Assembly (NCBI GenBank): GCA_021825925.1
Contig: JAKAFP010000003.1
Location: 1-64,000, forward strand
Source of the DNA: Chloroflexota bacterium
GTDB taxonomy: Bacteria; Chloroflexota; Anaerolineae; Anaerolineales; Anaerolineaceae
Direction of reading: 5' to 3'
DNA: 64,000 bases
In this document: in pieces, positions 1 through 64,000 of the stretch
How positions within the stretch are numbered: the first letter of the stretch is position 1
Layout: each line of letters starts with the position of its first letter
The notes under the pieces: model-generated
The model's database searches: none
Told to the model about the DNA's origin: nothing
The model's input: the letters and a program-made list of their open reading frames with translations, nothing else
Position numbers and translations under genes: made by a program

Positions 1-1755
1 GGTGATGTCCTTGCGGATAACAGTGGTGACGTTGGCGGGGGTACCCCAATAGCCATCGAATTTGGTCATGACGGTTTCTTCGCCAGGAGTCCATTTTTCG
101 AGTTTGTAGGGGCCAGTTCCATTGGCGATCTTGCTGAAGGGATCTTCAGCGGAGGTCATGCCATAGAAGTTCTGCCATGTTTCGCAGGTTCCGTCCCAAC
201 CACCATTTTCCTTAACCCATTCGCTGTCCATGATGGAGCCCCAGCCATTGGCAAGGGTCGGGAGCAGAGGACCCCAAGGCTGAGCCAGGGTCAGGGTAAC
301 AGTTCCAGCAGCGTCGTCAGCAACAATTGCGGCCTTAACGGTTTCGCAAGCGGCGACAAGTTTGGCGGGGTCATTGGCGACAAGGGTCTCGCGGCTATCA
401 GCAGAGGCGCCTTCGTCAACGATCATGGTGATGTCATCATTGCCAACACCCAAGAAAGGTTCAGCAAGCAGCCATTGGGGAGAAGAATACCCGCCCTGGA
501 GGATGCCACGTTGCAGAGAGTAAGCAACATCAGACGGGGTCAGATCGCCACCTTCGTGGAATTTGACACCAGTGCGGATCTTGAAGGTCCAGGTCTTGCC
601 ATCGGCGGAGATACCACCATTGTCAAGGGTCGGGACTTCGGTTGCCAGTTGGGGAACGAATTTATCGGTGGCAACACCATCATAGAAGACCAGGGTTTCG
701 TAAACGTTTTGGATGATCTCACCGCTGGAGGTGTCATAAGACAGAGCGGGATCAAGGGTGTCAGTATCACCGGCAGTTGCGACAGTGATAGTGTCAGGAT
801 TCTTGGCATCTGCAGATTTGGTCATGGGAGCGTAGTAATCGGCAGAGAAAATGGGATTCAAAACACGATTACCAAGCCATCTCTGTTCGTAACCATGGGA
901 GGTCGGCAAAACAGTGATGATGCCGGGGGCCATATCATAATAGAGCTGGTTCATCTTGTAATAAACTTCAGCGCGGGCAGCAGGATCCACCAGAGAAACA
1001 CCTTCATTCAAGAGAGCCTTGAATTGGTCTTTCAGGTCAGCAGCCATGTTTTGGCGGGCGCCGTAAGTTCCGGTGGTGTAGGGCTGATACCAGTTGTGGG
1101 CATCATGAATATCTTCCAACCAACCAGCGGTCATCATAGGGATTTTCTTGGCGCGTTGAGCAGCCAAGTAAGCAGGCCAGGGCAGACCAAGAACTTCGAT
1201 GGTGAATTTTTCATTCACTTCGGCGAGGTTGGCTTGCATGATCTCAGCATAGATCTGGCGGGTTGAGTTGCCTGTGTTGTAGAGCAACTGCATACGGAAA
1301 CCCATATTCCAGACATCGGAGCCATCGGTCTCGTCGCCGGCAGCGATGCCATCTTTGTCAACATCAGCCAGTTTGAATTCGGCGGCTGATTTTTCGAGAT
1401 CCATGGTGTAATGAGCTGAATCCGCGCTGTAGCCAGGCATGCCAGGCAGAGCAAGGGTCAAGGATTGAACAGCCTCACCATTCCAAACTTCATTGATGAC
1501 TGTATCCCAGTCGAAAGCGTAGGCAAACGCCTTGCGAATGTGGACATCATCGAAGAATGTGGGGGGAATACCATTGCCGTCAAGTTTGTTTGAACCAATA
1601 TAGGGGTTCAAGACAAGTTCAACAGCAGGGGTTTCAGTAACTGCTGCAACAGCTTCGGTTGCAACAGGGGCTTCAGTCTTTGCGGCGGTACCACAAGCCG
1701 ACAAAATGAGGCTGAAGACCATAATCACACCAACTAACGCATATAACTTACGCAT
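1..1755 (-). CDS. ABC oligopeptide/dipeptide solute-binding lipoprotein, permuted domain order, 3' end outside window
   Basis: Extracellular solute-binding protein, family 5 (SBP_bac_5), that would deliver peptides or similar solutes to the ABC importer encoded upstream. 585 codons are visible and the stop lies beyond the left edge. The ATG at 1755 follows a strong AAGGAGGAG. Residues 1-21 form a lipoprotein signal with lipobox LSAC (Cys21). The order is unusual. Residues about 47-310 match what is normally the C-terminal half (FFDDVHIRKAFAYAFDWD, then the tail with AARAEVYYKMNQ). Residues about 315-585 match the normal N-terminal lobe (PDTITVATAGDTDTLDP, then VYETLV, then NGTGPYKLEKW). Residues 131-142 (DVDKDGIAAGDE) fit an EF-hand calcium loop. 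It follows oppD and oppF in the same direction. The family call is firm; the substrate is unknown. Confidence 0.9.
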   Translation of the reverse strand, partial: MRKLYALVGVIMVFSLILSACGTAAKTEAPVATEAVAAVTETPAVELVLNPYIGSNKLDGNGIPPTFFDDVHIRKAFAYAFDWDTVINEVWNGEAVQSLTLALPGMPGYSADSAHYTMDLEKSAAEFKLADVDKDGIAAGDETDGSDVWNMGFRMQLLYNTGNSTRQIYAEIMQANLAEVNEKFTIEVLGLPWPAYLAAQRAKKIPMMTAGWLEDIHDAHNWYQPYTTGTYGARQNMAADLKDQFKALLNEGVSLVDPAARAEVYYKMNQLYYDMAPGIITVLPTSHGYEQRWLGNRVLNPIFSADYYAPMTKSADAKNPDTITVATAGDTDTLDPALSYDTSSGEIIQNVYETLVFYDGVATDKFVPQLATEVPTLDNGGISADGKTWTFKIRTGVKFHEGGDLTPSDVAYSLQRGILQGGYSSPQWLLAEPFLGVGNDDITMIVDEGASADSRETLVANDPAKLVAACETVKAAIVADDAAGTVTLTLAQPWGPLLPTLANGWGSIMDSEWVKENGGWDGTCETWQNFYGMTSAEDPFSKIANGTGPYKLEKWTPGEETVMTKFDGYWGTPANVTTVIRKDIT

Positions 1756-1832
1756 TGCTTCTCCTCCTTATGAGAATTCGTTAGATTCGATATGGTACTA
1801 AACCAAATTACTTGTTCCGTGTATTGCTTGGA

Positions 1833-1847
1833 CTCACCACCTCCTTT
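1833..1847 (-). promoter_or_regulatory. Orphan strong SD-like element in the oppF-binding protein spacer
   Basis: The minus strand reads AAAGGAGGTGGTGAG, nearly complementary to the 16S 3' end, 12 bases after the oppF stop. No gene starts directly behind it; the binding protein has its own SD about 75 bases further on. The second opp operon has a similar element at the equivalent place (46695-46707). It could be a ribosome standby site or a relic; the function is inferred only. Confidence 0.4.
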
Positions 1848-1859
1848 AATTAATCTAAA

Positions 1860-2840
1860 TTAGACTTTTAAACAAGCAGCGAAATGACCCGGCGAAACCT
1901 CACGCAGTTCAGGTTGAACTTCGGCACAGTGAGCGTCAGCAATCGGGCAACGCGTGCGAAAACGACAGCCAGAGGGTGGGTTGACAGGTGACGGCACATC
2001 GCCTTCCAACACCTTTCGGCGGTTCTTTTCATAATAAACAGGGTCGGCTACTGGAATTGCAGAGAGTAAAGCTTGGGTATAAGGATGCAGAGGATTTACG
2101 TATAATTCGTCCCGGTCGGCAATCTCAGCGATGATACCCAAATACATCACTGCTACACGGTTACTGATATGTCGCACCATGGATAGATCATGAGCGATAA
2201 ACAGATAGGTCAGATTGAACTCTTGTTGCAGATCTTCAAGCAGATTAACCACCTGAGCCTGGATGGAAACATCCAGAGCTGAAATGGGTTCGTCACAAAC
2301 AATGAATGAGGGGTTAAGCGCCAAAGCCCTGGCCACGCCAATTCTTTGTCGCTGACCACCTGAAAACTCGTGTGGATATCGGGTGGCAAAATCAGGATTT
2401 AGTTTGACCAGTTTAAGCAGATCGGCAACCCGGTCTGAAATTTCCTTGCCGGAAGCCTGACCAAAAGCCATCAGCGGTTCACCGACAATATCCCTGACGG
2501 TCATACGGGGATTTAAACTGGCGTACGGATCCTGAAAGATCATTTGCATTTCACGTCTCATGAGACGCATGGGTTCAGGTTTCAGTTTGACCAAATTCTT
2601 TTCTTTGAAATAAACTTCGCCAGAGGTTGGTTTATAAAGCTGTAAAATTGTTCTTCCGGTGGTGGATTTTCCACACCCTGACTCACCCACCAACCCAAGT
2701 GTCTCGCCTTCAAACACATCGAACGAAATACCATCTACTGCATGGACTGCTCCAACCTGGCGGCTGATCACCCCGCGATAAATGGGAAAATGCATCACCA
2801 GATTTTTTACTTTAATCAAGGACTTTTTTTCAGTTTCCAT
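1860..2840 (-). CDS. oppF: Oligopeptide ABC transporter ATP-binding protein OppF/DppF
   Basis: Cytoplasmic ATPase that powers peptide import together with OppD. 326 aa. Visible motifs: Walker [10 protein letters not shown] (52-60), Q-loop [10 protein letters not shown] (about 103-112), signature SGGQRQR (161-167), Walker B IVCDEP (181-186), H-loop HDLS, and the C-terminal oligo_HPY region with [12 protein letters not shown] and the cysteine motif [10 protein letters not shown]. This tail is typical of the Opp/Dpp subfamily and separates it from other ABC ATPases. The start ATG overlaps the stop of oppD by one base (TAATG), so translation is probably coupled. The binding protein gene follows. 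Confidence 0.95.
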
Positions 2841-3829
2841 TATCGCTTACTCCCAGATTTGGTATCAACCCAGCATGCCACACGATGACCAGGTGACACA
2901 GGTTCAAGCTTTGGATTTTCTTGCCAACATCTTTCAGTCACGAAACTGCAGCGTGGAGCAAACGGGCAGGATACAGGTTTTTGATACAAAACCGGAGGCA
3001 TTCCTTCAATGGAGAATAACCGTGTGTGCATTTTGCTTTCAATATGCGGGAGGCTGCCGAGTAAACCCAAAGTATATGGATGGGTTGGATTGGCATACAG
3101 ATCTTTAACATCTGATTCTTCAATAATAAAACCACCATACATGACCGCAACACGGTGAGCAATACTGGCAACCACACCCAGATCATGAGTGATCCAGATA
3201 ATGGCCATTCCCATTTCATCTCGCAGCCGTTTTACTAGGTCCACAATTTGCGCCTGAATGGTGACATCCAACGCTGTGGTAGGTTCGTCTGCGATCAAAA
3301 TCTGCGGGTTACAGGCAAGTGACATGGCGATCATAACACGCTGACGCATACCACCTGAGTATTGATGAGGATAATCCTTTAGCCGCTCTCCAGCTCGAGG
3401 AATGCCAACAAGTCCAAGCAACTCGATGGCGCGATTTGTGGCTTGTTGATCGGTCATATTAAGATGGAGTTTTAGGGGTTCACAAAGCTGCTTGCCAATA
3501 GTCATGACCGGATTTAATGAGGTCATTGGATCTTGAAAAACCATACTGATTTGAGCTCCTCGCACATGGCGAAGCTCTTCAGGGTCCATCTTTAACAAAT
3601 CCTGCCCATGGAAAAATGCTTCTCCTGCTACGATTTTTCCTGGTGGGGAAGAAATCAACCGTAAACAAGAAAGCATCGTCACACTTTTTCCACAACCACT
3701 CTCTCCAACCACTCCCAGTGTTTCGCCTTCATTTAGTGTGAACGATACACCATTGACGGCATGCACAATTCCTTCTGGGGTTTTAAACTGGGTTTCCAGA
3801 TTCTCCACTTTTAGTAAATGATCAATCAT
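2840..3829 (-). CDS. oppD: Oligopeptide ABC transporter ATP-binding protein OppD/DppD
   Basis: First gene of the operon and partner ATPase of OppF. 329 aa. Walker [10 protein letters not shown] (42-50), Q-loop [12 protein letters not shown] (about 98-109), signature YSGGMRQR (157-164), Walker B ILIADEP (177-183), and a C-terminal [12 protein letters not shown] followed by CPFAPRC, the usual OppD tail. The start is preceded by AGAGGA. No permeases occur between oppD and oppF. In the paralogous operon at 44.6-50.5 kb they come after the binding protein, so oppB and oppC are expected left of the window. Confidence 0.95.
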
Positions 3830-3918
3830 CCACGAATCCTCTTTGTTAAAAGATTAAGGAAATTTCGTACTTTTTTTTACAGTCTATGGTTAGTTTACCA
3901 TGATTCGGATAAATACAC

Positions 3919-3947
3919 CTTATAGTAAATAATGGCAGCTTTGTCTA
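3919..3947 (-). promoter_or_regulatory. Putative sigma70-type promoter of the first opp operon
   Basis: The minus strand reads TAGACA (3947-3942), a 17-base spacer and TATAAG (3924-3919), about 90 bases upstream of the oppD ATG. It lies in the only intergenic gap before the operon. Two mismatches in all to the consensus hexamers. Confidence 0.45.
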
Positions 3948-3979
3948 TTCACTATTTTTAAGTACCAGACTCCCATCAT

Positions 3980-4855
3980 TTAGATTTTTTCCATCTTAAA
4001 GCTCATTGGTTCAAAAACAAAATTTCGTTTTGGTTCATCAAAAACAAGTTTACAAAAAGTCACCTGATTGTAAACCGTCGTGCATTTTACCCAACTACCA
4101 TTGAACTTGACCAGTACGTCAATTTGCCCAAGCATCTGGTCATAATTGCTCAGTATTAAACTCCGTTCCAATGGAAGTAGATCTTTGATGGTGTTAACCG
4201 CCGCCAGATGCATTGCCCTGCTTGTTTCAGCTGATACTTCAGTATTAATATTATCAGCGGCAAATTGAAGTAATTTGTCAACTGCAATGATAGGGGCTCG
4301 AACTTGCTTGTTGTATAACCCGTCAATTGTGCTTCCAGCAAGACAGAAGAATACAAAACCAACGATTAAAGGAACTGCCACCGAAAAAATACCGGTGGAG
4401 AATAACGCCTGGTCAATGAGAACATTCTCAAGCAAACCACAGAGCAGGCAAATTAAAGCGATCACAATGAATCCAACCCATTGAATATGACTGAAATCTT
4501 TATAAAGGGGATAATTGAGATAATTACCCAGGTAGCTATCAAACCATCCAATCATTTGGGGGGTGGCTTTAATAGGCAACCAGAGTACCAGTTTTGAGAA
4601 TACAAACGCCAAAAGAAGCCAGATGAGAATTCTGATAATAGGGCTCTGCATGCGAACGGTAAGCCAGCCTGTCAGACCGCCACCAATTAAACTGATTATC
4701 AATCCGGGAAAGAATTTTATCCAGGGGTATGCCCCATTTGCGCGCGCAAGCGCAAAGCCATCAACTCCCCAAGCAAATACAGCAAACGCCAACCCTGCAG
4801 TCAAACCAAATAATAAACCGACTAATTGTTTTCTATTGTTCACAGAAGTTTTCAT
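3980..4855 (-). CDS. Polytopic membrane protein of unknown function
   Basis: Unrecognised protein of about 291 aa. The first half holds several hydrophobic segments (LVGLLFGLTAGLAFAVFAWG, then FFPGLIISLIGGG, then ILIWLLLAFVF, then WVGFIVIALICLLCGLL, then VAVPLIVGFVFFCLAG), so five or so membrane spans. These are followed by a soluble C-terminal domain of about 110 residues with two cysteines, probably on one side of the membrane. I chose the ATG at 4855, which is preceded by CAGGT. A longer frame opens only with a TTG at 4921 that has no Shine-Dalgarno. The gene stands alone between the opp operon and rsgA. No function can be assigned. Confidence 0.65.
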   Translation of the reverse strand: MKTSVNNRKQLVGLLFGLTAGLAFAVFAWGVDGFALARANGAYPWIKFFPGLIISLIGGGLTGWLTVRMQSPIIRILIWLLLAFVFSKLVLWLPIKATPQMIGWFDSYLGNYLNYPLYKDFSHIQWVGFIVIALICLLCGLLENVLIDQALFSTGIFSVAVPLIVGFVFFCLAGSTIDGLYNKQVRAPIIAVDKLLQFAADNINTEVSAETSRAMHLAAVNTIKDLLPLERSLILSNYDQMLGQIDVLVKFNGSWVKCTTVYNQVTFCKLVFDEPKRNFVFEPMSFKMEKI

Positions 4856-4961
4856 AGAAACCTGTTGTGAATTTTTAATGTGGCTTAATGTGGGCAATGA
4901 TGGATAACTATTATAACTCAAAACCAGCCAAGATTTTACTTTTATATGTCATTATTCTGGC

Positions 4962-5873
4962 TTATCCGTCACCCATTCTTAATCTCACATAAGACTCATA
5001 TCGTTCGGCGCTCACAGTACCTTCTTCAACAGCTTTGATCACTGCACATCCCGGTTCTTCAAAATGGGTGCAATCATTAAATTGACATTTTGACACCAAC
5101 ACCCGTAATTCCGGAAAATAACCATCAAGTTCTTCAGGTTCAGTGTCCCACAAGGATAATTTTCGCAACCCAGGTAGATCGGCGACAAACCCGCCGCCCT
5201 CAACCGGGAACATTTCACGCACAACGGTTGTATGTTTGCCGCGGTCGTTCCATGCGCTAATCTCTCGAACCGCCAAACCCAATCCTGGCTGGATGGCATT
5301 TAAAAGACTCGATTTGCCCACACCAGAGGGACCAGCCAGCGCAGAAATTCTCCCTATCAGGATATTTTTAAATTCTGATAGACCGAGGTTTTCTTTTGCT
5401 GAGGTATAGATAACAGGGTACCCCAACGGAGGATAAACGCCGAAAATCTTTTTGGCATTACGCAAGCCAATCAAGTCCACCTTGTTGGCCACGATCATGG
5501 CTTTTAATCGTTGCTTTTCTGCTATCACCAAAAACCGATCCAACATACGCAGATGCGGTTCTGGTTGTGTGCAAGCAAAAACCGCCACCAACTGATCAGG
5601 ATTCGAAAGGAGTATTTGTCTGAAATCACCCTTGGGTGTTGGATCAAGGCGTACCAATTCGCTGTGACGCGGCTCGATGAACTCCACCGCCCCGGTGCCA
5701 TCAGACAACAAACTGATTTGCACCCGATCACCGATGCTGATCACGTCTCCCTGGATGGTTCGCCGCTTCAATCTGCCTCGCAAGACACACACAACTTTGC
5801 CCTGTTCGGTTTGAATCGTGTAAAAACCGGATTGGAAGCGCGAAACCCATCCTGGGATAGTATCTGGGATCAT
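4962..5873 (-). CDS. rsgA: Ribosome small-subunit-dependent GTPase A
   Basis: Circularly permuted GTPase that checks late 30S subunit maturation. 303 aa. An OB-fold N-terminus is followed by G motifs in the permuted order typical of the family: G4 NKVD (130-133), G1 GPSGVGKSSL (181-190), G3 DLPG (232-235). The C-terminal zinc knuckle is Cys263, Cys268, His270, Cys276. The start overlaps the stop of the PBP gene by four bases (ATGA), so it is the last gene of a maf-PBP-rsgA operon. Length and motifs are normal for RsgA. Confidence 0.97.
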   Translation of the reverse strand: MIPDTIPGWVSRFQSGFYTIQTEQGKVVCVLRGRLKRRTIQGDVISIGDRVQISLLSDGTGAVEFIEPRHSELVRLDPTPKGDFRQILLSNPDQLVAVFACTQPEPHLRMLDRFLVIAEKQRLKAMIVANKVDLIGLRNAKKIFGVYPPLGYPVIYTSAKENLGLSEFKNILIGRISALAGPSGVGKSSLLNAIQPGLGLAVREISAWNDRGKHTTVVREMFPVEGGGFVADLPGLRKLSLWDTEPEELDGYFPELRVLVSKCQFNDCTHFEEPGCAVIKAVEEGTVSAERYESYVRLRMGDG

Positions 5874-8047
5874 GGTTGTTGAGTGGCCTCGACTCCCGGT
5901 GTGGGGGTATAAGTCAAATAAAAATCAAATTCCCATGGGTATTGAGTTGTGGGTCCGCCCGTGAAATAATCTTGAACAACCCGTTTGAAAATGGGTGCTG
6001 CATATTTCGATCCATCACCGGCATTTTCCGCTATGACTGCAATGGCAATATCGGGTTTATCTGGATTATTGGCGTCAGTATATCCGGCGAACCATGAATT
6101 CGGATCCTCTTTTGAAGTTGTGGCGGTTCCAGTCTTACCATAAACCGGCACAGACATACCGGCGAAAGTGGCATGAGCGGTACCACGCTTGTCTTGTACC
6201 ACCAGACGCATGCCTTCTTGCAAGGCCGCAATTGTTGCCTGGCTGACAGGCAATGTGTTTCTGATCTCGGGTGTAAAACTTTGGATTACATCTCCATTGA
6301 TGGAAGTGATCTTTTCAATAATTTGGGGACGATATAATGTGCCGCCATTGGCGATGGCAGCGATGAAATCTACCACCTGAATGGGAGTAACCAGCATATC
6401 ACCCTGACCGATACCCATTTGAACGGCAGCGCCATCTGTGGTGGGATTATTGATGCTGCCAGGATCTTCCTGTAACACATCAATCCCGGTTGCAGAACCC
6501 AAGCCAAAACCACGCGCCATATCTGCGAGGTAAGTCGGACCCTTGCTCTGATAAAGATCATAACCCAGGTGATAGAACCAGGGATTGCAGGATCGCATCA
6601 AACCTTCAAGCAGATTGAGATTCCCCGAAGGAGGAAGCCCTTTAGTAAATGTCCAGTCATCACCTGTGAAACCGGTCAACTCAGTGTATTGACTGGTACA
6701 TTCATAGGTACTCTCAGGAGTATATAAACCGGATTCAAGGGCAGCCGCGGCAGTAATCAGTTTAAAAACTGAACCCAGAGGGTACGACGACTGCAAAGCA
6801 CGATTCCAAAGCGGGGCGTTTTGCGAGTTAATAATGTCATTATAGGCATATTGAAAATTGTAGTTTTGCTGCTGCATGACATTGGGATCGTAATCGGGAG
6901 AAGACGCAATGGCTAAAATACGACCCGTATCCACTTCCATGACAACGATGGCACCGGTAAATCCATAAAGTGCCTTTTGAACCAACACTTGAAAATCTTT
7001 ATCAATGGTGAGGTTAATCGTGTCTGGGGCTTTTGGATCAATGTTCGCTAATCGTGTATCGTAAGTGCCATCAGGTTTTACGACATAAAGGTCGGCAGCT
7101 GGCTGACCGGCCAGGTATTTTTCTCCCCATTTTTCGATTCCGGCACCACCAATTTGTGCATCACGCGCATAACCCAATCTGGTATATTGATCTATCTCTT
7201 CAGCAGAGATCAACTTCATATATCCAAGGACCTGTGGAGCAACGCCACCATTGTAGTAGTAACGAGCAGTATAAGGATTCTTCACCAAGCCACCATAAGA
7301 ATCAAATGTGGTTGCATGTGTGTCATATCCGGCTTGGGTAATTTCGCCTAACGGGGCGTAATTATCTCCAGCGTCTTTATACTTATCGCGAATGATGTTT
7401 TTTGGAAGGTTTAGAGCCCCTGAGAGGGTATCCACCAATACAGGCTCATATTCCCATGAGACCTGATTGGGGATGATCCCCAAAGCAACCGCCTGTGTTT
7501 CGGTTGCCAGTGTATTCCCATTGCGATCGTTGATATCCCCACGGGTGGGTGCTTGAATGCTGCTTGCCAGGTGATTTCCACCCGTCAATTCTGGAAGGAT
7601 CAACCCTTCATGCCATTGGATCTTCCAGGCCCCATTTTCATTGACCAGGTTCATTTCCATGCTTCGGCTGATATCACCATACAAATTGGAAATGAAATTG
7701 ACCTGATAACCCACAGTGGCAGATGCCGGTTTTACCAAAGTTGAAACAATTCCTGAATCAATTTGGTTAAGGCTAAGAGCAGAAGCAGTGTCTCGATAAA
7801 GGTTTACAAAATCTTCTTCTTTTACGGCATCCTTGCTAGTTTGGGCTAACATGCCGTACATTCCTGCATAATCGCCAGTATTCCAAAGTGACAGGAACTG
7901 GTTAACCGTTGCTGCCACATCAGGAACTGCAACTGTTGTTACTTCGGGGGTTGGCAACCCTGATGTTGGTGTTGGTTTGGGCGTTTGGTTTTTTGAACAC
8001 GCAGAAATCATTAGAACAACTAGCAAAATGGCTATGAATTTTTTCAT
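5870..8047 (-). CDS. Lipoprotein class B penicillin-binding protein (D,D-transpeptidase)
   Basis: Peptidoglycan cross-linking transpeptidase acting outside the membrane. 725 aa. Instead of a simple membrane anchor it starts with a lipobox (LMISAC). An NTF2-like domain of the MecA_N type follows (about 45-150, VNQFLSLWNTGDYAGMYGML), then a PBP dimerisation domain (ITQAGYDTHATTF, then YLAGQPA) and the transpeptidase domain. Catalytic motifs: S426-VF-K429, S486-C-N488 and K638-T-G640. This layout resembles PBP3/PBP2a-type enzymes of Gram-positives. It sits 24 bases after maf and overlaps rsgA. A C-terminal Thr/Pro tail (YTPTPGVEATQQP) is present. Beta-lactam sensitivity cannot be judged. Confidence 0.93.
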   Translation of the reverse strand: MKKFIAILLVVLMISACSKNQTPKPTPTSGLPTPEVTTVAVPDVAATVNQFLSLWNTGDYAGMYGMLAQTSKDAVKEEDFVNLYRDTASALSLNQIDSGIVSTLVKPASATVGYQVNFISNLYGDISRSMEMNLVNENGAWKIQWHEGLILPELTGGNHLASSIQAPTRGDINDRNGNTLATETQAVALGIIPNQVSWEYEPVLVDTLSGALNLPKNIIRDKYKDAGDNYAPLGEITQAGYDTHATTFDSYGGLVKNPYTARYYYNGGVAPQVLGYMKLISAEEIDQYTRLGYARDAQIGGAGIEKWGEKYLAGQPAADLYVVKPDGTYDTRLANIDPKAPDTINLTIDKDFQVLVQKALYGFTGAIVVMEVDTGRILAIASSPDYDPNVMQQQNYNFQYAYNDIINSQNAPLWNRALQSSYPLGSVFKLITAAAALESGLYTPESTYECTSQYTELTGFTGDDWTFTKGLPPSGNLNLLEGLMRSCNPWFYHLGYDLYQSKGPTYLADMARGFGLGSATGIDVLQEDPGSINNPTTDGAAVQMGIGQGDMLVTPIQVVDFIAAIANGGTLYRPQIIEKITSINGDVIQSFTPEIRNTLPVSQATIAALQEGMRLVVQDKRGTAHATFAGMSVPVYGKTGTATTSKEDPNSWFAGYTDANNPDKPDIAIAVIAENAGDGSKYAAPIFKRVVQDYFTGGPTTQYPWEFDFYLTYTPTPGVEATQQP

Positions 8048-8071
8048 TTTTCCTCCCGGGTTTTCTCCGGG

Positions 8072-8740
8072 TTAACCTACGATTTCACCCTTAAGAACAT
8101 GTTGATAGATGGGGCAAGAATAGGATAGATGTTCCTGGCAAACAAAAGGAATTTCCCTTCTTTCGCCGTATCCCATTTGTCTTAGCATATATTCAAAGTG
8201 GCAAAGCGGAAGTCCCATCACGGAAGCAAAACAACCTGCAAATTTGATCACCGGCCTGAATTCAGGGTGTTGAATGGCATAGGCTCCTGCCTTATCAATT
8301 GGGTCGCCGGAGGCAATGTAGGCATTAATTTCTTCATCAGTATACCGCCGCATATGCACGTCAGTGGAACACACCACTTCCTTCTTAATCCCTTTTGACG
8401 GGATTGAAACCACCACTGCCGAATGGACTTGATGGATTTTGCCACGCAAACGGATCAACATTCTTCTGGCATCTTCAACATCGGACGGTTTGCCCATCAA
8501 AGTGGTGCCGTCTGCGACAGTAGTATCTGCAGCCAAAACAATGCCGTTAAAAGGCGCAAAGCCAGCTGAGGCCTGTGCCTTTTGATTGGCAAGTCTTAAG
8601 ACATATTCATCGGCGGGCTCATTGGCAAGCGGCGTTTCGTTGATGTCCGCAGGATGCACAGAAAACGATAACCTTGTCCAGCCGAGGATCTCACTTCGGC
8701 GGGGCGAATTGGATGCTAAAACGATTTGGGGTACATTCAT
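8072..8740 (-). CDS. maf: Maf family nucleoside triphosphate pyrophosphatase
   Basis: Hydrolyses non-canonical or methylated NTPs (dTTP/UTP or m7GTP, depending on subgroup), and is linked to septum regulation in some bacteria. The N-terminal signature ASNSPRRSEIL is clear, followed by DTTV and GKP (LAADTTVADG, then LMGKPSD). 222 aa, slightly longer than usual because of a C-terminal extension of about 30 residues with two cysteines (CQEHLSYSC). First gene of the maf-PBP-rsgA group. A TAGAAT hexamer lies 6 bases before the ATG and there is no Shine-Dalgarno, so the mRNA may be leaderless. Confidence 0.92.
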   Translation of the reverse strand: MNVPQIVLASNSPRRSEILGWTRLSFSVHPADINETPLANEPADEYVLRLANQKAQASAGFAPFNGIVLAADTTVADGTTLMGKPSDVEDARRMLIRLRGKIHQVHSAVVVSIPSKGIKKEVVCSTDVHMRRYTDEEINAYIASGDPIDKAGAYAIQHPEFRPVIKFAGCFASVMGLPLCHFEYMLRQMGYGERREIPFVCQEHLSYSCPIYQHVLKGEIVG

Positions 8741-8902
8741 CTTTTAATTCTAACACACCATCCATTGCCAATTCTTTGTCAAGTAATCTGGCGAAAAAAC
8801 TGCACAATTCACCTCATTTTGATCCCTTCCTTTATATTAAAAAAGCCTTTTATTTTTCAGGTATTGGGTAAAATGTCTGTACAACTACCAATGGAGGACC
8901 AC

Positions 8903-9475
8903 ATGCAGGAATTAAAGAACCGCATTTTAGCTGAAGGTAAAAATCTCGGGGGCGGAATTCTCAAGGTCGATGGATTGATCAACCATCAGGTGGATCCCGA
9001 ATTAATGGATCACTGTGGTGCGGAACTTGCCGACCTTTTTGCAAACTCAGGCGCAACGCGCATCTTAACAGCCGAGATCTCGGGCATCGCCCCGGCTTTA
9101 ATGACTGCAAAGCACATGAAGCTTCCCGTAGTCTATGCCCGTAAAACCCGTCCTGTGACCATGCCCCATACTGTCTATCTTACCGTCGCTCCTTCACACA
9201 CCAAAGGCAACATGGTTGAATTGATCGTATCACCGGAATATTTGCAAGCCAACGAGAAAGTGCTTATTATTGATGATTTTCTCGCTTCCGGTGCAACCAT
9301 CCAGGCTTTGGTGCGGTTAGCCCAGGCTGCCGGCGCCGAAGTCATTGGGGTTGGTACATTGATCGAAAAAACTTTTGAGGGCGGCCGCGAATCACTGGCT
9401 TATCTTAATGTGCCTGTTCATGCCCTGGTTCAAATCAGCAGCCTGGAAGATGGAAAAATCGAATTTAGCAATTAA
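8903..9475 (+). CDS. xpt: Xanthine phosphoribosyltransferase
   Basis: Converts xanthine and PRPP to XMP for purine salvage. 190 aa, against about 194 in the Bacillus enzyme. The PRPP-binding motif VLIIDDFLASGAT is at 120-132, and the N-terminal MQELKNRILAEG and KVDGLINHQVD are typical of Xpt. The frame stays open upstream with other ATGs (8873, 8891), but GGAGG at 8893-8897 sits correctly for the ATG at 8903, which also gives the family's normal N-terminus. guaA follows after 17 bases and uses the product XMP, so the pair makes metabolic sense. I see no purine riboswitch upstream. Confidence 0.95.
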   Translation: MQELKNRILAEGKNLGGGILKVDGLINHQVDPELMDHCGAELADLFANSGATRILTAEISGIAPALMTAKHMKLPVVYARKTRPVTMPHTVYLTVAPSHTKGNMVELIVSPEYLQANEKVLIIDDFLASGATIQALVRLAQAAGAEVIGVGTLIEKTFEGGRESLAYLNVPVHALVQISSLEDGKIEFSN

Positions 9476-9492
9476 TAAGTGAGGAATTTCTG

Positions 9493-11049
9493 ATGCCTGA
9501 TGCCGTTGCAATTCTGGATTTTGGTTCACAATATACTCAATTGATCGCCCGACGGATTCGCGAAATGCAAGTCTATTGCGAAATCTTCCCATGGGATGCG
9601 CCCGAAGATCAGATCAAACACCTTGATCCAAAGGCCTTCATCCTCTCAGGCGGACCGGCATCGGTATATGAAGACAACGCTCCAATTCTCCAGGATTTCG
9701 TGATCGAGTCAAACACGCCGATCCTGGGCATTTGTTACGGTATGCATATTCTCGCCCATAGTCTGGGTGGTCAGGTCACTTCTTCTGACGCACGTGAATA
9801 CGGCCTGGCCGAAGTGGAATCCATCGGCGAAAACGAACTCTTCCCTGCCTCTTCGATGACCGTCTGGATGTCTCACGGCGACCGGACTGAAAGATTGCCA
9901 AACGGCTTTGTTTCACTCGCTACCTCCGGCAACAGTCCCATCTGCGCCATGGCAGATGCCACCAGACGTTACTATGCTGTTCAATTTCACCCTGAAGTGC
10001 GCCATACCAAACTGGGCAGACAGCTGCTCGAGAATTTCATTTTCAAAATATGCGGTTTGAAAGCCGAGTGGACTGCTCAAAATATCATTGACATGGCTGT
10101 GGAGGCCATCCGCAAGCAAGTCGGTGACCACCATGTGATCTCAGCTGTCAGCGGCGGTGTGGATTCAAGCGTCGCTACTGCGCTGGTACACCGCGCCATT
10201 GGCAACCAACTTTCAGCCGTGTTTGTAGACACCGGAATGCTGCGCAAGAACGAAGTTCAACAAGTTGAAAGTGCTTTTGCCAAACACATTGGCTTAAAAC
10301 TGATCACTGTACGCGCCAGCGATGATTATTTCACTGCCCTGCATGGTGTGACTGAACCAGAACAAAAGCGCAAGATCATCGGCGGCATGTTCATTCACTT
10401 TTTTGAAGAAGAAGCCCAACGCATGGGCAATCCAGAATTTTTGGTACAGGGCACGATCTACCCTGACGTGGTGGAATCTTCTGCGCCAGACCGCAACAAA
10501 GCTGCCAGGATCAAGACCCACCACAATGTAGGTGGTTTGCCAGAAAAAATGCGGTTCAAGCTTGTGGAGCCTCTGCGCTATTTGTTTAAAGACGAAGTGC
10601 GTCAAATTGGAGAAGGTCTTGGGTTGCCCAGCGAGTTGGTCTGGCGGCAGCCCTTCCCGGGACCCGGATTAGCCGTTCGCTGCCTGGGAGAGATCACCCC
10701 CAAACGTATTGACACACTTCAAAACGCAGATGATATCTTCATATCCGAATTGATCGCTGAAGGTCTGATCAATAAAAAGACCACCGCTGAAACCTCTTTG
10801 ATCTCGCAAGCTTTTGCCGTTCTGCTGCCTGTAAAAACCGTGGGCGTTATGGGCGATCAACGCACCTATCAAGAGGTGATCGCACTCAGAGCTGTCACCA
10901 CAGAAGATTTTATGACAGCAGATTGGGCACCCATTCCTCCCCAGGTGCTATCAAGAGTGGCTAATCGCATCGTTAATGAGGTCAAAGGCGTCAACCGTGT
11001 AGTCTATGACATCACCAGCAAACCGCCTGCGACCATCGAATGGGAATAA
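9493..11049 (+). CDS. guaA: GMP synthase (glutamine-hydrolysing)
   Basis: Aminates XMP to GMP using glutamine and ATP. 518 aa, full length. Class I amidotransferase domain with nucleophile Cys81 (ILGICYGMH) and His166/Glu168 (FHPEV). ATP-pyrophosphatase P-loop SGGVDSS (220-226). C-terminal dimerisation domain ending in DITSKPPATIEWE, the usual GuaA C-terminus. Preceded by GTGAGGA. Co-directional with xpt. Confidence 0.98.
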   Translation: MPDAVAILDFGSQYTQLIARRIREMQVYCEIFPWDAPEDQIKHLDPKAFILSGGPASVYEDNAPILQDFVIESNTPILGICYGMHILAHSLGGQVTSSDAREYGLAEVESIGENELFPASSMTVWMSHGDRTERLPNGFVSLATSGNSPICAMADATRRYYAVQFHPEVRHTKLGRQLLENFIFKICGLKAEWTAQNIIDMAVEAIRKQVGDHHVISAVSGGVDSSVATALVHRAIGNQLSAVFVDTGMLRKNEVQQVESAFAKHIGLKLITVRASDDYFTALHGVTEPEQKRKIIGGMFIHFFEEEAQRMGNPEFLVQGTIYPDVVESSAPDRNKAARIKTHHNVGGLPEKMRFKLVEPLRYLFKDEVRQIGEGLGLPSELVWRQPFPGPGLAVRCLGEITPKRIDTLQNADDIFISELIAEGLINKKTTAETSLISQAFAVLLPVKTVGVMGDQRTYQEVIALRAVTTEDFMTADWAPIPPQVLSRVANRIVNEVKGVNRVVYDITSKPPATIEWE

Positions 11050-11090
11050 ATCCAAATTTATTTTAACGGTCACAAACGCCTTTTTTCGCA

Positions 11091-11096
11091 TACAAT
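11091..11096 (+). promoter_or_regulatory. -10 element placed for a leaderless transcript
   Basis: TACAAT ends 7 bases before the ATG at 11104, and no Shine-Dalgarno is present between guaA and this gene. A -10 element this close would start transcription at or next to the ATG. The -35 region is weak. Confidence 0.4.
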
Positions 11097-11103
11097 AGCA
11101 AAT

Positions 11104-13023
11104 ATGAGAACTTCATCACGTTTGCAAATTTGGGCACCCTTCTTTAGGCTGCTGTTTTCTGTTTTCGCAATTACTGCGATTGTGCACCCCGTAGCGGCAC
11201 AAACCACCAATCCCATAGAAGTCTCCACTCCTGACACTTCCAATTATCCTGATCTTTCACTTCGCTTCAGGGTTTTGGATAGTGCCGGGAATTTTAATAA
11301 GAACCTGGATGCCACCTCCGTCAAGATCATCGAAAACGGGCAGTTGATCATTCCCGATAAAGTTGACCTGCTCGAACCGGGGATGCATCTGAGCGTGGCG
11401 GTCAATGAGGGACCTACTCTGGCCAATCGTTACGCCCAGGTGGCACGCATAGATAAAATTAAAAACGCCTTGATCGCTTGGGCAAAAACCAAGACCATTA
11501 CCTCCATGGATGATTTCAGCCTGGTCTCCAATTCAGGCATCATCACTTCAAGTCTTAACAAACCCTCAGACTGGATAGACGTACTTAATAGCTACCAACC
11601 TGATATGAAAAAAGCCAAACAAGGGTTGACCAGTCTTTCAGCTGCCGTAGATCTTGCCACCACCGATCAAACAGGCAATGTCAAGACGGCGGCCATCCTT
11701 TATGTCACTCCTCTGCCCACCAAAGACGAGGCAGCTGGTTTGACGGATATCATCAGCAGGGCAAAACTTGGTAATATTCGACTGTTCATTTTTCTGGCAG
11801 GACCTCAGGCTTATGCGACCGACCCATTGGCGCAGCCTTTGATCCAGGCTGCCGATGAAACGAACGGCAAATTCCTCGTTTTTACCGGTCAAGAGGACTT
11901 GCCTGATCTTGGCTCTTATTTTGATCCTTTAACTTTTGTCTATAAAGCCGTTTATCACACTACCATCAATAGCAGCGGCGACTATTCAGCAGCTGTGAGG
12001 GTCACGCAAGGCGAGATTGTGATCGAGTCAGAACCGGTTGGTTTTTCACTGGATGTGACCGCCCCTAATGCCATCTTCGTTTCTCCGCCTGCATCATTCG
12101 AACGCACCTGGACGATAACCGACAAACCCAAGGATTCGGTACTAACTCCTGACGCGATTCCACTTGAGATCATGATCGAGTTTCCTGATGGGTTGAAACG
12201 AGACCTGGTTTACAGCCGCCTGTTTGTTGACAATATGCTGGTGGATGAAAACACCAAGGCTCCCTTTGAAGAGTTTGAGTGGGATCTCACCAAGATAACC
12301 CAAACAGGATCACACATCATCAGTGCAAGCATAGAAGACAGTGCCGGCTTCATCGTCCAAACAGTTGAACTGAGTGTGGATGTGATTGTTCAGCCTAAAC
12401 CGCAAACCTGGTTTGAAAAGCTGCTTTCAGTGTTTACAGCACCCACCATCGCTCTCTTTGTCGTGATTGCGGCAGCAGGAGTTCTTCTGGTCTTGCTTGC
12501 TTTGCGGGCATTCCGTAATAACAGGGCCTCTCAAAAGGTGAAAACCCATCGGTTGGAAGATCCTCTCACCCAGCCTGTCATGATTGAAAATGAAATTCTG
12601 CATCCCAGTGCTGTCGTTGCCGAAAAAGACAAGTGGCCGCACGTTCCTGGCCTTGGATTGGCGCCGGCTCGCCTGGTGCTGCAATCCACTCCGAAGAATC
12701 AACCCAACTTTCCTGCAGAAATACCATTGGGTGAAGGCAGCACTACCTTTGGCAGCGATGCCAAGAAAGCCAGGGTGGTTTTTGCCACCTCAATGATCAG
12801 TCCTCTGCATGCCAGAATTACCCGACTAGACCAGGATCAGTTCAAACTCTTTGACGAAGGTTCAGGGTCAGGCACCTGGCTGAATTACGCGCCGGTTTCA
12901 CAATATGGCGCCCGGCTTGAACATGGCGACCAGATCCAATTTGGAGCCATTATTTACCGTTTTGAAGTGTATCAAAGCAACCCGCGAAAGATAAAAGTGG
13001 AACCGTTCAAGGAAGAAAGATGA
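11104..13023 (+). CDS. Membrane protein with extracellular vWA-like region and cytoplasmic FHA domain
   Basis: 639 aa. A signal or first membrane segment (about 10-32, ending VAAQ) is followed by a large extracellular part (about 35-445). Its first 270 residues resemble a von Willebrand A fold, but the metal site DxSxS is not present (the strand reads LSVAVNEGPT). One membrane span is at about 448-471. The C-terminus carries an FHA phosphothreonine-binding domain (about 540-628) with FGSD, SPLHARI and GSGTWLN in the expected order. The stop overlaps the start of a PP2C phosphatase by four bases, so the two are probably translated together as a phospho-signalling pair. No Ser/Thr kinase is in the window. 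The ligand is unknown. Confidence 0.75.
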   Translation: MRTSSRLQIWAPFFRLLFSVFAITAIVHPVAAQTTNPIEVSTPDTSNYPDLSLRFRVLDSAGNFNKNLDATSVKIIENGQLIIPDKVDLLEPGMHLSVAVNEGPTLANRYAQVARIDKIKNALIAWAKTKTITSMDDFSLVSNSGIITSSLNKPSDWIDVLNSYQPDMKKAKQGLTSLSAAVDLATTDQTGNVKTAAILYVTPLPTKDEAAGLTDIISRAKLGNIRLFIFLAGPQAYATDPLAQPLIQAADETNGKFLVFTGQEDLPDLGSYFDPLTFVYKAVYHTTINSSGDYSAAVRVTQGEIVIESEPVGFSLDVTAPNAIFVSPPASFERTWTITDKPKDSVLTPDAIPLEIMIEFPDGLKRDLVYSRLFVDNMLVDENTKAPFEEFEWDLTKITQTGSHIISASIEDSAGFIVQTVELSVDVIVQPKPQTWFEKLLSVFTAPTIALFVVIAAAGVLLVLLALRAFRNNRASQKVKTHRLEDPLTQPVMIENEILHPSAVVAEKDKWPHVPGLGLAPARLVLQSTPKNQPNFPAEIPLGEGSTTFGSDAKKARVVFATSMISPLHARITRLDQDQFKLFDEGSGSGTWLNYAPVSQYGARLEHGDQIQFGAIIYRFEVYQSNPRKIKVEPFKEER

Positions 13024-13937
13024 AACGGTCTAATAATTCGCACCTTCCGTATGCCACCCTGTCTGATCAGGGCATCGTCAGAGACCACAATGAGGATTCC
13101 CTGGCGATCACGGCATTTGTACCTGCTTCTGACCTGGTACCTGAATCGCTGCTATGCGTTTTGTGCGATGGCGTCGGTGGTCACCTGGGCGGCGAAACTG
13201 CGTCACGGCTGGCTGTGGAACAGATCACCGCTGAGGTTGAAGCCTCGGATGGTTCCTCTCCTTTGATCCAGCTTGCCAACGCCATTCAATCCGCCAGTGA
13301 ACTGGTATGGAAATCCGCTCAAACCTCGGCAGAGCTGAGAGGCATGGCGACTACCGCTGCTTGCGCCTGGATCTTTGGAAATCGTATCTTTATCGCCAAT
13401 GTCGGAGACTCACGGATCTACCTGATCAGGAAAGGTCGAATTTATCAGATCAGTGTGGATCACACCTGGTTGCAGGAAGCACTTGAAGCCGGGTTGATCA
13501 CCAAGGCGGATTTTAAAGGGCACCCCAATGCGCATGTCATTAAGAGATATGTGGGTTCAGAAACACCCCCTGCCGTGGATTCGCGATTAATGTTCGGTGA
13601 ACACCCCGAAAAGAATCTGCAGGGCATGCTGCTGGAGCCTGGTGATCAACTGTTTATGTGCAGCGACGGTGTATCTGATCTTGTTCAAGAAGCCGAGATC
13701 GTCACCCTGCTTAAGAACCCCGATCTCGATTCTGCATTGGAAGCCATGAAACTGCTGGTCTACCAACGCGGTGCCACGGATAATCTCAGCATGATCGTGG
13801 TTAATATCCCTGCCGGTAAAGCTCCCGTACCCGCCAAGAAAAGAGTTTTGCGGTTGGCCTTTTTTGCCTTTATCCTACTGCTGGCTTCAATTGTCGGAAT
13901 TTACCTGGGTTGGATGGCCTTATTCAGCCCTCGTTAG
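13020..13937 (+). CDS. PP2C-family Ser/Thr protein phosphatase with C-terminal membrane anchor
   Basis: Metal-dependent phosphatase, 305 aa. PP2C motifs in order: RDHNED (21-26), CDGVGGH (49-55), GDSRIY (129-134), CSDGVSDL (214-221) and GATDNLS (251-257). A basic stretch and one hydrophobic segment (about 277-300) at the end anchor it in the membrane, with the catalytic domain on the cytoplasmic side. It overlaps the FHA gene by four bases. The likely role is to dephosphorylate Thr/Ser phosphoproteins recognised by the FHA partner. It is PrpC/PstP-like, but the anchor is at the C-terminus and short. Confidence 0.93.
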   Translation: MKRSNNSHLPYATLSDQGIVRDHNEDSLAITAFVPASDLVPESLLCVLCDGVGGHLGGETASRLAVEQITAEVEASDGSSPLIQLANAIQSASELVWKSAQTSAELRGMATTAACAWIFGNRIFIANVGDSRIYLIRKGRIYQISVDHTWLQEALEAGLITKADFKGHPNAHVIKRYVGSETPPAVDSRLMFGEHPEKNLQGMLLEPGDQLFMCSDGVSDLVQEAEIVTLLKNPDLDSALEAMKLLVYQRGATDNLSMIVVNIPAGKAPVPAKKRVLRLAFFAFILLLASIVGIYLGWMALFSPR

Positions 13938-13939
13938 TA

Positions 13940-14815
13940 TCAAGCGATCAGTCCGGCTGCCCTGGCACGCGCTAGAATGGTCTCGGCGCGCTTGACCACG
14001 GGCAAATCCACCATCTCACCATCCAAACTATAGGCACCCATCCCGTCCGCCTGGGCGATCTGTGCGCCTTCCATGATCTTCTGCGCCTTCTCAATGGCTT
14101 CCGCAGAGGGGGTATAGGCTGCCTGAGTGATCTCGACCTGGGCAGGGTGGATGATCTGTTTGCCTGAGAAACCGAGTTCAGAGCCAGTCTTGCACTCGGC
14201 TTGAAGCAATTCATTATTTGTGAAATTTGTTTGCACAATATCAATGGCTTGCAGACCAAAGGCAGCGGCGTGCATCACCAGTGAACTGCGGGCATAGAGT
14301 AGTTCTTGTGCACCAGGGGTGCGGGTGATGCCGGTATCGGCACACAGGTCTTCTGCACCGAGGATCAAGCCCTGCAGTCTCGAGCTGGCAGCGCAGATGG
14401 CAGCCAGATTGACATATGCCAATCCACTTTCGATCAGGGCGATGATACCGATGCTGCCGGGTGCAAACCCGTTGGCCGCTTCGGCGGCTGTGACCAGGCG
14501 GTCGGTTTCTTTGATAATTTCGGCCGTGTTGGCTTTGGGAACCACCACTGCATCCGGTTTTCCGGGCAGCACGGCCGCGAGGTCGTGTTCTGCGCGCTGT
14601 GTGTAAAACGGATTGATACGCACCAGCCGTTCTGAGCGTCCAAAATCCACGGTTTTCAATGCTTCAAGGATGACGCCGCGAGCTTCGTCTTTACGATTGG
14701 CCGCCACGCCATCTTCAAGATCGAGGATCACGCCGTCCACATCCAGGCCGGCGGCCTTGGTGATCTTTTTCAGGTCGTTACCGGGTACATATAATAACGC
14801 GCGTCGTGGTCTCAT
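13940..14815 (-). CDS. CitE-like HpcH/HpaI aldolase/citrate lyase family protein
   Basis: Acyl-CoA lyase of the CitE/malyl-CoA lyase family, 291 aa. N-terminal RPRRALLYVPGND, the DLEDGV motif with acidic metal ligands (about 31-36), Arg in VRINP, a later GAEDLCAD and the SGKQIIHPAQV signature. It is not next to citD/citF, so it is more likely a stand-alone enzyme (malyl-CoA, citramalyl-CoA or methylmalyl-CoA lyase, or thioesterase) than a citrate lyase subunit. GGAGGGC precedes the ATG and a TATAAT lies further upstream. It converges on the PP2C gene with only two bases between the stops. Confidence 0.88.
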   Translation of the reverse strand: MRPRRALLYVPGNDLKKITKAAGLDVDGVILDLEDGVAANRKDEARGVILEALKTVDFGRSERLVRINPFYTQRAEHDLAAVLPGKPDAVVVPKANTAEIIKETDRLVTAAEAANGFAPGSIGIIALIESGLAYVNLAAICAASSRLQGLILGAEDLCADTGITRTPGAQELLYARSSLVMHAAAFGLQAIDIVQTNFTNNELLQAECKTGSELGFSGKQIIHPAQVEITQAAYTPSAEAIEKAQKIMEGAQIAQADGMGAYSLDGEMVDLPVVKRAETILARARAAGLIA

Positions 14816-14860
14816 GGCTGCCCTCCGAATTTAGATGATTTAATTATATCCAAACCCCAC

Positions 14861-14866
14861 TATAAT
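14861..14866 (+). promoter_or_regulatory. -10 element placed for a leaderless transcript
   Basis: TATAAT ends 6 bases before the ATG at 14873 with no Shine-Dalgarno between them. The gap to the divergent lyase gene is only 57 bases, so both promoters share it. Confidence 0.45.
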
Positions 14867-14872
14867 AACGCC

Positions 14873-15469
14873 ATGAAAACTATTGCAACCAAATCGCTAC
14901 CTGAAGGATACATCCTTGCCCGCACCCTGGATCTTCGCCAGACGAAGAACCTGATCCTGGTCAATATTATTGGCGTCATTCTGTTAATAGCGTCATGGAT
15001 CGCTTTTGCAGGTCTGGCCAACGCACTCCACCCCGGCAGTATGAATTTCTCATTTTCTTCTGCCAATCTTGGCGGAGCCTTGCTGCTACTGCTGACGATT
15101 GTGATCGTGATGATCGTCATGCTGGTGGTGCACGAAGGCTTTCACGGCTTGTGCTTCTGGATCTTCACCAAGACTCGTCCTTTGTTTGCATTCAAGGGAT
15201 ATTATGCCTACGCCGCGGCTCCTGATTGGTACCTGCCCAAAGGGAAGTACCTGATCACCGGCCTGGCTCCATTGGTGGGGATCACCGCGATCTGCGTGGC
15301 GCTGATGGCCGTGCTGCCTGCCTGGTGGATGTCTCCGTTGGTGTGGATGCTGGTGTTGAACACCAGCGGTGCTTGTGGCGACCTATGGATGGTGTATGGA
15401 CTTCTGCGTTCACCATCCGATGTGCTGGCGCGCGACAAGGGCGATGTGCTGGAGTTTTATGCACGATAA
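14873..15469 (+). CDS. DUF3267 putative membrane zinc metallopeptidase
   Basis: 198 aa membrane protein. Hydrophobic spans at about 28-50, 64-85, 118-140 and 142-160. The second ends in the HExxH zinc site (HEGFH, about 86-90), as in DUF3267 family proteins, which are regarded as site-2-protease-like putative peptidases. A later NTSGACGD could supply the third ligand. Substrate unknown. A REP-like hairpin follows directly after the stop. Confidence 0.8.
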   Translation: MKTIATKSLPEGYILARTLDLRQTKNLILVNIIGVILLIASWIAFAGLANALHPGSMNFSFSSANLGGALLLLLTIVIVMIVMLVVHEGFHGLCFWIFTKTRPLFAFKGYYAYAAAPDWYLPKGKYLITGLAPLVGITAICVALMAVLPAWWMSPLVWMLVLNTSGACGDLWMVYGLLRSPSDVLARDKGDVLEFYAR

Positions 15470-15472
15470 CTC

Positions 15473-15503
15473 GTAGGGTGCATCCCACCTAACGGGATGC
15501 ACG
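15473..15503 (+). repeat. Solo REP-like palindrome
   Basis: GTGCATCCC (15478-15486), a 7-base loop and GGGATGCAC (15494-15502): a perfect 9-bp stem. The flank GTAGG and the stem match the two hairpins that bracket the REP-associated transposase at 21.7 kb, so this is a dispersed member of the same repeat family. It may also act as an RNA hairpin behind the DUF3267 gene. Confidence 0.85.
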
Positions 15504-15559
15504 AACTGCCATATTAAAAGATATGATAATTTACAACAAAAATAATGTAATCCGAAAGA

Positions 15560-16024
15560 TCACTTAAGGAAAAAATTAGCTGATGCAGCTAATAAATTTT
15601 GATTTACAGAGTTGTTAGCAAAAATACATACAAATATTTCAGTATTTTTATCCTCACCTAACAGGTCAGGGAAGAAAGCATAATAAACAGAAGAATTGCC
15701 ATTTATTGATCTTGATTCAAACTCAGGCGAACTTGGATGATTATTAACAACTTCCCAGCCATCTGGTAAATCAATTTTCTTAAATATTTTTATTTCAAAA
15801 TCAGAGTCAGTTGAAATTAAAATATCATTAGTATTATTCTTTAATTTCACAACCAATGGTTGGCTTAACTCATAAGAATTATGTAATTCCACGATCGTCA
15901 TTTCATTGTTGATGTGTTCTGCAGAAATTCCACAATCCGGGAAATTATTGGTTTGTTTTCCAGAACATCCAGATAAAAACAAAAACGACACAATAAAAAA
16001 CATTCTTAATAAACGATTCTTCAT
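15560..16024 (-). CDS. Small hypothetical lipoprotein
   Basis: 154 aa, no family recognised. The N-terminus (KNRLLRMFFIVSFLFLSGC) is a lipoprotein signal with lipobox FLSGC. The rest is a short beta-rich domain with two further cysteines (Cys32 near the N-terminus and Cys about 138), which could pair. The gene is clearly richer in A/T than its neighbours and stands alone beside a REP copy, which suggests recent acquisition. Confidence 0.6.
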   Translation of the reverse strand: MKNRLLRMFFIVSFLFLSGCSGKQTNNFPDCGISAEHINNEMTIVELHNSYELSQPLVVKLKNNTNDILISTDSDFEIKIFKKIDLPDGWEVVNNHPSSPEFESRSINGNSSVYYAFFPDLLGEDKNTEIFVCIFANNSVNQNLLAASANFFLK

Positions 16025-16248
16025 AGCCCCTCAATATCAAAAATATTAGCTCCTATTTTATGATAGAAAAAGACCAAAGTCTAGTGATCGGTAAAGTGTA
16101 ACAAAGCTAAATAATTCGCCAACATCGAAGAATTAATAGTTACTCTATTAACAAAACTACCAAAGATTTCCCCAATATCCCGGTTTCTTCGCAGAAATCG
16201 GGGAGCACATACAACACCTTAAAATAACTTGTGCAAAATCCATTCTTA

Positions 16249-16277
16249 AGGACAGCGGATTTTCAAAATGCTATAAT
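16249..16277 (+). promoter_or_regulatory. Putative promoter of dnaE
   Basis: AGGACA (16249-16254), a 17-base spacer and a perfect TATAAT (16272-16277), about 42 bases before the dnaE ATG. It lies in the 294-base gap 16025-16318, where I see no gene. Confidence 0.55.
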
Positions 16278-16318
16278 GAAACAGAATTACTCGTAGCCTT
16301 TGGAGTGCAATCCCCGCC

Positions 16319-19300
16319 ATGTCGTCTTTTGCTCATCTTCACGTTCACACTGAATATTCCCTATTGGACGGCTTCAGCAACATCAAGAAGCTGGTCGCCA
16401 AGGTTAAAGAAATGAACATGGATTCCGTGGCCATCACGGATCATGGGACGATGTTCGGTGTGATCGAATTCTATATGGCCGCCAAGGATGCCGGGGTTAA
16501 CCCCATCATCGGCCTTGAAACCTACGTTTCTGCCCGGCGCATGTTCGATCGGGATTCTCAAAAAGATAAACACTCCTTCCACCTTCTGCTGCTGGCCGAG
16601 AACGAAACGGGCTACAAGAACCTGCTCCAGATCGCCAGCGCCGCCCAATTGGAAGGGTTCTACTACTATCCGCGGGTGGACCACGAGTTCCTGGCCGCCC
16701 ACGCTGAAGGGCTGATCGCCACCACCTCGTGCATGTCAGGCGAGGTGCCGCGAACGATCCTGCACAAGGGGGTTGATGCCGGCCGCGAGATGATGGATTG
16801 GTACTACAACGTCTTCGGTGCGGATAACTTCTTCGTCGAGCTGCAAAGCCACGATATCGCCGAACTGCCCGCCCTCAATAAAACCCTGGTGGATCTTGGC
16901 AAACGCTACAACGCCAAATATGTCGCCACCAATGATGTGCATTACATCAATCGCGCGGATGCCCGTCTGCAGGATATCATGCTGTGCATCCAAACCGGGT
17001 CGTTGGTAGGCGACACCAACCGCATGCGCATGACCGGCGACTCTTACTATCTGCGTTCGCCTGAAGAAATGGCTGCGCTCTTCCCCGAGAGGCCGGATGC
17101 CCTCAGCAACACCCTGCTGATCGCCGACCGCTGCAATGTGGACTTGGTCAAAAAGGGTTATCACCTGCCTCAATTCCCTGTGCCGGAGGGCTTTACTGCT
17201 GAAACCTACCTTCGCAAGCTGTGTGAAGAGGGATTGGTCATCCAATACGGCAACCGCGCGAATGAACCCGAGATCAGGGATCGTCTTAATTATGAGTTGG
17301 GCATCATCCATCAAATGGGTTTTGATGCTTATTTCTTGATCGTGTGGGATCTTTGCCGTTTTTCAAGAGAAAATAACGTCTGGTACAACACCCGCGGATC
17401 CGGCGCCGGCTCCATTGTGGCCTACTCACTGCAGATCAGTCTGATCGAACCGCTGGGACATAAACTGCTGTTTGAGCGCTTCCTGAATCCCAACCGTATC
17501 TCCATGCCGGATATTGACCTCGACATCCAGGATGACAAGCGCGCGCTTATCATGGAATACTGCGCCCGCCAGTACGGTGCGGATAAGGTGGCCCAGATCA
17601 TCACCTTTGGTACATTGGGCGCGCGCGCGGCTTTACGTGACGTCGGCCGCGTAATGGATATTCCGCTGTCTGAAGTGGACCGGGTCAGCAAGGCCGTTCC
17701 TGCTGTGATCCCTGACAAGCCCGTGACCGTACTCAATTCGCTTGAGGCTTCCGAGCAATTCCGCGCCATTTACAACGAATCGGATTACATGCACGACCTG
17801 ATTGACACCGCCGCCCGCATGGAAGGGGTCGCGCGCAACGCCGGTACGCACGCCGCCGGAGTGGTGATCACTGATATTCCCATGGTGGAATATATTCCGC
17901 TGCACCGCCCCACCAGCGGCTCCGAAGAATCCCCGATCAAGACCGTCACCCAATTCGAAATGAAGATCGTGGATAAATTAGGCCTGCTTAAAGTGGACTT
18001 CTTGGGCCTTTCGACCCTCACCATCATGCAGCGCGCCTGCGACCTGATCAAAGACCGTCACGGTGTGATCCTGAATCTGCACAACATTCCGCTGGACGAT
18101 GCGGAAACTTTTGAAGTACTGGGCCGCGGTCACACCGCCGGCGTCTTCCAACTCGAAGGCAACGGCATGACCCGCTACATCACCCAGATGAAGCCTGAAA
18201 ATCTATCCAACATTATCGCCATGGTGGCGCTCTTCCGCCCCGGACCGATGGAATTCATTCCCTCTTACATCAAGCGGCTGCACCACGAAGAAGAGGTCAC
18301 TTACCGCCACCCGAAGATGGAAGAGTTCTTTTCAGAGACCTTCGGCATCCCCATTTACCAGGAACAATTGATGCTGGCCGTGATGGGCATGGCCGGCTAC
18401 ACTGCGGCGGATGCCGATGACTTCCGCAAGGCCATTTCAAAGAAACTGGCCGCCGAGATTGAGAAACACAAGGCCAAATTTGTTAAAGGCGCAGCTGAAA
18501 AGGGCGTTGAAGAAGCCACCGCCGTCGCCATCTTCACCGAATGGGAGAACTTCGCCCGCTACGGTTTTAACAAGAGCCATGCCGCAGACTATGGCGTGGT
18601 GGCCGTCGAAACCGCTTACCTCAAGACCCATTACACCGTTGAATACATGACCGCCCTGCTCTCGGTTTCAAAGAGTGATGCATCTAAAGTGGCCTTTTAT
18701 TCGGCGGATTGCCGCTCCATGGGCATTGAAGTACTGCCTCCGGATGTTTGCTCGAGCGGCTGGGATTTCACCATCGAGGACATCCCGGGCGAAAAATCCG
18801 CCATCCGCTTTGGCTTGGGCGCCGTCAAGAACGTCGGCAAAGACCCCGTGGATCTGATCCTGAACGCCAGGGCAGAGGGCAAATTTAAAGATTTGAACGA
18901 TTTCATCCGGCGGGTGGACCTGCACCGGGTGGGTAAACGCAGTTTGGAATGTCTCATCCGTGTCGGCGCATTGGACTGCTTCGGTCCGCGCAAAGCGCTG
19001 CTCTCGGTGATGGACAGCATGATCTCGATCAGCAACAGCCATTTCAAAGCCGCCGAGAGCGGACAGTTGAGCATCTTTGGCGAGGCCAGCGGCATCGCAG
19101 ATGACATCCACCTGCCTGAAGGCATGATGCTGGACCGGCGTGAACAGCTGGAATGGGAAAAGGAGCTGATCGGGTTGTATGTCTCAGACCACCCCATCAC
19201 CCCTTACTTGCCTTATATTCGGCAAAATGCCAGTCACTCGTCCATTGAGTTGGCTGAAGTGGCTCATCAAACCAAGGTCACAGTCGCGGGTTTGGTCACC

Positions 19301-20209
19301 CGTATGCGCACCCTGACCACCAAGAACGGCAACCCGATGGCTTTTGCCACCATCGAGGACCTACAGGGACCGATCGAATTGGTGATCTTCCCCAAGGTAT
19401 GGGATAAATTCGGTCCGCTGGTGCAAATGGAAACCGTGATCATCGCCGACGGCAAAGTGGATTCCGCATCAGGTGATCCCAAGATTTTGGTGGATACGAT
19501 CCGTGCCATCCGTCTTGAAGACGTGACGGATGAGATGCGCGAAGCTGAAGAACTCGCATTAAACACGGTAGCCGAACCCACCATGCTTGAACCAGAACAA
19601 CCACCCATGGAAATGAGCGCAGATTCACAAATGCCGGAAGAACCTGAAATGCCCATGCTGCCGGATGACTGGCACCTGGCCCCTCCACCCGAAATGAACG
19701 AACCCTTCGAATTAAAGCCGCCACCAGTTGAATCCAAACCGGCTTACTCCCCTCCAGCAGCCGCTGTTGAAGTAGTTAAACCTCGGGTCGTGACACCACC
19801 GGTCGAACCCATCAAAGTCGCTGAAGTTAAACCTGTAATAATTGAAACTTCAAAAACTCCTGAAAAAGGGGATGCAGTATCCATTGTGGATGCCAAAGAA
19901 AAACCGCAGGCCATCGTGCCGCCGGAGTTTTCCAACCCATACCGCAACACTACAAAAACAAAAAAACAATTGATCACGGTTACCCTCAAGGCAAGCGGCG
20001 AAAAAGAGAGGGATGTCCGCCGCATGCGCCGGGTTCACGGATTGCTGAACTCCTTCCCGGGCGAGGACCGTTACTGTTTCTTGATCTTTGAACAAGGACG
20101 AAAACACCTGCTGGATTTCCCCAACGATACCACTGCAGCCAATACCGAATTATTAAATAAGCTGGTAGAATTGGTCGGCCCTGAAAACGTGCAGGTCGAA
20201 ATTGTCTAG
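16319..20209 (+). CDS. dnaE: DNA polymerase III alpha subunit
   Basis: Replicative polymerase, 1296 aa. PHP domain at the N-terminus (HLHVHTEYSLLDG, ITDHG), polymerase core with catalytic aspartates in PDIDLD (397-402), a helix-hairpin-helix region, and an OB-fold (about 984-1060, VTVAGLVTRMRTLTTKNGNP). Residues about 1080-1210 form a low-complexity Pro/Glu/Met-rich linker, followed by a compact C-terminal domain (about 1212-1296). The linker is longer than in common DnaE1 enzymes. No polC-type exonuclease insertion is seen. pfkA follows after 20 bases. Confidence 0.97.
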   Translation: MSSFAHLHVHTEYSLLDGFSNIKKLVAKVKEMNMDSVAITDHGTMFGVIEFYMAAKDAGVNPIIGLETYVSARRMFDRDSQKDKHSFHLLLLAENETGYKNLLQIASAAQLEGFYYYPRVDHEFLAAHAEGLIATTSCMSGEVPRTILHKGVDAGREMMDWYYNVFGADNFFVELQSHDIAELPALNKTLVDLGKRYNAKYVATNDVHYINRADARLQDIMLCIQTGSLVGDTNRMRMTGDSYYLRSPEEMAALFPERPDALSNTLLIADRCNVDLVKKGYHLPQFPVPEGFTAETYLRKLCEEGLVIQYGNRANEPEIRDRLNYELGIIHQMGFDAYFLIVWDLCRFSRENNVWYNTRGSGAGSIVAYSLQISLIEPLGHKLLFERFLNPNRISMPDIDLDIQDDKRALIMEYCARQYGADKVAQIITFGTLGARAALRDVGRVMDIPLSEVDRVSKAVPAVIPDKPVTVLNSLEASEQFRAIYNESDYMHDLIDTAARMEGVARNAGTHAAGVVITDIPMVEYIPLHRPTSGSEESPIKTVTQFEMKIVDKLGLLKVDFLGLSTLTIMQRACDLIKDRHGVILNLHNIPLDDAETFEVLGRGHTAGVFQLEGNGMTRYITQMKPENLSNIIAMVALFRPGPMEFIPSYIKRLHHEEEVTYRHPKMEEFFSETFGIPIYQEQLMLAVMGMAGYTAADADDFRKAISKKLAAEIEKHKAKFVKGAAEKGVEEATAVAIFTEWENFARYGFNKSHAADYGVVAVETAYLKTHYTVEYMTALLSVSKSDASKVAFYSADCRSMGIEVLPPDVCSSGWDFTIEDIPGEKSAIRFGLGAVKNVGKDPVDLILNARAEGKFKDLNDFIRRVDLHRVGKRSLECLIRVGALDCFGPRKALLSVMDSMISISNSHFKAAESGQLSIFGEASGIADDIHLPEGMMLDRREQLEWEKELIGLYVSDHPITPYLPYIRQNASHSSIELAEVAHQTKVTVAGLVTRMRTLTTKNGNPMAFATIEDLQGPIELVIFPKVWDKFGPLVQMETVIIADGKVDSASGDPKILVDTIRAIRLEDVTDEMREAEELALNTVAEPTMLEPEQPPMEMSADSQMPEEPEMPMLPDDWHLAPPPEMNEPFELKPPPVESKPAYSPPAAAVEVVKPRVVTPPVEPIKVAEVKPVIIETSKTPEKGDAVSIVDAKEKPQAIVPPEFSNPYRNTTKTKKQLITVTLKASGEKERDVRRMRRVHGLLNSFPGEDRYCFLIFEQGRKHLLDFPNDTTAANTELLNKLVELVGPENVQVEIV

Positions 20210-20229
20210 TCATTATTAGGAAAGTACAA

Positions 20230-21210
20230 ATGGAAGAAACAACAATTAAAACAATTGGTGTAATGACCTCCGGTGGCGATGCTCCCGGAATGAACCCGTT
20301 TATTCGGGCAGTGGTGCGGACTTGTGCAGCGAATGGCATCAAGACGTTGGGTATTGAAGGTGGATTTGAGGGACTGATTCACGGTAAGTTTCATGAAATG
20401 GGTGTGCGGGATGTAAGCGGCATTTTACAGCGCGGTGGTACCATTTTGCAAACCGCCCGCAGCCTTGAATTCCGCGAACCAAGCGGTCAGCGCGAAGCCA
20501 TCCGACAGATCAACAACGCCGGCATGGACGCCCTGATCGTGGCGGGCGGCGATGGCTCCCTGAATGGCGCCCAAAAACTGGTCGCCAAGGGCATCCCCGT
20601 GGTGGGTGTGCCTGCTAGTATTGACAATGATATTTATGGCACCGATATGTGCATCGGTGTGGATACGGCACTGAACACCATCGTGGACGCCATTGATAAG
20701 ATCCGTGATACGGCCTCTTCTCACAACCGTGCTTTCTTGATCGAAACCATGGGGCGCGCTTCAGGTTATCTGGCCGTGCAGGCAGGCATCGTGTGCGGCG
20801 CTGAACTGGTGCTCATCCCTGAGTACAAGACCCCGCCGGAAGAGGTGGCTACAGCCATTGAAGACGCCTACCGCCGCGGAAAATCCCATGCCATTATCGT
20901 GGTGGCTGAAGGCTATGAACCGCATGCCCTCGAACTGGCCGCCAAAATTGAAGCCATGGATATCGGCTTCTCCACCCGCGTCACCATCCTGGGACACATC
21001 CAGCGCGGCGGCAAACCCTCCGCGTTCGACCGGCTGCTGGCCACCCGCTTTGGGGTGACGGCAGTTGAATTCCTGCTGGCTGGCAAAACCAACGTCATGA
21101 CAGGTCTGCAGGGCACAGAGATGGTGGCCGTTCCCATTGACGAAGTCATCTCCAACACCAAGACGTTATCGCAGAAATTCATCGAAATGACCAGGATCCT
21201 GGCTAAATAA
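20230..21210 (+). CDS. pfkA: 6-phosphofructokinase
   Basis: Phosphorylates fructose 6-phosphate to the 1,6-bisphosphate. 326 aa. TSGGDAPGMN (13-22), GGDGS (106-110), PASIDND with catalytic Asp132, and ETMGR (172-176). Gly in GGDGS is the state usual for ATP-dependent enzymes; PPi-dependent ones normally have Asp there. The ATP preference is inferred from that residue. It is probably co-transcribed with dnaE and is followed by a good terminator. Confidence 0.95.
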   Translation: MEETTIKTIGVMTSGGDAPGMNPFIRAVVRTCAANGIKTLGIEGGFEGLIHGKFHEMGVRDVSGILQRGGTILQTARSLEFREPSGQREAIRQINNAGMDALIVAGGDGSLNGAQKLVAKGIPVVGVPASIDNDIYGTDMCIGVDTALNTIVDAIDKIRDTASSHNRAFLIETMGRASGYLAVQAGIVCGAELVLIPEYKTPPEEVATAIEDAYRRGKSHAIIVVAEGYEPHALELAAKIEAMDIGFSTRVTILGHIQRGGKPSAFDRLLATRFGVTAVEFLLAGKTNVMTGLQGTEMVAVPIDEVISNTKTLSQKFIEMTRILAK

Positions 21211-21232
21211 ACACTGTTTATTTTTACAAATC

Positions 21233-21264
21233 AAGACACAGCTCACAAGGCTGTGTCTTTTTGT
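21233..21264 (+). terminator. Rho-independent terminator after pfkA
   Basis: AAGACACAGC (21233-21242), a 7-base loop and GCTGTGTCTT (21250-21259) followed by a T run. Perfect 10-bp stem. Confidence 0.9.
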
Positions 21265-21654
21265 TTTCATTTATTAATATATTGAATAGATAATAATTGG
21301 ATATATATTATAGTTTTTAGTATATATTAACAAGTTCAAAATGAATATAAAATTGAATTCTTATCAACATCGATCATAATAAATAAACTCTCTTTTAGAC
21401 GCTCCCTAATTTGCCAATAACTTTTATTTTGACCAAAAATTGAATATTATTTGATCAAACCGCTCTATTTTCTGATAGTTGATTAGCGATTTGTAATTGA
21501 TGATAGTTTATTTGATCATTAGTAATTAATTTTACATCGTTTATTTTTATTGGAAATATTCATCCTTGCTTTCCCAATTCGCTGGATTAAATTCTATGTA
21601 ATTTGAGATGACCGCAAATTATTCATCAGATTTTATAATATGCTCTAGACCACA
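21265..21654 (+). other. AT-rich intergenic region, no gene seen
   Basis: About 390 bases of very AT-rich sequence with many short A/T runs and repeated TTATTT/TGATCA-like words. No open frame with a start and a Shine-Dalgarno. It may be degraded sequence left by mobile-element activity next to the transposase. Confidence 0.6.
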
Positions 21655-21687
21655 TGTAGGGTGCATCCCGCTTTTTGGGATGCACCT
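21655..21687 (+). repeat. REP-like palindrome upstream of the REP-associated transposase
   Basis: GGTGCATCCC (21660-21669), a 7-base loop and GGGATGCACC (21677-21686), a perfect 10-bp stem, preceded by TGTAGG. It lies 30 bases before the transposase start. Confidence 0.9.
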
Positions 21688-21716
21688 TTTTAGATAATTG
21701 GATATAAAATTGATCC

Positions 21717-22265
21717 ATGCCGAATTACCACCGTTTCAGGGTCGAAGGTGGAACCTATTTCTTAACGGTTATTACATATCATCGGCGCCCTTTTTTGGTG
21801 ACCTCCTCCGCGCAAAAAATACTTCATGACGCCTGGGAAACCGCCCAGATGCGTTTTCCATTTGAGACTGTGGCTGTACGTTTGCTGCCGGATCATTTGC
21901 ATTGCATATGGAAATTACCCGCTAATGATTCCAATTATTCCATTCGCTGGCGGATGATTAAAAAACTTTTTACCGTGCGTTATTTGAAAGAGGTTGGGTT
22001 GGAAGAGCCGCGAAATGAGTCGAGGGTGAAGAGACATGAAGCCGCCATTTGGCAGCGACGTTATTGGGAGCATACCATCCTCGATGAGGACGATTTTGAG
22101 GCTCATTTGGATTACATTCATTTCAACCCGATCAAGCATGGCCTGGTTGAACAAGTTGCGGATTGGAAATGGTCAAGTTTTCACAAATATGTGCACGAAG
22201 GAATTTATGACATCAATTGGGTTGGCGGAGATGAAGGGCGGCTCAAGGGTTTTCCGTTTGATTGA
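21717..22265 (+). CDS. REP-associated tyrosine transposase (RAYT, Y1/IS200-like)
   Basis: 182 aa Y1-type single-strand DNA transposase relative. HUH-type motif H60-L-H62 within LPDHLHCIW; catalytic Tyr133 in YIHFNPIKHGLV. RAYTs recognise REP palindromes, and here matching hairpins lie 30 bases upstream and 13 bases downstream, in inverted flank orientation, with a third copy at 15.5 kb. Length is typical and the frame is intact, so it may be active. Such genes are usually single-copy and domesticated rather than multi-copy insertion sequences. Confidence 0.92.
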   Translation: MPNYHRFRVEGGTYFLTVITYHRRPFLVTSSAQKILHDAWETAQMRFPFETVAVRLLPDHLHCIWKLPANDSNYSIRWRMIKKLFTVRYLKEVGLEEPRNESRVKRHEAAIWQRRYWEHTILDEDDFEAHLDYIHFNPIKHGLVEQVADWKWSSFHKYVHEGIYDINWVGGDEGRLKGFPFD

Positions 22266-22278
22266 TATGTTTTTAAAT

Positions 22279-22310
22279 GGTGCATCCCACCAAGCGGGAT
22301 GCACCCTACA
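22279..22310 (+). repeat. REP-like palindrome downstream of the transposase
   Basis: GGTGCATCCC (22279-22288), a 7-base loop and GGGATGCACC (22296-22305), followed by CTACA. The conserved outer flank is on the right here and on the left in the upstream copy, so the two copies face each other as inverted repeats. Confidence 0.9.
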
Positions 22311-22320
22311 AACTCAATTC

Positions 22321-23073
22321 TCAACTCTCTGTTTTTTTTCCCACCGTTGCCAGATAGATCACGAACAGCTCTTCGCCATCCAGCCCGAGTGCGGAGTTTA
22401 GTTTGACGTCATCAAACGCCGCGATGGGGCAGATGCCGCTGCCGATCTGTTCGGCGCCCAGCGACAGGTTTTGACAGACATGCCCGGCATCCAGATGCAG
22501 ATAGCGGTAACCGCGCTCCACATAGCGCCAGAACATGCGCTCCGCCACGGCCACCCAGATGAAGGCAGCCGCGCAGTTCTCGAGCTGTGGCTGATTCAGG
22601 CAGGCGTCTTTTAATTGTGTGGCAATATCAGACGCCGCATTCAGGTTAACCAATCCCTGCTCAATGGCCATATAGCGATAGAGGCCTGGTTCCAGACCCT
22701 CCACGCGATTCACGAGCAGGTAGGTTTCAAAGGCATGCCGCGCCCCGGCGGAAGGCACTGTGCGAGCCGTGGAAGGTCGTGATGAAAGGTGTTTCACCCC
22801 CTGCGACACCCATAACAGATATGCCGTTTCTTCGAGGGTCAAAGCTTCGTCCCCATATTTACGGATCGTTTTCCGGGATTCCACAGCAGCTCGCAGATCC
22901 ATGGCAGGCATTGACAAGGCTTCCTGCGCCGGCAACGGGATCAGGTCCGCCCCATCCGGCATGGGCAGTTCCAACGGCGGCTGGGGGATCTTACCCCCGT
23001 CTTGTGGAGAAAGACTGAGATTTTCATAACGCGTGTTCACCATGAAATCCTGACCGGAATTTTTTTGGATCAT
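22321..23073 (-). CDS. SagB-type nitroreductase-family dehydrogenase
   Basis: FMN-dependent oxidoreductase of the SagB/ThcOx type, 250 aa. SRKTIRKYGDEALTLEETAYLLW (shown here only by its ends SRKTIRKY and LTLEETAYLL) is the typical N-terminal FMN region. RTVPSAGARH, GLYRY, and LDAGHVCQNLSLGAEQIG then a GLDGEE end are the family's later conserved blocks. In toxin clusters SagB oxidises azolines to azoles, but no YcaO or precursor gene is here, so it is probably a stand-alone oxidoreductase. AAGGAGC precedes the start. It lies 10 bases after the GNAT gene. Confidence 0.88.
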   Translation of the reverse strand: MIQKNSGQDFMVNTRYENLSLSPQDGGKIPQPPLELPMPDGADLIPLPAQEALSMPAMDLRAAVESRKTIRKYGDEALTLEETAYLLWVSQGVKHLSSRPSTARTVPSAGARHAFETYLLVNRVEGLEPGLYRYMAIEQGLVNLNAASDIATQLKDACLNQPQLENCAAAFIWVAVAERMFWRYVERGYRYLHLDAGHVCQNLSLGAEQIGSGICPIAAFDDVKLNSALGLDGEELFVIYLATVGKKTES

Positions 23074-23083
23074 TGTGTGCTCC

Positions 23084-23701
23084 TTAAAGCTGCTTGATCA
23101 TTTTATAGAAACCGGGTGTTTTAAATCTACCAGCTTTTTCATTAAAATAAACAGTGTTTATTATTTCAAAACCCGCCTTGCGATACAACGAAATGGCGTT
23201 ATCGTTACCTATCTCCACTTCAAGCACCAGCTTGCGAAGACCCAAAGAAAGAGCGTCATCTTCGGCTTTGACCAGCAGCGCCTGTGCGATCCCCTGCCGT
23301 CTGAAACCCTCATTCACCGCCAGGTGGGCGATCAGGTATTCATCGTCTTCCGCTTCCTTGTTACCCGCCAGGGATTTATTCAGCCAGATCATTTTTATTG
23401 CAGGGATAAAACCGTAAATGGCAAAAATACGCTTGGCGCAACCCAGCTCCAGGCGGGCCAGGTCCGAACCCCTAAACGCCAGCAGCAACCCGGCTGCGAC
23501 GTCGTATTTCTCTGCGATGGTGCTGCACTGAAAACTGAAGCGATTGCCTGTATCTGAGAACCACTGCCGTAGGGCATAAAATTGGAGATCGGGCTTACCA
23601 AGACCCAACACCTCCACGCCAAACTCACCATTGGTTTCGGCTAAAAGCGCAGCAGCAACAATCGCATCCTCACGGGTCGCCGGACGAAGGATTATGGTCA
23701 T
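23084..23701 (-). CDS. GNAT family N-acetyltransferase
   Basis: 205 aa. The acetyl-CoA binding region reads HLAVNEGFRRQGIAQALL (about 127-144), followed by LVLEVEIGNDNAISLYRKAGF, both typical of GNAT enzymes (the latter given in two overlapping parts: LVLEVEIGN and NAISLYRKAGF). Similar to RimI-like proteins; the substrate is unknown. The start overlaps the stop of murJ by four bases, so the order is murJ-GNAT-SagB. Confidence 0.9.
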   Translation of the reverse strand: MTIILRPATREDAIVAAALLAETNGEFGVEVLGLGKPDLQFYALRQWFSDTGNRFSFQCSTIAEKYDVAAGLLLAFRGSDLARLELGCAKRIFAIYGFIPAIKMIWLNKSLAGNKEAEDDEYLIAHLAVNEGFRRQGIAQALLVKAEDDALSLGLRKLVLEVEIGNDNAISLYRKAGFEIINTVYFNEKAGRFKTPGFYKMIKQL

Positions 23702-25311
23702 GCCTCCCCCCTCTTACTGCCTCCAAACTTCGATCGTAATTTGTCCCCGATTTGAGCCACCATTTTTAATTCTGGCACACGCAGGATGATCAATGCAATA
23801 CTGTAGATCAAAACGCCGATGGCTATTCCGCCAAAACCAACCACCCATTTGGAAAAACCCGGTGTAAGCGTGAGCCATCCCCACACAGCCAAAGACATCA
23901 CCCCACCAGCGACCAAGGCTTTTACCAACCCATTTACCAAATGCGGTCCTTCAAGACCTGAAAGCTTTCGCCTCATAAAAAATAGCAAAATTCCCATTTC
24001 AAGGAAACTTGCCGTCGTCATGGAGAGCGCCAGTCCGCCATGCGGCATCCATCCCCAGCGCGGAAACAAATCTAAAAACAAGAAACTCAGTCCGATGTTG
24101 ATGGCCATGGTGACCACTCCAACAAAGACAGGTGTCTTGGTATCGTGAAGCGCATAGAATGCCCGGGAGACGATCTCAACCACCGAGAACCCCACCAGCC
24201 CGATGCCATAAAACAACAAAGCCCAGGACACCAGCTGTGTTGAAGTGGCGTCAAACTTGCCATACTGAAAAACGATCGAAACAATGGGAACCCGTAACAG
24301 TACAATACCCAAAGAAGCAGGGACGGTTAAGAATAACAGGCTGCGCAGAAGTGATGTGAGTGAAGAGCGCATTTCGTCAATTTTTCCGTTGGCCACCTGG
24401 GCAGAAAAGGTTGGAAACGCCGCTATGGCGATGGATTGAGCGATCACAATTTCGAGGATCATCATCAAGGTAAACGCATTGTTAATGGCTGAGAGCGGAC
24501 CATCCCCCAGGTGAGAGGATAAATTGTAGTTAACCATGAAGTTTAACTGGACGAATGCAACCCCCAACAGTCTGGGCCCCATCAGTCTGGCAACGGTTCC
24601 CACTTCCGGCATATTCAACCCCAGGGTCAACGAGAACTTACGCTCAGGCAGTTTCAACAGCGCAGGCAGCTGCACCAGGCAGTGCATCAAAGCGCCGATA
24701 ACGGCACCCACCGCCAGACCATAAGCCCCCATGGAAGGCGCCAAAAACAGCACACCGATGATCTTTCCGACCGAATACATGGCAGGGGCCAAAGCGGGCC
24801 ACAGGAATTTCTGATGGGAATTCAGGATTCCCATGGATAATCCGCTGATGCCAAAAATGACAGGAGCGATAAGTTGGATGCGTAACAAATTGACGGTCAA
24901 TTGGAATTTTGCCGGGTCTGTGAATCCGGGGACCAGAATGTTGCGGACGATCCAGGGTGCGAAGATGGCGGAAATCACCCCCACCACCAACAAGATCAGC
25001 GTCACCAGGTTGATCACAGCGGATGCCAGCTTCCAGCCTTTCGAGCGATCTCCTTTTGACAACAACCCCGTAAAGGTGGGAATAAACGCTGAAGCTAATG
25101 CACCGCCGGCAACCAGCTGATAAAGAATATCAGGGAACTTATTGGCAGTAAAAAACGCATCCATTTCCATGCCTGTGCCAAACTGACGGGCACTAAGAAT
25201 GGTGTAGGCAAAGCCAATAATCTGGCCGATGACAAAGGCAAACATGATCGTACCGGATGCCCTGGCAATTTGCTTGTTGTCGGTTGAAACTGCTTCGGTT
25301 GTGGAATCCAT
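23698..25311 (-). CDS. murJ: Lipid II flippase MurJ
   Basis: MviN/MurJ flippase moving lipid-linked peptidoglycan precursor across the membrane. 537 aa from the ATG at 25311. Multi-spanning MOP-superfamily protein. ARQFGTGMEMDAFFTANKFP and GALASAFIPTF are the MurJ N-terminal signatures. The frame extends 11 codons further up, but the ATG at 25311 gives the normal N-terminus. A TATAAT lies 7 bases before it and there is no Shine-Dalgarno, so the transcript may be leaderless. Confidence 0.93.
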   Translation of the reverse strand: MDSTTEAVSTDNKQIARASGTIMFAFVIGQIIGFAYTILSARQFGTGMEMDAFFTANKFPDILYQLVAGGALASAFIPTFTGLLSKGDRSKGWKLASAVINLVTLILLVVGVISAIFAPWIVRNILVPGFTDPAKFQLTVNLLRIQLIAPVIFGISGLSMGILNSHQKFLWPALAPAMYSVGKIIGVLFLAPSMGAYGLAVGAVIGALMHCLVQLPALLKLPERKFSLTLGLNMPEVGTVARLMGPRLLGVAFVQLNFMVNYNLSSHLGDGPLSAINNAFTLMMILEIVIAQSIAIAAFPTFSAQVANGKIDEMRSSLTSLLRSLLFLTVPASLGIVLLRVPIVSIVFQYGKFDATSTQLVSWALLFYGIGLVGFSVVEIVSRAFYALHDTKTPVFVGVVTMAINIGLSFLFLDLFPRWGWMPHGGLALSMTTASFLEMGILLFFMRRKLSGLEGPHLVNGLVKALVAGGVMSLAVWGWLTLTPGFSKWVVGFGGIAIGVLIYSIALIILRVPELKMVAQIGDKLRSKFGGSKRGEA

Positions 25312-25318
25312 AAATTGG

Positions 25319-25324
25319 ATTATA
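25319..25324 (-). promoter_or_regulatory. -10 element of murJ placed for a leaderless transcript
   Basis: TATAAT on the minus strand, 7 bases upstream of the murJ ATG. The -35 is poor. The gap is shared with the divergent gene at 25421, which has its own TATACT at 25379-25384. Confidence 0.45.
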
Positions 25325-25420
25325 ACCCGAGCGCGTAAAACCACACGAATTAGGGTTTGTTGATTCGTTTTAAGGCGTTATACTTAAATGGAACAGAAAA
25401 CGTCTTACGAAAGGACAATC

Positions 25421-26080
25421 ATGATGGATCCAGATAAAAACGCACAAGCGGAAGACAGCCCCGCTGAAAAAGTAGTGGAAAGCAAACCAGAGGTTGAAAT
25501 AGTTTCAACTCCCGCCCCAAAAAAAGGGTTGGTTGACCGGGCTTTGCCCTGGGTGATCGTGGCAATCGTGTTCTTCCTGGTTGGCGCTCTGCTGACCTGG
25601 TTCGTGGTCTACCAACCCAAAGCTCAGGAATTATCCGCCGCACAGGTTGAAATGACCGCTTCCGCAGCAACCGCCGCTGAGAATGCCGCCAATCTGCAAA
25701 GCACGCTTGACGTTGCCAATGCAGATCTGACGGTCGCCAAAGCGGATCTCGCCAACGCGCAAGCCACCATTGAAGCCCAAACCACACTGTTGGCCAAGAC
25801 TGAGCTCTTAAAGGTTATCTACAAATTCCAGTCTGATGTCAATGTGGCCCGCGCCTCATTATCCAAATTGGACCCGGCCTCCTCACGGCAGGCACTCAGT
25901 TTTGTGGCAGCCGATCTGACCGAACTCGAAAAAGCCGGCCTGGATCCCGATTCACTTTCTGGTTTTAAAACCAAAATTGAGGATGCCCAAGCCAATCTTG
26001 AGACTGCACCCGATAAATCACTGGCCGACCTTGAGACCATTTATTCGAACCTGCTGCTTCTGATCAATAACTTAAAATAG
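25421..26080 (+). CDS. Membrane-anchored coiled-coil protein of unknown function
   Basis: 219 aa. An acidic N-terminal tail of about 40 residues, one membrane span (WVIVAIVFFLVGALLTWFVV, about 46-65), then an Ala-rich helix (about 70-125) with heptad-like spacing, and a helical C-terminal part. Not recognised. The ATG at 25421 has AAAGGAC at the right distance; an earlier ATG at 25388 lies only three bases after a -10-like TATACT and is unlikely. A strong terminator follows. Confidence 0.7.
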   Translation: MMDPDKNAQAEDSPAEKVVESKPEVEIVSTPAPKKGLVDRALPWVIVAIVFFLVGALLTWFVVYQPKAQELSAAQVEMTASAATAAENAANLQSTLDVANADLTVAKADLANAQATIEAQTTLLAKTELLKVIYKFQSDVNVARASLSKLDPASSRQALSFVAADLTELEKAGLDPDSLSGFKTKIEDAQANLETAPDKSLADLETIYSNLLLLINNLK

Positions 26081-26100
26081 CTATTCCTTGCCCAAAATCA

Positions 26101-26135
26101 GTCCCCAGGGTTCATGATGAACCCTGGGGACTTTA
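26101..26135 (+). terminator. Bidirectional terminator between convergent genes
   Basis: GTCCCCAGGGTTC (26101-26113), 5-base loop, GAACCCTGGGGAC (26119-26131), then CTTTAGTT. A perfect 13-bp stem lying between two convergent genes, so it can serve both strands. Confidence 0.85.
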
Positions 26136-26172
26136 GTTAATCTACGCCTTTGATTGGATTTAATTTCATGGG

Positions 26173-26922
26173 TTACGTTTGTTTGCTGATCTGCAAGATC
26201 TTACTTAACACATCAGCATGACTGGCGGTCATACTCAGTGAAAAAGTTCCCACGATCATGTTTTGAAATTCCTTCGGCATTCCGTTTTTAAATTGAGCAA
26301 CGTTGTCTTCGCTACCGGCGATCATGATCTTTTTGATCTTATGCGCCCTGAAAAACTTTTCGGCAAACTCGCGCGCATGTCGCATATTGCGGCCGATCTT
26401 TTCCTGTTCGTTGCGGGCACCGTCAATTGATCCGCCGCGCAGCCCGTGTGAACTGGTTGAGCTGCCAGATTTGACGTGTTTGATCTCGTCGCCCACAATA
26501 CCTTCCTGCTCGACCATCTCTCCCATATTGTAATAAAACAAACGGGCTCCTTGTTGATCCACGAGCACCACGCCCAAGTGATTGACATCTTGGAGCAGAT
26601 CTTCAAGTGGTTCTATCTCAGGTTTTGAGGCAATTTTGATGAAATCTTTTACCGGGATGGATAAGGGGATGAACTCAAAAAAATTGGCCGGGGCGCATGA
26701 GAAAACAGCCACAGCGCGGCCAGACCAATCGTATTTATGTGCAAAGAATTCTTCTATCTTGTGGATCTCATTTTCGAGGGGTAATTCCTTGAGCATATTG
26801 CGCAACCGAAGTCGGTGGGTTTCTGCGTTGCCCATGGCGGGTTCGGTGTTCAGATAAACACTCACCACTGGAAAAACTGCAGAAAAATCACGGATGTTCC
26901 GCAAGCTTGTTTCCGTAAACAT
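26173..26922 (-). CDS. Bacterial eRF1-like (baeRF/Vms1-related) domain protein
   Basis: 249 aa. Features of the bacterial archaeo-eukaryotic release factor family: an N-terminal domain with VVSVYLNTEP, a central VVLVDQQGARLFYYNMGE strand-loop, an RHAREFAEKFF helix and a C-terminal IMIAGSEDNVAQFKNGMP. Members are thought to act in ribosome-associated quality control or as release-factor-like proteins; activity here is inferred. The ATG at 26922 has GAGGAGG in front; a TTG/ATG further up does not. It is the last gene behind dnaJ-like and htrA, both proteostasis genes, which fits. Confidence 0.75.
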   Translation of the reverse strand: MFTETSLRNIRDFSAVFPVVSVYLNTEPAMGNAETHRLRLRNMLKELPLENEIHKIEEFFAHKYDWSGRAVAVFSCAPANFFEFIPLSIPVKDFIKIASKPEIEPLEDLLQDVNHLGVVLVDQQGARLFYYNMGEMVEQEGIVGDEIKHVKSGSSTSSHGLRGGSIDGARNEQEKIGRNMRHAREFAEKFFRAHKIKKIMIAGSEDNVAQFKNGMPKEFQNMIVGTFSLSMTASHADVLSKILQISKQT

Positions 26923-26958
26923 GAAAACCTCCTCAATTGATAAAGAACTCAACTGCCC

Positions 26959-28125
26959 TTACGGGCGTTTCCCAAGGGTAAGGGGCACCTCCATTTGTTT
27001 GCCATCACGAATGATGGTTAATGTAATTTGATCACCTGGAGACTTGTGGGTAAAGACATAGCTGATCAAATCTCCGTACGAGATCACTACTTTGTCGTCT
27101 ACTGCGATGATCAGATCACCACCGGCAGACAGATTGGGGATTTCGGTAGACCGTGTTCCGCCACGTAAACCGGCTTGTTCCGCCGGGCCGCCGGCGGTGA
27201 CTGAGGTGATGTAACATCCGCTGGTCTGGCTGATACCAAGGGCACGATACTCCGCCAGGGTGAAATCATAAGGGGAGCTTGCAATACCAATATACGGATA
27301 ATCGTACTTCTCACCCAACAACAAAGTGGGCAGTACTTTTTTGACGATATTGATCGAGACCGCAAAACCAATTCCACTGTTGACTGGGGAGCCATCCGAA
27401 GTTGTTCCGGTGGTTTGAATGGCACGGTTGATGCCGATCACTTCTCCGTTCAGGTTCAACAACGGACCGCCGGAGTTACCGGGATTGATGGTGGCATCTG
27501 TTTGAATGATGTCGCCGGCAGTGAAGGAATTTTGATCCGCATCGGTACGGATGGAATCAAGAATCCGGCCTTTGGCGCTGACAATACCCATGGTCATGGT
27601 GCTTGAAAAAGTTGAAAAAGGATTGCCGATCGCCACAACCAACTGTCCCACTTTTAAGGCATCCGAATCGCCCAGAGGGAGGGGTACCAACTGATCAGCA
27701 GGCATGTTGACTGTAATGACCGCAATATCCGAATCAAGATCTGTTGCCAGAACTGTTGCTTCGGCTTTCTGCCCACTCGGAAAATCCACCTCAATATAAT
27801 TGGCGCCTTCAACCACGTGATAATTGGTGATGATATGCCCGGCAGTATCATAGACAAACCCGGAACCTGAAGCCTGCCCCTTGTCTGAGGAAATAAAAAT
27901 CGAAACCACACCAGGGTTCACGCGATCAAAAATATCAGACAATACTGAATCATTGATCCCGATGTTCCCCCCTGAATATACAGGCAGAGCATTTGGCGTC
28001 GCCACAACGACAGTTGAAGGTTGTGGGGTCTTTGTTTTTAGAAAATCAAGATTGGGTGAGAACTGACAGGCCATTAACCCGAGTAGAAATAGTATCGAAA
28101 TCACTACCGTAATGCTCTTTTTCAT
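26959..28125 (-). CDS. HtrA/DegP-type serine protease, lipoprotein, with PDZ domain
   Basis: Trypsin-like quality-control protease on the outer face of the membrane. 388 aa. Lipobox LGLMAC (Cys20), a Thr/Pro linker, then the protease domain with catalytic His103 (NYHVVEG), Asp133 (DLDSDIAV) and Ser218 (NPGNSGGPLL), and one PDZ domain (about 275-385). The ATG at 28125 is preceded by AGGAG. Being a lipoprotein rather than membrane-spanning or secreted is the notable point. It lies 17 bases after the dnaJ-like gene. Confidence 0.94.
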   Translation of the reverse strand: MKKSITVVISILFLLGLMACQFSPNLDFLKTKTPQPSTVVVATPNALPVYSGGNIGINDSVLSDIFDRVNPGVVSIFISSDKGQASGSGFVYDTAGHIITNYHVVEGANYIEVDFPSGQKAEATVLATDLDSDIAVITVNMPADQLVPLPLGDSDALKVGQLVVAIGNPFSTFSSTMTMGIVSAKGRILDSIRTDADQNSFTAGDIIQTDATINPGNSGGPLLNLNGEVIGINRAIQTTGTTSDGSPVNSGIGFAVSINIVKKVLPTLLLGEKYDYPYIGIASSPYDFTLAEYRALGISQTSGCYITSVTAGGPAEQAGLRGGTRSTEIPNLSAGGDLIIAVDDKVVISYGDLISYVFTHKSPGDQITLTIIRDGKQMEVPLTLGKRP

Positions 28126-28142
28126 GACCAACTCCTGCTTAC

Positions 28143-29057
28143 CTATAAGCTTTTCAGCTCTTCAAATTTTTTCCGTTGTTTATCGCTTAGCTTGCGTGGA
28201 ATCTCAACCTTGATCACTGCAAATAGGTCGCCGAATTCCTTGTTGTCTTTCAACTTGGGTAAACCACGCCCCGCGAGCCGGATTTTTTGCCCGGGTTGCG
28301 TGCCAGCGGGGATGGTCAGTCGTACATCTCCAGAAAGGGTTGAAACAGTTGCAGCTCCACCCAACACTGCCGTGTAAAGATCCACTTTTACTTCGGTGGT
28401 CAGATCCACGCCCTGGATCGCAAAGCGCGCATCAGGCAGAACCTCGATCACGAGGATGATATCCGCTTTTTGCCCGGAGGTGGTGGATGGCACTGCTCCT
28501 GCCATGCGAACTTTAGTGCCGGTTACTGCTCCGGCAGGGATTTTGACTTCGATCTTTCGATCGCCGATTTGGAATTGACGCTGGGTTCCCGTGTAAGATT
28601 CTGCAACGGTGATTTGAACCTTTTGCTCGATCACGGACGGTTTGGCCGGCTGGCGAGAAACAGAGCGGGAGGCTCCGGTCATGCCGCCAAAGATGGCGCT
28701 GAAGAAATCTGAGAAGCCGCCAAAGCTTTCACCAAAGTCATTGACGTCCACTGAAGATCTACGTTCGCGCTGCTGGTTGGTCACCCAATCATCCCAGTTG
28801 AACCCACCCTGGGCACCACCCTGGTTCTGCCATTGAGAATATGAACTACCCAACTGGTCATAGCGCTCCCTTTTCTTGGGATCGCTCAACACCTCGTAGG
28901 CTTCATTAATATCCTTGAACTTTTCTTCAGCCTGCTTGTTTCCCCTGTTTTGATCAGGGTGATATTTCATCGCCAATTTACGATAGGTTTTTTTAATGGT
29001 GTCCTGGGACGCATCCCGTTCAACACCCAGTACCTTGTAATAATCTTTATATTCCAT
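28143..29057 (-). CDS. J-domain co-chaperone without zinc fingers (CbpA-like)
   Basis: 304 aa. J domain at 1-70 with HPD at 33-35, a Gly/Ser/Gln-rich linker, then two C-terminal substrate-binding beta domains ([35 protein letters not shown]). The Cys-rich zinc domain of classical DnaJ is absent, as in CbpA/Hsp40 type II. It heads the dnaJ-htrA-baeRF group and no dnaK is nearby. Confidence 0.93.
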
Positions 29058-29064
29058 AATACTA

Positions 29065-29094
29065 ATTGTAGTGCGTTTAAAATTGGAATGTCAA
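29065..29094 (-). promoter_or_regulatory. Promoter of the dnaJ-like gene, placed for a leaderless transcript
   Basis: Minus strand: TTGACA (29094-29089), 18-base spacer, TACAAT (29070-29065), then 7 bases and the ATG at 29057. There is no Shine-Dalgarno. No CIRCE-type inverted repeat was seen. Confidence 0.65.
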
Positions 29095-29363
29095 TAGTTT
29101 TTTACAGACTCTAACGAAATATTGATTATTTTCTAACATTTCACTCATAAATAGCCGACAATATCAATAATTGTCCTTATAAAAAAACAGCAAGCAAATT
29201 GGATTGGATATCATTTGTGGCACGAGTCGTGCAACATAAATGCTTGATGGGCTTGCTTGACGCCGAATAATCACTATGCTACCATTTGAAAATCCAGACC
29301 CGGTGGCAATAATTATGACCTTAGAGGCAAACCCGATTTCGCAACTGGATGAGGAGAATCAAG
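29095..29363 (+). other. Intergenic region, no gene seen
   Basis: AT-rich gap between divergent genes. It holds a short palindrome GGCACGAGTCGTGC (about 29219-29232) that could bind a dimeric regulator. Nothing else is supported. Confidence 0.5.
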
Positions 29364-30116
29364 ATGAATAAAAAATCTATTGGGTTATTGGTCGCATTAA
29401 TATTGGTTGCCATGCTATTTACGGCCTGCGCACGCCCAGCCACAACATCACCTACTACTTCTGAAGTTATTGTAGCCACTTCTACAAGCAGTGAGATTCC
29501 ATTCCCTGCGGCGACTCAGCCTCAGATCATGGCTGACATTCTAAAGCAAACTCAGACCGCCATGGCGATGTCTACAAAAGACACCAGTTTTCCATCAATT
29601 TCAACCAGTACGCCTTCGTTTATTTTTGAAACCCCAACGCCTTCAACCACTTTGGCCGTCGGTGGCGAAGCCACTCCAACCTCATCAATTCTGCTGCCAT
29701 CAGTATCCACAGCCACTTCGACACCGGTGACCTTGGCCACCGCAGCACCCACTAAGATCAGCTATCCCACCCCCACACCTGGGCGTCCTGCCACCTATAC
29801 CATCCAGGCTGGAGAATATTTGTGGTGTCTCGCAAGACGTTTTGATGTTTTGCCGGCTGATCTGCTCAGTTTGAACGGCATGAATGCCAATTCTCAGCCT
29901 TATGCCGGAACCGTCATCAAGATCCCGCAATCAGGTTCATTCGGAGCTGGACGCGCCCGCAATGCACACCCCGCTGTCTATACTGTTCGCGCCGGTGACA
30001 CCATTGGTGGAATTGCCTGCTGGTATGGCGATGCCGACCCAAACACCATCTTTGCCGCCAACGGCCTGCCCGCCAATTCGGTGATCACAGTCGGTCAGGT
30101 TCTTCAAATTCCGTAA
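29364..30116 (+). CDS. Lipoprotein with two LysM domains
   Basis: 250 aa. Lipobox LFTAC (Cys22), a long Ser/Thr/Pro-rich spacer (about 23-140), then two LysM peptidoglycan-binding domains: YTIQAGEYLWCLARRF (about 145-190) and YTVRAGDTIGGIACWYG (about 205-250). Each has an extra cysteine that could bridge. It probably ties the membrane to the cell wall. The ATG at 29364 has GAGGAG upstream; one five codons earlier overlaps that SD. Confidence 0.88.
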   Translation: MNKKSIGLLVALILVAMLFTACARPATTSPTTSEVIVATSTSSEIPFPAATQPQIMADILKQTQTAMAMSTKDTSFPSISTSTPSFIFETPTPSTTLAVGGEATPTSSILLPSVSTATSTPVTLATAAPTKISYPTPTPGRPATYTIQAGEYLWCLARRFDVLPADLLSLNGMNANSQPYAGTVIKIPQSGSFGAGRARNAHPAVYTVRAGDTIGGIACWYGDADPNTIFAANGLPANSVITVGQVLQIP

Positions 30117-30136
30117 TAAAATACTTACTCCAAACA

Positions 30137-30166
30137 ACTGGCGGGTGGCTCACCCGCCAGTATAAT
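30137..30166 (+). promoter_or_regulatory. Hairpin fused to a TATAAT hexamer before the Nudix gene
   Basis: ACTGGCGGGT (30137-30146), 5-base loop, ACCCGCCAGT (30152-30161), sharing its last T with TATAAT (30161-30166). The stem could terminate the LysM transcript or be an operator next to the -10. There is no T run, so termination would be weak. Confidence 0.5.
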
Positions 30167-30183
30167 TTAAATGAGGAAACGAC

Positions 30184-30711
30184 ATGAGTGATTCAGACAA
30201 CAATAACCGGACCGTTTTTACCGCCAGGCTTTTCAAAGTCAAGAATATTGATATGCCGCTCCCTGACGGCAAGATCAAGACCTACGAACTGGTGGACATC
30301 CAAAATGCGATCACCGTTCTACCCATGGATTCAAAGGGGTATGTCTATTTTGTGGAACAATACCGCATTGGTGCGGGTAAATCTCTATTGGAGCTACCCG
30401 CCGGCAAGATAGAAGACGATGAAGACCCGTTGGTTGCTGCCAGACGTGAATTAAGAGAAGAAATTGGCATGGATGCCGAAGAGATCAAAGCCCTCGGCAA
30501 TTTCTACATGAGCCCGGGTTATGCCAATGAATACATGTACGGCTTTCTGGCGACAGGGCTGTTTCCTTCACCGCTTGCCCCCGACACGGATGAGTTTATC
30601 AATGTCAAAAAGATCCATTTAAGCGAAGTCATGGAACTCGTCAACAATGGCAAACTGGATGACAGCAAAACACTTGCTTTGTTGATGCTGGCTCAAAAAC
30701 ATCTCAAATAA
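30184..30711 (+). CDS. Nudix hydrolase, ADP-ribose pyrophosphatase type
   Basis: 175 aa. A perfect Nudix box, GKIEDDEDPLVAARRELREE then IGM (about 77-99), follows LLELPAGKIE, the arrangement of ADP-ribose pyrophosphatases. A downstream YMSPGYANE (SPG motif plus Glu) is also typical of that group. It would hydrolyse ADP-ribose or a related dinucleotide sugar in the cytoplasm. Preceded by GAGGAAACGAC. Confidence 0.92.
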   Translation: MSDSDNNNRTVFTARLFKVKNIDMPLPDGKIKTYELVDIQNAITVLPMDSKGYVYFVEQYRIGAGKSLLELPAGKIEDDEDPLVAARRELREEIGMDAEEIKALGNFYMSPGYANEYMYGFLATGLFPSPLAPDTDEFINVKKIHLSEVMELVNNGKLDDSKTLALLMLAQKHLK

Positions 30712-30792
30712 CACTCCAATATTTAATCTGATTAATAGCATTTTTCCTTAAATTATGATAGAGATTACCCTTTTATGAGGGTTTTTTGGGTT

Positions 30793-30798
30793 TATAAT
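30793..30798 (+). promoter_or_regulatory. -10 element upstream of nifJ
   Basis: TATAAT, 70 bases before the nifJ ATG, with a weak -35 region. The gap from 30712 to 30867 has no other gene. Confidence 0.4.
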
Positions 30799-30867
30799 GT
30801 ATGAACAACCGGATCGCGAATCAGGGGCTTTTTTTTGCCTCTTACCTTTTTTAATGGAGTAAAAACA

Positions 30868-33800
30868 ATGAAACGAGAAATGATCACAATTGATGCAAAC
30901 GAGGCAGTTGCCAGTGTGGCATATCGTTTGGCCGAGGTGGTGGCCATCTATCCCATCACCCCTTCTTCAAACATGGGCGAACACGCCGATGGATGGGCGG
31001 CAGCCGGCAAGAAGAATCTTTGGGGAACTGTTCCATCAGTGATGGAAATGCAATCCGAGGGCGGCGCAGCTGGTGCTGTTCACGGTGCACTGCAAACCGG
31101 ATCACTCACCACCACCTTTACCGCTTCTCAAGGTCTGTTGTTGATGATCCCCAACATGTACAAGATCGCTGGTGAACTCATCCCAACCGTCTTCCATGTT
31201 GCTGCACGTACTCTTGCGACTCACGCCTTATCCATTTATGGCGATCATTCCGATGTCATGTCAGCGCGTCAAACCGGTTTTGCCTTTTTGGCCTCCGATT
31301 CTGTGCAAACCGCCCAGGATAATGCCCTGATCGCAAACGCTGCGTCATTGGAATCCCGTGTGCCTTTCTGCCATTTCTTTGATGGCTTCCGCACCTCTCA
31401 CGAAGTCAACAAGATCGAAAAGCTCGATGACGATCAAATGCGCGAAATGATCAATGAAGATCTGGTCACCGCTCTGCGCTCACGTGCCATGTCTCCAGAA
31501 CAACCCAGCGTGCGTGGAACCGCTCAGAACCCTGATGTTTACTTCCAGGCTCGCGAAGCATGCAATACCTTCTATCTGAAAACCCCTGCCATCGTTCAAA
31601 AAACCATGGATCAATTTGCCAAGGTTTCTGGCCGCCAGTATCATCTCTTCGATTACACCGGCGCTGCTGATGCCACTGAAGTGATCATCATCATGGGTTC
31701 CGGCGCCGAAGTTGCCGAAGAAACCGCCAAATTCATGAACAAACAAGGCAGCAAAGTGGGTGTAGTGAATGTAAGACTTTACCGCCCATTCTCTGTCACC
31801 GACTTCATCAAAACGCTGCCCGCATCTGTGAAGACCCTGGCCGTGCTTGACCGCACCAAGGAACCTGGTTCCATTGGCGAACCCCTGTATCAAGATGTGG
31901 TAACCGCAGTAAATGAAGCCATGGAAGCCGGTCAGACCGCCTTCAAAACCCTGCCTCGCATTATCGGCGGACGTTACGGCTTGAGCTCCAAAGAATTCAC
32001 CCCTGCCATGGTTAAGGGTATTTATGATGAAATGGTCAAAGCTTCACCCAAGAATCATTTCACCATCGGTATCAACGACGATGTCACCCACAACAGCCTG
32101 TCTTATGATGAGTGCTACGCCATCGCCAGTGACAAGACCGTCCGCTGCGTCTTCTTCGGTCTGGGCTCTGACGGCACCGTGGGCGCCAACAAGAACTCCA
32201 TCAAGATCATTGGTGAAGACACCCCCAACCAGGCACAAGGTTTCTTCTATTACGACTCCAAAAAATCCGGCTCAGTCACCATTTCTCACTTGAGATTTGG
32301 TCCTGACGCCATCCGTGCGCCCTACCTGATCGAATACGGCGACGCCAATTTCGTTGCCTGCCACCAGTTCTCCTTCCTTGAATGGTTGGATATGCTGAAG
32401 TATGCAGCCCCCGGCGCCACCTTCCTCCTTAATAGTGTTTATGACAAGGATGAAGTTTGGGATAAACTCCCGAAGGAAGTTCAACAGGATATCATTACCA
32501 AGAAACTGAAATTCTACATGGTTAATGGCAATGAAGTGGCTTCCAAGACCGGCATGGGCGGACGCGTCAACACCATCATGCAGACCGCCTTCTTCGCCAT
32601 CAGCGGCATTTTGCCCCGTGACGAAGCCATTGCCCAGATCAAGAAATCCATTAAGAAAACCTATGGCAAACGCGGTGACGCAGTCGTCAAACAAAACTTT
32701 GACGCCGTTGATCACACCCTGGCCAATCTCTTCGAGATCAAGGTCCCTGAAGCCGCCACCAACAAGATCACCCGCCGCCCACCAGTACCTGCTGAAGCTC
32801 CAGAGTTTGTGGTGGACGTCCTTGGCCCCATCATCGCCTTCAAGGGCGATCAACTGCCCGTCAGCGCCTTCCCGGTGGATGGCGTCTTCCCGACCGGCAC
32901 CACCAAATGGGAAAAACGCAACCTCGCACTTGAGATCCCCGTCTGGGAATCCGACCTTTGTATCCAATGCGGTAAATGCGCGTTCGTATGTCCCCACGCG
33001 GTCATCCGTGAGAAGGTTTATGATGCTACTTTGTTGAAAGACGCTCCCGCGACTTTCAAATCCATGGATGCCAAGTTCAAGGAATTCCCCGGCGCTAAAT
33101 TCACCATCCAGGTTGCACCCGAAGACTGCACCGGCTGCAGCCTGTGCGTTGAGAACTGCCCCGCCAAAGATAAGAACAATCCGCTTCGCAAAGCCATTAA
33201 CATGGCTCCCCAGATTCCCCTGCGCGAAGAAGAAGCCAAGAACTGGGCATTCTTCCTCTCACTGCCTGCACCTGATCCTGATCTCTTCCAGCCCACTTCG
33301 GTCAAGAATTCACAGTTGATCGAACCGTTGTTTGAGTTCTCAGGCGCCTGCGCTGGCTGCGGTGAAACACCCTACGTCAAACTGGCCTCTCAATTGTTCG
33401 GTGATCACATGATCATCGCCAACGCCACCGGTTGTACCTCCATTTATGGCGGCAACCTGCCCACCACCCCCTGGGCGATCAACAATCAGGGCCGCGGACC
33501 CGCATGGGCCAACTCTCTGTTCGAAGACAACGCCGAGTTTGGTTTGGGCATGCGCCTGACCCTCGACAAACAAAACGAATTTGCCAAAGAAATGTTGGCC
33601 ACCATGGGCGGCGAACTTGGCGACAATTTTGTTGCTGAATTGGTTAATGCAGATCAATCCACCAGCCAGGGCATCCGCGAACAACGTGTTCGTGTTGAAG
33701 AATTAAAAGCCAAACTTGCCAAGAGCAAGAACTCAGCTGCAAAGATGTTGATCAGCGTGGCCGATTCTCTCGTGAAAAAGAGTGTCTGGATCATGGGCGG

Positions 33801-34455
33801 CGACGGTTGGGCTTACGATATCGGTTACGGCGGTCTGGATCATGTTCTGGCCAGCGGTCGCAACGTAAACGTCCTGGTTCTTGATACTGAAGTGTATTCC
33901 AACACCGGTGGTCAATCCTCCAAATCCACTCCTCTGGCTGCGGTTGCGAAATTCTCTGCCAAGGGTAAGGGATTGGGCAAGAAAGACCTCGGTTTGATGG
34001 CCATGTCTTATGGTTACGTCTTTGTGGCCAGTGTGGCCATGGGTGCCAACGATCAGCAGACCCTCAAGGCCTTCATTGAAGCCGAAGCCTACGACGGTCC
34101 TTCACTGATCATTGCCTATGCCCATTGTATTGCCCACGGTATTGATATGAAGAAGGGTCTCGAGCAGCAGAAATTGGCCACCCAGACCGGCTTATGGCCG
34201 ACCTATCGCTACAATCCCGCCCTGGTTGAAGAGGGTAAGAATCCTCTGCAGCTCGACAGCCGCGAACCCAGTGTGGCAGTCAAAGACTATGCTTACAATG
34301 AAACCCGCTATCGCATGCTCGTTCAGAGCGATGAAGCCCGTGCTGAACTTCTGATGAATGAAGCCGGTGAATTCGCCAAACGCAAGTGGGAACTCTACAA
34401 GCAAATGGCCGCCATGGCTTACACCAAACCTGGCGAAGAAAAAGCTGCTGAATAG
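30868..34455 (+). CDS. nifJ: Pyruvate:ferredoxin (flavodoxin) oxidoreductase, single chain
   Basis: Oxidises pyruvate to acetyl-CoA and CO2 with ferredoxin as acceptor; a central enzyme of anaerobes. 1195 aa. The N-terminal domain (ITIDANEAVASVAYRLAE, then YPITPSSNMGE) is followed by the gamma domain, a ferredoxin domain with CIQCGKCAFVCPH (about 698-710) and CTGCSLCVENCP (about 754-765), and the thiamine diphosphate domain (CAGCGETPY about 828; GGDGWAYDIGYGG about 977). GGAG at 30856-30859 fixes the ATG at 30868; the open frame before it begins only with TTG. Oxygen-sensitive clusters support an anaerobic host. Confidence 0.98.
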   Translation: MKREMITIDANEAVASVAYRLAEVVAIYPITPSSNMGEHADGWAAAGKKNLWGTVPSVMEMQSEGGAAGAVHGALQTGSLTTTFTASQGLLLMIPNMYKIAGELIPTVFHVAARTLATHALSIYGDHSDVMSARQTGFAFLASDSVQTAQDNALIANAASLESRVPFCHFFDGFRTSHEVNKIEKLDDDQMREMINEDLVTALRSRAMSPEQPSVRGTAQNPDVYFQAREACNTFYLKTPAIVQKTMDQFAKVSGRQYHLFDYTGAADATEVIIIMGSGAEVAEETAKFMNKQGSKVGVVNVRLYRPFSVTDFIKTLPASVKTLAVLDRTKEPGSIGEPLYQDVVTAVNEAMEAGQTAFKTLPRIIGGRYGLSSKEFTPAMVKGIYDEMVKASPKNHFTIGINDDVTHNSLSYDECYAIASDKTVRCVFFGLGSDGTVGANKNSIKIIGEDTPNQAQGFFYYDSKKSGSVTISHLRFGPDAIRAPYLIEYGDANFVACHQFSFLEWLDMLKYAAPGATFLLNSVYDKDEVWDKLPKEVQQDIITKKLKFYMVNGNEVASKTGMGGRVNTIMQTAFFAISGILPRDEAIAQIKKSIKKTYGKRGDAVVKQNFDAVDHTLANLFEIKVPEAATNKITRRPPVPAEAPEFVVDVLGPIIAFKGDQLPVSAFPVDGVFPTGTTKWEKRNLALEIPVWESDLCIQCGKCAFVCPHAVIREKVYDATLLKDAPATFKSMDAKFKEFPGAKFTIQVAPEDCTGCSLCVENCPAKDKNNPLRKAINMAPQIPLREEEAKNWAFFLSLPAPDPDLFQPTSVKNSQLIEPLFEFSGACAGCGETPYVKLASQLFGDHMIIANATGCTSIYGGNLPTTPWAINNQGRGPAWANSLFEDNAEFGLGMRLTLDKQNEFAKEMLATMGGELGDNFVAELVNADQSTSQGIREQRVRVEELKAKLAKSKNSAAKMLISVADSLVKKSVWIMGGDGWAYDIGYGGLDHVLASGRNVNVLVLDTEVYSNTGGQSSKSTPLAAVAKFSAKGKGLGKKDLGLMAMSYGYVFVASVAMGANDQQTLKAFIEAEAYDGPSLIIAYAHCIAHGIDMKKGLEQQKLATQTGLWPTYRYNPALVEEGKNPLQLDSREPSVAVKDYAYNETRYRMLVQSDEARAELLMNEAGEFAKRKWELYKQMAAMAYTKPGEEKAAE

Positions 34456-34471
34456 ATAATAACTGGATGCC

Positions 34472-34508
34472 AAACCCCCGCGGTTTTTAAAACCGCGGGG
34501 GTTTTTTT
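34472..34508 (+). terminator. Strong terminator after nifJ
   Basis: AAACCCCCGCGGTTTT pairs with AAAACCGCGGGGGTTT and ends in a T run. The A run on the left lets it serve the convergent gene on the minus strand as well. Confidence 0.92.
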
Positions 34509-34513
34509 ATTTA

Positions 34514-34933
34514 CTAAGCTCGATCAAACACCATGATGGGAATATGTCTTGAGGTCATCTCTTTATAATGAAGGTAATCAGGGTGGCGGTTCACTGCCAC
34601 AGTCCACAAATCGTCATACTCTTGCCCCTCAGCTTCGCGGGAATGCACAGAAAGCGTCTTGCCTTCCACTTCGATCTTTACATTGGGTTGGTGTTTCAAG
34701 TTGTAATACCAGGCGGCGTTCTTTTCCTGCCCCCAATTGGATGCGATCACGAAATAGGCTTCTCCAGTCTTGAAATAGGCGATCGGGACCCTATACTGCC
34801 TGCCGGTCTTTCTGCCAACATAATGGATCACAAGAATGGTCTGTGTGCCGAGCTTTCCACCCAGCCGCCCCTTGCTGATGTGGATCATAAACGAGTTAAC
34901 ACTCATAAATAGTTTTAAAAAGAATCTATTCAT
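34514..34933 (-). CDS. Nitroreductase/quinone reductase family protein (deazaflavin-dependent type)
   Basis: 139 aa. GTQTILVIHYVGRKTGRQYR (about 29-48) and an AWYYNLKHQPNVKIEV block match the split-barrel DDN family, whose studied members use coenzyme F420H2. A hydrophobic N-terminus may bring it to the membrane. A second, more distant member lies at 61631-62101. Cofactor use is inferred from the family. Confidence 0.85.
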   Translation of the reverse strand: MNRFFLKLFMSVNSFMIHISKGRLGGKLGTQTILVIHYVGRKTGRQYRVPIAYFKTGEAYFVIASNWGQEKNAAWYYNLKHQPNVKIEVEGKTLSVHSREAEGQEYDDLWTVAVNRHPDYLHYKEMTSRHIPIMVFDRA

Positions 34934-34997
34934 TGCTCACCTCACCAAAGAGTTTAGCTGAGGTTTACTAGAATTAGATAAGAATTGTCGCATTATA

Positions 34998-35022
34998 TAA
35001 AAAGACTCCCTTACGGGAGTCT
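34998..35022 (-). terminator. Terminator after infA
   Basis: Minus strand AGACTCCC, loop GTAA, GGGAGTCT, then a T run (complement of the A run at 34998-35002). Confidence 0.88.
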
Positions 35023-35029
35023 GATTTTA

Positions 35030-35284
35030 TTATCTGGTTGGCTCGTCCATCATGGGTTCGTTTTTCTTCTGACGATAGACGATACGTCCGCGGGTTAGAT
35101 CGTAAGGGCTCATTTCGACCTTTACGTGATCGCCGAGTAGAATGCGGATGTAGTATCTGCGCATACGACCAGAAAGGTATGCAAGCACTACAATACCATT
35201 TTCCAGCTTTACCCTGAACTGTGTTCCGGGCAGGGCTTCGATGATCTCGCCTTCAACCTGGATCTTATCTTCTTCTTTGGCCAT
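35030..35284 (-). CDS. infA: Translation initiation factor IF-1
   Basis: 84 aa OB-fold protein that binds the 30S A site during initiation. [21 protein letters not shown] is the family's start (given here in parts: [17 protein letters not shown]), then [19 protein letters not shown] and [14 protein letters not shown] charged C-terminal tail of about ten residues is extra. It pairs with rpsU rather than sitting in the spc ribosomal protein operon, which is unusual; another infA copy may exist elsewhere. Confidence 0.95.
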
Positions 35285-35322
35285 ACTTCTCCTGACCAGC
35301 TGATCGAAAACGATCTGCTAAA

Positions 35323-35523
35323 CTATTCACCGACTTTGGTAAACTGACGGCGTTTGATGCGGCGGATGGCTTTTTTCTTCTCCACACGGCGAAGTTCGCT
35401 CTTGGAAACAAACCAACGCTTCTTTCGGATGGTGCTGAGAACACCGCTCTTGACTACTTTTTTGCGGAAACGTTTCAGCAGTGAATCTTGTGATTCATTA
35501 GGACGTAAAACAACTGAAGCCAT
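35323..35523 (-). CDS. rpsU: Small ribosomal subunit protein bS21
   Basis: 66 aa, highly basic. MASVVLRPNESQDSLLKRF is the S21 N-terminus, followed by KRRWF-like KKRWFVSKSE and KKKAIRRIKRRQ. GGAGGTGAG at a normal distance fixes the ATG at 35523. The frame is open upstream but the extra residues are not S21-like. It is followed by infA after 38 bases. Confidence 0.95.
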   Translation of the reverse strand: MASVVLRPNESQDSLLKRFRKKVVKSGVLSTIRKKRWFVSKSELRRVEKKKAIRRIKRRQFTKVGE

Positions 35524-35554
35524 AGGTTTCTCACCTCCCTTCGCCGGGGGATAA

Positions 35555-35593
35555 AATAAAAAAACTGCGTGGCGCGCCATCTGCAGTTTCAAG
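35555..35593 (-). terminator. Terminator-like hairpin in the rpsU leader
   Basis: Minus strand: AACTGC, TGGCGCGCCA inner palindrome, GCAGTT, then seven T. It lies between a good promoter (35717-35689) and the rpsU SD, so it would stop most rpsU-infA transcription unless read through. A candidate attenuator. Confidence 0.7.
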
Positions 35594-35688
35594 GTCAGAA
35601 AACTTGATTGTGTTGCGGTTTGAACTACTCTCGCTTCACCTCTCAACCATTCTTTCACCATCCACTGGGATATTACTCCAACGTTACT

Positions 35689-35717
35689 ATTATACTCTCA
35701 TCTTAAGAAAATGCCAA
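35689..35717 (-). promoter_or_regulatory. Promoter of rpsU-infA
   Basis: Minus strand TTGGCA (35717-35712), 17-base spacer, TATAAT (35694-35689). Transcription would give a leader of about 160 bases before rpsU. Confidence 0.75.
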
Positions 35718-35746
35718 CCCATTACTTTTTTTGATAAGGAAACAGA

Positions 35747-35775
35747 TAAAAAAACTGGACATTCCAAGATGTCCC
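35747..35775 (-). terminator. Terminator of the rRNA operon
   Basis: Minus strand GGACAT, 6-base loop, ATGTCC, AG and seven T, 56 bases after the last 5S gene. Confidence 0.8.
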
Positions 35776-35830
35776 ATTTTGAGGACTGCTCAATCCTTCA
35801 TGGCTTTGAACAGGTGTTTATAAAAAAAGT

Positions 35831-35950
35831 CTCTTGGCAACGACCTACTCTCCCAGGAAGTCGCCCTCCAAGTACCATCGGCGCTGACGTCCTTAACGAC
35901 CGGGTTCGAGATGTAACCGGGTGTACCAACGTCGCTCCAGTCACCAAGAG
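35831..35950 (-). rRNA. rrf: 5S ribosomal RNA, second copy
   Basis: 120 bases, identical to the other 5S copy as read. Complementary ends CTCTTGG and CCAAGAG form helix I, and the central GGTTCGAGATGTAACC region (plus strand) is typical of 5S. It is the last gene of the rRNA operon. Confidence 0.95.
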
Positions 35951-36214
35951 AGTTCCATTTTACCAGATAATCTCGAATTCTGATAGGGAACACTGGGGGC
36001 ATTTGCCATTATATATATGAAAGGAGGCTGGTCTACGGGTGCAAAGATCAACTTAAAAAGGGCAGCGTGGTTATACTTAACCCAAAAAAAGATTGCCAGC
36101 CAATGTGAGCTGCAATCTGCGGGCTAATATCAAAAAACAGAGAAGCTTATCATTCTCTTGTTATTGATTATTTATCATTGAATTATGATTGGGGTTTATA
36201 AAAAAGAAAAAAGC
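35951..36214 (-). other. Spacer between the two 5S genes
   Basis: 264 AT-rich bases with no tRNA or reading frame that I can support. No clear terminator separates the two copies, so both are probably on one transcript. Confidence 0.5.
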
Positions 36215-36334
36215 CTCTTGGCAACGACCTACTCTCCCAGGAAGTCGCCCTCCAAGTACCATCGGCGCTGACGTCCTTAACGACCGGGTTCGAGATGTAA
36301 CCGGGTGTACCAACGTCGCTCCAGTCACCAAGAG
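36215..36334 (-). rRNA. rrf: 5S ribosomal RNA, first copy
   Basis: 120 bases with the same sequence and ends as the copy at 35831-35950. It lies about 90 bases after the 23S gene. Confidence 0.95.
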
Positions 36335-36424
36335 ACTTTAATTCACATGTTAATATTACCAATTTTATAATTATGAATAGTATGTAGGTTTTTTATTTTT
36401 CAAAAGAGTGCCGAGTTCCCTGCA

Positions 36425-39405
<2,981 letters not shown>

Positions 39406-39722
39406 GATGCAGAGAATTCGATACTCTTTTGAAATATCGTTGTTTATTTTGTGTTTGCAAAACAATTTAACTTGTTTTGACTTGGCCTACATACTATTCA
39501 ATTGGTAATGTTCAGCTGACTCATCGTCAGGCGTCTGTTGAAAGGCGCTGAAAGATCCTCACTAACGTCAGGAGCATTCAGCTCACTTCAACATATTCAT
39601 TTTTTACCCGAGAGACAAACCGACCCAGCTCACCGCCGGGTCAATTGAGCCGTACGGATCTGCTTTTGAGGATCTAGATTCTTGTTTCTTCTCTCGTCAC
39701 TAACTTCTCCATAAACGCTCAG

Positions 39723-39795
39723 TGGAGATGAGGGGATTCGAACCCCTGACCTCCGCCGTGCAAAGGCGGCGCTCTCCCAGCTAAGCTACATCCCC
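39723..39795 (-). tRNA. tRNA-Ala (TGC)
   Basis: 73 bases. Acceptor GGGGATG pairs with CATCTCC (one G-U), D arm TAGCTTAGCTGGGAGAGC, anticodon loop TTTGCAC with TGC, T arm AGGGGTTCGAATCCCCT. CCA is not encoded. It lies in the 16S-23S spacer. Confidence 0.97.
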
Positions 39796-39813
39796 GAATA
39801 AATCGGGATCAGG

Positions 39814-39887
39814 TGGGCCTTTCAGGACTCGAACCTGAGACCTCGCCCTTATCAGAGGCGCGCTCTAACCAACTGAGCTAAAAGCCC
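39814..39887 (-). tRNA. tRNA-Ile (GAT)
   Basis: 74 bases. Acceptor GGGCTTT with AAGGCCC (one G-U), anticodon loop CTGATAA with GAT, T arm TCAGGTTCGAGTCCTGA. CCA is not fully encoded. It is the first tRNA after 16S. Confidence 0.97.
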
Positions 39888-40013
39888 ATGACAGAAGACC
39901 TTAGTAACTGAGGAGTAATAGGAAAACAAATGTTGATTTATCGTTTCATTGTCTCGACACCACGACGAGACCTAAAGTGGAACTTCACCCGAGGGTGTTG
40001 TTCGGATACTCTA

Positions 40014-41514
<1,501 letters not shown>

Positions 41515-41629
41515 ATAAAACACCTTTCGGTGTAAAAAGTACGGAGTTAATTGTATTACTTGAAACGACAGGGCATCGTCTTCCTATTACTCTTCAGTTG
41601 TTAAGGTTCTGTTGTCAACCAGAGGCCAG

Positions 41630-41658
41630 ATTCTACTTCCTGTTGGTTCCCTTGTCAA
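41630..41658 (-). promoter_or_regulatory. rRNA promoter P4 (nearest to 16S)
   Basis: Minus strand TTGACA (41658-41653), 17-base spacer, TAGAAT (41635-41630), about 115 bases before mature 16S. Confidence 0.65.
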
Positions 41659-41779
41659 GAGGCGAAAAAAATACCGATGACACTCTTTTTGCAGGACGTC
41701 ATCGGCCTGTCTCATTGACGCTTTCGTTTGTTATCGATCTGCTTTTGAAAGCGAAATCTTCAACTCACTTGGGAGCACT

Positions 41780-41808
41780 ATTGTAAACCCGTTTTTTTTC
41801 TGTGTCAA
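41780..41808 (-). promoter_or_regulatory. rRNA promoter P3
   Basis: Minus strand TTGACA (41808-41803), 17-base spacer rich in A, TACAAT (41785-41780). Confidence 0.75.
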
Positions 41809-41876
41809 GGGCTTTTCGAAGGGAAATTCCGGTGAGTTTTTCATCATCGGATTCAGTTCGTGCCGCCGGGATTACA

Positions 41877-41904
41877 TCTGTAATTTCTGGTGTTGGGTTG
41901 TCAA
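41877..41904 (-). promoter_or_regulatory. rRNA promoter P2 (weak -10)
   Basis: Minus strand TTGACA (41904-41899), 16-base spacer, TACAGA (41882-41877). Confidence 0.45.
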
Positions 41905-41955
41905 GTATCTGCCGGTGAGGGCGAGATAGTGGTTGCATTCACGCAACGAGGTCAG

Positions 41956-41983
41956 ATTATACACTCGGTTCTGAGGCTGTCAA
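41956..41983 (-). promoter_or_regulatory. rRNA promoter P1 (consensus)
   Basis: Minus strand TTGACA (41983-41978), 16-base spacer, TATAAT (41961-41956). Both hexamers are perfect. The region 41515-42126 holds these promoters and no gene. Confidence 0.8.
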
Positions 41984-42126
41984 GGGTAAAAATGGACCAA
42001 TTTCAAAATTGCCATAATCGGATGTTAATTGCCACTCTCCCAATCTTATAACACCTCCATTTTACCTTCATTCAGCCTTCAAATTGATATAATCAGATCA
42101 AATTCCATCCTTATATCAGAAGGTGA

Positions 42127-43293
42127 ATGATGACCGCTAAAGTGTTTTACGGCTCCCCGCACCAGGCTCGCTTGTCTGCAGACGAGACCCTGCCTGCCAA
42201 ATTGGATCTTATCCTCAACGAGCTGCACCTGCGCGACCGCGTCAAAGACGAACTGGTTTGTCTGAAGCTGCACGTGGGCAACAATATTGGCTATTCAGTG
42301 ATTCATCCTGTTTTTGTGCGAAAGGTGGTGCAGGCCATCAAAGACGGCGGCGGCAAACCCTTTATTGTGGATGTAGACTGGGATGTGGCCGGCTGCGAGA
42401 CCCGCGGCTACACCAACGAGGTGCTTGGCTGCCCGGTATTCCCTGCCGCAGGCTTGAAAGACACGTTCTATTATGAACACGAACGCGAATACAAGAACAT
42501 CAAAACCTGGAAAGTTGCCGGCATGGTGCAAGACGCTTCTTTCATGGTCAATTTTGCCCATATTAAAGGACATCCCTCCTGCGGCTTCGGCGGAGTCTTC
42601 AAAAACATCGCACTGGGCTGCATGGTGGGCGAGACCCGTGGCAAAATTCACGACACCAATCATTTCGATAAATATTGGTTCAAAGAAAAATGCTCCGATC
42701 AGGCCGTGATGCAGAAGATCGTGGATTCCTGCCCGTTTGGCGCCATCGTCTTCGACAAAAAGGATCCAAATGAACTTCACCTGCACTTTGAACCCTGCAA
42801 TCAATGTGGACGCTGCCTTAAAGTTGCACCCGCCGGGAGTCTGAAGATCGCCCCGGTGAATTTTCATTCATTTCAAGAGGCTTGTGCCATTTCAACCGCC
42901 ATCACCTTATCCACCTTTGCCAAAGAAAAAGTAGTGCACCTGGCCCTCGCCACTCACCAGACCCCGGTCTGCGACTGCTTCGGGTTCACCGGCATGCCGA
43001 TCTTAAATGATGAGGGCATCTTCGGGGGGGATGATATTGTGGCGGTTGAAAAAGCCGTGCTCGACAAAACCGCCAACCTACCATTGCTGCTCGAAAACAT
43101 CCCCGATTGCATGGAAGCGCAGGATATTGAAGGACATCCTTACGCCAAACTGCACGGCCCCTACAAGGACCCCTATTTGGTGCTGCGCTACGGCGAAAAA
43201 CTTGGCCTCGGCAGCCAGGATTATGAGCTGGTGAATGTGCTGCCTTATGAACGAAAGCCCACGGCAGGAACGTATTACATCTCAGCCAAGTAA
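42127..43293 (+). CDS. DUF362 iron-sulfur protein
   Basis: 388 aa of the DUF362 family, often annotated as ferredoxin-like proteins of anaerobes. Motifs include KLHVGNN, GGKPFIVDVDW, HIKGHPSCGFGGVFKNIALGC (in parts: HIKGHPSCGF, GVFKNIALGC) and GETRGKIHDTNHF. A single cluster is suggested by Cys202 (SCPFGAI) plus Cys225, Cys228 and Cys231 (CNQCGRC); the fourth cysteine of the usual CxxCxxCxxxCP is replaced (LKVAP). Preceded by AGAAGGTGA; start is ATG 42127 or 42130. A TATAAT lies at 42088-42093. The reaction is unknown. Confidence 0.85.
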   Translation: MMTAKVFYGSPHQARLSADETLPAKLDLILNELHLRDRVKDELVCLKLHVGNNIGYSVIHPVFVRKVVQAIKDGGGKPFIVDVDWDVAGCETRGYTNEVLGCPVFPAAGLKDTFYYEHEREYKNIKTWKVAGMVQDASFMVNFAHIKGHPSCGFGGVFKNIALGCMVGETRGKIHDTNHFDKYWFKEKCSDQAVMQKIVDSCPFGAIVFDKKDPNELHLHFEPCNQCGRCLKVAPAGSLKIAPVNFHSFQEACAISTAITLSTFAKEKVVHLALATHQTPVCDCFGFTGMPILNDEGIFGGDDIVAVEKAVLDKTANLPLLLENIPDCMEAQDIEGHPYAKLHGPYKDPYLVLRYGEKLGLGSQDYELVNVLPYERKPTAGTYYISAK

Positions 43294-43317
43294 CCTTTTA
43301 TATCATTCACATGAGAC

Positions 43318-43347
43318 GCCGGAGGATTTGAAGCCTCCGGCATTTTT
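43318..43347 (+). terminator. Terminator after the DUF362 gene
   Basis: GCCGGAGG (43318-43325), 8-base loop, CCTCCGGC (43334-43341), then A and six T. Confidence 0.9.
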
Positions 43348-43402
43348 TGCAACCATTTTTCATCTCCTGCGTATATTTTTCATACCAAACAGGAGAAATA
43401 CG

Positions 43403-44269
43403 ATGATCAAAAAAATGGCGTTAGTTTTTATTGTTTTAGCACTTGCACTGTCAGCCTGCACCATTGATGGACACTCCATCAGTATCAACAGCGAACATAT
43501 CAACGGTTCGGGCACCATCGTCACCGAAGATCGCTCCGTCAGCAGTTTTGATAAAGTGGATCTGCAAAGCATTGGCAACCTGACCATTGTTGAAGGGGAC
43601 AAGGAATCACTCACCATTAAAGCAGATGACAATTTGATGGAGTACATTACCAGCGAGGTCTTCAACAACACGCTTGAGATCGGCATGGAACCCAACATCA
43701 ACATTGATCCATCCCACGACATTGAATACACCTTGACCGTGAAATCACTCTCAAGCATCGTGCTTTCAGGTTTCGGCAATATCAATGCTGCTGAATTAAA
43801 CGCCGAAGACATGGAGATCAAGCTTTCAGGTTCGGGCAACATGACCCTCGGCAGCCTCAAAACTGAAAACGCTTTACTGCGGGTAAGCGGTTTTGGCAAC
43901 ATCAATGTGGATAACATGGTAGTTGACCAACCCACGCTTGAGATCAGCGGTTCCGGCGACATTGATGTCAGCAAACTGCAGGCCGTCACCATGAACCTGA
44001 AGATCAGCGGTTTTGGCAATGCAGATATCACCGGCAGCGCCAAAGACCAGGAGATCCAGATCGTGGGTTCAGGCAACTATCACGGCCAGGACCTCGAGAG
44101 CGACAGCGCTTCAGTCAAGATCACCGGGTTCGGAGATGCCACCGTTTGGGCAAAATCCACCCTGGATGTCACCATTACCGGCAGCGGCAATCTGGAATAT
44201 TACGGCAGCCCCAAAGTTACACAAACCATGACCGGCTTTGGCAAAGTAAACTCCCTCGGCGAACATTAA
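43403..44269 (+). CDS. DUF2807 (GIN domain) lipoprotein with beta-helix repeats
   Basis: 288 aa. Lipobox ALSAC (Cys20). The rest is a DUF2807 head domain: short repeats alternate between SGFGNI and SGSGN/SGSGD about every 20 residues (about eight copies), which predicts a right-handed beta-helix on the outer face of the membrane. Such proteins are sometimes called putative autotransporter adhesins, but this host has no matching translocator here and the true role is unknown. AGGAG fixes the ATG at 43403. Confidence 0.88.
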   Translation: MIKKMALVFIVLALALSACTIDGHSISINSEHINGSGTIVTEDRSVSSFDKVDLQSIGNLTIVEGDKESLTIKADDNLMEYITSEVFNNTLEIGMEPNINIDPSHDIEYTLTVKSLSSIVLSGFGNINAAELNAEDMEIKLSGSGNMTLGSLKTENALLRVSGFGNINVDNMVVDQPTLEISGSGDIDVSKLQAVTMNLKISGFGNADITGSAKDQEIQIVGSGNYHGQDLESDSASVKITGFGDATVWAKSTLDVTITGSGNLEYYGSPKVTQTMTGFGKVNSLGEH

Positions 44270-44287
44270 TCAAACCCCCACGGCGTT

Positions 44288-44322
44288 ACTCCTCCAGACA
44301 ATACTTCTGGAGGAGTTTTTTT
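44288..44322 (+). terminator. Terminator after the DUF2807 gene
   Basis: ACTCCTCCAGA (44288-44298), 7-base loop, TCTGGAGGAGT (44306-44316) and a run of T. Confidence 0.92.
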
Positions 44323-44346
44323 AAGTTTAATCAGTAGTAAATAAGG

Positions 44347-44375
44347 TTGTATTTTGCACAAATTCTTTCTATAAT
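44347..44375 (+). promoter_or_regulatory. Promoter of the second opp operon
   Basis: TTGTAT (44347-44352), 17-base spacer, TATAAT (44370-44375). The leader to oppD would be about 215 bases. Confidence 0.65.
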
Positions 44376-44389
44376 GAACTAATTAATCT

Positions 44390-44424
44390 AACATGCTGGT
44401 TGACAGATCAAACAGCATGTTTTT
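44390..44424 (+). terminator. Terminator-like hairpin early in the opp leader
   Basis: AACATGCTG (44390-44398), 14-base loop, CAGCATGTT (44413-44421), then TTT. It lies just after the predicted transcription start, so it could attenuate the operon or stabilise the 5' end. The stem is 9 bp and the T tract is short. Confidence 0.5.
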
Positions 44425-44599
44425 ATCTCTTTTTCATGAACAACGCTTGAAGCTTGACGGTTTTTTTAACTAAAAATCATTCTCTTTGCAGAGATTTTCA
44501 ACTTCCATCCGTTTTTTGTTTGATCATCGCAGAAATCATCAGATCATTGCATTGTATTAACGCTATTAACTACTATCGAATTTTAACGGAGCTGTTTTT

Positions 44600-45634
44600 A
44601 TGGAGAGTGCCAAAAAAGATCCTGCTGAGGGATCATTACTGAGTGTTCAGGATCTAAAGACCTTTTTTTATACCGAAGATGGCGTTGTTAAAGCCGTTGA
44701 CGGGGTTGATTTTTCTGTAAAATCTGGCGAAGTTTTAGGTCTGGTGGGTGAATCAGGTTGCGGTAAAAGCGTTACCAGCCTCTCCATCATGCGCCTCGTC
44801 AGCGCTCCGGGCGAGATCACGGGTGGAAAAATTATTTTTGACGGAAAATCACTGCTTGACCTCACAGAAGACGAGATGGTTAAAATTCGCGGTGATCGTG
44901 TTTCGATGATCTTCCAGCAGCCCCAATCCAGCCTCAACCCGGTTTTTCGGGTCGGTGATCAGGTGGCTGAAGTCCTGCAAATCCACAAAGGCATGAAACA
45001 TAAAGAGGCCTGGGCTAAAGCAGTTGATCTGCTCACCCAGGTAGGCATTCCTGATCCCGGGCGCCGCGCCCTGGCCTATCCGCACGAACTATCCGGCGGA
45101 CAAGCCCAACGCGTGATGATCGCCATGGCCCTGGCACTTTCACCGCAGCTTTTGATAGCGGATGAACCCACCACCGCTCTGGATGTCACCATCCAGGCCC
45201 AGATCCTTGATCTGATCCGCGATCTACGCAAGCAAACTAACTCTGCGGTCATCTTGATCACCCACGACCTAGGCGTGATCTCTGAGATGGCAGACATGGT
45301 GGCGGTCATGTATGCCGGCCAGATCGTTGAATACACCGATGTTGAACCCATTTTTGCCGAACCCCTGCATCCTTATACCAAAGGATTGATCGGCTCCATT
45401 CCGGTTCTGGGCAAAATTGTGGATCGACTTGAAGTCATCCCGGGCCTTGTACCGAATTTGATTGATCTGCCCATCGGCTGCCGTTTTGCTCCCAGGTGCC
45501 AAATGCGTGAGAAATATGGCCTTGAGATCTGCACCAAAAAAGACCCCGATCTTTGTGAAGTAAAACCCGGACACACAGTCCGCTGTTGGTTGTATCAAGA
45601 TTCAGAGGGTCATTCTGCGCCGATCAAGCTGTAA
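44600..45634 (+). CDS. oppD: Oligopeptide ABC transporter ATP-binding protein OppD
   Basis: 344 aa. Walker [10 protein letters not shown] (50-58), Q-loop [10 protein letters not shown] (note QQP instead of the usual QDP), signature LSGGQAQR (about 167-174), Walker B LLIADEP (about 186-192), H-loop THDLG, and an oligo_HPY tail with [12 protein letters not shown] and CRFAPRCQM. First gene of the complete operon D-F-binding protein-B-C. GGAG lies 9 bases before the ATG. Confidence 0.95.
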
Positions 45635-45657
45635 ATGGCGATCATTATTGAGGAATT

Positions 45658-46653
45658 ATGAGTGAATTAGACATCGCAAAGACCAAGACCCAAAAAGACC
45701 TGGTTGAGGTCAAAAACCTGAAGAAGTACTTCCCCATTAAGAGCGGGATCATTCAACGCGTCACTGCCCATGTTCAGGCGGTGGATAACGTCAGCTTTAG
45801 CATTAAAAAGGGTGAAACTCTTGGCTTGGTGGGCGAATCCGGCTGCGGCAAAACCACCATTGGCAGAACCATTCTGCGCCTGATCGAACCCACCAGCGGT
45901 TCGGTCGAATTTGAAGGTGTGGATGTTTTATCGCTCAAAGGCGAGCAGCTAAAGTCCGTCCGCAAGAACATGCAGATCATCTTTCAGGACCCATATGCAT
46001 CGCTCGATCCGCGTGTGCCCATTGCGGATTCTGTCATGGAAGGCCTTAATATTCACAATATCGGAAGCAAACAAGACCGCTATCCGATGGCCATCGAGAT
46101 CTTGAAAAAAGTGGGGCTTGAAGAATATCATGCCCGGCGTTACCCCCATGAGTTTTCAGGCGGACAGCGGCAAAGGATCGGCATTGCCCGCGCCCTGTCT
46201 TTGAACCCGCAGTTCATTGTATGTGATGAACCCGTATCTGCACTGGATGTGTCCATTCAATCACAGGTGCTCAACCTGCTTAAAGACCTTCAAAAAGACT
46301 TGGGGCTGACCTACCTGTTCATCGCGCACAATCTTGGTGTTGTCGAACACATCTCAGACCGCGTCGGTGTGATGTACCTCGGGAAAATGGTTGAACTAAC
46401 CAGTCGTGAAGACCTCTTTTTGAACCCCATGCACCCCTATACCAAAGCGTTGTTATCGGCCATCCCGGTTTCTGAACCTAAATTACGAAGAGAGCGCACC
46501 ATCCTTAAAGGGGATGTCCCCAGCCCGGTGAACCCACCCAAAGGCTGCCGTTTCCATCCCCGCTGCCCGATCGCTGTGGCAGAATGCGCCCTGAAAGAAC
46601 CGGAATTCATTGAGAAAAAACCTGACCATTTTGTTGCTTGCTGGCGGGTTTAA
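45658..46653 (+). CDS. oppF: Oligopeptide ABC transporter ATP-binding protein OppF
   Basis: 331 aa. Walker [10 protein letters not shown] (about 60-68), [11 protein letters not shown]-loop, signature SGGQRQR, Walker [12 protein letters not shown], and the tail [12 protein letters not shown] with [10 protein letters not shown]. In the H-loop region the text reads AHNLGVV, that is Asn in place of the usual Asp after the His; the His itself is kept. It starts 23 bases after oppD. Confidence 0.95.
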
Positions 46654-46694
46654 CTGGAAAGCGGTTTGTCCTTTTTTGATCGCATATCGTGCAC

Positions 46695-46707
46695 AAAGGA
46701 GGTGATT
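46695..46707 (+). promoter_or_regulatory. Orphan strong SD-like element before the binding protein
   Basis: AAAGGAGGTGATT, an almost perfect anti-16S match about 80 bases before the real start and without a start codon behind it. It corresponds to the element at 1833-1847 in the other opp operon. Confidence 0.4.
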
Positions 46708-46784
46708 ATCTGATCAAACCTTTCGTTAAGACCCTGGTTTCAATGCCGAAACCCAGAAGATCGATCTATTTGATGGAGGAGAAT

Positions 46785-48443
46785 ATGAAAAAGAACAAGA
46801 TTTTTGCAATATTGAGCGTTTTGGTGATCATCACCATGCTGCTCGCAAGCTGCAAAAAGGCACCTACAGCTGAAGTAACCCTCAGCTTCCGTGTCGTTGA
46901 TCGTGCTTACCTGCCCTCACCTGACAAGGTTGCACAAGAGATCCAGGCTCAATTAAAAGAGGTTGGAATCAACGTAACCCTCAAGGAAATGGAATCTGCC
47001 GCCTTTATTGACGCCACTTCCGCCGGCCAGGAAGCCTTCTACCTGTTGGGTTGGAACGCTGACTATCCCGATGCCACCAACTTCTATGATTACCACTTTG
47101 GTAATGCCAACAACAAACAATTCGGCAACCTGTACCCTGACATGGTCGCTGAAATTTCAGCCGCTGGCAAAACCGCAGATCCTGCCGCCCGCCAGGCCCA
47201 TTACGACACCATCAACCAGATGCTCAAAGATGATGTCATGATGATCCCTGTTGCGCACGGTGGTTCTTCCACCGCCTATCAGGCAAATGTTGAAGGTGCC
47301 CATTCCAGCCCGCTTGGTAATGAGAACTTCAGCGTTGTTGCCAACGGAACAGACACCTTTGTCTGGATGCAGAATGGTGAACCCGCTTCACTGTGGTGCT
47401 CAGACGAAACCGATGGCGAAACCCTTCGCGCATGCGAACAGGTTTACGAATCCCTCTTGGGCTTCAGCATTGGTGGAACTGATATCGTTCCGACATTGGC
47501 TGAAAGCTATGCCGCCAATGACACTCTTGACGAATACACCTTCACCATGCGCGATGGTGTGAAATTCCATAACGGTGCCGATCTGGATGCCAGCGATGTT
47601 GTGGCTTCATTCGTTGCTCAATGGGATGCCAAGAGCCCCAATCACGTCGGCCGCACCGGTACATTTGAGTACTTTGGCGCCTTCTTCGGCAGCTTCATCA
47701 ACGCCGATGCCCAGGCAGCCGAATTGGTTGACAATGGTGGTTTGCTCTCGATGACCGCCCCCAATTGCGATTATGGTGGTGAGTTCAAATCAATCGAAGC
47801 CGTGGATGCCAAGACTGTCAAATTCAGCCTGTGCGCTCCCGATCCCGCCTTCCCGTCCAAGGTCGCCTTCTCTGTCTTCAGCATTCAAGATAAAGACTTC
47901 CTGGATGCCAACAACGGCGATTCTGTGAAGATGAGCGAAACCCCCAACGGAACCGGCCCCTACATGGTAAAAGCCTGGAACCGCGGCGACAGTGTTGTTT
48001 ATGAAGCCAATCCCAATTACTGGGGTGACAAAGCCAAGACCCAGAACCTGATCTTCCGCTGGTCAGAACAATCTGCCCAACGTCTGCTCGAACTCCAGGC
48101 CGGTACTGTCAATGGTATTGACAATCCAGGTCCGGATGATGTTGCAACCATCGAAGCTGACACCAATTTGAAACTCTATCCTCGCGCCGGCTTCAATATC
48201 TTCTACATCGGCTTCAACAATACCATCGCACCGTTTGACAACCTCGATTTCCGCAAAGCCATTGCTTACGCAATTGACCGCCAGCGCATCGTGGATCAAT
48301 ACTATGCTGTTGGTTCAAGTGTTGCAGTCAACTTCGTTCCCCAATTCGTGAAACCGGGCGCCAGCCCCAGCGTTACCTGGTACGAGTTCGATCAAGCCAA
48401 AGCCAAAGAATTGATCCAGGCTGCCGGTTATTCAACCAAATAG
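46785..48443 (+). CDS. ABC oligopeptide solute-binding lipoprotein with circularly permuted domains
   Basis: Complete family 5 binding protein, 552 aa, with lipobox LLASC (Cys23). GGAGG at the right distance fixes the ATG at 46785. Segment order is permuted. Residues about 29-187 are the normal C-terminal tail (ADYPDATNFYDYHFG; DPAARQAHYDTINQML). Residues about 188-475 are the normal N-terminal lobe (RACEQVYESLLGF, then DGVKFHNGADL, then NGTGPYMVKAWNRG). Residues about 476-552 are the start of the normal C-terminal half (NLDFRKAIAYAIDRQRI), ending AKELIQAAGY and a stop exactly where a normal protein would continue into the tail. Each part occurs once and the total length is normal. The importer genes around it are intact. 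Confidence 0.93.
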   Translation: MKKNKIFAILSVLVIITMLLASCKKAPTAEVTLSFRVVDRAYLPSPDKVAQEIQAQLKEVGINVTLKEMESAAFIDATSAGQEAFYLLGWNADYPDATNFYDYHFGNANNKQFGNLYPDMVAEISAAGKTADPAARQAHYDTINQMLKDDVMMIPVAHGGSSTAYQANVEGAHSSPLGNENFSVVANGTDTFVWMQNGEPASLWCSDETDGETLRACEQVYESLLGFSIGGTDIVPTLAESYAANDTLDEYTFTMRDGVKFHNGADLDASDVVASFVAQWDAKSPNHVGRTGTFEYFGAFFGSFINADAQAAELVDNGGLLSMTAPNCDYGGEFKSIEAVDAKTVKFSLCAPDPAFPSKVAFSVFSIQDKDFLDANNGDSVKMSETPNGTGPYMVKAWNRGDSVVYEANPNYWGDKAKTQNLIFRWSEQSAQRLLELQAGTVNGIDNPGPDDVATIEADTNLKLYPRAGFNIFYIGFNNTIAPFDNLDFRKAIAYAIDRQRIVDQYYAVGSSVAVNFVPQFVKPGASPSVTWYEFDQAKAKELIQAAGYSTK

Positions 48444-48464
48444 TTACTGACTTTTTCAACAATT

Positions 48465-48495
48465 TAATGGGGTTGGGTTTGACCCAACCCCATTA
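48465..48495 (+). other. Intercistronic hairpin between binding protein and permease genes
   Basis: TAATGGGGTTGGGT pairs with ACCCAACCCCATTA around a 3-base loop (48465-48495), with no T run. Such hairpins often protect the upstream mRNA so that binding protein is made in excess over permeases. The function is inferred. Confidence 0.65.
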
Positions 48496-48521
48496 AAACC
48501 AAATTTGTGTGAGAGAAATAC

Positions 48522-49598
48522 ATGCCTCAATTCATCGGCCGTCGTCTATTGTTATTATTACCCGTCTTATTGGGAGTGGTGCTGGTCACCTTTGTGATCG
48601 TTCGTTTGATCCCGGGTGATCCGTGTGTCACCATGCTTGGTGAACGCGCCACACCTGCAAAATGCGAAGCGTTTTTGGATAGATATGGTCTGAACGACAA
48701 TATTTTTGTCCAATTCGGGCGTTATCTGGTCAACATGACCAAGGGAGATTTTGGAGAATCCATCCGTTTTTCCCGTCCAGTCAGTGATCTGATTGCCGAG
48801 CGTTTACCCTTGACGATGGAACTGACCCTACTTGCCATGTTGTTTTCCACCATCGTAGGTGTGCTGCTGGGTGTCGTCTCGGCTCTCAAACGCAACACAT
48901 TTATTGATACGATCACCATGATCATTGCGAATGTCGGTGTTTCCATGCCGGTGTTCTGGCTGGGATTGCTCCTGGCCTATGTTTTTGCATTAATTTTGAA
49001 AGACACTATCTTTGTTTTACCCCCATCAGGAAGGTTCACCGCTGGCGCAGCCTTGCAAGACCTATCCGTCTACTGGGGAATGACCGACCTGACCGGATTC
49101 AAGAAATTTGCAGTTGAATTCATGTCCAATACGGTCCTAATAAATTGCATAGTCACTGGTGATTGGAAAATGTTCTGGGATTCGTTGAAACATTTGATTC
49201 TGCCGGCTGTCGCAGTTGGCACCATTCCTATGTCCATCATCGCCCGCATGACCCGCTCCAGTTTGCTCGAAGTTCTTGGTTTGGATTACATCCGCACTGC
49301 ACGTGCAAAAGGGTTGATCGAACGCAAAGTCATCGGCAAACATGCCTTTCGCAATGCGCTCATCCCCATCGTCACCATTATTGGTATTGAAACAGGCAGT
49401 CTGCTCTCAGGAGCCGTGCTGACCGAAACCGTTTTTGCTCTACCCGGTCTGGGAACTGCCATGGTGGGCGCCATTCTGGCCCGCGATTACCCTGTTGTAC
49501 AAGGGTTCACCCTTGTGATCGCATTGATTTTCGTTTTAGTGAATCTACTCGTGGATCTTTCTTATGCGTACCTCGATCCGCGTATTCGTCTTGAATAA
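48522..49598 (+). CDS. oppB: Oligopeptide ABC transporter permease OppB
   Basis: 358 aa with about six membrane spans. N-terminal RRLLLLLPVLLGVVLVTFVI is typical of OppB/DppB. The EAA loop reads DYIRTARAKGL (about 257-267), the ATPase contact. The periplasmic-side loop (about 165-215) is longer than usual. ATG at 48522. Confidence 0.95.
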   Translation: MPQFIGRRLLLLLPVLLGVVLVTFVIVRLIPGDPCVTMLGERATPAKCEAFLDRYGLNDNIFVQFGRYLVNMTKGDFGESIRFSRPVSDLIAERLPLTMELTLLAMLFSTIVGVLLGVVSALKRNTFIDTITMIIANVGVSMPVFWLGLLLAYVFALILKDTIFVLPPSGRFTAGAALQDLSVYWGMTDLTGFKKFAVEFMSNTVLINCIVTGDWKMFWDSLKHLILPAVAVGTIPMSIIARMTRSSLLEVLGLDYIRTARAKGLIERKVIGKHAFRNALIPIVTIIGIETGSLLSGAVLTETVFALPGLGTAMVGAILARDYPVVQGFTLVIALIFVLVNLLVDLSYAYLDPRIRLE

Positions 49599-49609
49599 TT
49601 GGAGAAGCC

Positions 49610-50539
49610 TTGGAAGATCTAATCGAAACCCAAAAAACCAATAATGACCAAAGGCGTTCACCAACCCGTGAAGTAATTAAGCATTTGTTACGTCACAGAT
49701 CAGGACGCACTGGCCTCATTATTCTATCTTTGCTTGTGCTTATCGCCATATTTGCACCCTTGATCGCACCGTATGATCCGACACAACTTTTAAAAACTGA
49801 AAAACGCCGCGATCCTCCCTGCGTCCATCTGTTTGGATGCCCCAAAGACCAGGCGCAGCACCTTTTCGGTATTGATGGCAACAGCCGAGATCTCTTTTCA
49901 CGCGTGATTTTTGGCTCACGGTTGTCTTTGCAGGTCGGCCTGGTGACCATGGGCTTTGCCATTTTGGTCGGCACCATCATCGGCGCCTTCGCAGCTTATA
50001 CCGGCGGCGCCGTGGATAACATCTTGATGCGGCTGATGGACGTGGTCATGGCTTTCCCAAGCCTGCTGCTGGCCATCACCATCGTGAGTGTGCTGGGAAC
50101 AGGGTTGATCAACGCCCTGCTTGCCATCGGTATTGTATCCATTCCGCGTTTTGCGCGTTTGGTGCGTTCCACTGTCCTATCAGTCAAGGAATTGGAGTAT
50201 GTTCAGGCTTCTAAAGCACTGGGCGGATCTTCGATGCACATTCTTTTCAAACGCATCCTGCCCAATGCCATCACCCCGCTGATCGTGCAAGGCACGCTTG
50301 GCATCGCGACCGCCATTCTGGACGCCGCCGCCCTGTCTTTCCTGGGACTTGGCGCAGAACCTCCGCGGCCTGAATGGGGTCTGATGTTGGGTGAAGAAAA
50401 GAACAGCATCTTTAGCGCCCCTCACCTGGTGATCTTTCCGGGTATTGCCATCATGCTGACCGTGTTGGCCTTCAACCTACTGGGTGATGGTCTGCGCGAC
50501 GCTCTCGATCCGCGCCTGACCCGCTCAAGATCAGCATAA
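49610..50539 (+). CDS. oppC: Oligopeptide ABC transporter permease OppC
   Basis: 309 aa. N-terminal OppC-type segment (HRSGRTGLIILSLLVLIAIF), a short outer domain with FGIDGNSRDLFSRVIFGSR, then spans and the EAA loop EYVQASKALGGS. It starts with TTG at 49610, supported by GGAG at 49601-49604; the next ATG would remove essential sequence. The gene is 11 bases after oppB and is followed by a terminator. Confidence 0.94.
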   Translation: MEDLIETQKTNNDQRRSPTREVIKHLLRHRSGRTGLIILSLLVLIAIFAPLIAPYDPTQLLKTEKRRDPPCVHLFGCPKDQAQHLFGIDGNSRDLFSRVIFGSRLSLQVGLVTMGFAILVGTIIGAFAAYTGGAVDNILMRLMDVVMAFPSLLLAITIVSVLGTGLINALLAIGIVSIPRFARLVRSTVLSVKELEYVQASKALGGSSMHILFKRILPNAITPLIVQGTLGIATAILDAAALSFLGLGAEPPRPEWGLMLGEEKNSIFSAPHLVIFPGIAIMLTVLAFNLLGDGLRDALDPRLTRSRSA

Positions 50540-50568
50540 TTAATAAGAGTTGGAAAATCGTACTTACC

Positions 50569-50596
50569 GGGCTTGCTGATCAGCAAGCCCTTTTTT
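50569..50596 (+). terminator. Terminator of the second opp operon
   Basis: GGGCTTGCTGATCAGCAAGCCC (22 bases, halves GGGCTTGCTGA and TCAGCAAGCCC) followed by six T. Confidence 0.92.
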
Positions 50597-50639
50597 ATAC
50601 GGTCTCCGGCTAGAAAACCCGTCAATTTCGCTTCTTGCT

Positions 50640-50831
50640 TTACGCGGGTTCCAGCCTGGACTGGACCAAGGCTTCTTGAATTTTTAGCAGCAGTACCTTT
50701 TTACTTTTCAGCATTTCCTTGTAATCAAAGTTATGGGTGTCTGAAATTTCGACTCGCAGATCTGAAAGGCAATCTTCAAGCGTCTGCTGCAGTAGTGCGG
50801 TTTCTTCCTCATCCAATTCCAGGTGTATCAT
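50640..50831 (-). CDS. Small acidic helical protein of unknown function
   Basis: 63 aa, predicted to be two helices (LDEEETALLQQTLEDCLSDL; YKEMLKSKKVLLLKIQEAL). GAGGAGG before the ATG at 50831 is convincing; the frame stays open 46 codons further but has no SD there. Not recognised. A short hairpin (about 50858-50881) lies in its leader. Confidence 0.75.
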   Translation of the reverse strand: MIHLELDEEETALLQQTLEDCLSDLRVEISDTHNFDYKEMLKSKKVLLLKIQEALVQSRLEPA

Positions 50832-50979
50832 CGCTACCTCCTCAAGAGATAAAAAAGCTGCCCGTTCCAAACGGACAGCCCTAAAGCGCTTTGTTATTAT
50901 TGAGATGATTTGAGCTGTCTGCAATGCTCTTTGCACTTTCAGTATAGACAATTCAAAATCCGAAGTCAAGCGGTTGCCC

Positions 50980-51090
50980 TCTATAGGGGCATACCATGCC
51001 CGCTACATGGGCATACCATGCCCGCTACATGGGCATACCATGCCCGCTATAAGGGCATTTCATACCCCTAAAGGGGTATTTCATATACCC
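50980..51090 (-). repeat. Tandem array of five 22-base hairpin units
   Basis: On the minus strand five units of 21-22 bases run in tandem, each a small palindrome of form GGGCATGGTATGCCC or GGGTATGAAATGCCC followed by a spacer such as ATGTAGC. Two central units (51001-51022, 51023-51044) are identical. The first, more degenerate unit includes the last codons and stop of the acetyltransferase-like gene. Confidence 0.85.
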
Positions 51091-52180
51091 GGTAACGCCG
51101 CAGGTCCTTGACGCCAAGCTTGTAGACGGCATTGTTCATGCGGTCGTTGTCTTCAAGGATGTAGTTGATCTCCAGGCGGATATCGTTTGTATACAAATTG
51201 TCGTAGGTCGCCCGGTAAAGCAGGGAGTCAATCGCCTTACCCTGGTATTCAGGGATGACCCCAAGCGCCCACATGCGGAATTGATGCAGTTTGGGCAAAC
51301 CGGTCAAGAGTTTGATCCAGCCAAAGGGCAGTAAACGTCCATCCAGACCTTTGATGATCTTGTTGATATCAGGCAGGGTCATGGCGAAACCGATGGGCTT
51401 GCCCTCAGGGTTTTCAGCGATCAGCACACCCTTGGGATTAATGATCTGTTTCAAGTCGCGGGCCATGGCTTTGGCTTCATCCTTGGTGACGGGATAGAAA
51501 CCCCAATTATCACAGATCGAAACATTTGCCAGATCAAGGATTGTGATCACATCCCCTTCGATGTCATGCATGTTTATCTCTCTGACGGTCACCCCATAGC
51601 GTTTTTTGACGATCTCGGTCAGGGTCAAATAACGCTCAGGGAAGGTGTAGCCTTCGTTGGCATCAATCACGTACACCATCAAATCTTCCGCTTTTTGCAG
51701 ACCAAAACCGGTGAGCAGGTCGTTGTAATAGGGCGGATTGTATGGCGCCATGATCACGGGGGATGGCTCGAAACCTTCAACCACCAGCCCCCATTCCTGG
51801 GAGGCAAAGCTCCAAGGACCGCGCATGCTGGTCATGCCCTTCTGCTTCAGCCAGCCACTGGCTGCGTTGAGCAGGCCATTGGCGACCTCTGGATCGTTAC
51901 TGCTTTCAAAGGAGCCGAAAAGGCCTACAGGCTGCTTCCAATGCTCCACTGCCAGCTGGTCCACGAAGGCAGAAATACGCCCGACCAGCTTGCCATCCTT
52001 TTTAGCCAGGAAAAGCGTGTATTCGCAGTGCTGCAGCATCGGATTTTTCTCAGGCACATACTGGCCGGCCTGTTCCGATCGCAGGGGTGCGACCCAGACC
52101 GGGTCATTTTTATACATCGCATAAGGAAGATTAATAAATGCTTTGAGTTCTTGCGGGGTGCTAACTTGAATGATCTCCAT
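51068..52180 (-). CDS. YghO-like GNAT-fold protein
   Basis: 370 aa. IQVSTPQELKAFINLPYAMY (about 4-23) and DPVWVAPLR start the family; GPWSFASQEWGLVVEGF and a C-terminal GVIPEYQGKAIDSLLY match a GNAT acetyl-CoA site. Related proteins are annotated YghO; the acceptor is unknown. CGGAGC precedes the ATG. The last codons lie in the hairpin array, so repeat expansion may have set the C-terminus. Confidence 0.82.
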   Translation of the reverse strand: MEIIQVSTPQELKAFINLPYAMYKNDPVWVAPLRSEQAGQYVPEKNPMLQHCEYTLFLAKKDGKLVGRISAFVDQLAVEHWKQPVGLFGSFESSNDPEVANGLLNAASGWLKQKGMTSMRGPWSFASQEWGLVVEGFEPSPVIMAPYNPPYYNDLLTGFGLQKAEDLMVYVIDANEGYTFPERYLTLTEIVKKRYGVTVREINMHDIEGDVITILDLANVSICDNWGFYPVTKDEAKAMARDLKQIINPKGVLIAENPEGKPIGFAMTLPDINKIIKGLDGRLLPFGWIKLLTGLPKLHQFRMWALGVIPEYQGKAIDSLLYRATYDNLYTNDIRLEINYILEDNDRMNNAVYKLGVKDLRRYRVYEIPL

Positions 52181-52254
52181 GATTGCTCCGTAATAGATTG
52201 ATAAACAATATTAGTTGATCGGTATGAAAACCAAATTTTTTTGAATGAATACCC

Positions 52255-53025
52255 TTATCTTCTTGCGACCAGGATCAAATTTCCGCTGGACAACGGATCA
52301 AAGGGATCTCCCCCCAAGGTTCCAAAAGTGCGTACTTGAGTAAACCCGGCTCTGATGGCTTTTTTCTGCAAATCATCCCGCAGCTGCGGTCTGAGCAGGG
52401 TTGAAACCACCTCCGATTTCCATTCCGAAAGGCCATTTCGGTGCAGGTTGACAATATTAAACCCAATTGTACCGTCTGGATTGAAATCATAAAAGCGCTG
52501 AAACACCCACTGCGCTTCACCCTCCTGAAATGCCTGTGGCTCCATCCAACGGTCTTTTTTCGCCATCACAGCATCAAAATTGCGATTTTGGATCAACAGC
52601 AGCCCTCCCGGTTTCAGGCAGGCGAAGAAATCAATCAGAGCGAAGTCAATATCTTCCTCCTGAATGAGATGCGGCAGGGAATTCCCGAGGCACAAAACGG
52701 CGTCAAAACGCGATTCACCAAAGGCAGAAGCCAGTGATCCAAAGCCAACGGCTTTTAGTGGTAATTCCAATTTTGCAGAAGTGGCATTGAGTTCTGCCTT
52801 TTTGATCATTTCGGCGCTGAAATCCGCCCCTGCCACCTGATAGCCAGCTCTGGTCAACGCCAGGGCGTGCATGCCGGTTCCGCAGGCGGCATCGAGAATT
52901 CTCAAGGGTTCGCCAAGCGGGCTTTTGACCTCGCTCAGTATTTTTTCGATCAAAGGGATTTCAAACCCTAGACGATTATCCCAATTGACGAAGCGATCAT
53001 AATCTGAGGCAAATTGATCATACAT
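52255..53025 (-). CDS. Class I SAM-dependent methyltransferase
   Basis: 256 aa. YDQFASDYDRFVNWDNR at the start, motif I LDAACGTGMHALAL (about 45-58), an acidic residue after VAGADFS, and motif IV VLCLGNSLPHL. Substrate unknown. ATG at 53025 with AAGGA; a GTG two codons earlier is less well placed. Confidence 0.88.
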   Translation of the reverse strand: MYDQFASDYDRFVNWDNRLGFEIPLIEKILSEVKSPLGEPLRILDAACGTGMHALALTRAGYQVAGADFSAEMIKKAELNATSAKLELPLKAVGFGSLASAFGESRFDAVLCLGNSLPHLIQEEDIDFALIDFFACLKPGGLLLIQNRNFDAVMAKKDRWMEPQAFQEGEAQWVFQRFYDFNPDGTIGFNIVNLHRNGLSEWKSEVVSTLLRPQLRDDLQKKAIRAGFTQVRTFGTLGGDPFDPLSSGNLILVARR

Positions 53026-53126
53026 GATCACATCCTTCTCTCATCCCAGTGTAAAATCAACTGGTATAACTTGATAATACAATTAAACACCAATTTCTGG
53101 TGAACATGGCAAATTACAGGTGAAGC

Positions 53127-53810
53127 ATGAATGGAAATTCTTTAGTCTCTTTACTATTCCAGGTCTATGCCCATTTTGGTTGGGTTGGCAGTCTGGTGAT
53201 CCTCGCAGGCTGTCTGATCACTGCACTACACTACCGCGGACGCTCCGATGAGAAATACTCGATCCTGAATCATTTCATCTCGGAATTGGGTGAGATCGGG
53301 GTCTCAAAGCTGGCCATGGTCTTCAACATCGGCATGATCATCGGCGGCGCACTCTTTTTACCCTTTATCGCCGGCCTTGGCATCGTGCTTGGCACACTGT
53401 GGTCAACCATTGGAATGGCCGCTGGGCTGCTGGCCGCAGTTTCGAGCATCCTCGTGGGCGTCTTTTCGATGGACCGCCTGGAACCACACCGCAAGGCCGC
53501 CATGACTTTCTTCAGATCGGGGTTGGTAACCGTGCTCTTTTTCACCATTGCCGTGTTCGTCCAACCCGCCGGACAGCGGGTTATCCCACTGGCGGTCAAC
53601 ATCTTCGGCATACTCGCCATCGTTTCATACTCGGCTTTTTTGGTGATCGTCAGCCAGAAGACCGATAAAAAGGGTCAGGAAAACTATTTGCTGGACCCCA
53701 CCGAAAAGAAAGTACGCCCGCGTTTTTGGCGCACCCCCTTTTTGGAATGGATGCTGTTCTTTGCCACCATCGCCTGGTTCCTGTGTGTTTCGCTCATCTT
53801 GATCTATTAA
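53127..53810 (+). CDS. DUF998 membrane protein
   Basis: 227 aa, about six membrane spans. NHFISELGEIG (about 48-58) is the DUF998 signature, and the end has a basic loop before the last span. Function unknown. AGGTGA precedes the ATG. Confidence 0.8.
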   Translation: MNGNSLVSLLFQVYAHFGWVGSLVILAGCLITALHYRGRSDEKYSILNHFISELGEIGVSKLAMVFNIGMIIGGALFLPFIAGLGIVLGTLWSTIGMAAGLLAAVSSILVGVFSMDRLEPHRKAAMTFFRSGLVTVLFFTIAVFVQPAGQRVIPLAVNIFGILAIVSYSAFLVIVSQKTDKKGQENYLLDPTEKKVRPRFWRTPFLEWMLFFATIAWFLCVSLILIY

Positions 53811-53877
53811 TGACCTTTGGGAACATTAGCTGCTTTCAAGTCGTCTTGTGATTAATCAGATCAATTTTGGAGGAAAG

Positions 53878-54279
53878 ATGAGACGCTTTTTGCCAGTTTT
53901 AGGTTTAGTAATCACTGCATCCCTGGTGCTCACCGCCTGCGGCGGCAGAACCATCAAGATCAGCGCGGATGACAACGGAAGCACCATCGAGATGAAACAA
54001 GGGCAGACCCTGATTCTGACCATAGATGGCAACCCCACAACCGGTTACAACTGGGAAGTTGAATCCGTGGATGAGAATGTGCTGAAATCCGCTGGTGAAC
54101 CGGATTATTCGACGGATTTCAGGCTAAGACCCGGCATGACCGGCGTTGGTGGAACCTATAAATTCAAGTTCACCGTCGTCAGTGCCGGAACCACGACCTT
54201 GAAGTTAAATTATTGGCGCTCTTTTGAATCGGAAAATCCCCCGGTGGAAACGTTTGAAGTCGCAGTGAATGTGAAATAA
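53878..54279 (+). CDS. Chagasin-type (I42) cysteine protease inhibitor, lipoprotein
   Basis: 133 aa. Lipobox VLTAC, then a single beta-domain with the three inhibitor loops in order: NPTTGYNW, GVGGTYKF and YWRSFE. In chagasins these wedge into papain-like proteases. The third loop has RSF rather than the common RPW. It is exposed on the outer membrane face. GGAGG fixes the ATG at 53878. Confidence 0.88.
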   Translation: MRRFLPVLGLVITASLVLTACGGRTIKISADDNGSTIEMKQGQTLILTIDGNPTTGYNWEVESVDENVLKSAGEPDYSTDFRLRPGMTGVGGTYKFKFTVVSAGTTTLKLNYWRSFESENPPVETFEVAVNVK

Positions 54280-54291
54280 CAATCGTTTATA

Positions 54292-54327
54292 AGTAGGGGA
54301 GGTTCATGAACCTCCCCTACTATTTTT
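54292..54327 (+). terminator. Bidirectional terminator
   Basis: AGTAGGGGAGGTTC pairs with GAACCTCCCCTACT (54292-54321) and is followed by ATTTTTATT. It lies between convergent genes. Confidence 0.9.
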
Positions 54328-54330
54328 ATT

Positions 54331-55677
54331 CTATTTCTTCGCAGCGTCGGCAATCATTTTGTCGTGGTTCTGCCGGGTGATCGGATACCAGATCAAGAGC
54401 GGCAGAGCGATCATAAAGGCAATCACGGGTACGATGGCAAAGAAGAATCGGATGCCAAACAGGGCATGCGGAGTCTGCGCCACATTCGGGACGTAGCCGT
54501 AGAGTTTAAGTGCCCATCCGCTGGCAGCGATGCCAACTGCCCCTGTCAGTTTACCCAAAAAGTTGTTAACCCCAAAATAGACACCCTCGTGCCGTTCACC
54601 GGTTTGGGCTTGATCCACTTCGAGCACGTCGGGGATCATACTCCACGGGAAGACGTATTGCGCCGAGAAGCCCAGGCCGGCCACGAAAGCCACCACATAG
54701 ATCAAGGGGGTGGGTCCCTGGGGTAAAAAGAATGCGCCAATGATGGCAACACTGGCAATTCCGAGACCCAGGGCGTAGGCAGGCCCCTTATTGAGCTTTT
54801 GCGAGGCGAAACGCCAGGGCACCAGGAAAATGGCAATGGTGACCAACATGACCATCATGACCAGCGGAATTTGATCCGTCATCTGCAGCTGATAGGTGAG
54901 GAAGTAAGGCAGCAAAGCCGTGAGCAGTGTGAAGCTGATGCTGATGATGGTGCTCATGATCATGTACTGCACAAAGGGGCGGTTTTTAAAGACATGTTTG
55001 AGCTGTGAAAGCGCCGGCATCTTGGCCGGTTCAAGGTCGGGATTGGGCGTTTCCTTGACACCAAAGGTGGTGATCAGGGCGGTGACAATGGCAACCACGC
55101 CAAAAACAGCCCCCATGCCGCTGTAAGCGGCGGTCTTTGTCCAGCCCATGTTCATAAAGATGCCGGCGATCATGGTGGTGAGCGCTGCACCCATGATGTA
55201 GCCCAAAACGGTGAAGATCATGCGGATCGAGATCAATGAGGTGCGTTCATCGTAATCGTAGGTCAATTCCGCGGAGAGGGCATAGTAAGGCACGCTGACC
55301 AGGGTCTGAGTGGTATCCACAAGCAGGAAGGAACCCAAAACAGCCAGGAAGGCGGTGGCACCGGTCATTCCGGCTGGCAGCGAATAAAGCAGCCAGATGG
55401 TCAGGCCAAAGGGGATGGCGCCGAAAAGCATGTAAGGTTTGCGTCGGCCCCAGCGGCTCTTGGTACGGTCGGAGATGAATCCAAAAAACGGATCATTAAT
55501 GGCATCCCAGGTGAGCTTGCCCACCAGCAAGGCCGTGCCGGCCAGACCGGGGTCAATCCCTAAAATGTCGGTGTAATAAAACAGCAGAAAGAACTGGATG
55601 GACGCGGTAAGCAGCGAGATACCCAGATCTGCTATACCATAAGCAATTTTGGTTTTCAGGGGTAGTTTGGCTAACAT
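54331..55677 (-). CDS. GPH-family sugar:cation symporter (MelB-like)
   Basis: 448 aa, 12 predicted spans. KIAYGIADLG at the N-terminus, DAINDPFFGFISDRTKSRWGRR (in parts: DAINDPFFGF, DRTKSRWGRRKP) and VSVPYYALSAELTYDYDERT are the glycoside-pentoside-hexuronide family motifs. It probably imports a glycoside or sugar acid with H+ or Na+. It lies 10 bases after the GxGYxYP gene, so they form one operon and perhaps one pathway. Confidence 0.92.
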   Translation of the reverse strand: MLAKLPLKTKIAYGIADLGISLLTASIQFFLLFYYTDILGIDPGLAGTALLVGKLTWDAINDPFFGFISDRTKSRWGRRKPYMLFGAIPFGLTIWLLYSLPAGMTGATAFLAVLGSFLLVDTTQTLVSVPYYALSAELTYDYDERTSLISIRMIFTVLGYIMGAALTTMIAGIFMNMGWTKTAAYSGMGAVFGVVAIVTALITTFGVKETPNPDLEPAKMPALSQLKHVFKNRPFVQYMIMSTIISISFTLLTALLPYFLTYQLQMTDQIPLVMMVMLVTIAIFLVPWRFASQKLNKGPAYALGLGIASVAIIGAFFLPQGPTPLIYVVAFVAGLGFSAQYVFPWSMIPDVLEVDQAQTGERHEGVYFGVNNFLGKLTGAVGIAASGWALKLYGYVPNVAQTPHALFGIRFFFAIVPVIAFMIALPLLIWYPITRQNHDKMIADAAKK

Positions 55678-55687
55678 GAACGCTCCT

Positions 55688-57376
55688 CTACTTCGATGAT
55701 TGATTCAGATGCTGCTGGGCTAAAAGCAAAAATTCATCTGCACGAACAAAATGGAGGTGTTCTCCATCGTGTTTTTTAATAAATGCCGCCACATCATCCA
55801 GGCTGGTGCGGTAGGCAAAAAGGTGGACGCCGATAAAGCGCGGTGTGCCGTTGGTTGAAAGGATTAACCCCTCCAACCGCGACAAGAGTTGGTCGGCGGT
55901 ATCCCAGATGTTGGCGGCCTGGGGGATCTCGTTGGCAAAGACGGGCGTGCCGTTGACCAATTCCTGCGGTGCACGGCTGACAATGGCATAACCGCTGAGA
56001 AAACCGAGTAGATCCCCTTTGTGTTTGACGAGTTGCCTGAGCACCCTCCGCGGCGGATCGGCCACATAGGTGGTGACCACGTTGATGCCGGCTTTTTTGC
56101 AAACTTGCGCTGTGGATTTCATGTAATCCGCGAAACGGGCAGCCAGCGGCGGCACAACGTAACCCGCGCCGGAAGGTCCTGCCACCAGACAGTCATTGGC
56201 GGTTTTGGTGCGGGAGAATCGCTCCAGCAGTGCGGGAGCCAGTTCAGAAAGCAAAGGCTGGCATTCCCAGTTAAACGGGATGCTGCCCCGTGCGGCGCTG
56301 TTCCAGTTGCCCAACTCGGCGGTGTTCATCATCATCAGTTGATCGCCATCCGAGAGGGTGAAAGTCACGTAGGTGCCCTGCGGATCAAGCTTGACCTCTG
56401 GGAGGATGTCGGTCTTGAATTCATCCAGCGGTTTCACCCGGCTGTGGAAGGAGAAATTGCCTGCCAGGTGGGATGGGACCAGCCGTAAGCCGTTGGATGA
56501 AAGCTGCAGCATGAAAGTCAGTTCATCATCACGCTTGGTGTGCCAGCCGAAAATGGTCGGGTAAGGCAGCGCCTCCACCGCGGACTGAATGCAGTTGGAG
56601 AGCCTGACTTCCGCGGACTTGCGCCCCATCCAGAAGAGCGCGAGACGCTTTAGGGCGCCATCCAGGCGCAGGGCGAAGAGCAGTTCGCGCAGCCAGGGTG
56701 GACCGAAGGCCAGGAGCAGCAGGGTGGTAGCCCCAAAGCCCTTGAAGGTGCTCGAAAGGCTGTAGATGAAGATATTATTCTTCACGGCATAATCGAGGAA
56801 TTCGGGGCGTTCCCAGCCCGGTTCGAGGCAGGCCAGCATGCCTTTTTTGCAGCGGGGAAAAAGGTTCTCGTAGGCCCAGGTGTAGATCGCGACCCGATCC
56901 TGCCACTTGCCGCGCAGGTCGTGGGCTTTGGGCAGGTTGAACGCTTTGACCCATGCTTCATGGGCGGGGCTGACCGCGATCAGGTCTTCCAGACCAGCGA
57001 GCATGACCGCCAGGTTGGTGGTATCCGGCTGGGATTCATCCCAGACCACGTAGCCTTTGAAGGCAGTCAGGTTAACCGTGACCAGTTCATCCAGGTCTTT
57101 AACGGGGTGCGGGTTGAACCCGTGTTCGTGAGTGTAATAGTTGAGATTGTTCCGGTCCTGGTTGCCGAGCATGGCGCGGTACTTGCCGTACCAGAAGTCG
57201 TCATCCATGAAGATCTCGTTGGTACGGCGGGCCATGGGGTCGTCGTAAAAGCCGTAATCCAGAAACACATGAGGTCCGCTGCGATTGAGCAGCCCTTGAA
57301 GCGCGGCTGCGCAGACCTGTTCGTCGTAGGCAAGCGAAGAGACGTCTAGTGTTGCGATGGTTTTTTCAGGGGACAT
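55688..57376 (-). CDS. GxGYxYP domain protein, putative glycoside hydrolase
   Basis: 562 aa, no signal peptide, so cytoplasmic. ALQGLLNRSGPHVFLDYG (about 29-46) resembles the GxGYxYP N-terminal domain, and GPSGAGYVVPP (about 411-421) fits the motif that names the family, with Val where the second aromatic usually is. YVTFTLSDGDQL is another family block. Partner of the GPH transporter. The enzyme activity is predicted only. Confidence 0.75.
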   Translation of the reverse strand: MSPEKTIATLDVSSLAYDEQVCAAALQGLLNRSGPHVFLDYGFYDDPMARRTNEIFMDDDFWYGKYRAMLGNQDRNNLNYYTHEHGFNPHPVKDLDELVTVNLTAFKGYVVWDESQPDTTNLAVMLAGLEDLIAVSPAHEAWVKAFNLPKAHDLRGKWQDRVAIYTWAYENLFPRCKKGMLACLEPGWERPEFLDYAVKNNIFIYSLSSTFKGFGATTLLLLAFGPPWLRELLFALRLDGALKRLALFWMGRKSAEVRLSNCIQSAVEALPYPTIFGWHTKRDDELTFMLQLSSNGLRLVPSHLAGNFSFHSRVKPLDEFKTDILPEVKLDPQGTYVTFTLSDGDQLMMMNTAELGNWNSAARGSIPFNWECQPLLSELAPALLERFSRTKTANDCLVAGPSGAGYVVPPLAARFADYMKSTAQVCKKAGINVVTTYVADPPRRVLRQLVKHKGDLLGFLSGYAIVSRAPQELVNGTPVFANEIPQAANIWDTADQLLSRLEGLILSTNGTPRFIGVHLFAYRTSLDDVAAFIKKHDGEHLHFVRADEFLLLAQQHLNQSSK

Positions 57377-57382
57377 GATTTG

Positions 57383-57410
57383 ATTATAGAGAGGATTGCG
57401 GCCTTGTCAA
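57383..57410 (-). promoter_or_regulatory. Consensus promoter placed for a leaderless transcript
   Basis: Minus strand TTGACA (57410-57405), 16-base spacer, TATAAT (57388-57383), 6 bases, then the ATG at 57376. No Shine-Dalgarno. Both hexamers are perfect. Confidence 0.8.
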
Positions 57411-57602
57411 CTTAATTGCACAATGCGCAAATGAAGTGCTTTGACGATTATTATAGGACTTAAGACAAACATAATAACCAAAACAATTTCTACGAGTTAA
57501 AAGTGGGAAAACTGATATTAGATTATTTTAATATCTATATGAGTTTGATTATTATGAATATAATAAATGTGAGCTCTCAATATTGGTTGACAGGATTATT
57601 TA

Positions 57603-59309
57603 TTGGTATTCGACAAGGCAAGAAAATTAATTCTTAAACACATTTCTGTGGTCATTGCTGCGAGTTTAGGGATAATTGTCTCGCTTGTTATCTTGCCCTT
57701 GGTTATTGTCAGCATCAATTTAGTAGTGAAAAACGGGGAAAAAAAGTTCACAGAACAAGAAGTTATCCGGGTTGAAAACTTGATCCATAATGAAATAGAA
57801 CGGACTTCAAGATCACTTGGGGATTGGTCCAGTTGGAATGACACTTATGAATTTGCGGTCATCCAGAATCAAGATTTCGTGGAAAACAATTTATTCGCTG
57901 ATACCTTTATAAATCTGGATATCAATGCGATTATTATTTTGAACAAATCCCATCAAATTATTTATACCAATTATTTTGATGATAAATCCCAATCAATTTC
58001 CGACTCTCCAATAGATTTTTCGTTACTATTAAAAGAATACCCTGAATTAACCGATACAAACACTTTGGGAGGCATAAAAGGTCTGGCTTCCATACAAGAT
58101 CAATTGATGATCATTGCATCGAATCCGATACTGACAAGCCAGAATGAAGGACCTCCAACCGGGAATATTATCTTCATAAAGACTTTAAGTCCTCATAGAA
58201 TTAATGACTTTTCAAAAATCACATTAAGACAATTAGGAATAAACCCTGTCAATGCCTCGTTCATGGATAACCTGAAAATCCCTGAACCCTCAATCCTTAA
58301 CAACTCCATTTATGTTTTTCCAAAAAACATGGACATCATTACGGGGTACAAGTATTTATCAGACTTGCACAACAATCCGATCATGGTGCTTAATGTTGAC
58401 AGCCCTCGCGATTTGTTCATTCAAGGAAGAACCACAAAAGTAATTGTTATCGTGATCCTGATGGTGCTGATTTTATTCATATCAATAATTACCTATTTTC
58501 TTTACAACCACCTCATCGAGTCACGTGAACATCGCCTGGAAGAAGAAATTGCAGCAGAAAAACTGGAATCTGCCCGATTAAATGCACTAGAGCTTGAAAA
58601 AAGAGTGATCGAGAGAACAAGAGAGCTTGAAATAAAAAACAAGGATCTGGAAGCCTTCAACTATACGGTTTCGCATGACCTCAAATCACCGTTGAGGGGG
58701 ATTTCAGGGTACACCACTTTGTTGATCAATGACCATTCAGATCAGCTGGATGCAACAGGGATGGACTACCTACAAAAAATCCACGCCTCTGCCTTCCGCA
58801 TGGACCAACTGATCCAAGATCTGTTGACCTATACTAAAACCAACAGAAATCAGATAACCAAATCACATGTTAACTTGGATGAACTATGTGTGACCCTGCT
58901 TCTGGAATATGAAGAGGAAATTAAGAAACGAAATATCTTAATAACAAAAGAATTTGACAGTGAAAGTTTATTCATCGATCGAGATGGTATTGCATTAGTC
59001 CTGCGAAATCTTTTGGATAACGCCATAAAATTCACAAAAAATAATCCCAATCCAAATATTGCATTCAAGTGCAAAACTGATGAAAGAAAAGCAACCATCT
59101 CAATATCAGATAACGGTGTAGGATTTGACTCGAAGTTTCAAAAACAAATCTTTGACATTTTTGAAAGGTTACACTTGGCAGAAGAATATCCGGGAACAGG
59201 TATCGGTTTGGCGTTGGTTAAAAAAACCATGGAGCGCTTTGGAGGAAACGTATACGCTGAAAGTCAAATCGGCGTCGGTTCAACCTTCTATTTGGAGATT
59301 CCTATATAG
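57603..59309 (+). CDS. CHASE4-domain sensor histidine kinase
   Basis: 568 aa. Span 1 (about 14-38), an extracytoplasmic CHASE4 sensor domain (about 55-235), span 2 (about 277-302), a coiled coil, then HisKA with His358 (SHDLKSPLRG), N box NLLDNAIKF (about 468), G1 DNGVGF and G2 GTGIGLAL. TTG start at 57603 with CAGGA upstream. No response regulator is adjacent, so it is an orphan kinase. The gene is much richer in A/T than its neighbours, which suggests transfer; the upstream gap (57411-57602) is AT-rich as well. Confidence 0.9.
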   Translation: MVFDKARKLILKHISVVIAASLGIIVSLVILPLVIVSINLVVKNGEKKFTEQEVIRVENLIHNEIERTSRSLGDWSSWNDTYEFAVIQNQDFVENNLFADTFINLDINAIIILNKSHQIIYTNYFDDKSQSISDSPIDFSLLLKEYPELTDTNTLGGIKGLASIQDQLMIIASNPILTSQNEGPPTGNIIFIKTLSPHRINDFSKITLRQLGINPVNASFMDNLKIPEPSILNNSIYVFPKNMDIITGYKYLSDLHNNPIMVLNVDSPRDLFIQGRTTKVIVIVILMVLILFISIITYFLYNHLIESREHRLEEEIAAEKLESARLNALELEKRVIERTRELEIKNKDLEAFNYTVSHDLKSPLRGISGYTTLLINDHSDQLDATGMDYLQKIHASAFRMDQLIQDLLTYTKTNRNQITKSHVNLDELCVTLLLEYEEEIKKRNILITKEFDSESLFIDRDGIALVLRNLLDNAIKFTKNNPNPNIAFKCKTDERKATISISDNGVGFDSKFQKQIFDIFERLHLAEEYPGTGIGLALVKKTMERFGGNVYAESQIGVGSTFYLEIPI

Positions 59310-59792
59310 TTTACGCACATGACAGAATGGCAAAACACAATTGAGCGATAAACCACAGATACCGGGATTCTTTAAGAGTCCTGGTTTCTTTATTATGTGA
59401 TGGTGGGTCAACGATCCAATAATATATGTAATTGTTAGCATTGATTCTTGGATCGCCCCACTCGCTTCACTCGCCCTCATAGAACGAGGGTCATGAGGGG
59501 GCGCACAATTCGCGTTGACGCCAACCTACGAGAAAATGTGAGTGGTTTACCGTAGGGTGCTGTCAACGTCCCGACATCACCTCCAGATCAAAATACCTTT
59601 ATGTAAGGGACGTTGACGCACCAATTTGGTTTTTTGGGCAATGGTGGGTCAACGATCCCTCTAAATTGTTGATAATCCTCATTATTCCGTGGATAGTTGA
59701 AAAATAATTTTCGGCCTAGATGTCTTAGTTGCAAATCGAAAGACCTTGGTGGGGATTGCCACGCCCGAAATGCACGGGCTCGCAATGACAAT
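59310..59792 (+). repeat. Intergenic region with several short repeats, no gene
   Basis: An 18-base sequence (ATGGTGGGTCAACGATCC) occurs at 59400-59417 and 59641-59658. GTCAACGTCCC (59562-59572) and GGGACGTTGAC (59607-59617) are a perfect inverted repeat, and CCCTCAT/ATGAGGG (59474-59499) another. A small hairpin CCCG/CGGG follows at 59763-59779, framed by GGATTGCC and GCTCGCAATGAC, a pattern seen in dispersed bacterial repeats. No open frame can be supported; it may be remains of a miniature mobile element. Confidence 0.65.
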
Positions 59793-60716
59793 TCATCGCG
59801 TCAAACTCATGAACACATCTTCAAGCGTGACCTCCCCGGAGGAGAGGGTGACTTCGCCCAGACCCAGCTGCGAGAGGGCGGCCTGAAGTTGATCGCTGGT
59901 GAGCGCCTGGGGGTCAATGATGACGTGCACCAGGTCACCCAACAGGCTTGTTTGCAAGACACCCGCAATGCCGTTGATCCTCTCGACCATGGCGGTGAGA
60001 GAGGCAGCGGAAACATCCCAGGCCTCGCCGCGGATGACGGTCTGCTTGAGCGCGGATGGCTGGTCAAAAGCCAGCAGACGGCCATCTTTCATCAAGCCCA
60101 CGCGGTGGCAGTATTCAGCTTCATCCATATAGTGGGTGGTGATGAAGATGGTCACGCCGCCGGCGGCCAGCTGGTAGATCAGCTCCCAGAACTCGCGCCG
60201 GGCAACCGGGTCCACACCTGAGGTGGGTTCATCCAAAAAGAGTAGTTTAGGCTGATGCACCAGAGCAATGGCCAGAGCCAGGCGCTGCCGCCACCCGGCG
60301 GAAAGTCCCTTGGTCAGTTCACGCTCGCGGCCGGCAAGCCCCACCAGGGCCAGGGTTTCGAGGATACGATATTTATCTTTAATACCGTAAACCCCGCCGT
60401 AGAAGACCAGGTTTTCGAGCACAGTCAGGTCATCATAGAGCGCGAATTTTTGGGACATATATCCGCAGCGGGCGCGCACCTCTTCAGTCTGTTTGAAGGC
60501 GTCGTAGCCCAGCACGCTGGCGCTGCCCTCCGTAGGTTCAAGCAGCCCCAACAGCATGCGGATGGTGGTGGTCTTTCCGCAGCCGTTCGGTCCGAGGTAG
60601 CCGACGATCTCGCCGGCCTTGACCTCGAAGTTGATGTGATCCACTGCGGTGAAGGCGCCAAAGCGGCGGGTGAGGTTTGTGGCAACCACCACGTTTTCAG
60701 TCATGGGCATCACCAT
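59793..60716 (-). CDS. ABC exporter ATPase, second subunit (YbhF C-half-like)
   Basis: 307 aa. Walker A GPNGCGKTTT (about 39-48), Q-loop MSQKFALYDDL, signature LSAGWRQRL (Ala in place of the first Gly), Walker B LLFLDEPTSGVDP, and a C-terminal regulatory domain ending LEDVFMSLT. It overlaps the end of the first ATPase gene by 20 bases; alternative ATGs at 60710 and 60704 reduce the overlap. In E. coli the equivalents are fused in YbhF. Confidence 0.92.
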   Translation of the reverse strand: MVMPMTENVVVATNLTRRFGAFTAVDHINFEVKAGEIVGYLGPNGCGKTTTIRMLLGLLEPTEGSASVLGYDAFKQTEEVRARCGYMSQKFALYDDLTVLENLVFYGGVYGIKDKYRILETLALVGLAGRERELTKGLSAGWRQRLALAIALVHQPKLLFLDEPTSGVDPVARREFWELIYQLAAGGVTIFITTHYMDEAEYCHRVGLMKDGRLLAFDQPSALKQTVIRGEAWDVSAASLTAMVERINGIAGVLQTSLLGDLVHVIIDPQALTSDQLQAALSQLGLGEVTLSSGEVTLEDVFMSLTR

Positions 60717-61626
60717 TATCTTCGAGGGTCAGTGAAATAAAGACGTCTTCCAACGTGGCGGCGATCAGCCGGGGGCGGCCGCTGGCGGACATGGTTTGTA
60801 ATTGGCCAATCACGCCCCCACTTCTTTCGGGTGACACGCGCAGGTGCAGCTTGTCACCAAAGGCGCGCGCGTCTTCCACCCCGGTGATGGCAAGCACCTG
60901 TTCGCGCAGCGCAATGGGATGATCGGTCTGTAATTCGATGATGCGGCCATTCAGCCGTTCGCGCAGCTGGGTGGGGGTGCCTTCGGCGATGATCCTGCCG
61001 GAGCGCATGAACCCCAGCCGGTTGCAGCGCACGGCTTCATCCATGTAGGGCGTGGTGAGAATGACGGCCATGCCCTCCGCTGAAACGATGCGGATGATCA
61101 GTTGCCAGAAATCCTGGCGGGTGGCGGGGTCCACGCCGGTAGTGGGTTCGTCGAGCAGCAGGATCTGCGGGCGTGAGACCAGAGCTGATGCCAGGCCGAG
61201 TTTTTGCTTCATACCGCCGGAGAGCTGACCAGCTTTGCGTTCGGTGAAGGCTTCGAGCCCGACAAATTTTAATAACTCCATGCAGCGGGGTTTCCAATCC
61301 TTCATTTCAAGCCCGCGCACTTCGGCAAAGAAACGGATGTTCTCAAGGACACTCAAGTCTTCATACAGCGAGAAACGCTGTGAAAGGTAGCCTATCTTTT
61401 CACGAGCACTGTCGGTCTGGGTCAGAATGTCAAACCCGCAGATGCTGACCGAACCTTCATCCGGCCGCAGCGCACCGACCAGCAGGCGCAGTGTGGTGGT
61501 CTTGCCCGCACCATCCGAGCCGACCAGGCCAAAGATCTCACCGGCTTCCACCGCAAGGTTGAGCCCCTCCACGGCGTGTGTGGACCCGAAGGATTTGGAT
61601 AAATTTACAGTGTTTATTAATCCCAT
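60697..61626 (-). CDS. ABC exporter ATPase, first subunit (YbhF N-half-like)
   Basis: 309 aa. Walker A GSDGAGKTTT (36-45), Q-loop LSQRFSLYEDL, signature LSGGMKQKL, Walker B ILLLDEPTTGVDP, C-terminal LEDVFISLT. The H-loop reads TTPYMDEA, so the usual His is Pro here, as in the degenerate half of paired ATPases. ATG at 61626, four bases after the stop of the nitroreductase-like gene. The 20 codons upstream overlap that gene and are not ABC-like. Confidence 0.92.
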   Translation of the reverse strand: MGLINTVNLSKSFGSTHAVEGLNLAVEAGEIFGLVGSDGAGKTTTLRLLVGALRPDEGSVSICGFDILTQTDSAREKIGYLSQRFSLYEDLSVLENIRFFAEVRGLEMKDWKPRCMELLKFVGLEAFTERKAGQLSGGMKQKLGLASALVSRPQILLLDEPTTGVDPATRQDFWQLIIRIVSAEGMAVILTTPYMDEAVRCNRLGFMRSGRIIAEGTPTQLRERLNGRIIELQTDHPIALREQVLAITGVEDARAFGDKLHLRVSPERSGGVIGQLQTMSASGRPRLIAATLEDVFISLTLEDNGDAHD

Positions 61627-61630
61627 TTCA

Positions 61631-62101
61631 TCAACTCTTATCCGGGGTGATGACCACCATGACTTCACTTTTCGCCAGTTCTTCAAGCTGCTGGCGGCTT
61701 GGTTTGCGTGGAAGATTGTGCGCTTTTTGCATGATCATACCGATCATCAAGGGATGGTGCTTCAAACGCGTTTCCAGAAAATCGGCAATTTCGTGAACGT
61801 CGCTGCTGACTCGGGCCATACCTGAGAAGGCCAGCCGTTTGACCCTGACCTGCACTTTGGGATTCGCCTCGATGTTGCGCACCCAATCCGCGCTTTTACC
61901 GCGCGCCGCGCCAAGACAATATTTACCGTCAATCAATTCGTACTGCAGAGGGGTCGTGCGCGGCAATCCGCTCTTACGGCCGGTGGTGGTCAGCAGCAAA
62001 ATAATGAGCCCAACCACCGGTCCAAGGCCTACGGCATAAAGTAAACGGTGTAAATTTTGAGCAGGTTTGATCTTGCGCCAATCAAATGTTTTGGGGTCCA
62101 T
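61631..62101 (-). CDS. Deazaflavin-type nitroreductase family protein
   Basis: 156 aa. One N-terminal hydrophobic helix (LLYAVGLGPVVGLIILLLTT) followed by TGRKSGLPRTTPLQYE, the DDN family core, and ADWVRNIEANPKVQVRV. Probably membrane-associated and F420 or flavin dependent. ATG at 62101 overlaps the HXXEE gene by 20 bases. It is embedded in the exporter operon. Confidence 0.82.
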   Translation of the reverse strand: MDPKTFDWRKIKPAQNLHRLLYAVGLGPVVGLIILLLTTTGRKSGLPRTTPLQYELIDGKYCLGAARGKSADWVRNIEANPKVQVRVKRLAFSGMARVSSDVHEIADFLETRLKHHPLMIGMIMQKAHNLPRKPSRQQLEELAKSEVMVVITPDKS

Positions 62102-62507
62102 GAATACTTCCCATCTTGAACAAGAGGAACGATCCGATGCCGAGCAGAAAGACTGCCGAAACGCAGCCCGGCCAATAGCCACCTCTGACAACCGCCGGAA
62201 CGATGTGGATCAAACCGTTGAGCACTTCAATCACCGCCACTACACGGACAACCTTGAATGCCCAGGGGTGGGTTTGAAAGACGAACGGACTCAATCCAAG
62301 CAGCAACGCCACGATCCCCAGGTTGGCTGCCGCAAACCCTTCAGCGGACCAGTGCAGCACCGGCACAAATGGCAGCCGGGTATGAAGCAGGCTGGTGGCC
62401 GCGGGCAGGTTCCGCCACAGACCGGTAAGCACTTCTTCAATGCTGTGCGCGGCCTGGGTGAGACCCAGCGCCAGGTAAAGCCAGGGGATCTGATTCTGCT
62501 GTTTCAT
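62082..62507 (-). CDS. HXXEE-domain membrane protein
   Basis: 141 aa, about four spans. The sequence AHSIEEVLTG (about 20-29) carries HxxEE, the motif naming the family; a second conserved H (LIHIVPAVV) comes later. Function unknown. It lies 20 bases after the membrane fusion protein gene. Confidence 0.72.
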   Translation of the reverse strand: MKQQNQIPWLYLALGLTQAAHSIEEVLTGLWRNLPAATSLLHTRLPFVPVLHWSAEGFAAANLGIVALLLGLSPFVFQTHPWAFKVVRVVAVIEVLNGLIHIVPAVVRGGYWPGCVSAVFLLGIGSFLLFKMGSIHGPQNI

Positions 62508-62527
62508 GATTCTGTTCCTGCCAGCCT

Positions 62528-63871
62528 TTATTGGTTGAAGCTCACATCCGCGGGCATGCCGGGTTTAAGTTTGCCCTCGGGGTTGGACATTTGCAGTTTG
62601 ACCGCAAAAACCGTGGTCTTGCGCCCTTCGGAGGTCTGCACATTGCGGGGGGTGAACTCGGCCTGATCCGCGATGTGGATGATGACGGCTGCGAAGCTCT
62701 CGCCGGGATAGGAATCCACGGATAGCGAAGCTTGCTGATTGACCGAAAGCAGCCCCACTTCGGTTTCGGGAACGTAGACCGTGATGGTCAGGGGATCCAG
62801 CTGCCCGAGGGTGAAAGCGGGCGCGGCAGGCGAAAGCACTTCACCGACCTCGACAGATCGTCCGAGTACAACACCGTCAAAGGGGGCGGTGATCGAAAGC
62901 TTGGCGAGCTGGGCATCCAGCAGGGCCAGGTTGGCCTGCGCCTGTTGGATGGCGGTCTGGGTTTGGTCTGCAGCCGCTCGGGCTTGATCCAACACAGCTC
63001 GGGCAGCCAGGACCTTGAGCGAATTCTCGCCGGTCTGCAGCGCCGCCAGCCGTGATTGAGCGGATTGAACCCTTTCCACTGCCAGAACCAGATCGCGCCT
63101 GGCCGCCAGGATCTTGATTGCGGACTCGGTTTCAATCAAGTCATCGTAAGCTTTTTGGGCATCTTCCAGTTTGGCCTGGGCATCGTCGTAGGCCGTTTGG
63201 GCAGCGTCTTTGAGATCAGTGTTGTTGGAGGTGTTGGCTTTCGCCAGCACATCCGCGGCAGTTTGGGCTCCAAACTTGCGCGCAAGTAGATCGCTTTCGG
63301 CTTGGACAAAGTCCAGGTTGGCTTTATCTGCCAGCAGGGCGGCTAAAGCAGCCTCGGCGTCAGTTCTGCCTCCCATTGCATTATCCACTTCGGATTGGGC
63401 TGCTGTGATCAGGTCCACGGGAGTGAAGGAACCGCCTGGCAGGGTGTAACCGCTTGGATTGGCGGTTGCCCAATCCGCGGCGCGTTGGGCGGAGGATTCT
63501 GCTTTGGCGGCTGCCAGCGCCAGGTCGAAATTTGCCTGGGCGGACGCCACAGCAGCCTGCGAGGTGGCCGCAGCGTTTTGCGCCACGAGTAGATTTGCTG
63601 CAGCAACGGAGCGCTGTGCCTGAAGCAGGGTGTCATCTATTTTAAAGAGCACATCCCCAGCTTTGACGTTGTCGCCTTCATTAACATTCACAGCAATGAC
63701 CTTGCCGCCGATCTCGGGTGAGAGGACTGAACTTTCAGCCTCAATGGTGCCGGAGACCAGCAGGGTGGCATCTTTCTTCGGAGACAGTGCAACGACGAGG
63801 AAATAGACGGCCACAGCGAGCACCAGGATCCCGACCGGGATGACGAACTTGGGAAAGGATTTATGTTTCAT
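62528..63871 (-). CDS. HlyD/YbhG-type membrane fusion protein
   Basis: 447 aa. N-terminal anchor (FVIPVGILVLAVAVYFLVVAL), lipoyl half-motif SPEIGGKVIAVNVNEGDNVK (about 51-70), a very long Ala/Gln/Asp-rich coiled coil (about 80-300), then ITAPFDGVVLGRSVEVGEV and the beta-barrel part. Partner of the ABC exporter. ATG at 63871 is preceded by GGAG; a TTG four codons earlier is not needed. Confidence 0.92.
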   Translation of the reverse strand: MKHKSFPKFVIPVGILVLAVAVYFLVVALSPKKDATLLVSGTIEAESSVLSPEIGGKVIAVNVNEGDNVKAGDVLFKIDDTLLQAQRSVAAANLLVAQNAAATSQAAVASAQANFDLALAAAKAESSAQRAADWATANPSGYTLPGGSFTPVDLITAAQSEVDNAMGGRTDAEAALAALLADKANLDFVQAESDLLARKFGAQTAADVLAKANTSNNTDLKDAAQTAYDDAQAKLEDAQKAYDDLIETESAIKILAARRDLVLAVERVQSAQSRLAALQTGENSLKVLAARAVLDQARAAADQTQTAIQQAQANLALLDAQLAKLSITAPFDGVVLGRSVEVGEVLSPAAPAFTLGQLDPLTITVYVPETEVGLLSVNQQASLSVDSYPGESFAAVIIHIADQAEFTPRNVQTSEGRKTTVFAVKLQMSNPEGKLKPGMPADVSFNQ

Positions 63872-63898
63872 ACTCAACTCCAATTTACGATATTGACG

Positions 63899-64000
63899 TC
63901 AATCAAGACGTTTGCGAAATCGCAGCGAAGCGGCCACCAAAATGACCACACCAAAGGCAAACAACGCCAGGGTTTCCACCCAGATGGAGGATAAGCCGGA
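63899..64000 (-). CDS. ABC-2 type permease, C-terminal end only
   Basis: The last 33 residues of a protein that begins beyond the right edge. A hydrophobic stretch (WVETLALFAFGVVILVAASL) followed by RFRKRLD and a stop is typical of the end of YhhJ/YbhS/R-type permeases. It lies just upstream of the fusion protein in the same direction, as expected for an exporter operon. Confidence 0.72.
   Translation of the reverse strand, partial: SGLSSIWVETLALFAFGVVILVAASLRFRKRLD

Follow-up and report, generated by a model that had tools for sequence, protein, structure and literature searches.

The window, by which we mean the whole 64,000-nucleotide stretch of Chloroflexota DNA that was analysed, contains an ABC transporter operon whose binding-protein gene has its segments in a rotated order (Table 1). 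The reading frame opens with ATG, closes with TAG and encodes 552 amino acids; a lipobox-like LASC motif, recognized by eye, occupies residues 20–23. Two ATPases carrying the oligo_HPY domain and two BPD_transp_1 permeases lie beside it, the gene set of a Dpp/Opp-type importer, and the gene is predicted to encode the lipid-anchored binding subunit of such a transporter. Presumably the system still takes up peptides, as suggested by the oligo_HPY ATPases, the OppC_N permease and the DppA/HbpA-like sequence of the binding protein; against the DppA equivalog model NF043070 the protein scores 192.7 bits, below the cut-off of 1005. On the 3′ side of the operon, at 50975–51084, a 22-bp unit is repeated about five times in tandem, and every copy has a short palindrome around GCCC...GGGC. 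A search for repeats around the binding-protein gene found nothing at the gene ends.

Table 1. Features of the window, in window coordinates
Feature	Position	Strand	Evidence
Another family-5 binding protein with permuted segments (D order, C-lobe ahead of N-lobe), truncated at contig start	1..1755	-	Pfam, canonical HMM
ABC ATPase with oligo_HPY (DppD/OppD-like)	44600..45634	+	Pfam, synteny
ABC ATPase with oligo_HPY (DppF/OppF-like)	45658..46653	+	Pfam, synteny
Family-5 solute-binding lipoprotein, circular permutation of A order (C-tail, N-part, middle)	46785..48443	+	Profile, PDB-sequence and rotation matches
Signal peptide, lipobox LASC (Cys23) and short linker, residues 1-28	46785..46868	+	Sequence, by eye
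C-tail segment, residues 29-187, corresponding to canonical C-terminal part	46869..47345	+	3m8u match, canonical HMM
N-part segment, residues 188-309, corresponding to canonical start	47346..47711	+	3m8u match, canonical HMM
Inner junction, about residues 310-320: old B-order end FFGSFINA / old B-order mature start APNCDYGGEF	47712..47744	+	Comparison of A and B proteins
Middle segment, residues 321-552, C-terminal AAGY-STK	47745..48440	+	3m8u match, canonical HMM
Permease, BPD_transp_1 (DppB/OppB-like)	48522..49598	+	Pfam, synteny
Permease, BPD_transp_1 and OppC_N (DppC/OppC-like)	49610..50539	+	Pfam, synteny

The canonical order in this family, N-lobe, middle and C-tail, is not the order of the window protein. 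Aligned to the solved family-5 protein 3m8u, it gives three matching pieces in rotated order: residues 210–300 correspond to chain positions 23–120, residues 334–550 to 126–343, and residues 36–178 to 353–498. The match to PF00496 (SBP_bac_5) is likewise split into two stretches in swapped order, with residues 234–551 covering profile positions 2–280 and, upstream of them, DNA 46881–47117 covering positions 288–367. In this native order the score is 275.2 bits against a curated cut-off of 32.4, which places the protein in the family; PF00496 was its sole Pfam match at E-values up to 1, and homology to the cluster B sugar-binding proteins was not found. When the segments are rotated back (residues 188–552 followed by 29–187), the comparison proposed with the original prediction, a single stretch, 47–448, covers profile positions 2–367 of 368 and the score rises to 287.7 bits. 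The best PDB sequences also align in single stretches (for 3m8u, 147–515 with chain 126–498). Rotation thus restores one full-length family match, and every segment is present once, as expected from the claim that the gene is a permutation and not a fusion. The proposed arrangement, in which the tail precedes the N-lobe and the chain ends at AAGY, is borne out by the rotated 3m8u and PF00496 matches, and we conclude from these alignments that the window protein is a genuine circular permutation that is complete and has its cut in the AAGY loop. By sequence alignment, its new chain ends adjoin mature residues 341–344 of E. coli DppA. The resemblance to family-5 proteins of the DppA, HbpA and OppA type (cluster C, PF00496) extends over the whole domain once the protein is rotated back, and the operon make-up is the same; the difference lies in the rotated order of segments.

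Conservation of the A order within the genus

A permuted gene could be a misassembly or a chimera of two tandem genes, since the contigs are metagenome-assembled and tandem binding-protein genes occur in a relative. We give this explanation practically no weight. Colinear matches in A order were found in 10 of the 16 same-genus genomes, that of the window included (G000, G001, G003, G005, G006, G007, G009, G010, G011 and G012), and the nine other than the window genome are also named records from separate projects (L047–L054 and L057). Because relatives in separate assemblies share the order, neither chance nor misassembly is credible, and the signal peptide, the stop codon and the operon are all intact. 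Other permuted forms, moreover, sit in single-contig genomes (G071, G486, G281, G473 and G416). Purifying selection acts on the A genes: among eight of them, dN/dS was 0.05–0.14 in 22 of 28 pairs with computable dS, many dS values being saturated, and 0.07–0.13 where dS was below 1 (five pairs). An order kept in relatives and a gene under selection are what is expected of a genuine circular permutant. It is also very improbable that the permuted protein has lost transport and taken up another role, such as sensor or scavenger. Against such a role, eight A loci (L047–L054) retain the gene between two ATPases and two permeases, in the order ATPase, ATPase, binding protein, permease, permease. 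One of these loci (L051) ends within the last operon gene, and in another (L053) one ATPase is in two pieces. The original prediction also raised the possibility that the cut could alter folding or opening; the conserved operon and purifying selection argue that function has been kept.

In the remaining same-genus genomes the picture is mixed. The gene of G014 has the B order (middle, C-tail, N-part), its frame broken by an unresolved base, and no close copy turned up in G002, G004, G008, G013 and G015, where the best E-values ran from 1e-20 to 4e-49. Among the A genes, that of G007 ends at the contig end, and that of G006 (L011/L050) has one in-frame TAG near residue 51, either a sequencing error or a sign of a broken gene.

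Nesting of the A genes within a B-order group

The B order is the form met in other genera and families: an export signal and linker, then the middle, the C-tail and the N-part. A scan of GTDB species genomes gave 397 relatives, and among the best 80 of these 397 loci, 69 show B order, 9 show A order (the window genus) and 2 are incomplete. ORF counts over 126 loci, in which the same gene is counted repeatedly where loci overlap, gave 97 in B order, 21 with C-tail, N-part and middle, 5 normal and 11 partial; the 21 include the D-order L005, because the three-segment test cannot tell D from A. B order was seen in Leptolinea sp. HRD-7 (a complete genome), in Thermoflexus and Caldilineales, and in Ilumatobacter nonamiensis and four other Actinomycetota records. 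The idea of a lone odd gene was therefore rejected, B order being found in most of the kept relatives.

A tree of 35 rotated-back proteins, mostly from metagenome-assembled genomes, places the eight A genes in one clade (support 100/99), with the G014 B gene as sister (99/95) and further B genes next (97/96). Forcing the 24 B genes into a group that excludes all other proteins cost 99.7 log units in this tree (AU p 1e-9). The G014 gene occupies an operon slot identical to that of the window gene, and the two permeases there are 82% and 86% identical to those of the window.

The junction inside the A proteins is in concordance with this nesting. Comparison of eight A proteins with three B proteins shows that the inner junction keeps the last residues of the B form: FFGSFINAD in the window protein and FFGSFINAE in L007, against FFGSFLNAE followed by the stop in the B form L016. 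After this old end come about 16 residues and then the mature start of the B form, APNCDYGGEF in both the window protein and L016. In L012, L013 and L015 the B-end motif at the junction is weaker. The ancestral end is thus joined to the ancestral start inside the A protein, as permutation by duplication predicts. The new A ends correspond to AGYKDGLEVTLSF in L016: AGYSTK closes the window protein and TAEVTLSF is its start. The nesting of the A genes inside the B group, together with the internal joining of the two ends of the B form, argues that the window gene is a permutation of a permutation, from canonical to B and then, inside one genus, from B to A. Of the original prediction of a lone protein made from the canonical order, the permutation stands; a direct canonical origin and a lone case do not, as the nearest ancestor was already permuted, at a different site.

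Further permutations in Chloroflexota family-5 proteins

When the fetched ORFs are scanned with a canonical HMM, the cuts fall at three sites, near canonical positions 120 (B), 281 (X, comprising orders D, E, H and I) and 348 (A). By sequence alignment these are close to mature residues 118–119, 274–279 and 341–344 of E. coli DppA. Several of the other forms have normal-order neighbours in the tree. The D order, with full-length matches in 12 genomes, has a normal-order sister (100/99); the E order (for example G032, G019, G044, G026, G057, G024 and G030) and the H order (G071 and G034) each group with a normal-order protein (both 100/99). The A-type cut recurs outside the window lineage in G027, whose sister has normal order (100/96), in G092, where support is weak (85/68), and in the single-contig genomes G486, G281, G473 and G416, the first two of which are in the tree with normal forms (98/98). 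Those four single-contig genomes (L264–L267) are 1.8–2.1 Mb in size, and L265 and L264 have, by eye, a twin-arginine-like signal at their start. Within the B clade itself, G183 and G206 have a cut near 281, and in these forms a Pro/Ala/Thr-rich piece precedes the old start. The D-order gene at the edge of the window (1–1755, minus strand) and G000:C13:454017-456068 (L038:6000-8054) form a near-identical pair (92%) and belong to another subfamily than the A-order protein.

We assembled 89 proteins (39 normal, 34 B, 11 X and 5 A) from 276 classified ORFs, in which some genes are counted more than once where loci overlap, by removing short or truncated frames, thinning by identity to 111, keeping 34 of 55 B proteins and excluding the mislabelled L137. 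By parsimony, nine changes of order are needed on their tree, a number to be read as an estimate for this sample, given the length of the deep branches and the warnings attached to several rows. A single origin of all permuted forms was rejected, since holding the 50 permuted proteins together gives an AU p of 8e-53. Parsimony gives no direction to these changes; the normal order is taken as ancestral on the basis of E. coli DppA as outgroup, the solved family-5 proteins and a plasmid control. That control matched 989 records, and each of the 20 matches listed consists of two pieces over about 1.5 kb for a query of 0.84 kb; these 20 fit the normal order.

Canonical position 213 or thereabouts is likely a fourth cut site. 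The proteins in question, of about 870 aa (G type; L190, L192), match the canonical HMM partially and are not in the tree. Their swapped order appears as two Pfam matches each in G071 and G024, one of the G024 matches being below the cut-off, and by eye in the window genome. The frames concerned (G000:C6:108505-109197, L190; L192 in G071; G024:C1:233820-236189) span about 800–975 aa and have an extra C-terminal region.

Fusions are also present. One protein, G114:C232, was considered as a duplication intermediate with the N-part twice and rejected: a family-3 binding protein fronts a B-order protein. L259 (G114) and L270 (G170) are such in-frame fusions of a family-3 binding protein ahead of a B-order family-5 protein, and in L037 (G074) a family-1 binding protein takes the leading place; all are lipoproteins. 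L217–L226 are fusion-like by length and match position, L217 being the same gene as L270.

The frequency of swapped genes was gauged by a PF00496 search of eight near-complete Chloroflexota genomes, which gave 81 matches, grouped by hand into 65 genes. Of these, 14 are swapped (one on a match below the cut-off), 48 are normal and 3 undecidable, a share that is not a random sample because the genomes were picked for assembly quality. In G031 none of 13 genes is swapped. In the window genome three of nine are, with C6 there probably one more.

Precedents, origin and meaning

The original prediction knew of no described natural case in family 5, and our search of an open library of published papers, which includes few subscription papers and no preprints, likewise found none. 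Closest among the precedents found is TpMglB-2 (Tp0684) of Treponema pallidum, a circularly permuted glucose-binding lipoprotein (PMC4990184, available text). It too is a naturally permuted, tethered ABC binding protein conserved in relatives; unlike the window protein, which belongs to family 5, it is a sugar binder of another class, Type I or cluster B (Type Ic or cluster Bc), and the available text describes one permuted topology, as against the several cut sites and stacked permutation seen here (PMC4990184). DNA methyltransferases and saposin/swaposin offer other natural permutations with adjacent ends, which the part of the review available to us explains by tandem duplication and trimming (PMC3320104). 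The family-5 forms share the adjacent ends and differ in that no intermediate was seen and that each rotation has left the export signal in front.

We consider it likely that the window gene arose by permutation in two steps, canonical to B and then B to A, in the same operon slot, most probably by duplication and with the usual fold kept. The first step would have turned the canonical N-part, middle and C-tail into the B order that is widespread in relatives, and the second, inside the genus and with the operon slot unchanged, would have turned this into C-tail, N-part and middle. At each step two copies lying head to tail would be joined, the end of one to the start of the next; the first copy would lose its leading part and the second its trailing part, while the signal peptide would stay in front. 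The product would be the usual two-lobed clamp, serving the same permease, with nothing shifted except the ends of the chain and the point of tethering. Duplication is favoured by the end-to-start junction, by the Pro/Ala/Thr-rich piece in G183 and G206, and by a tandem pair of B-order genes that occupies the binding-protein slot of G021, before two permease genes (L077/L036, G021:C93). The members of this pair are, by segment, 51–66% identical to the window protein, and G021 is outside the window genus.

The other of the two main models, according to the available part of PMC3320104, is fission and fusion, in which split half genes are rejoined in another order with no tandem duplicate. It would set the old ends side by side just as well, and no fused or half-duplicated intermediate was seen among the 276 classified ORFs. 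The same ORFs, however, include no standalone half genes beyond pieces at contig ends or unresolved bases, and the tandem pair is present in G021; we think this route unlikely. It is somewhat doubtful, too, that the rotations are adaptive, moving the lipid tether round the binding domain to suit permease docking or the cell envelope. The authors of the TpMglB-2 study raised a tether idea for their permuted lipoprotein (PMC4990184, available text), all permuted forms whose start could be read keep the export signal in front, and permuted genes are frequent in the eight genomes (14 of 65, hand-grouped). Yet several different cut sites recur, so that no single tether point is favoured; in the Leptolinea B protein (L056) a signal peptide is visible by eye but no lipobox cysteine; the first permease of the B-bearing G014, 82% identical to that of the window, falls inside the 79–95% range of the eight A-bearing loci; and a neutral route is enough.

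Most circular permutations that are met are single events of old date. The large, well-studied family examined here shows several separate permutations that can be ordered by a tree, including a re-permutation within one genus whose un-rotated sister is still in the same operon slot. In Pfam and NCBIfam, permuted family-5 proteins give domain matches that are split, and they easily escape notice. It is tempting to propose, though we do so tentatively, that the Chloroflexota family-5 proteins amount to a natural circular-permutation scan, with about nine or more topology changes at three favoured loops (with a likely fourth around canonical 213), some of them stacked, the lipid anchor re-placed each time, possibly under selection. 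The family makes it possible to test how topology can change while the intermediates still work, where a clamp protein tolerates new chain ends, and whether the tether point matters for ABC import.
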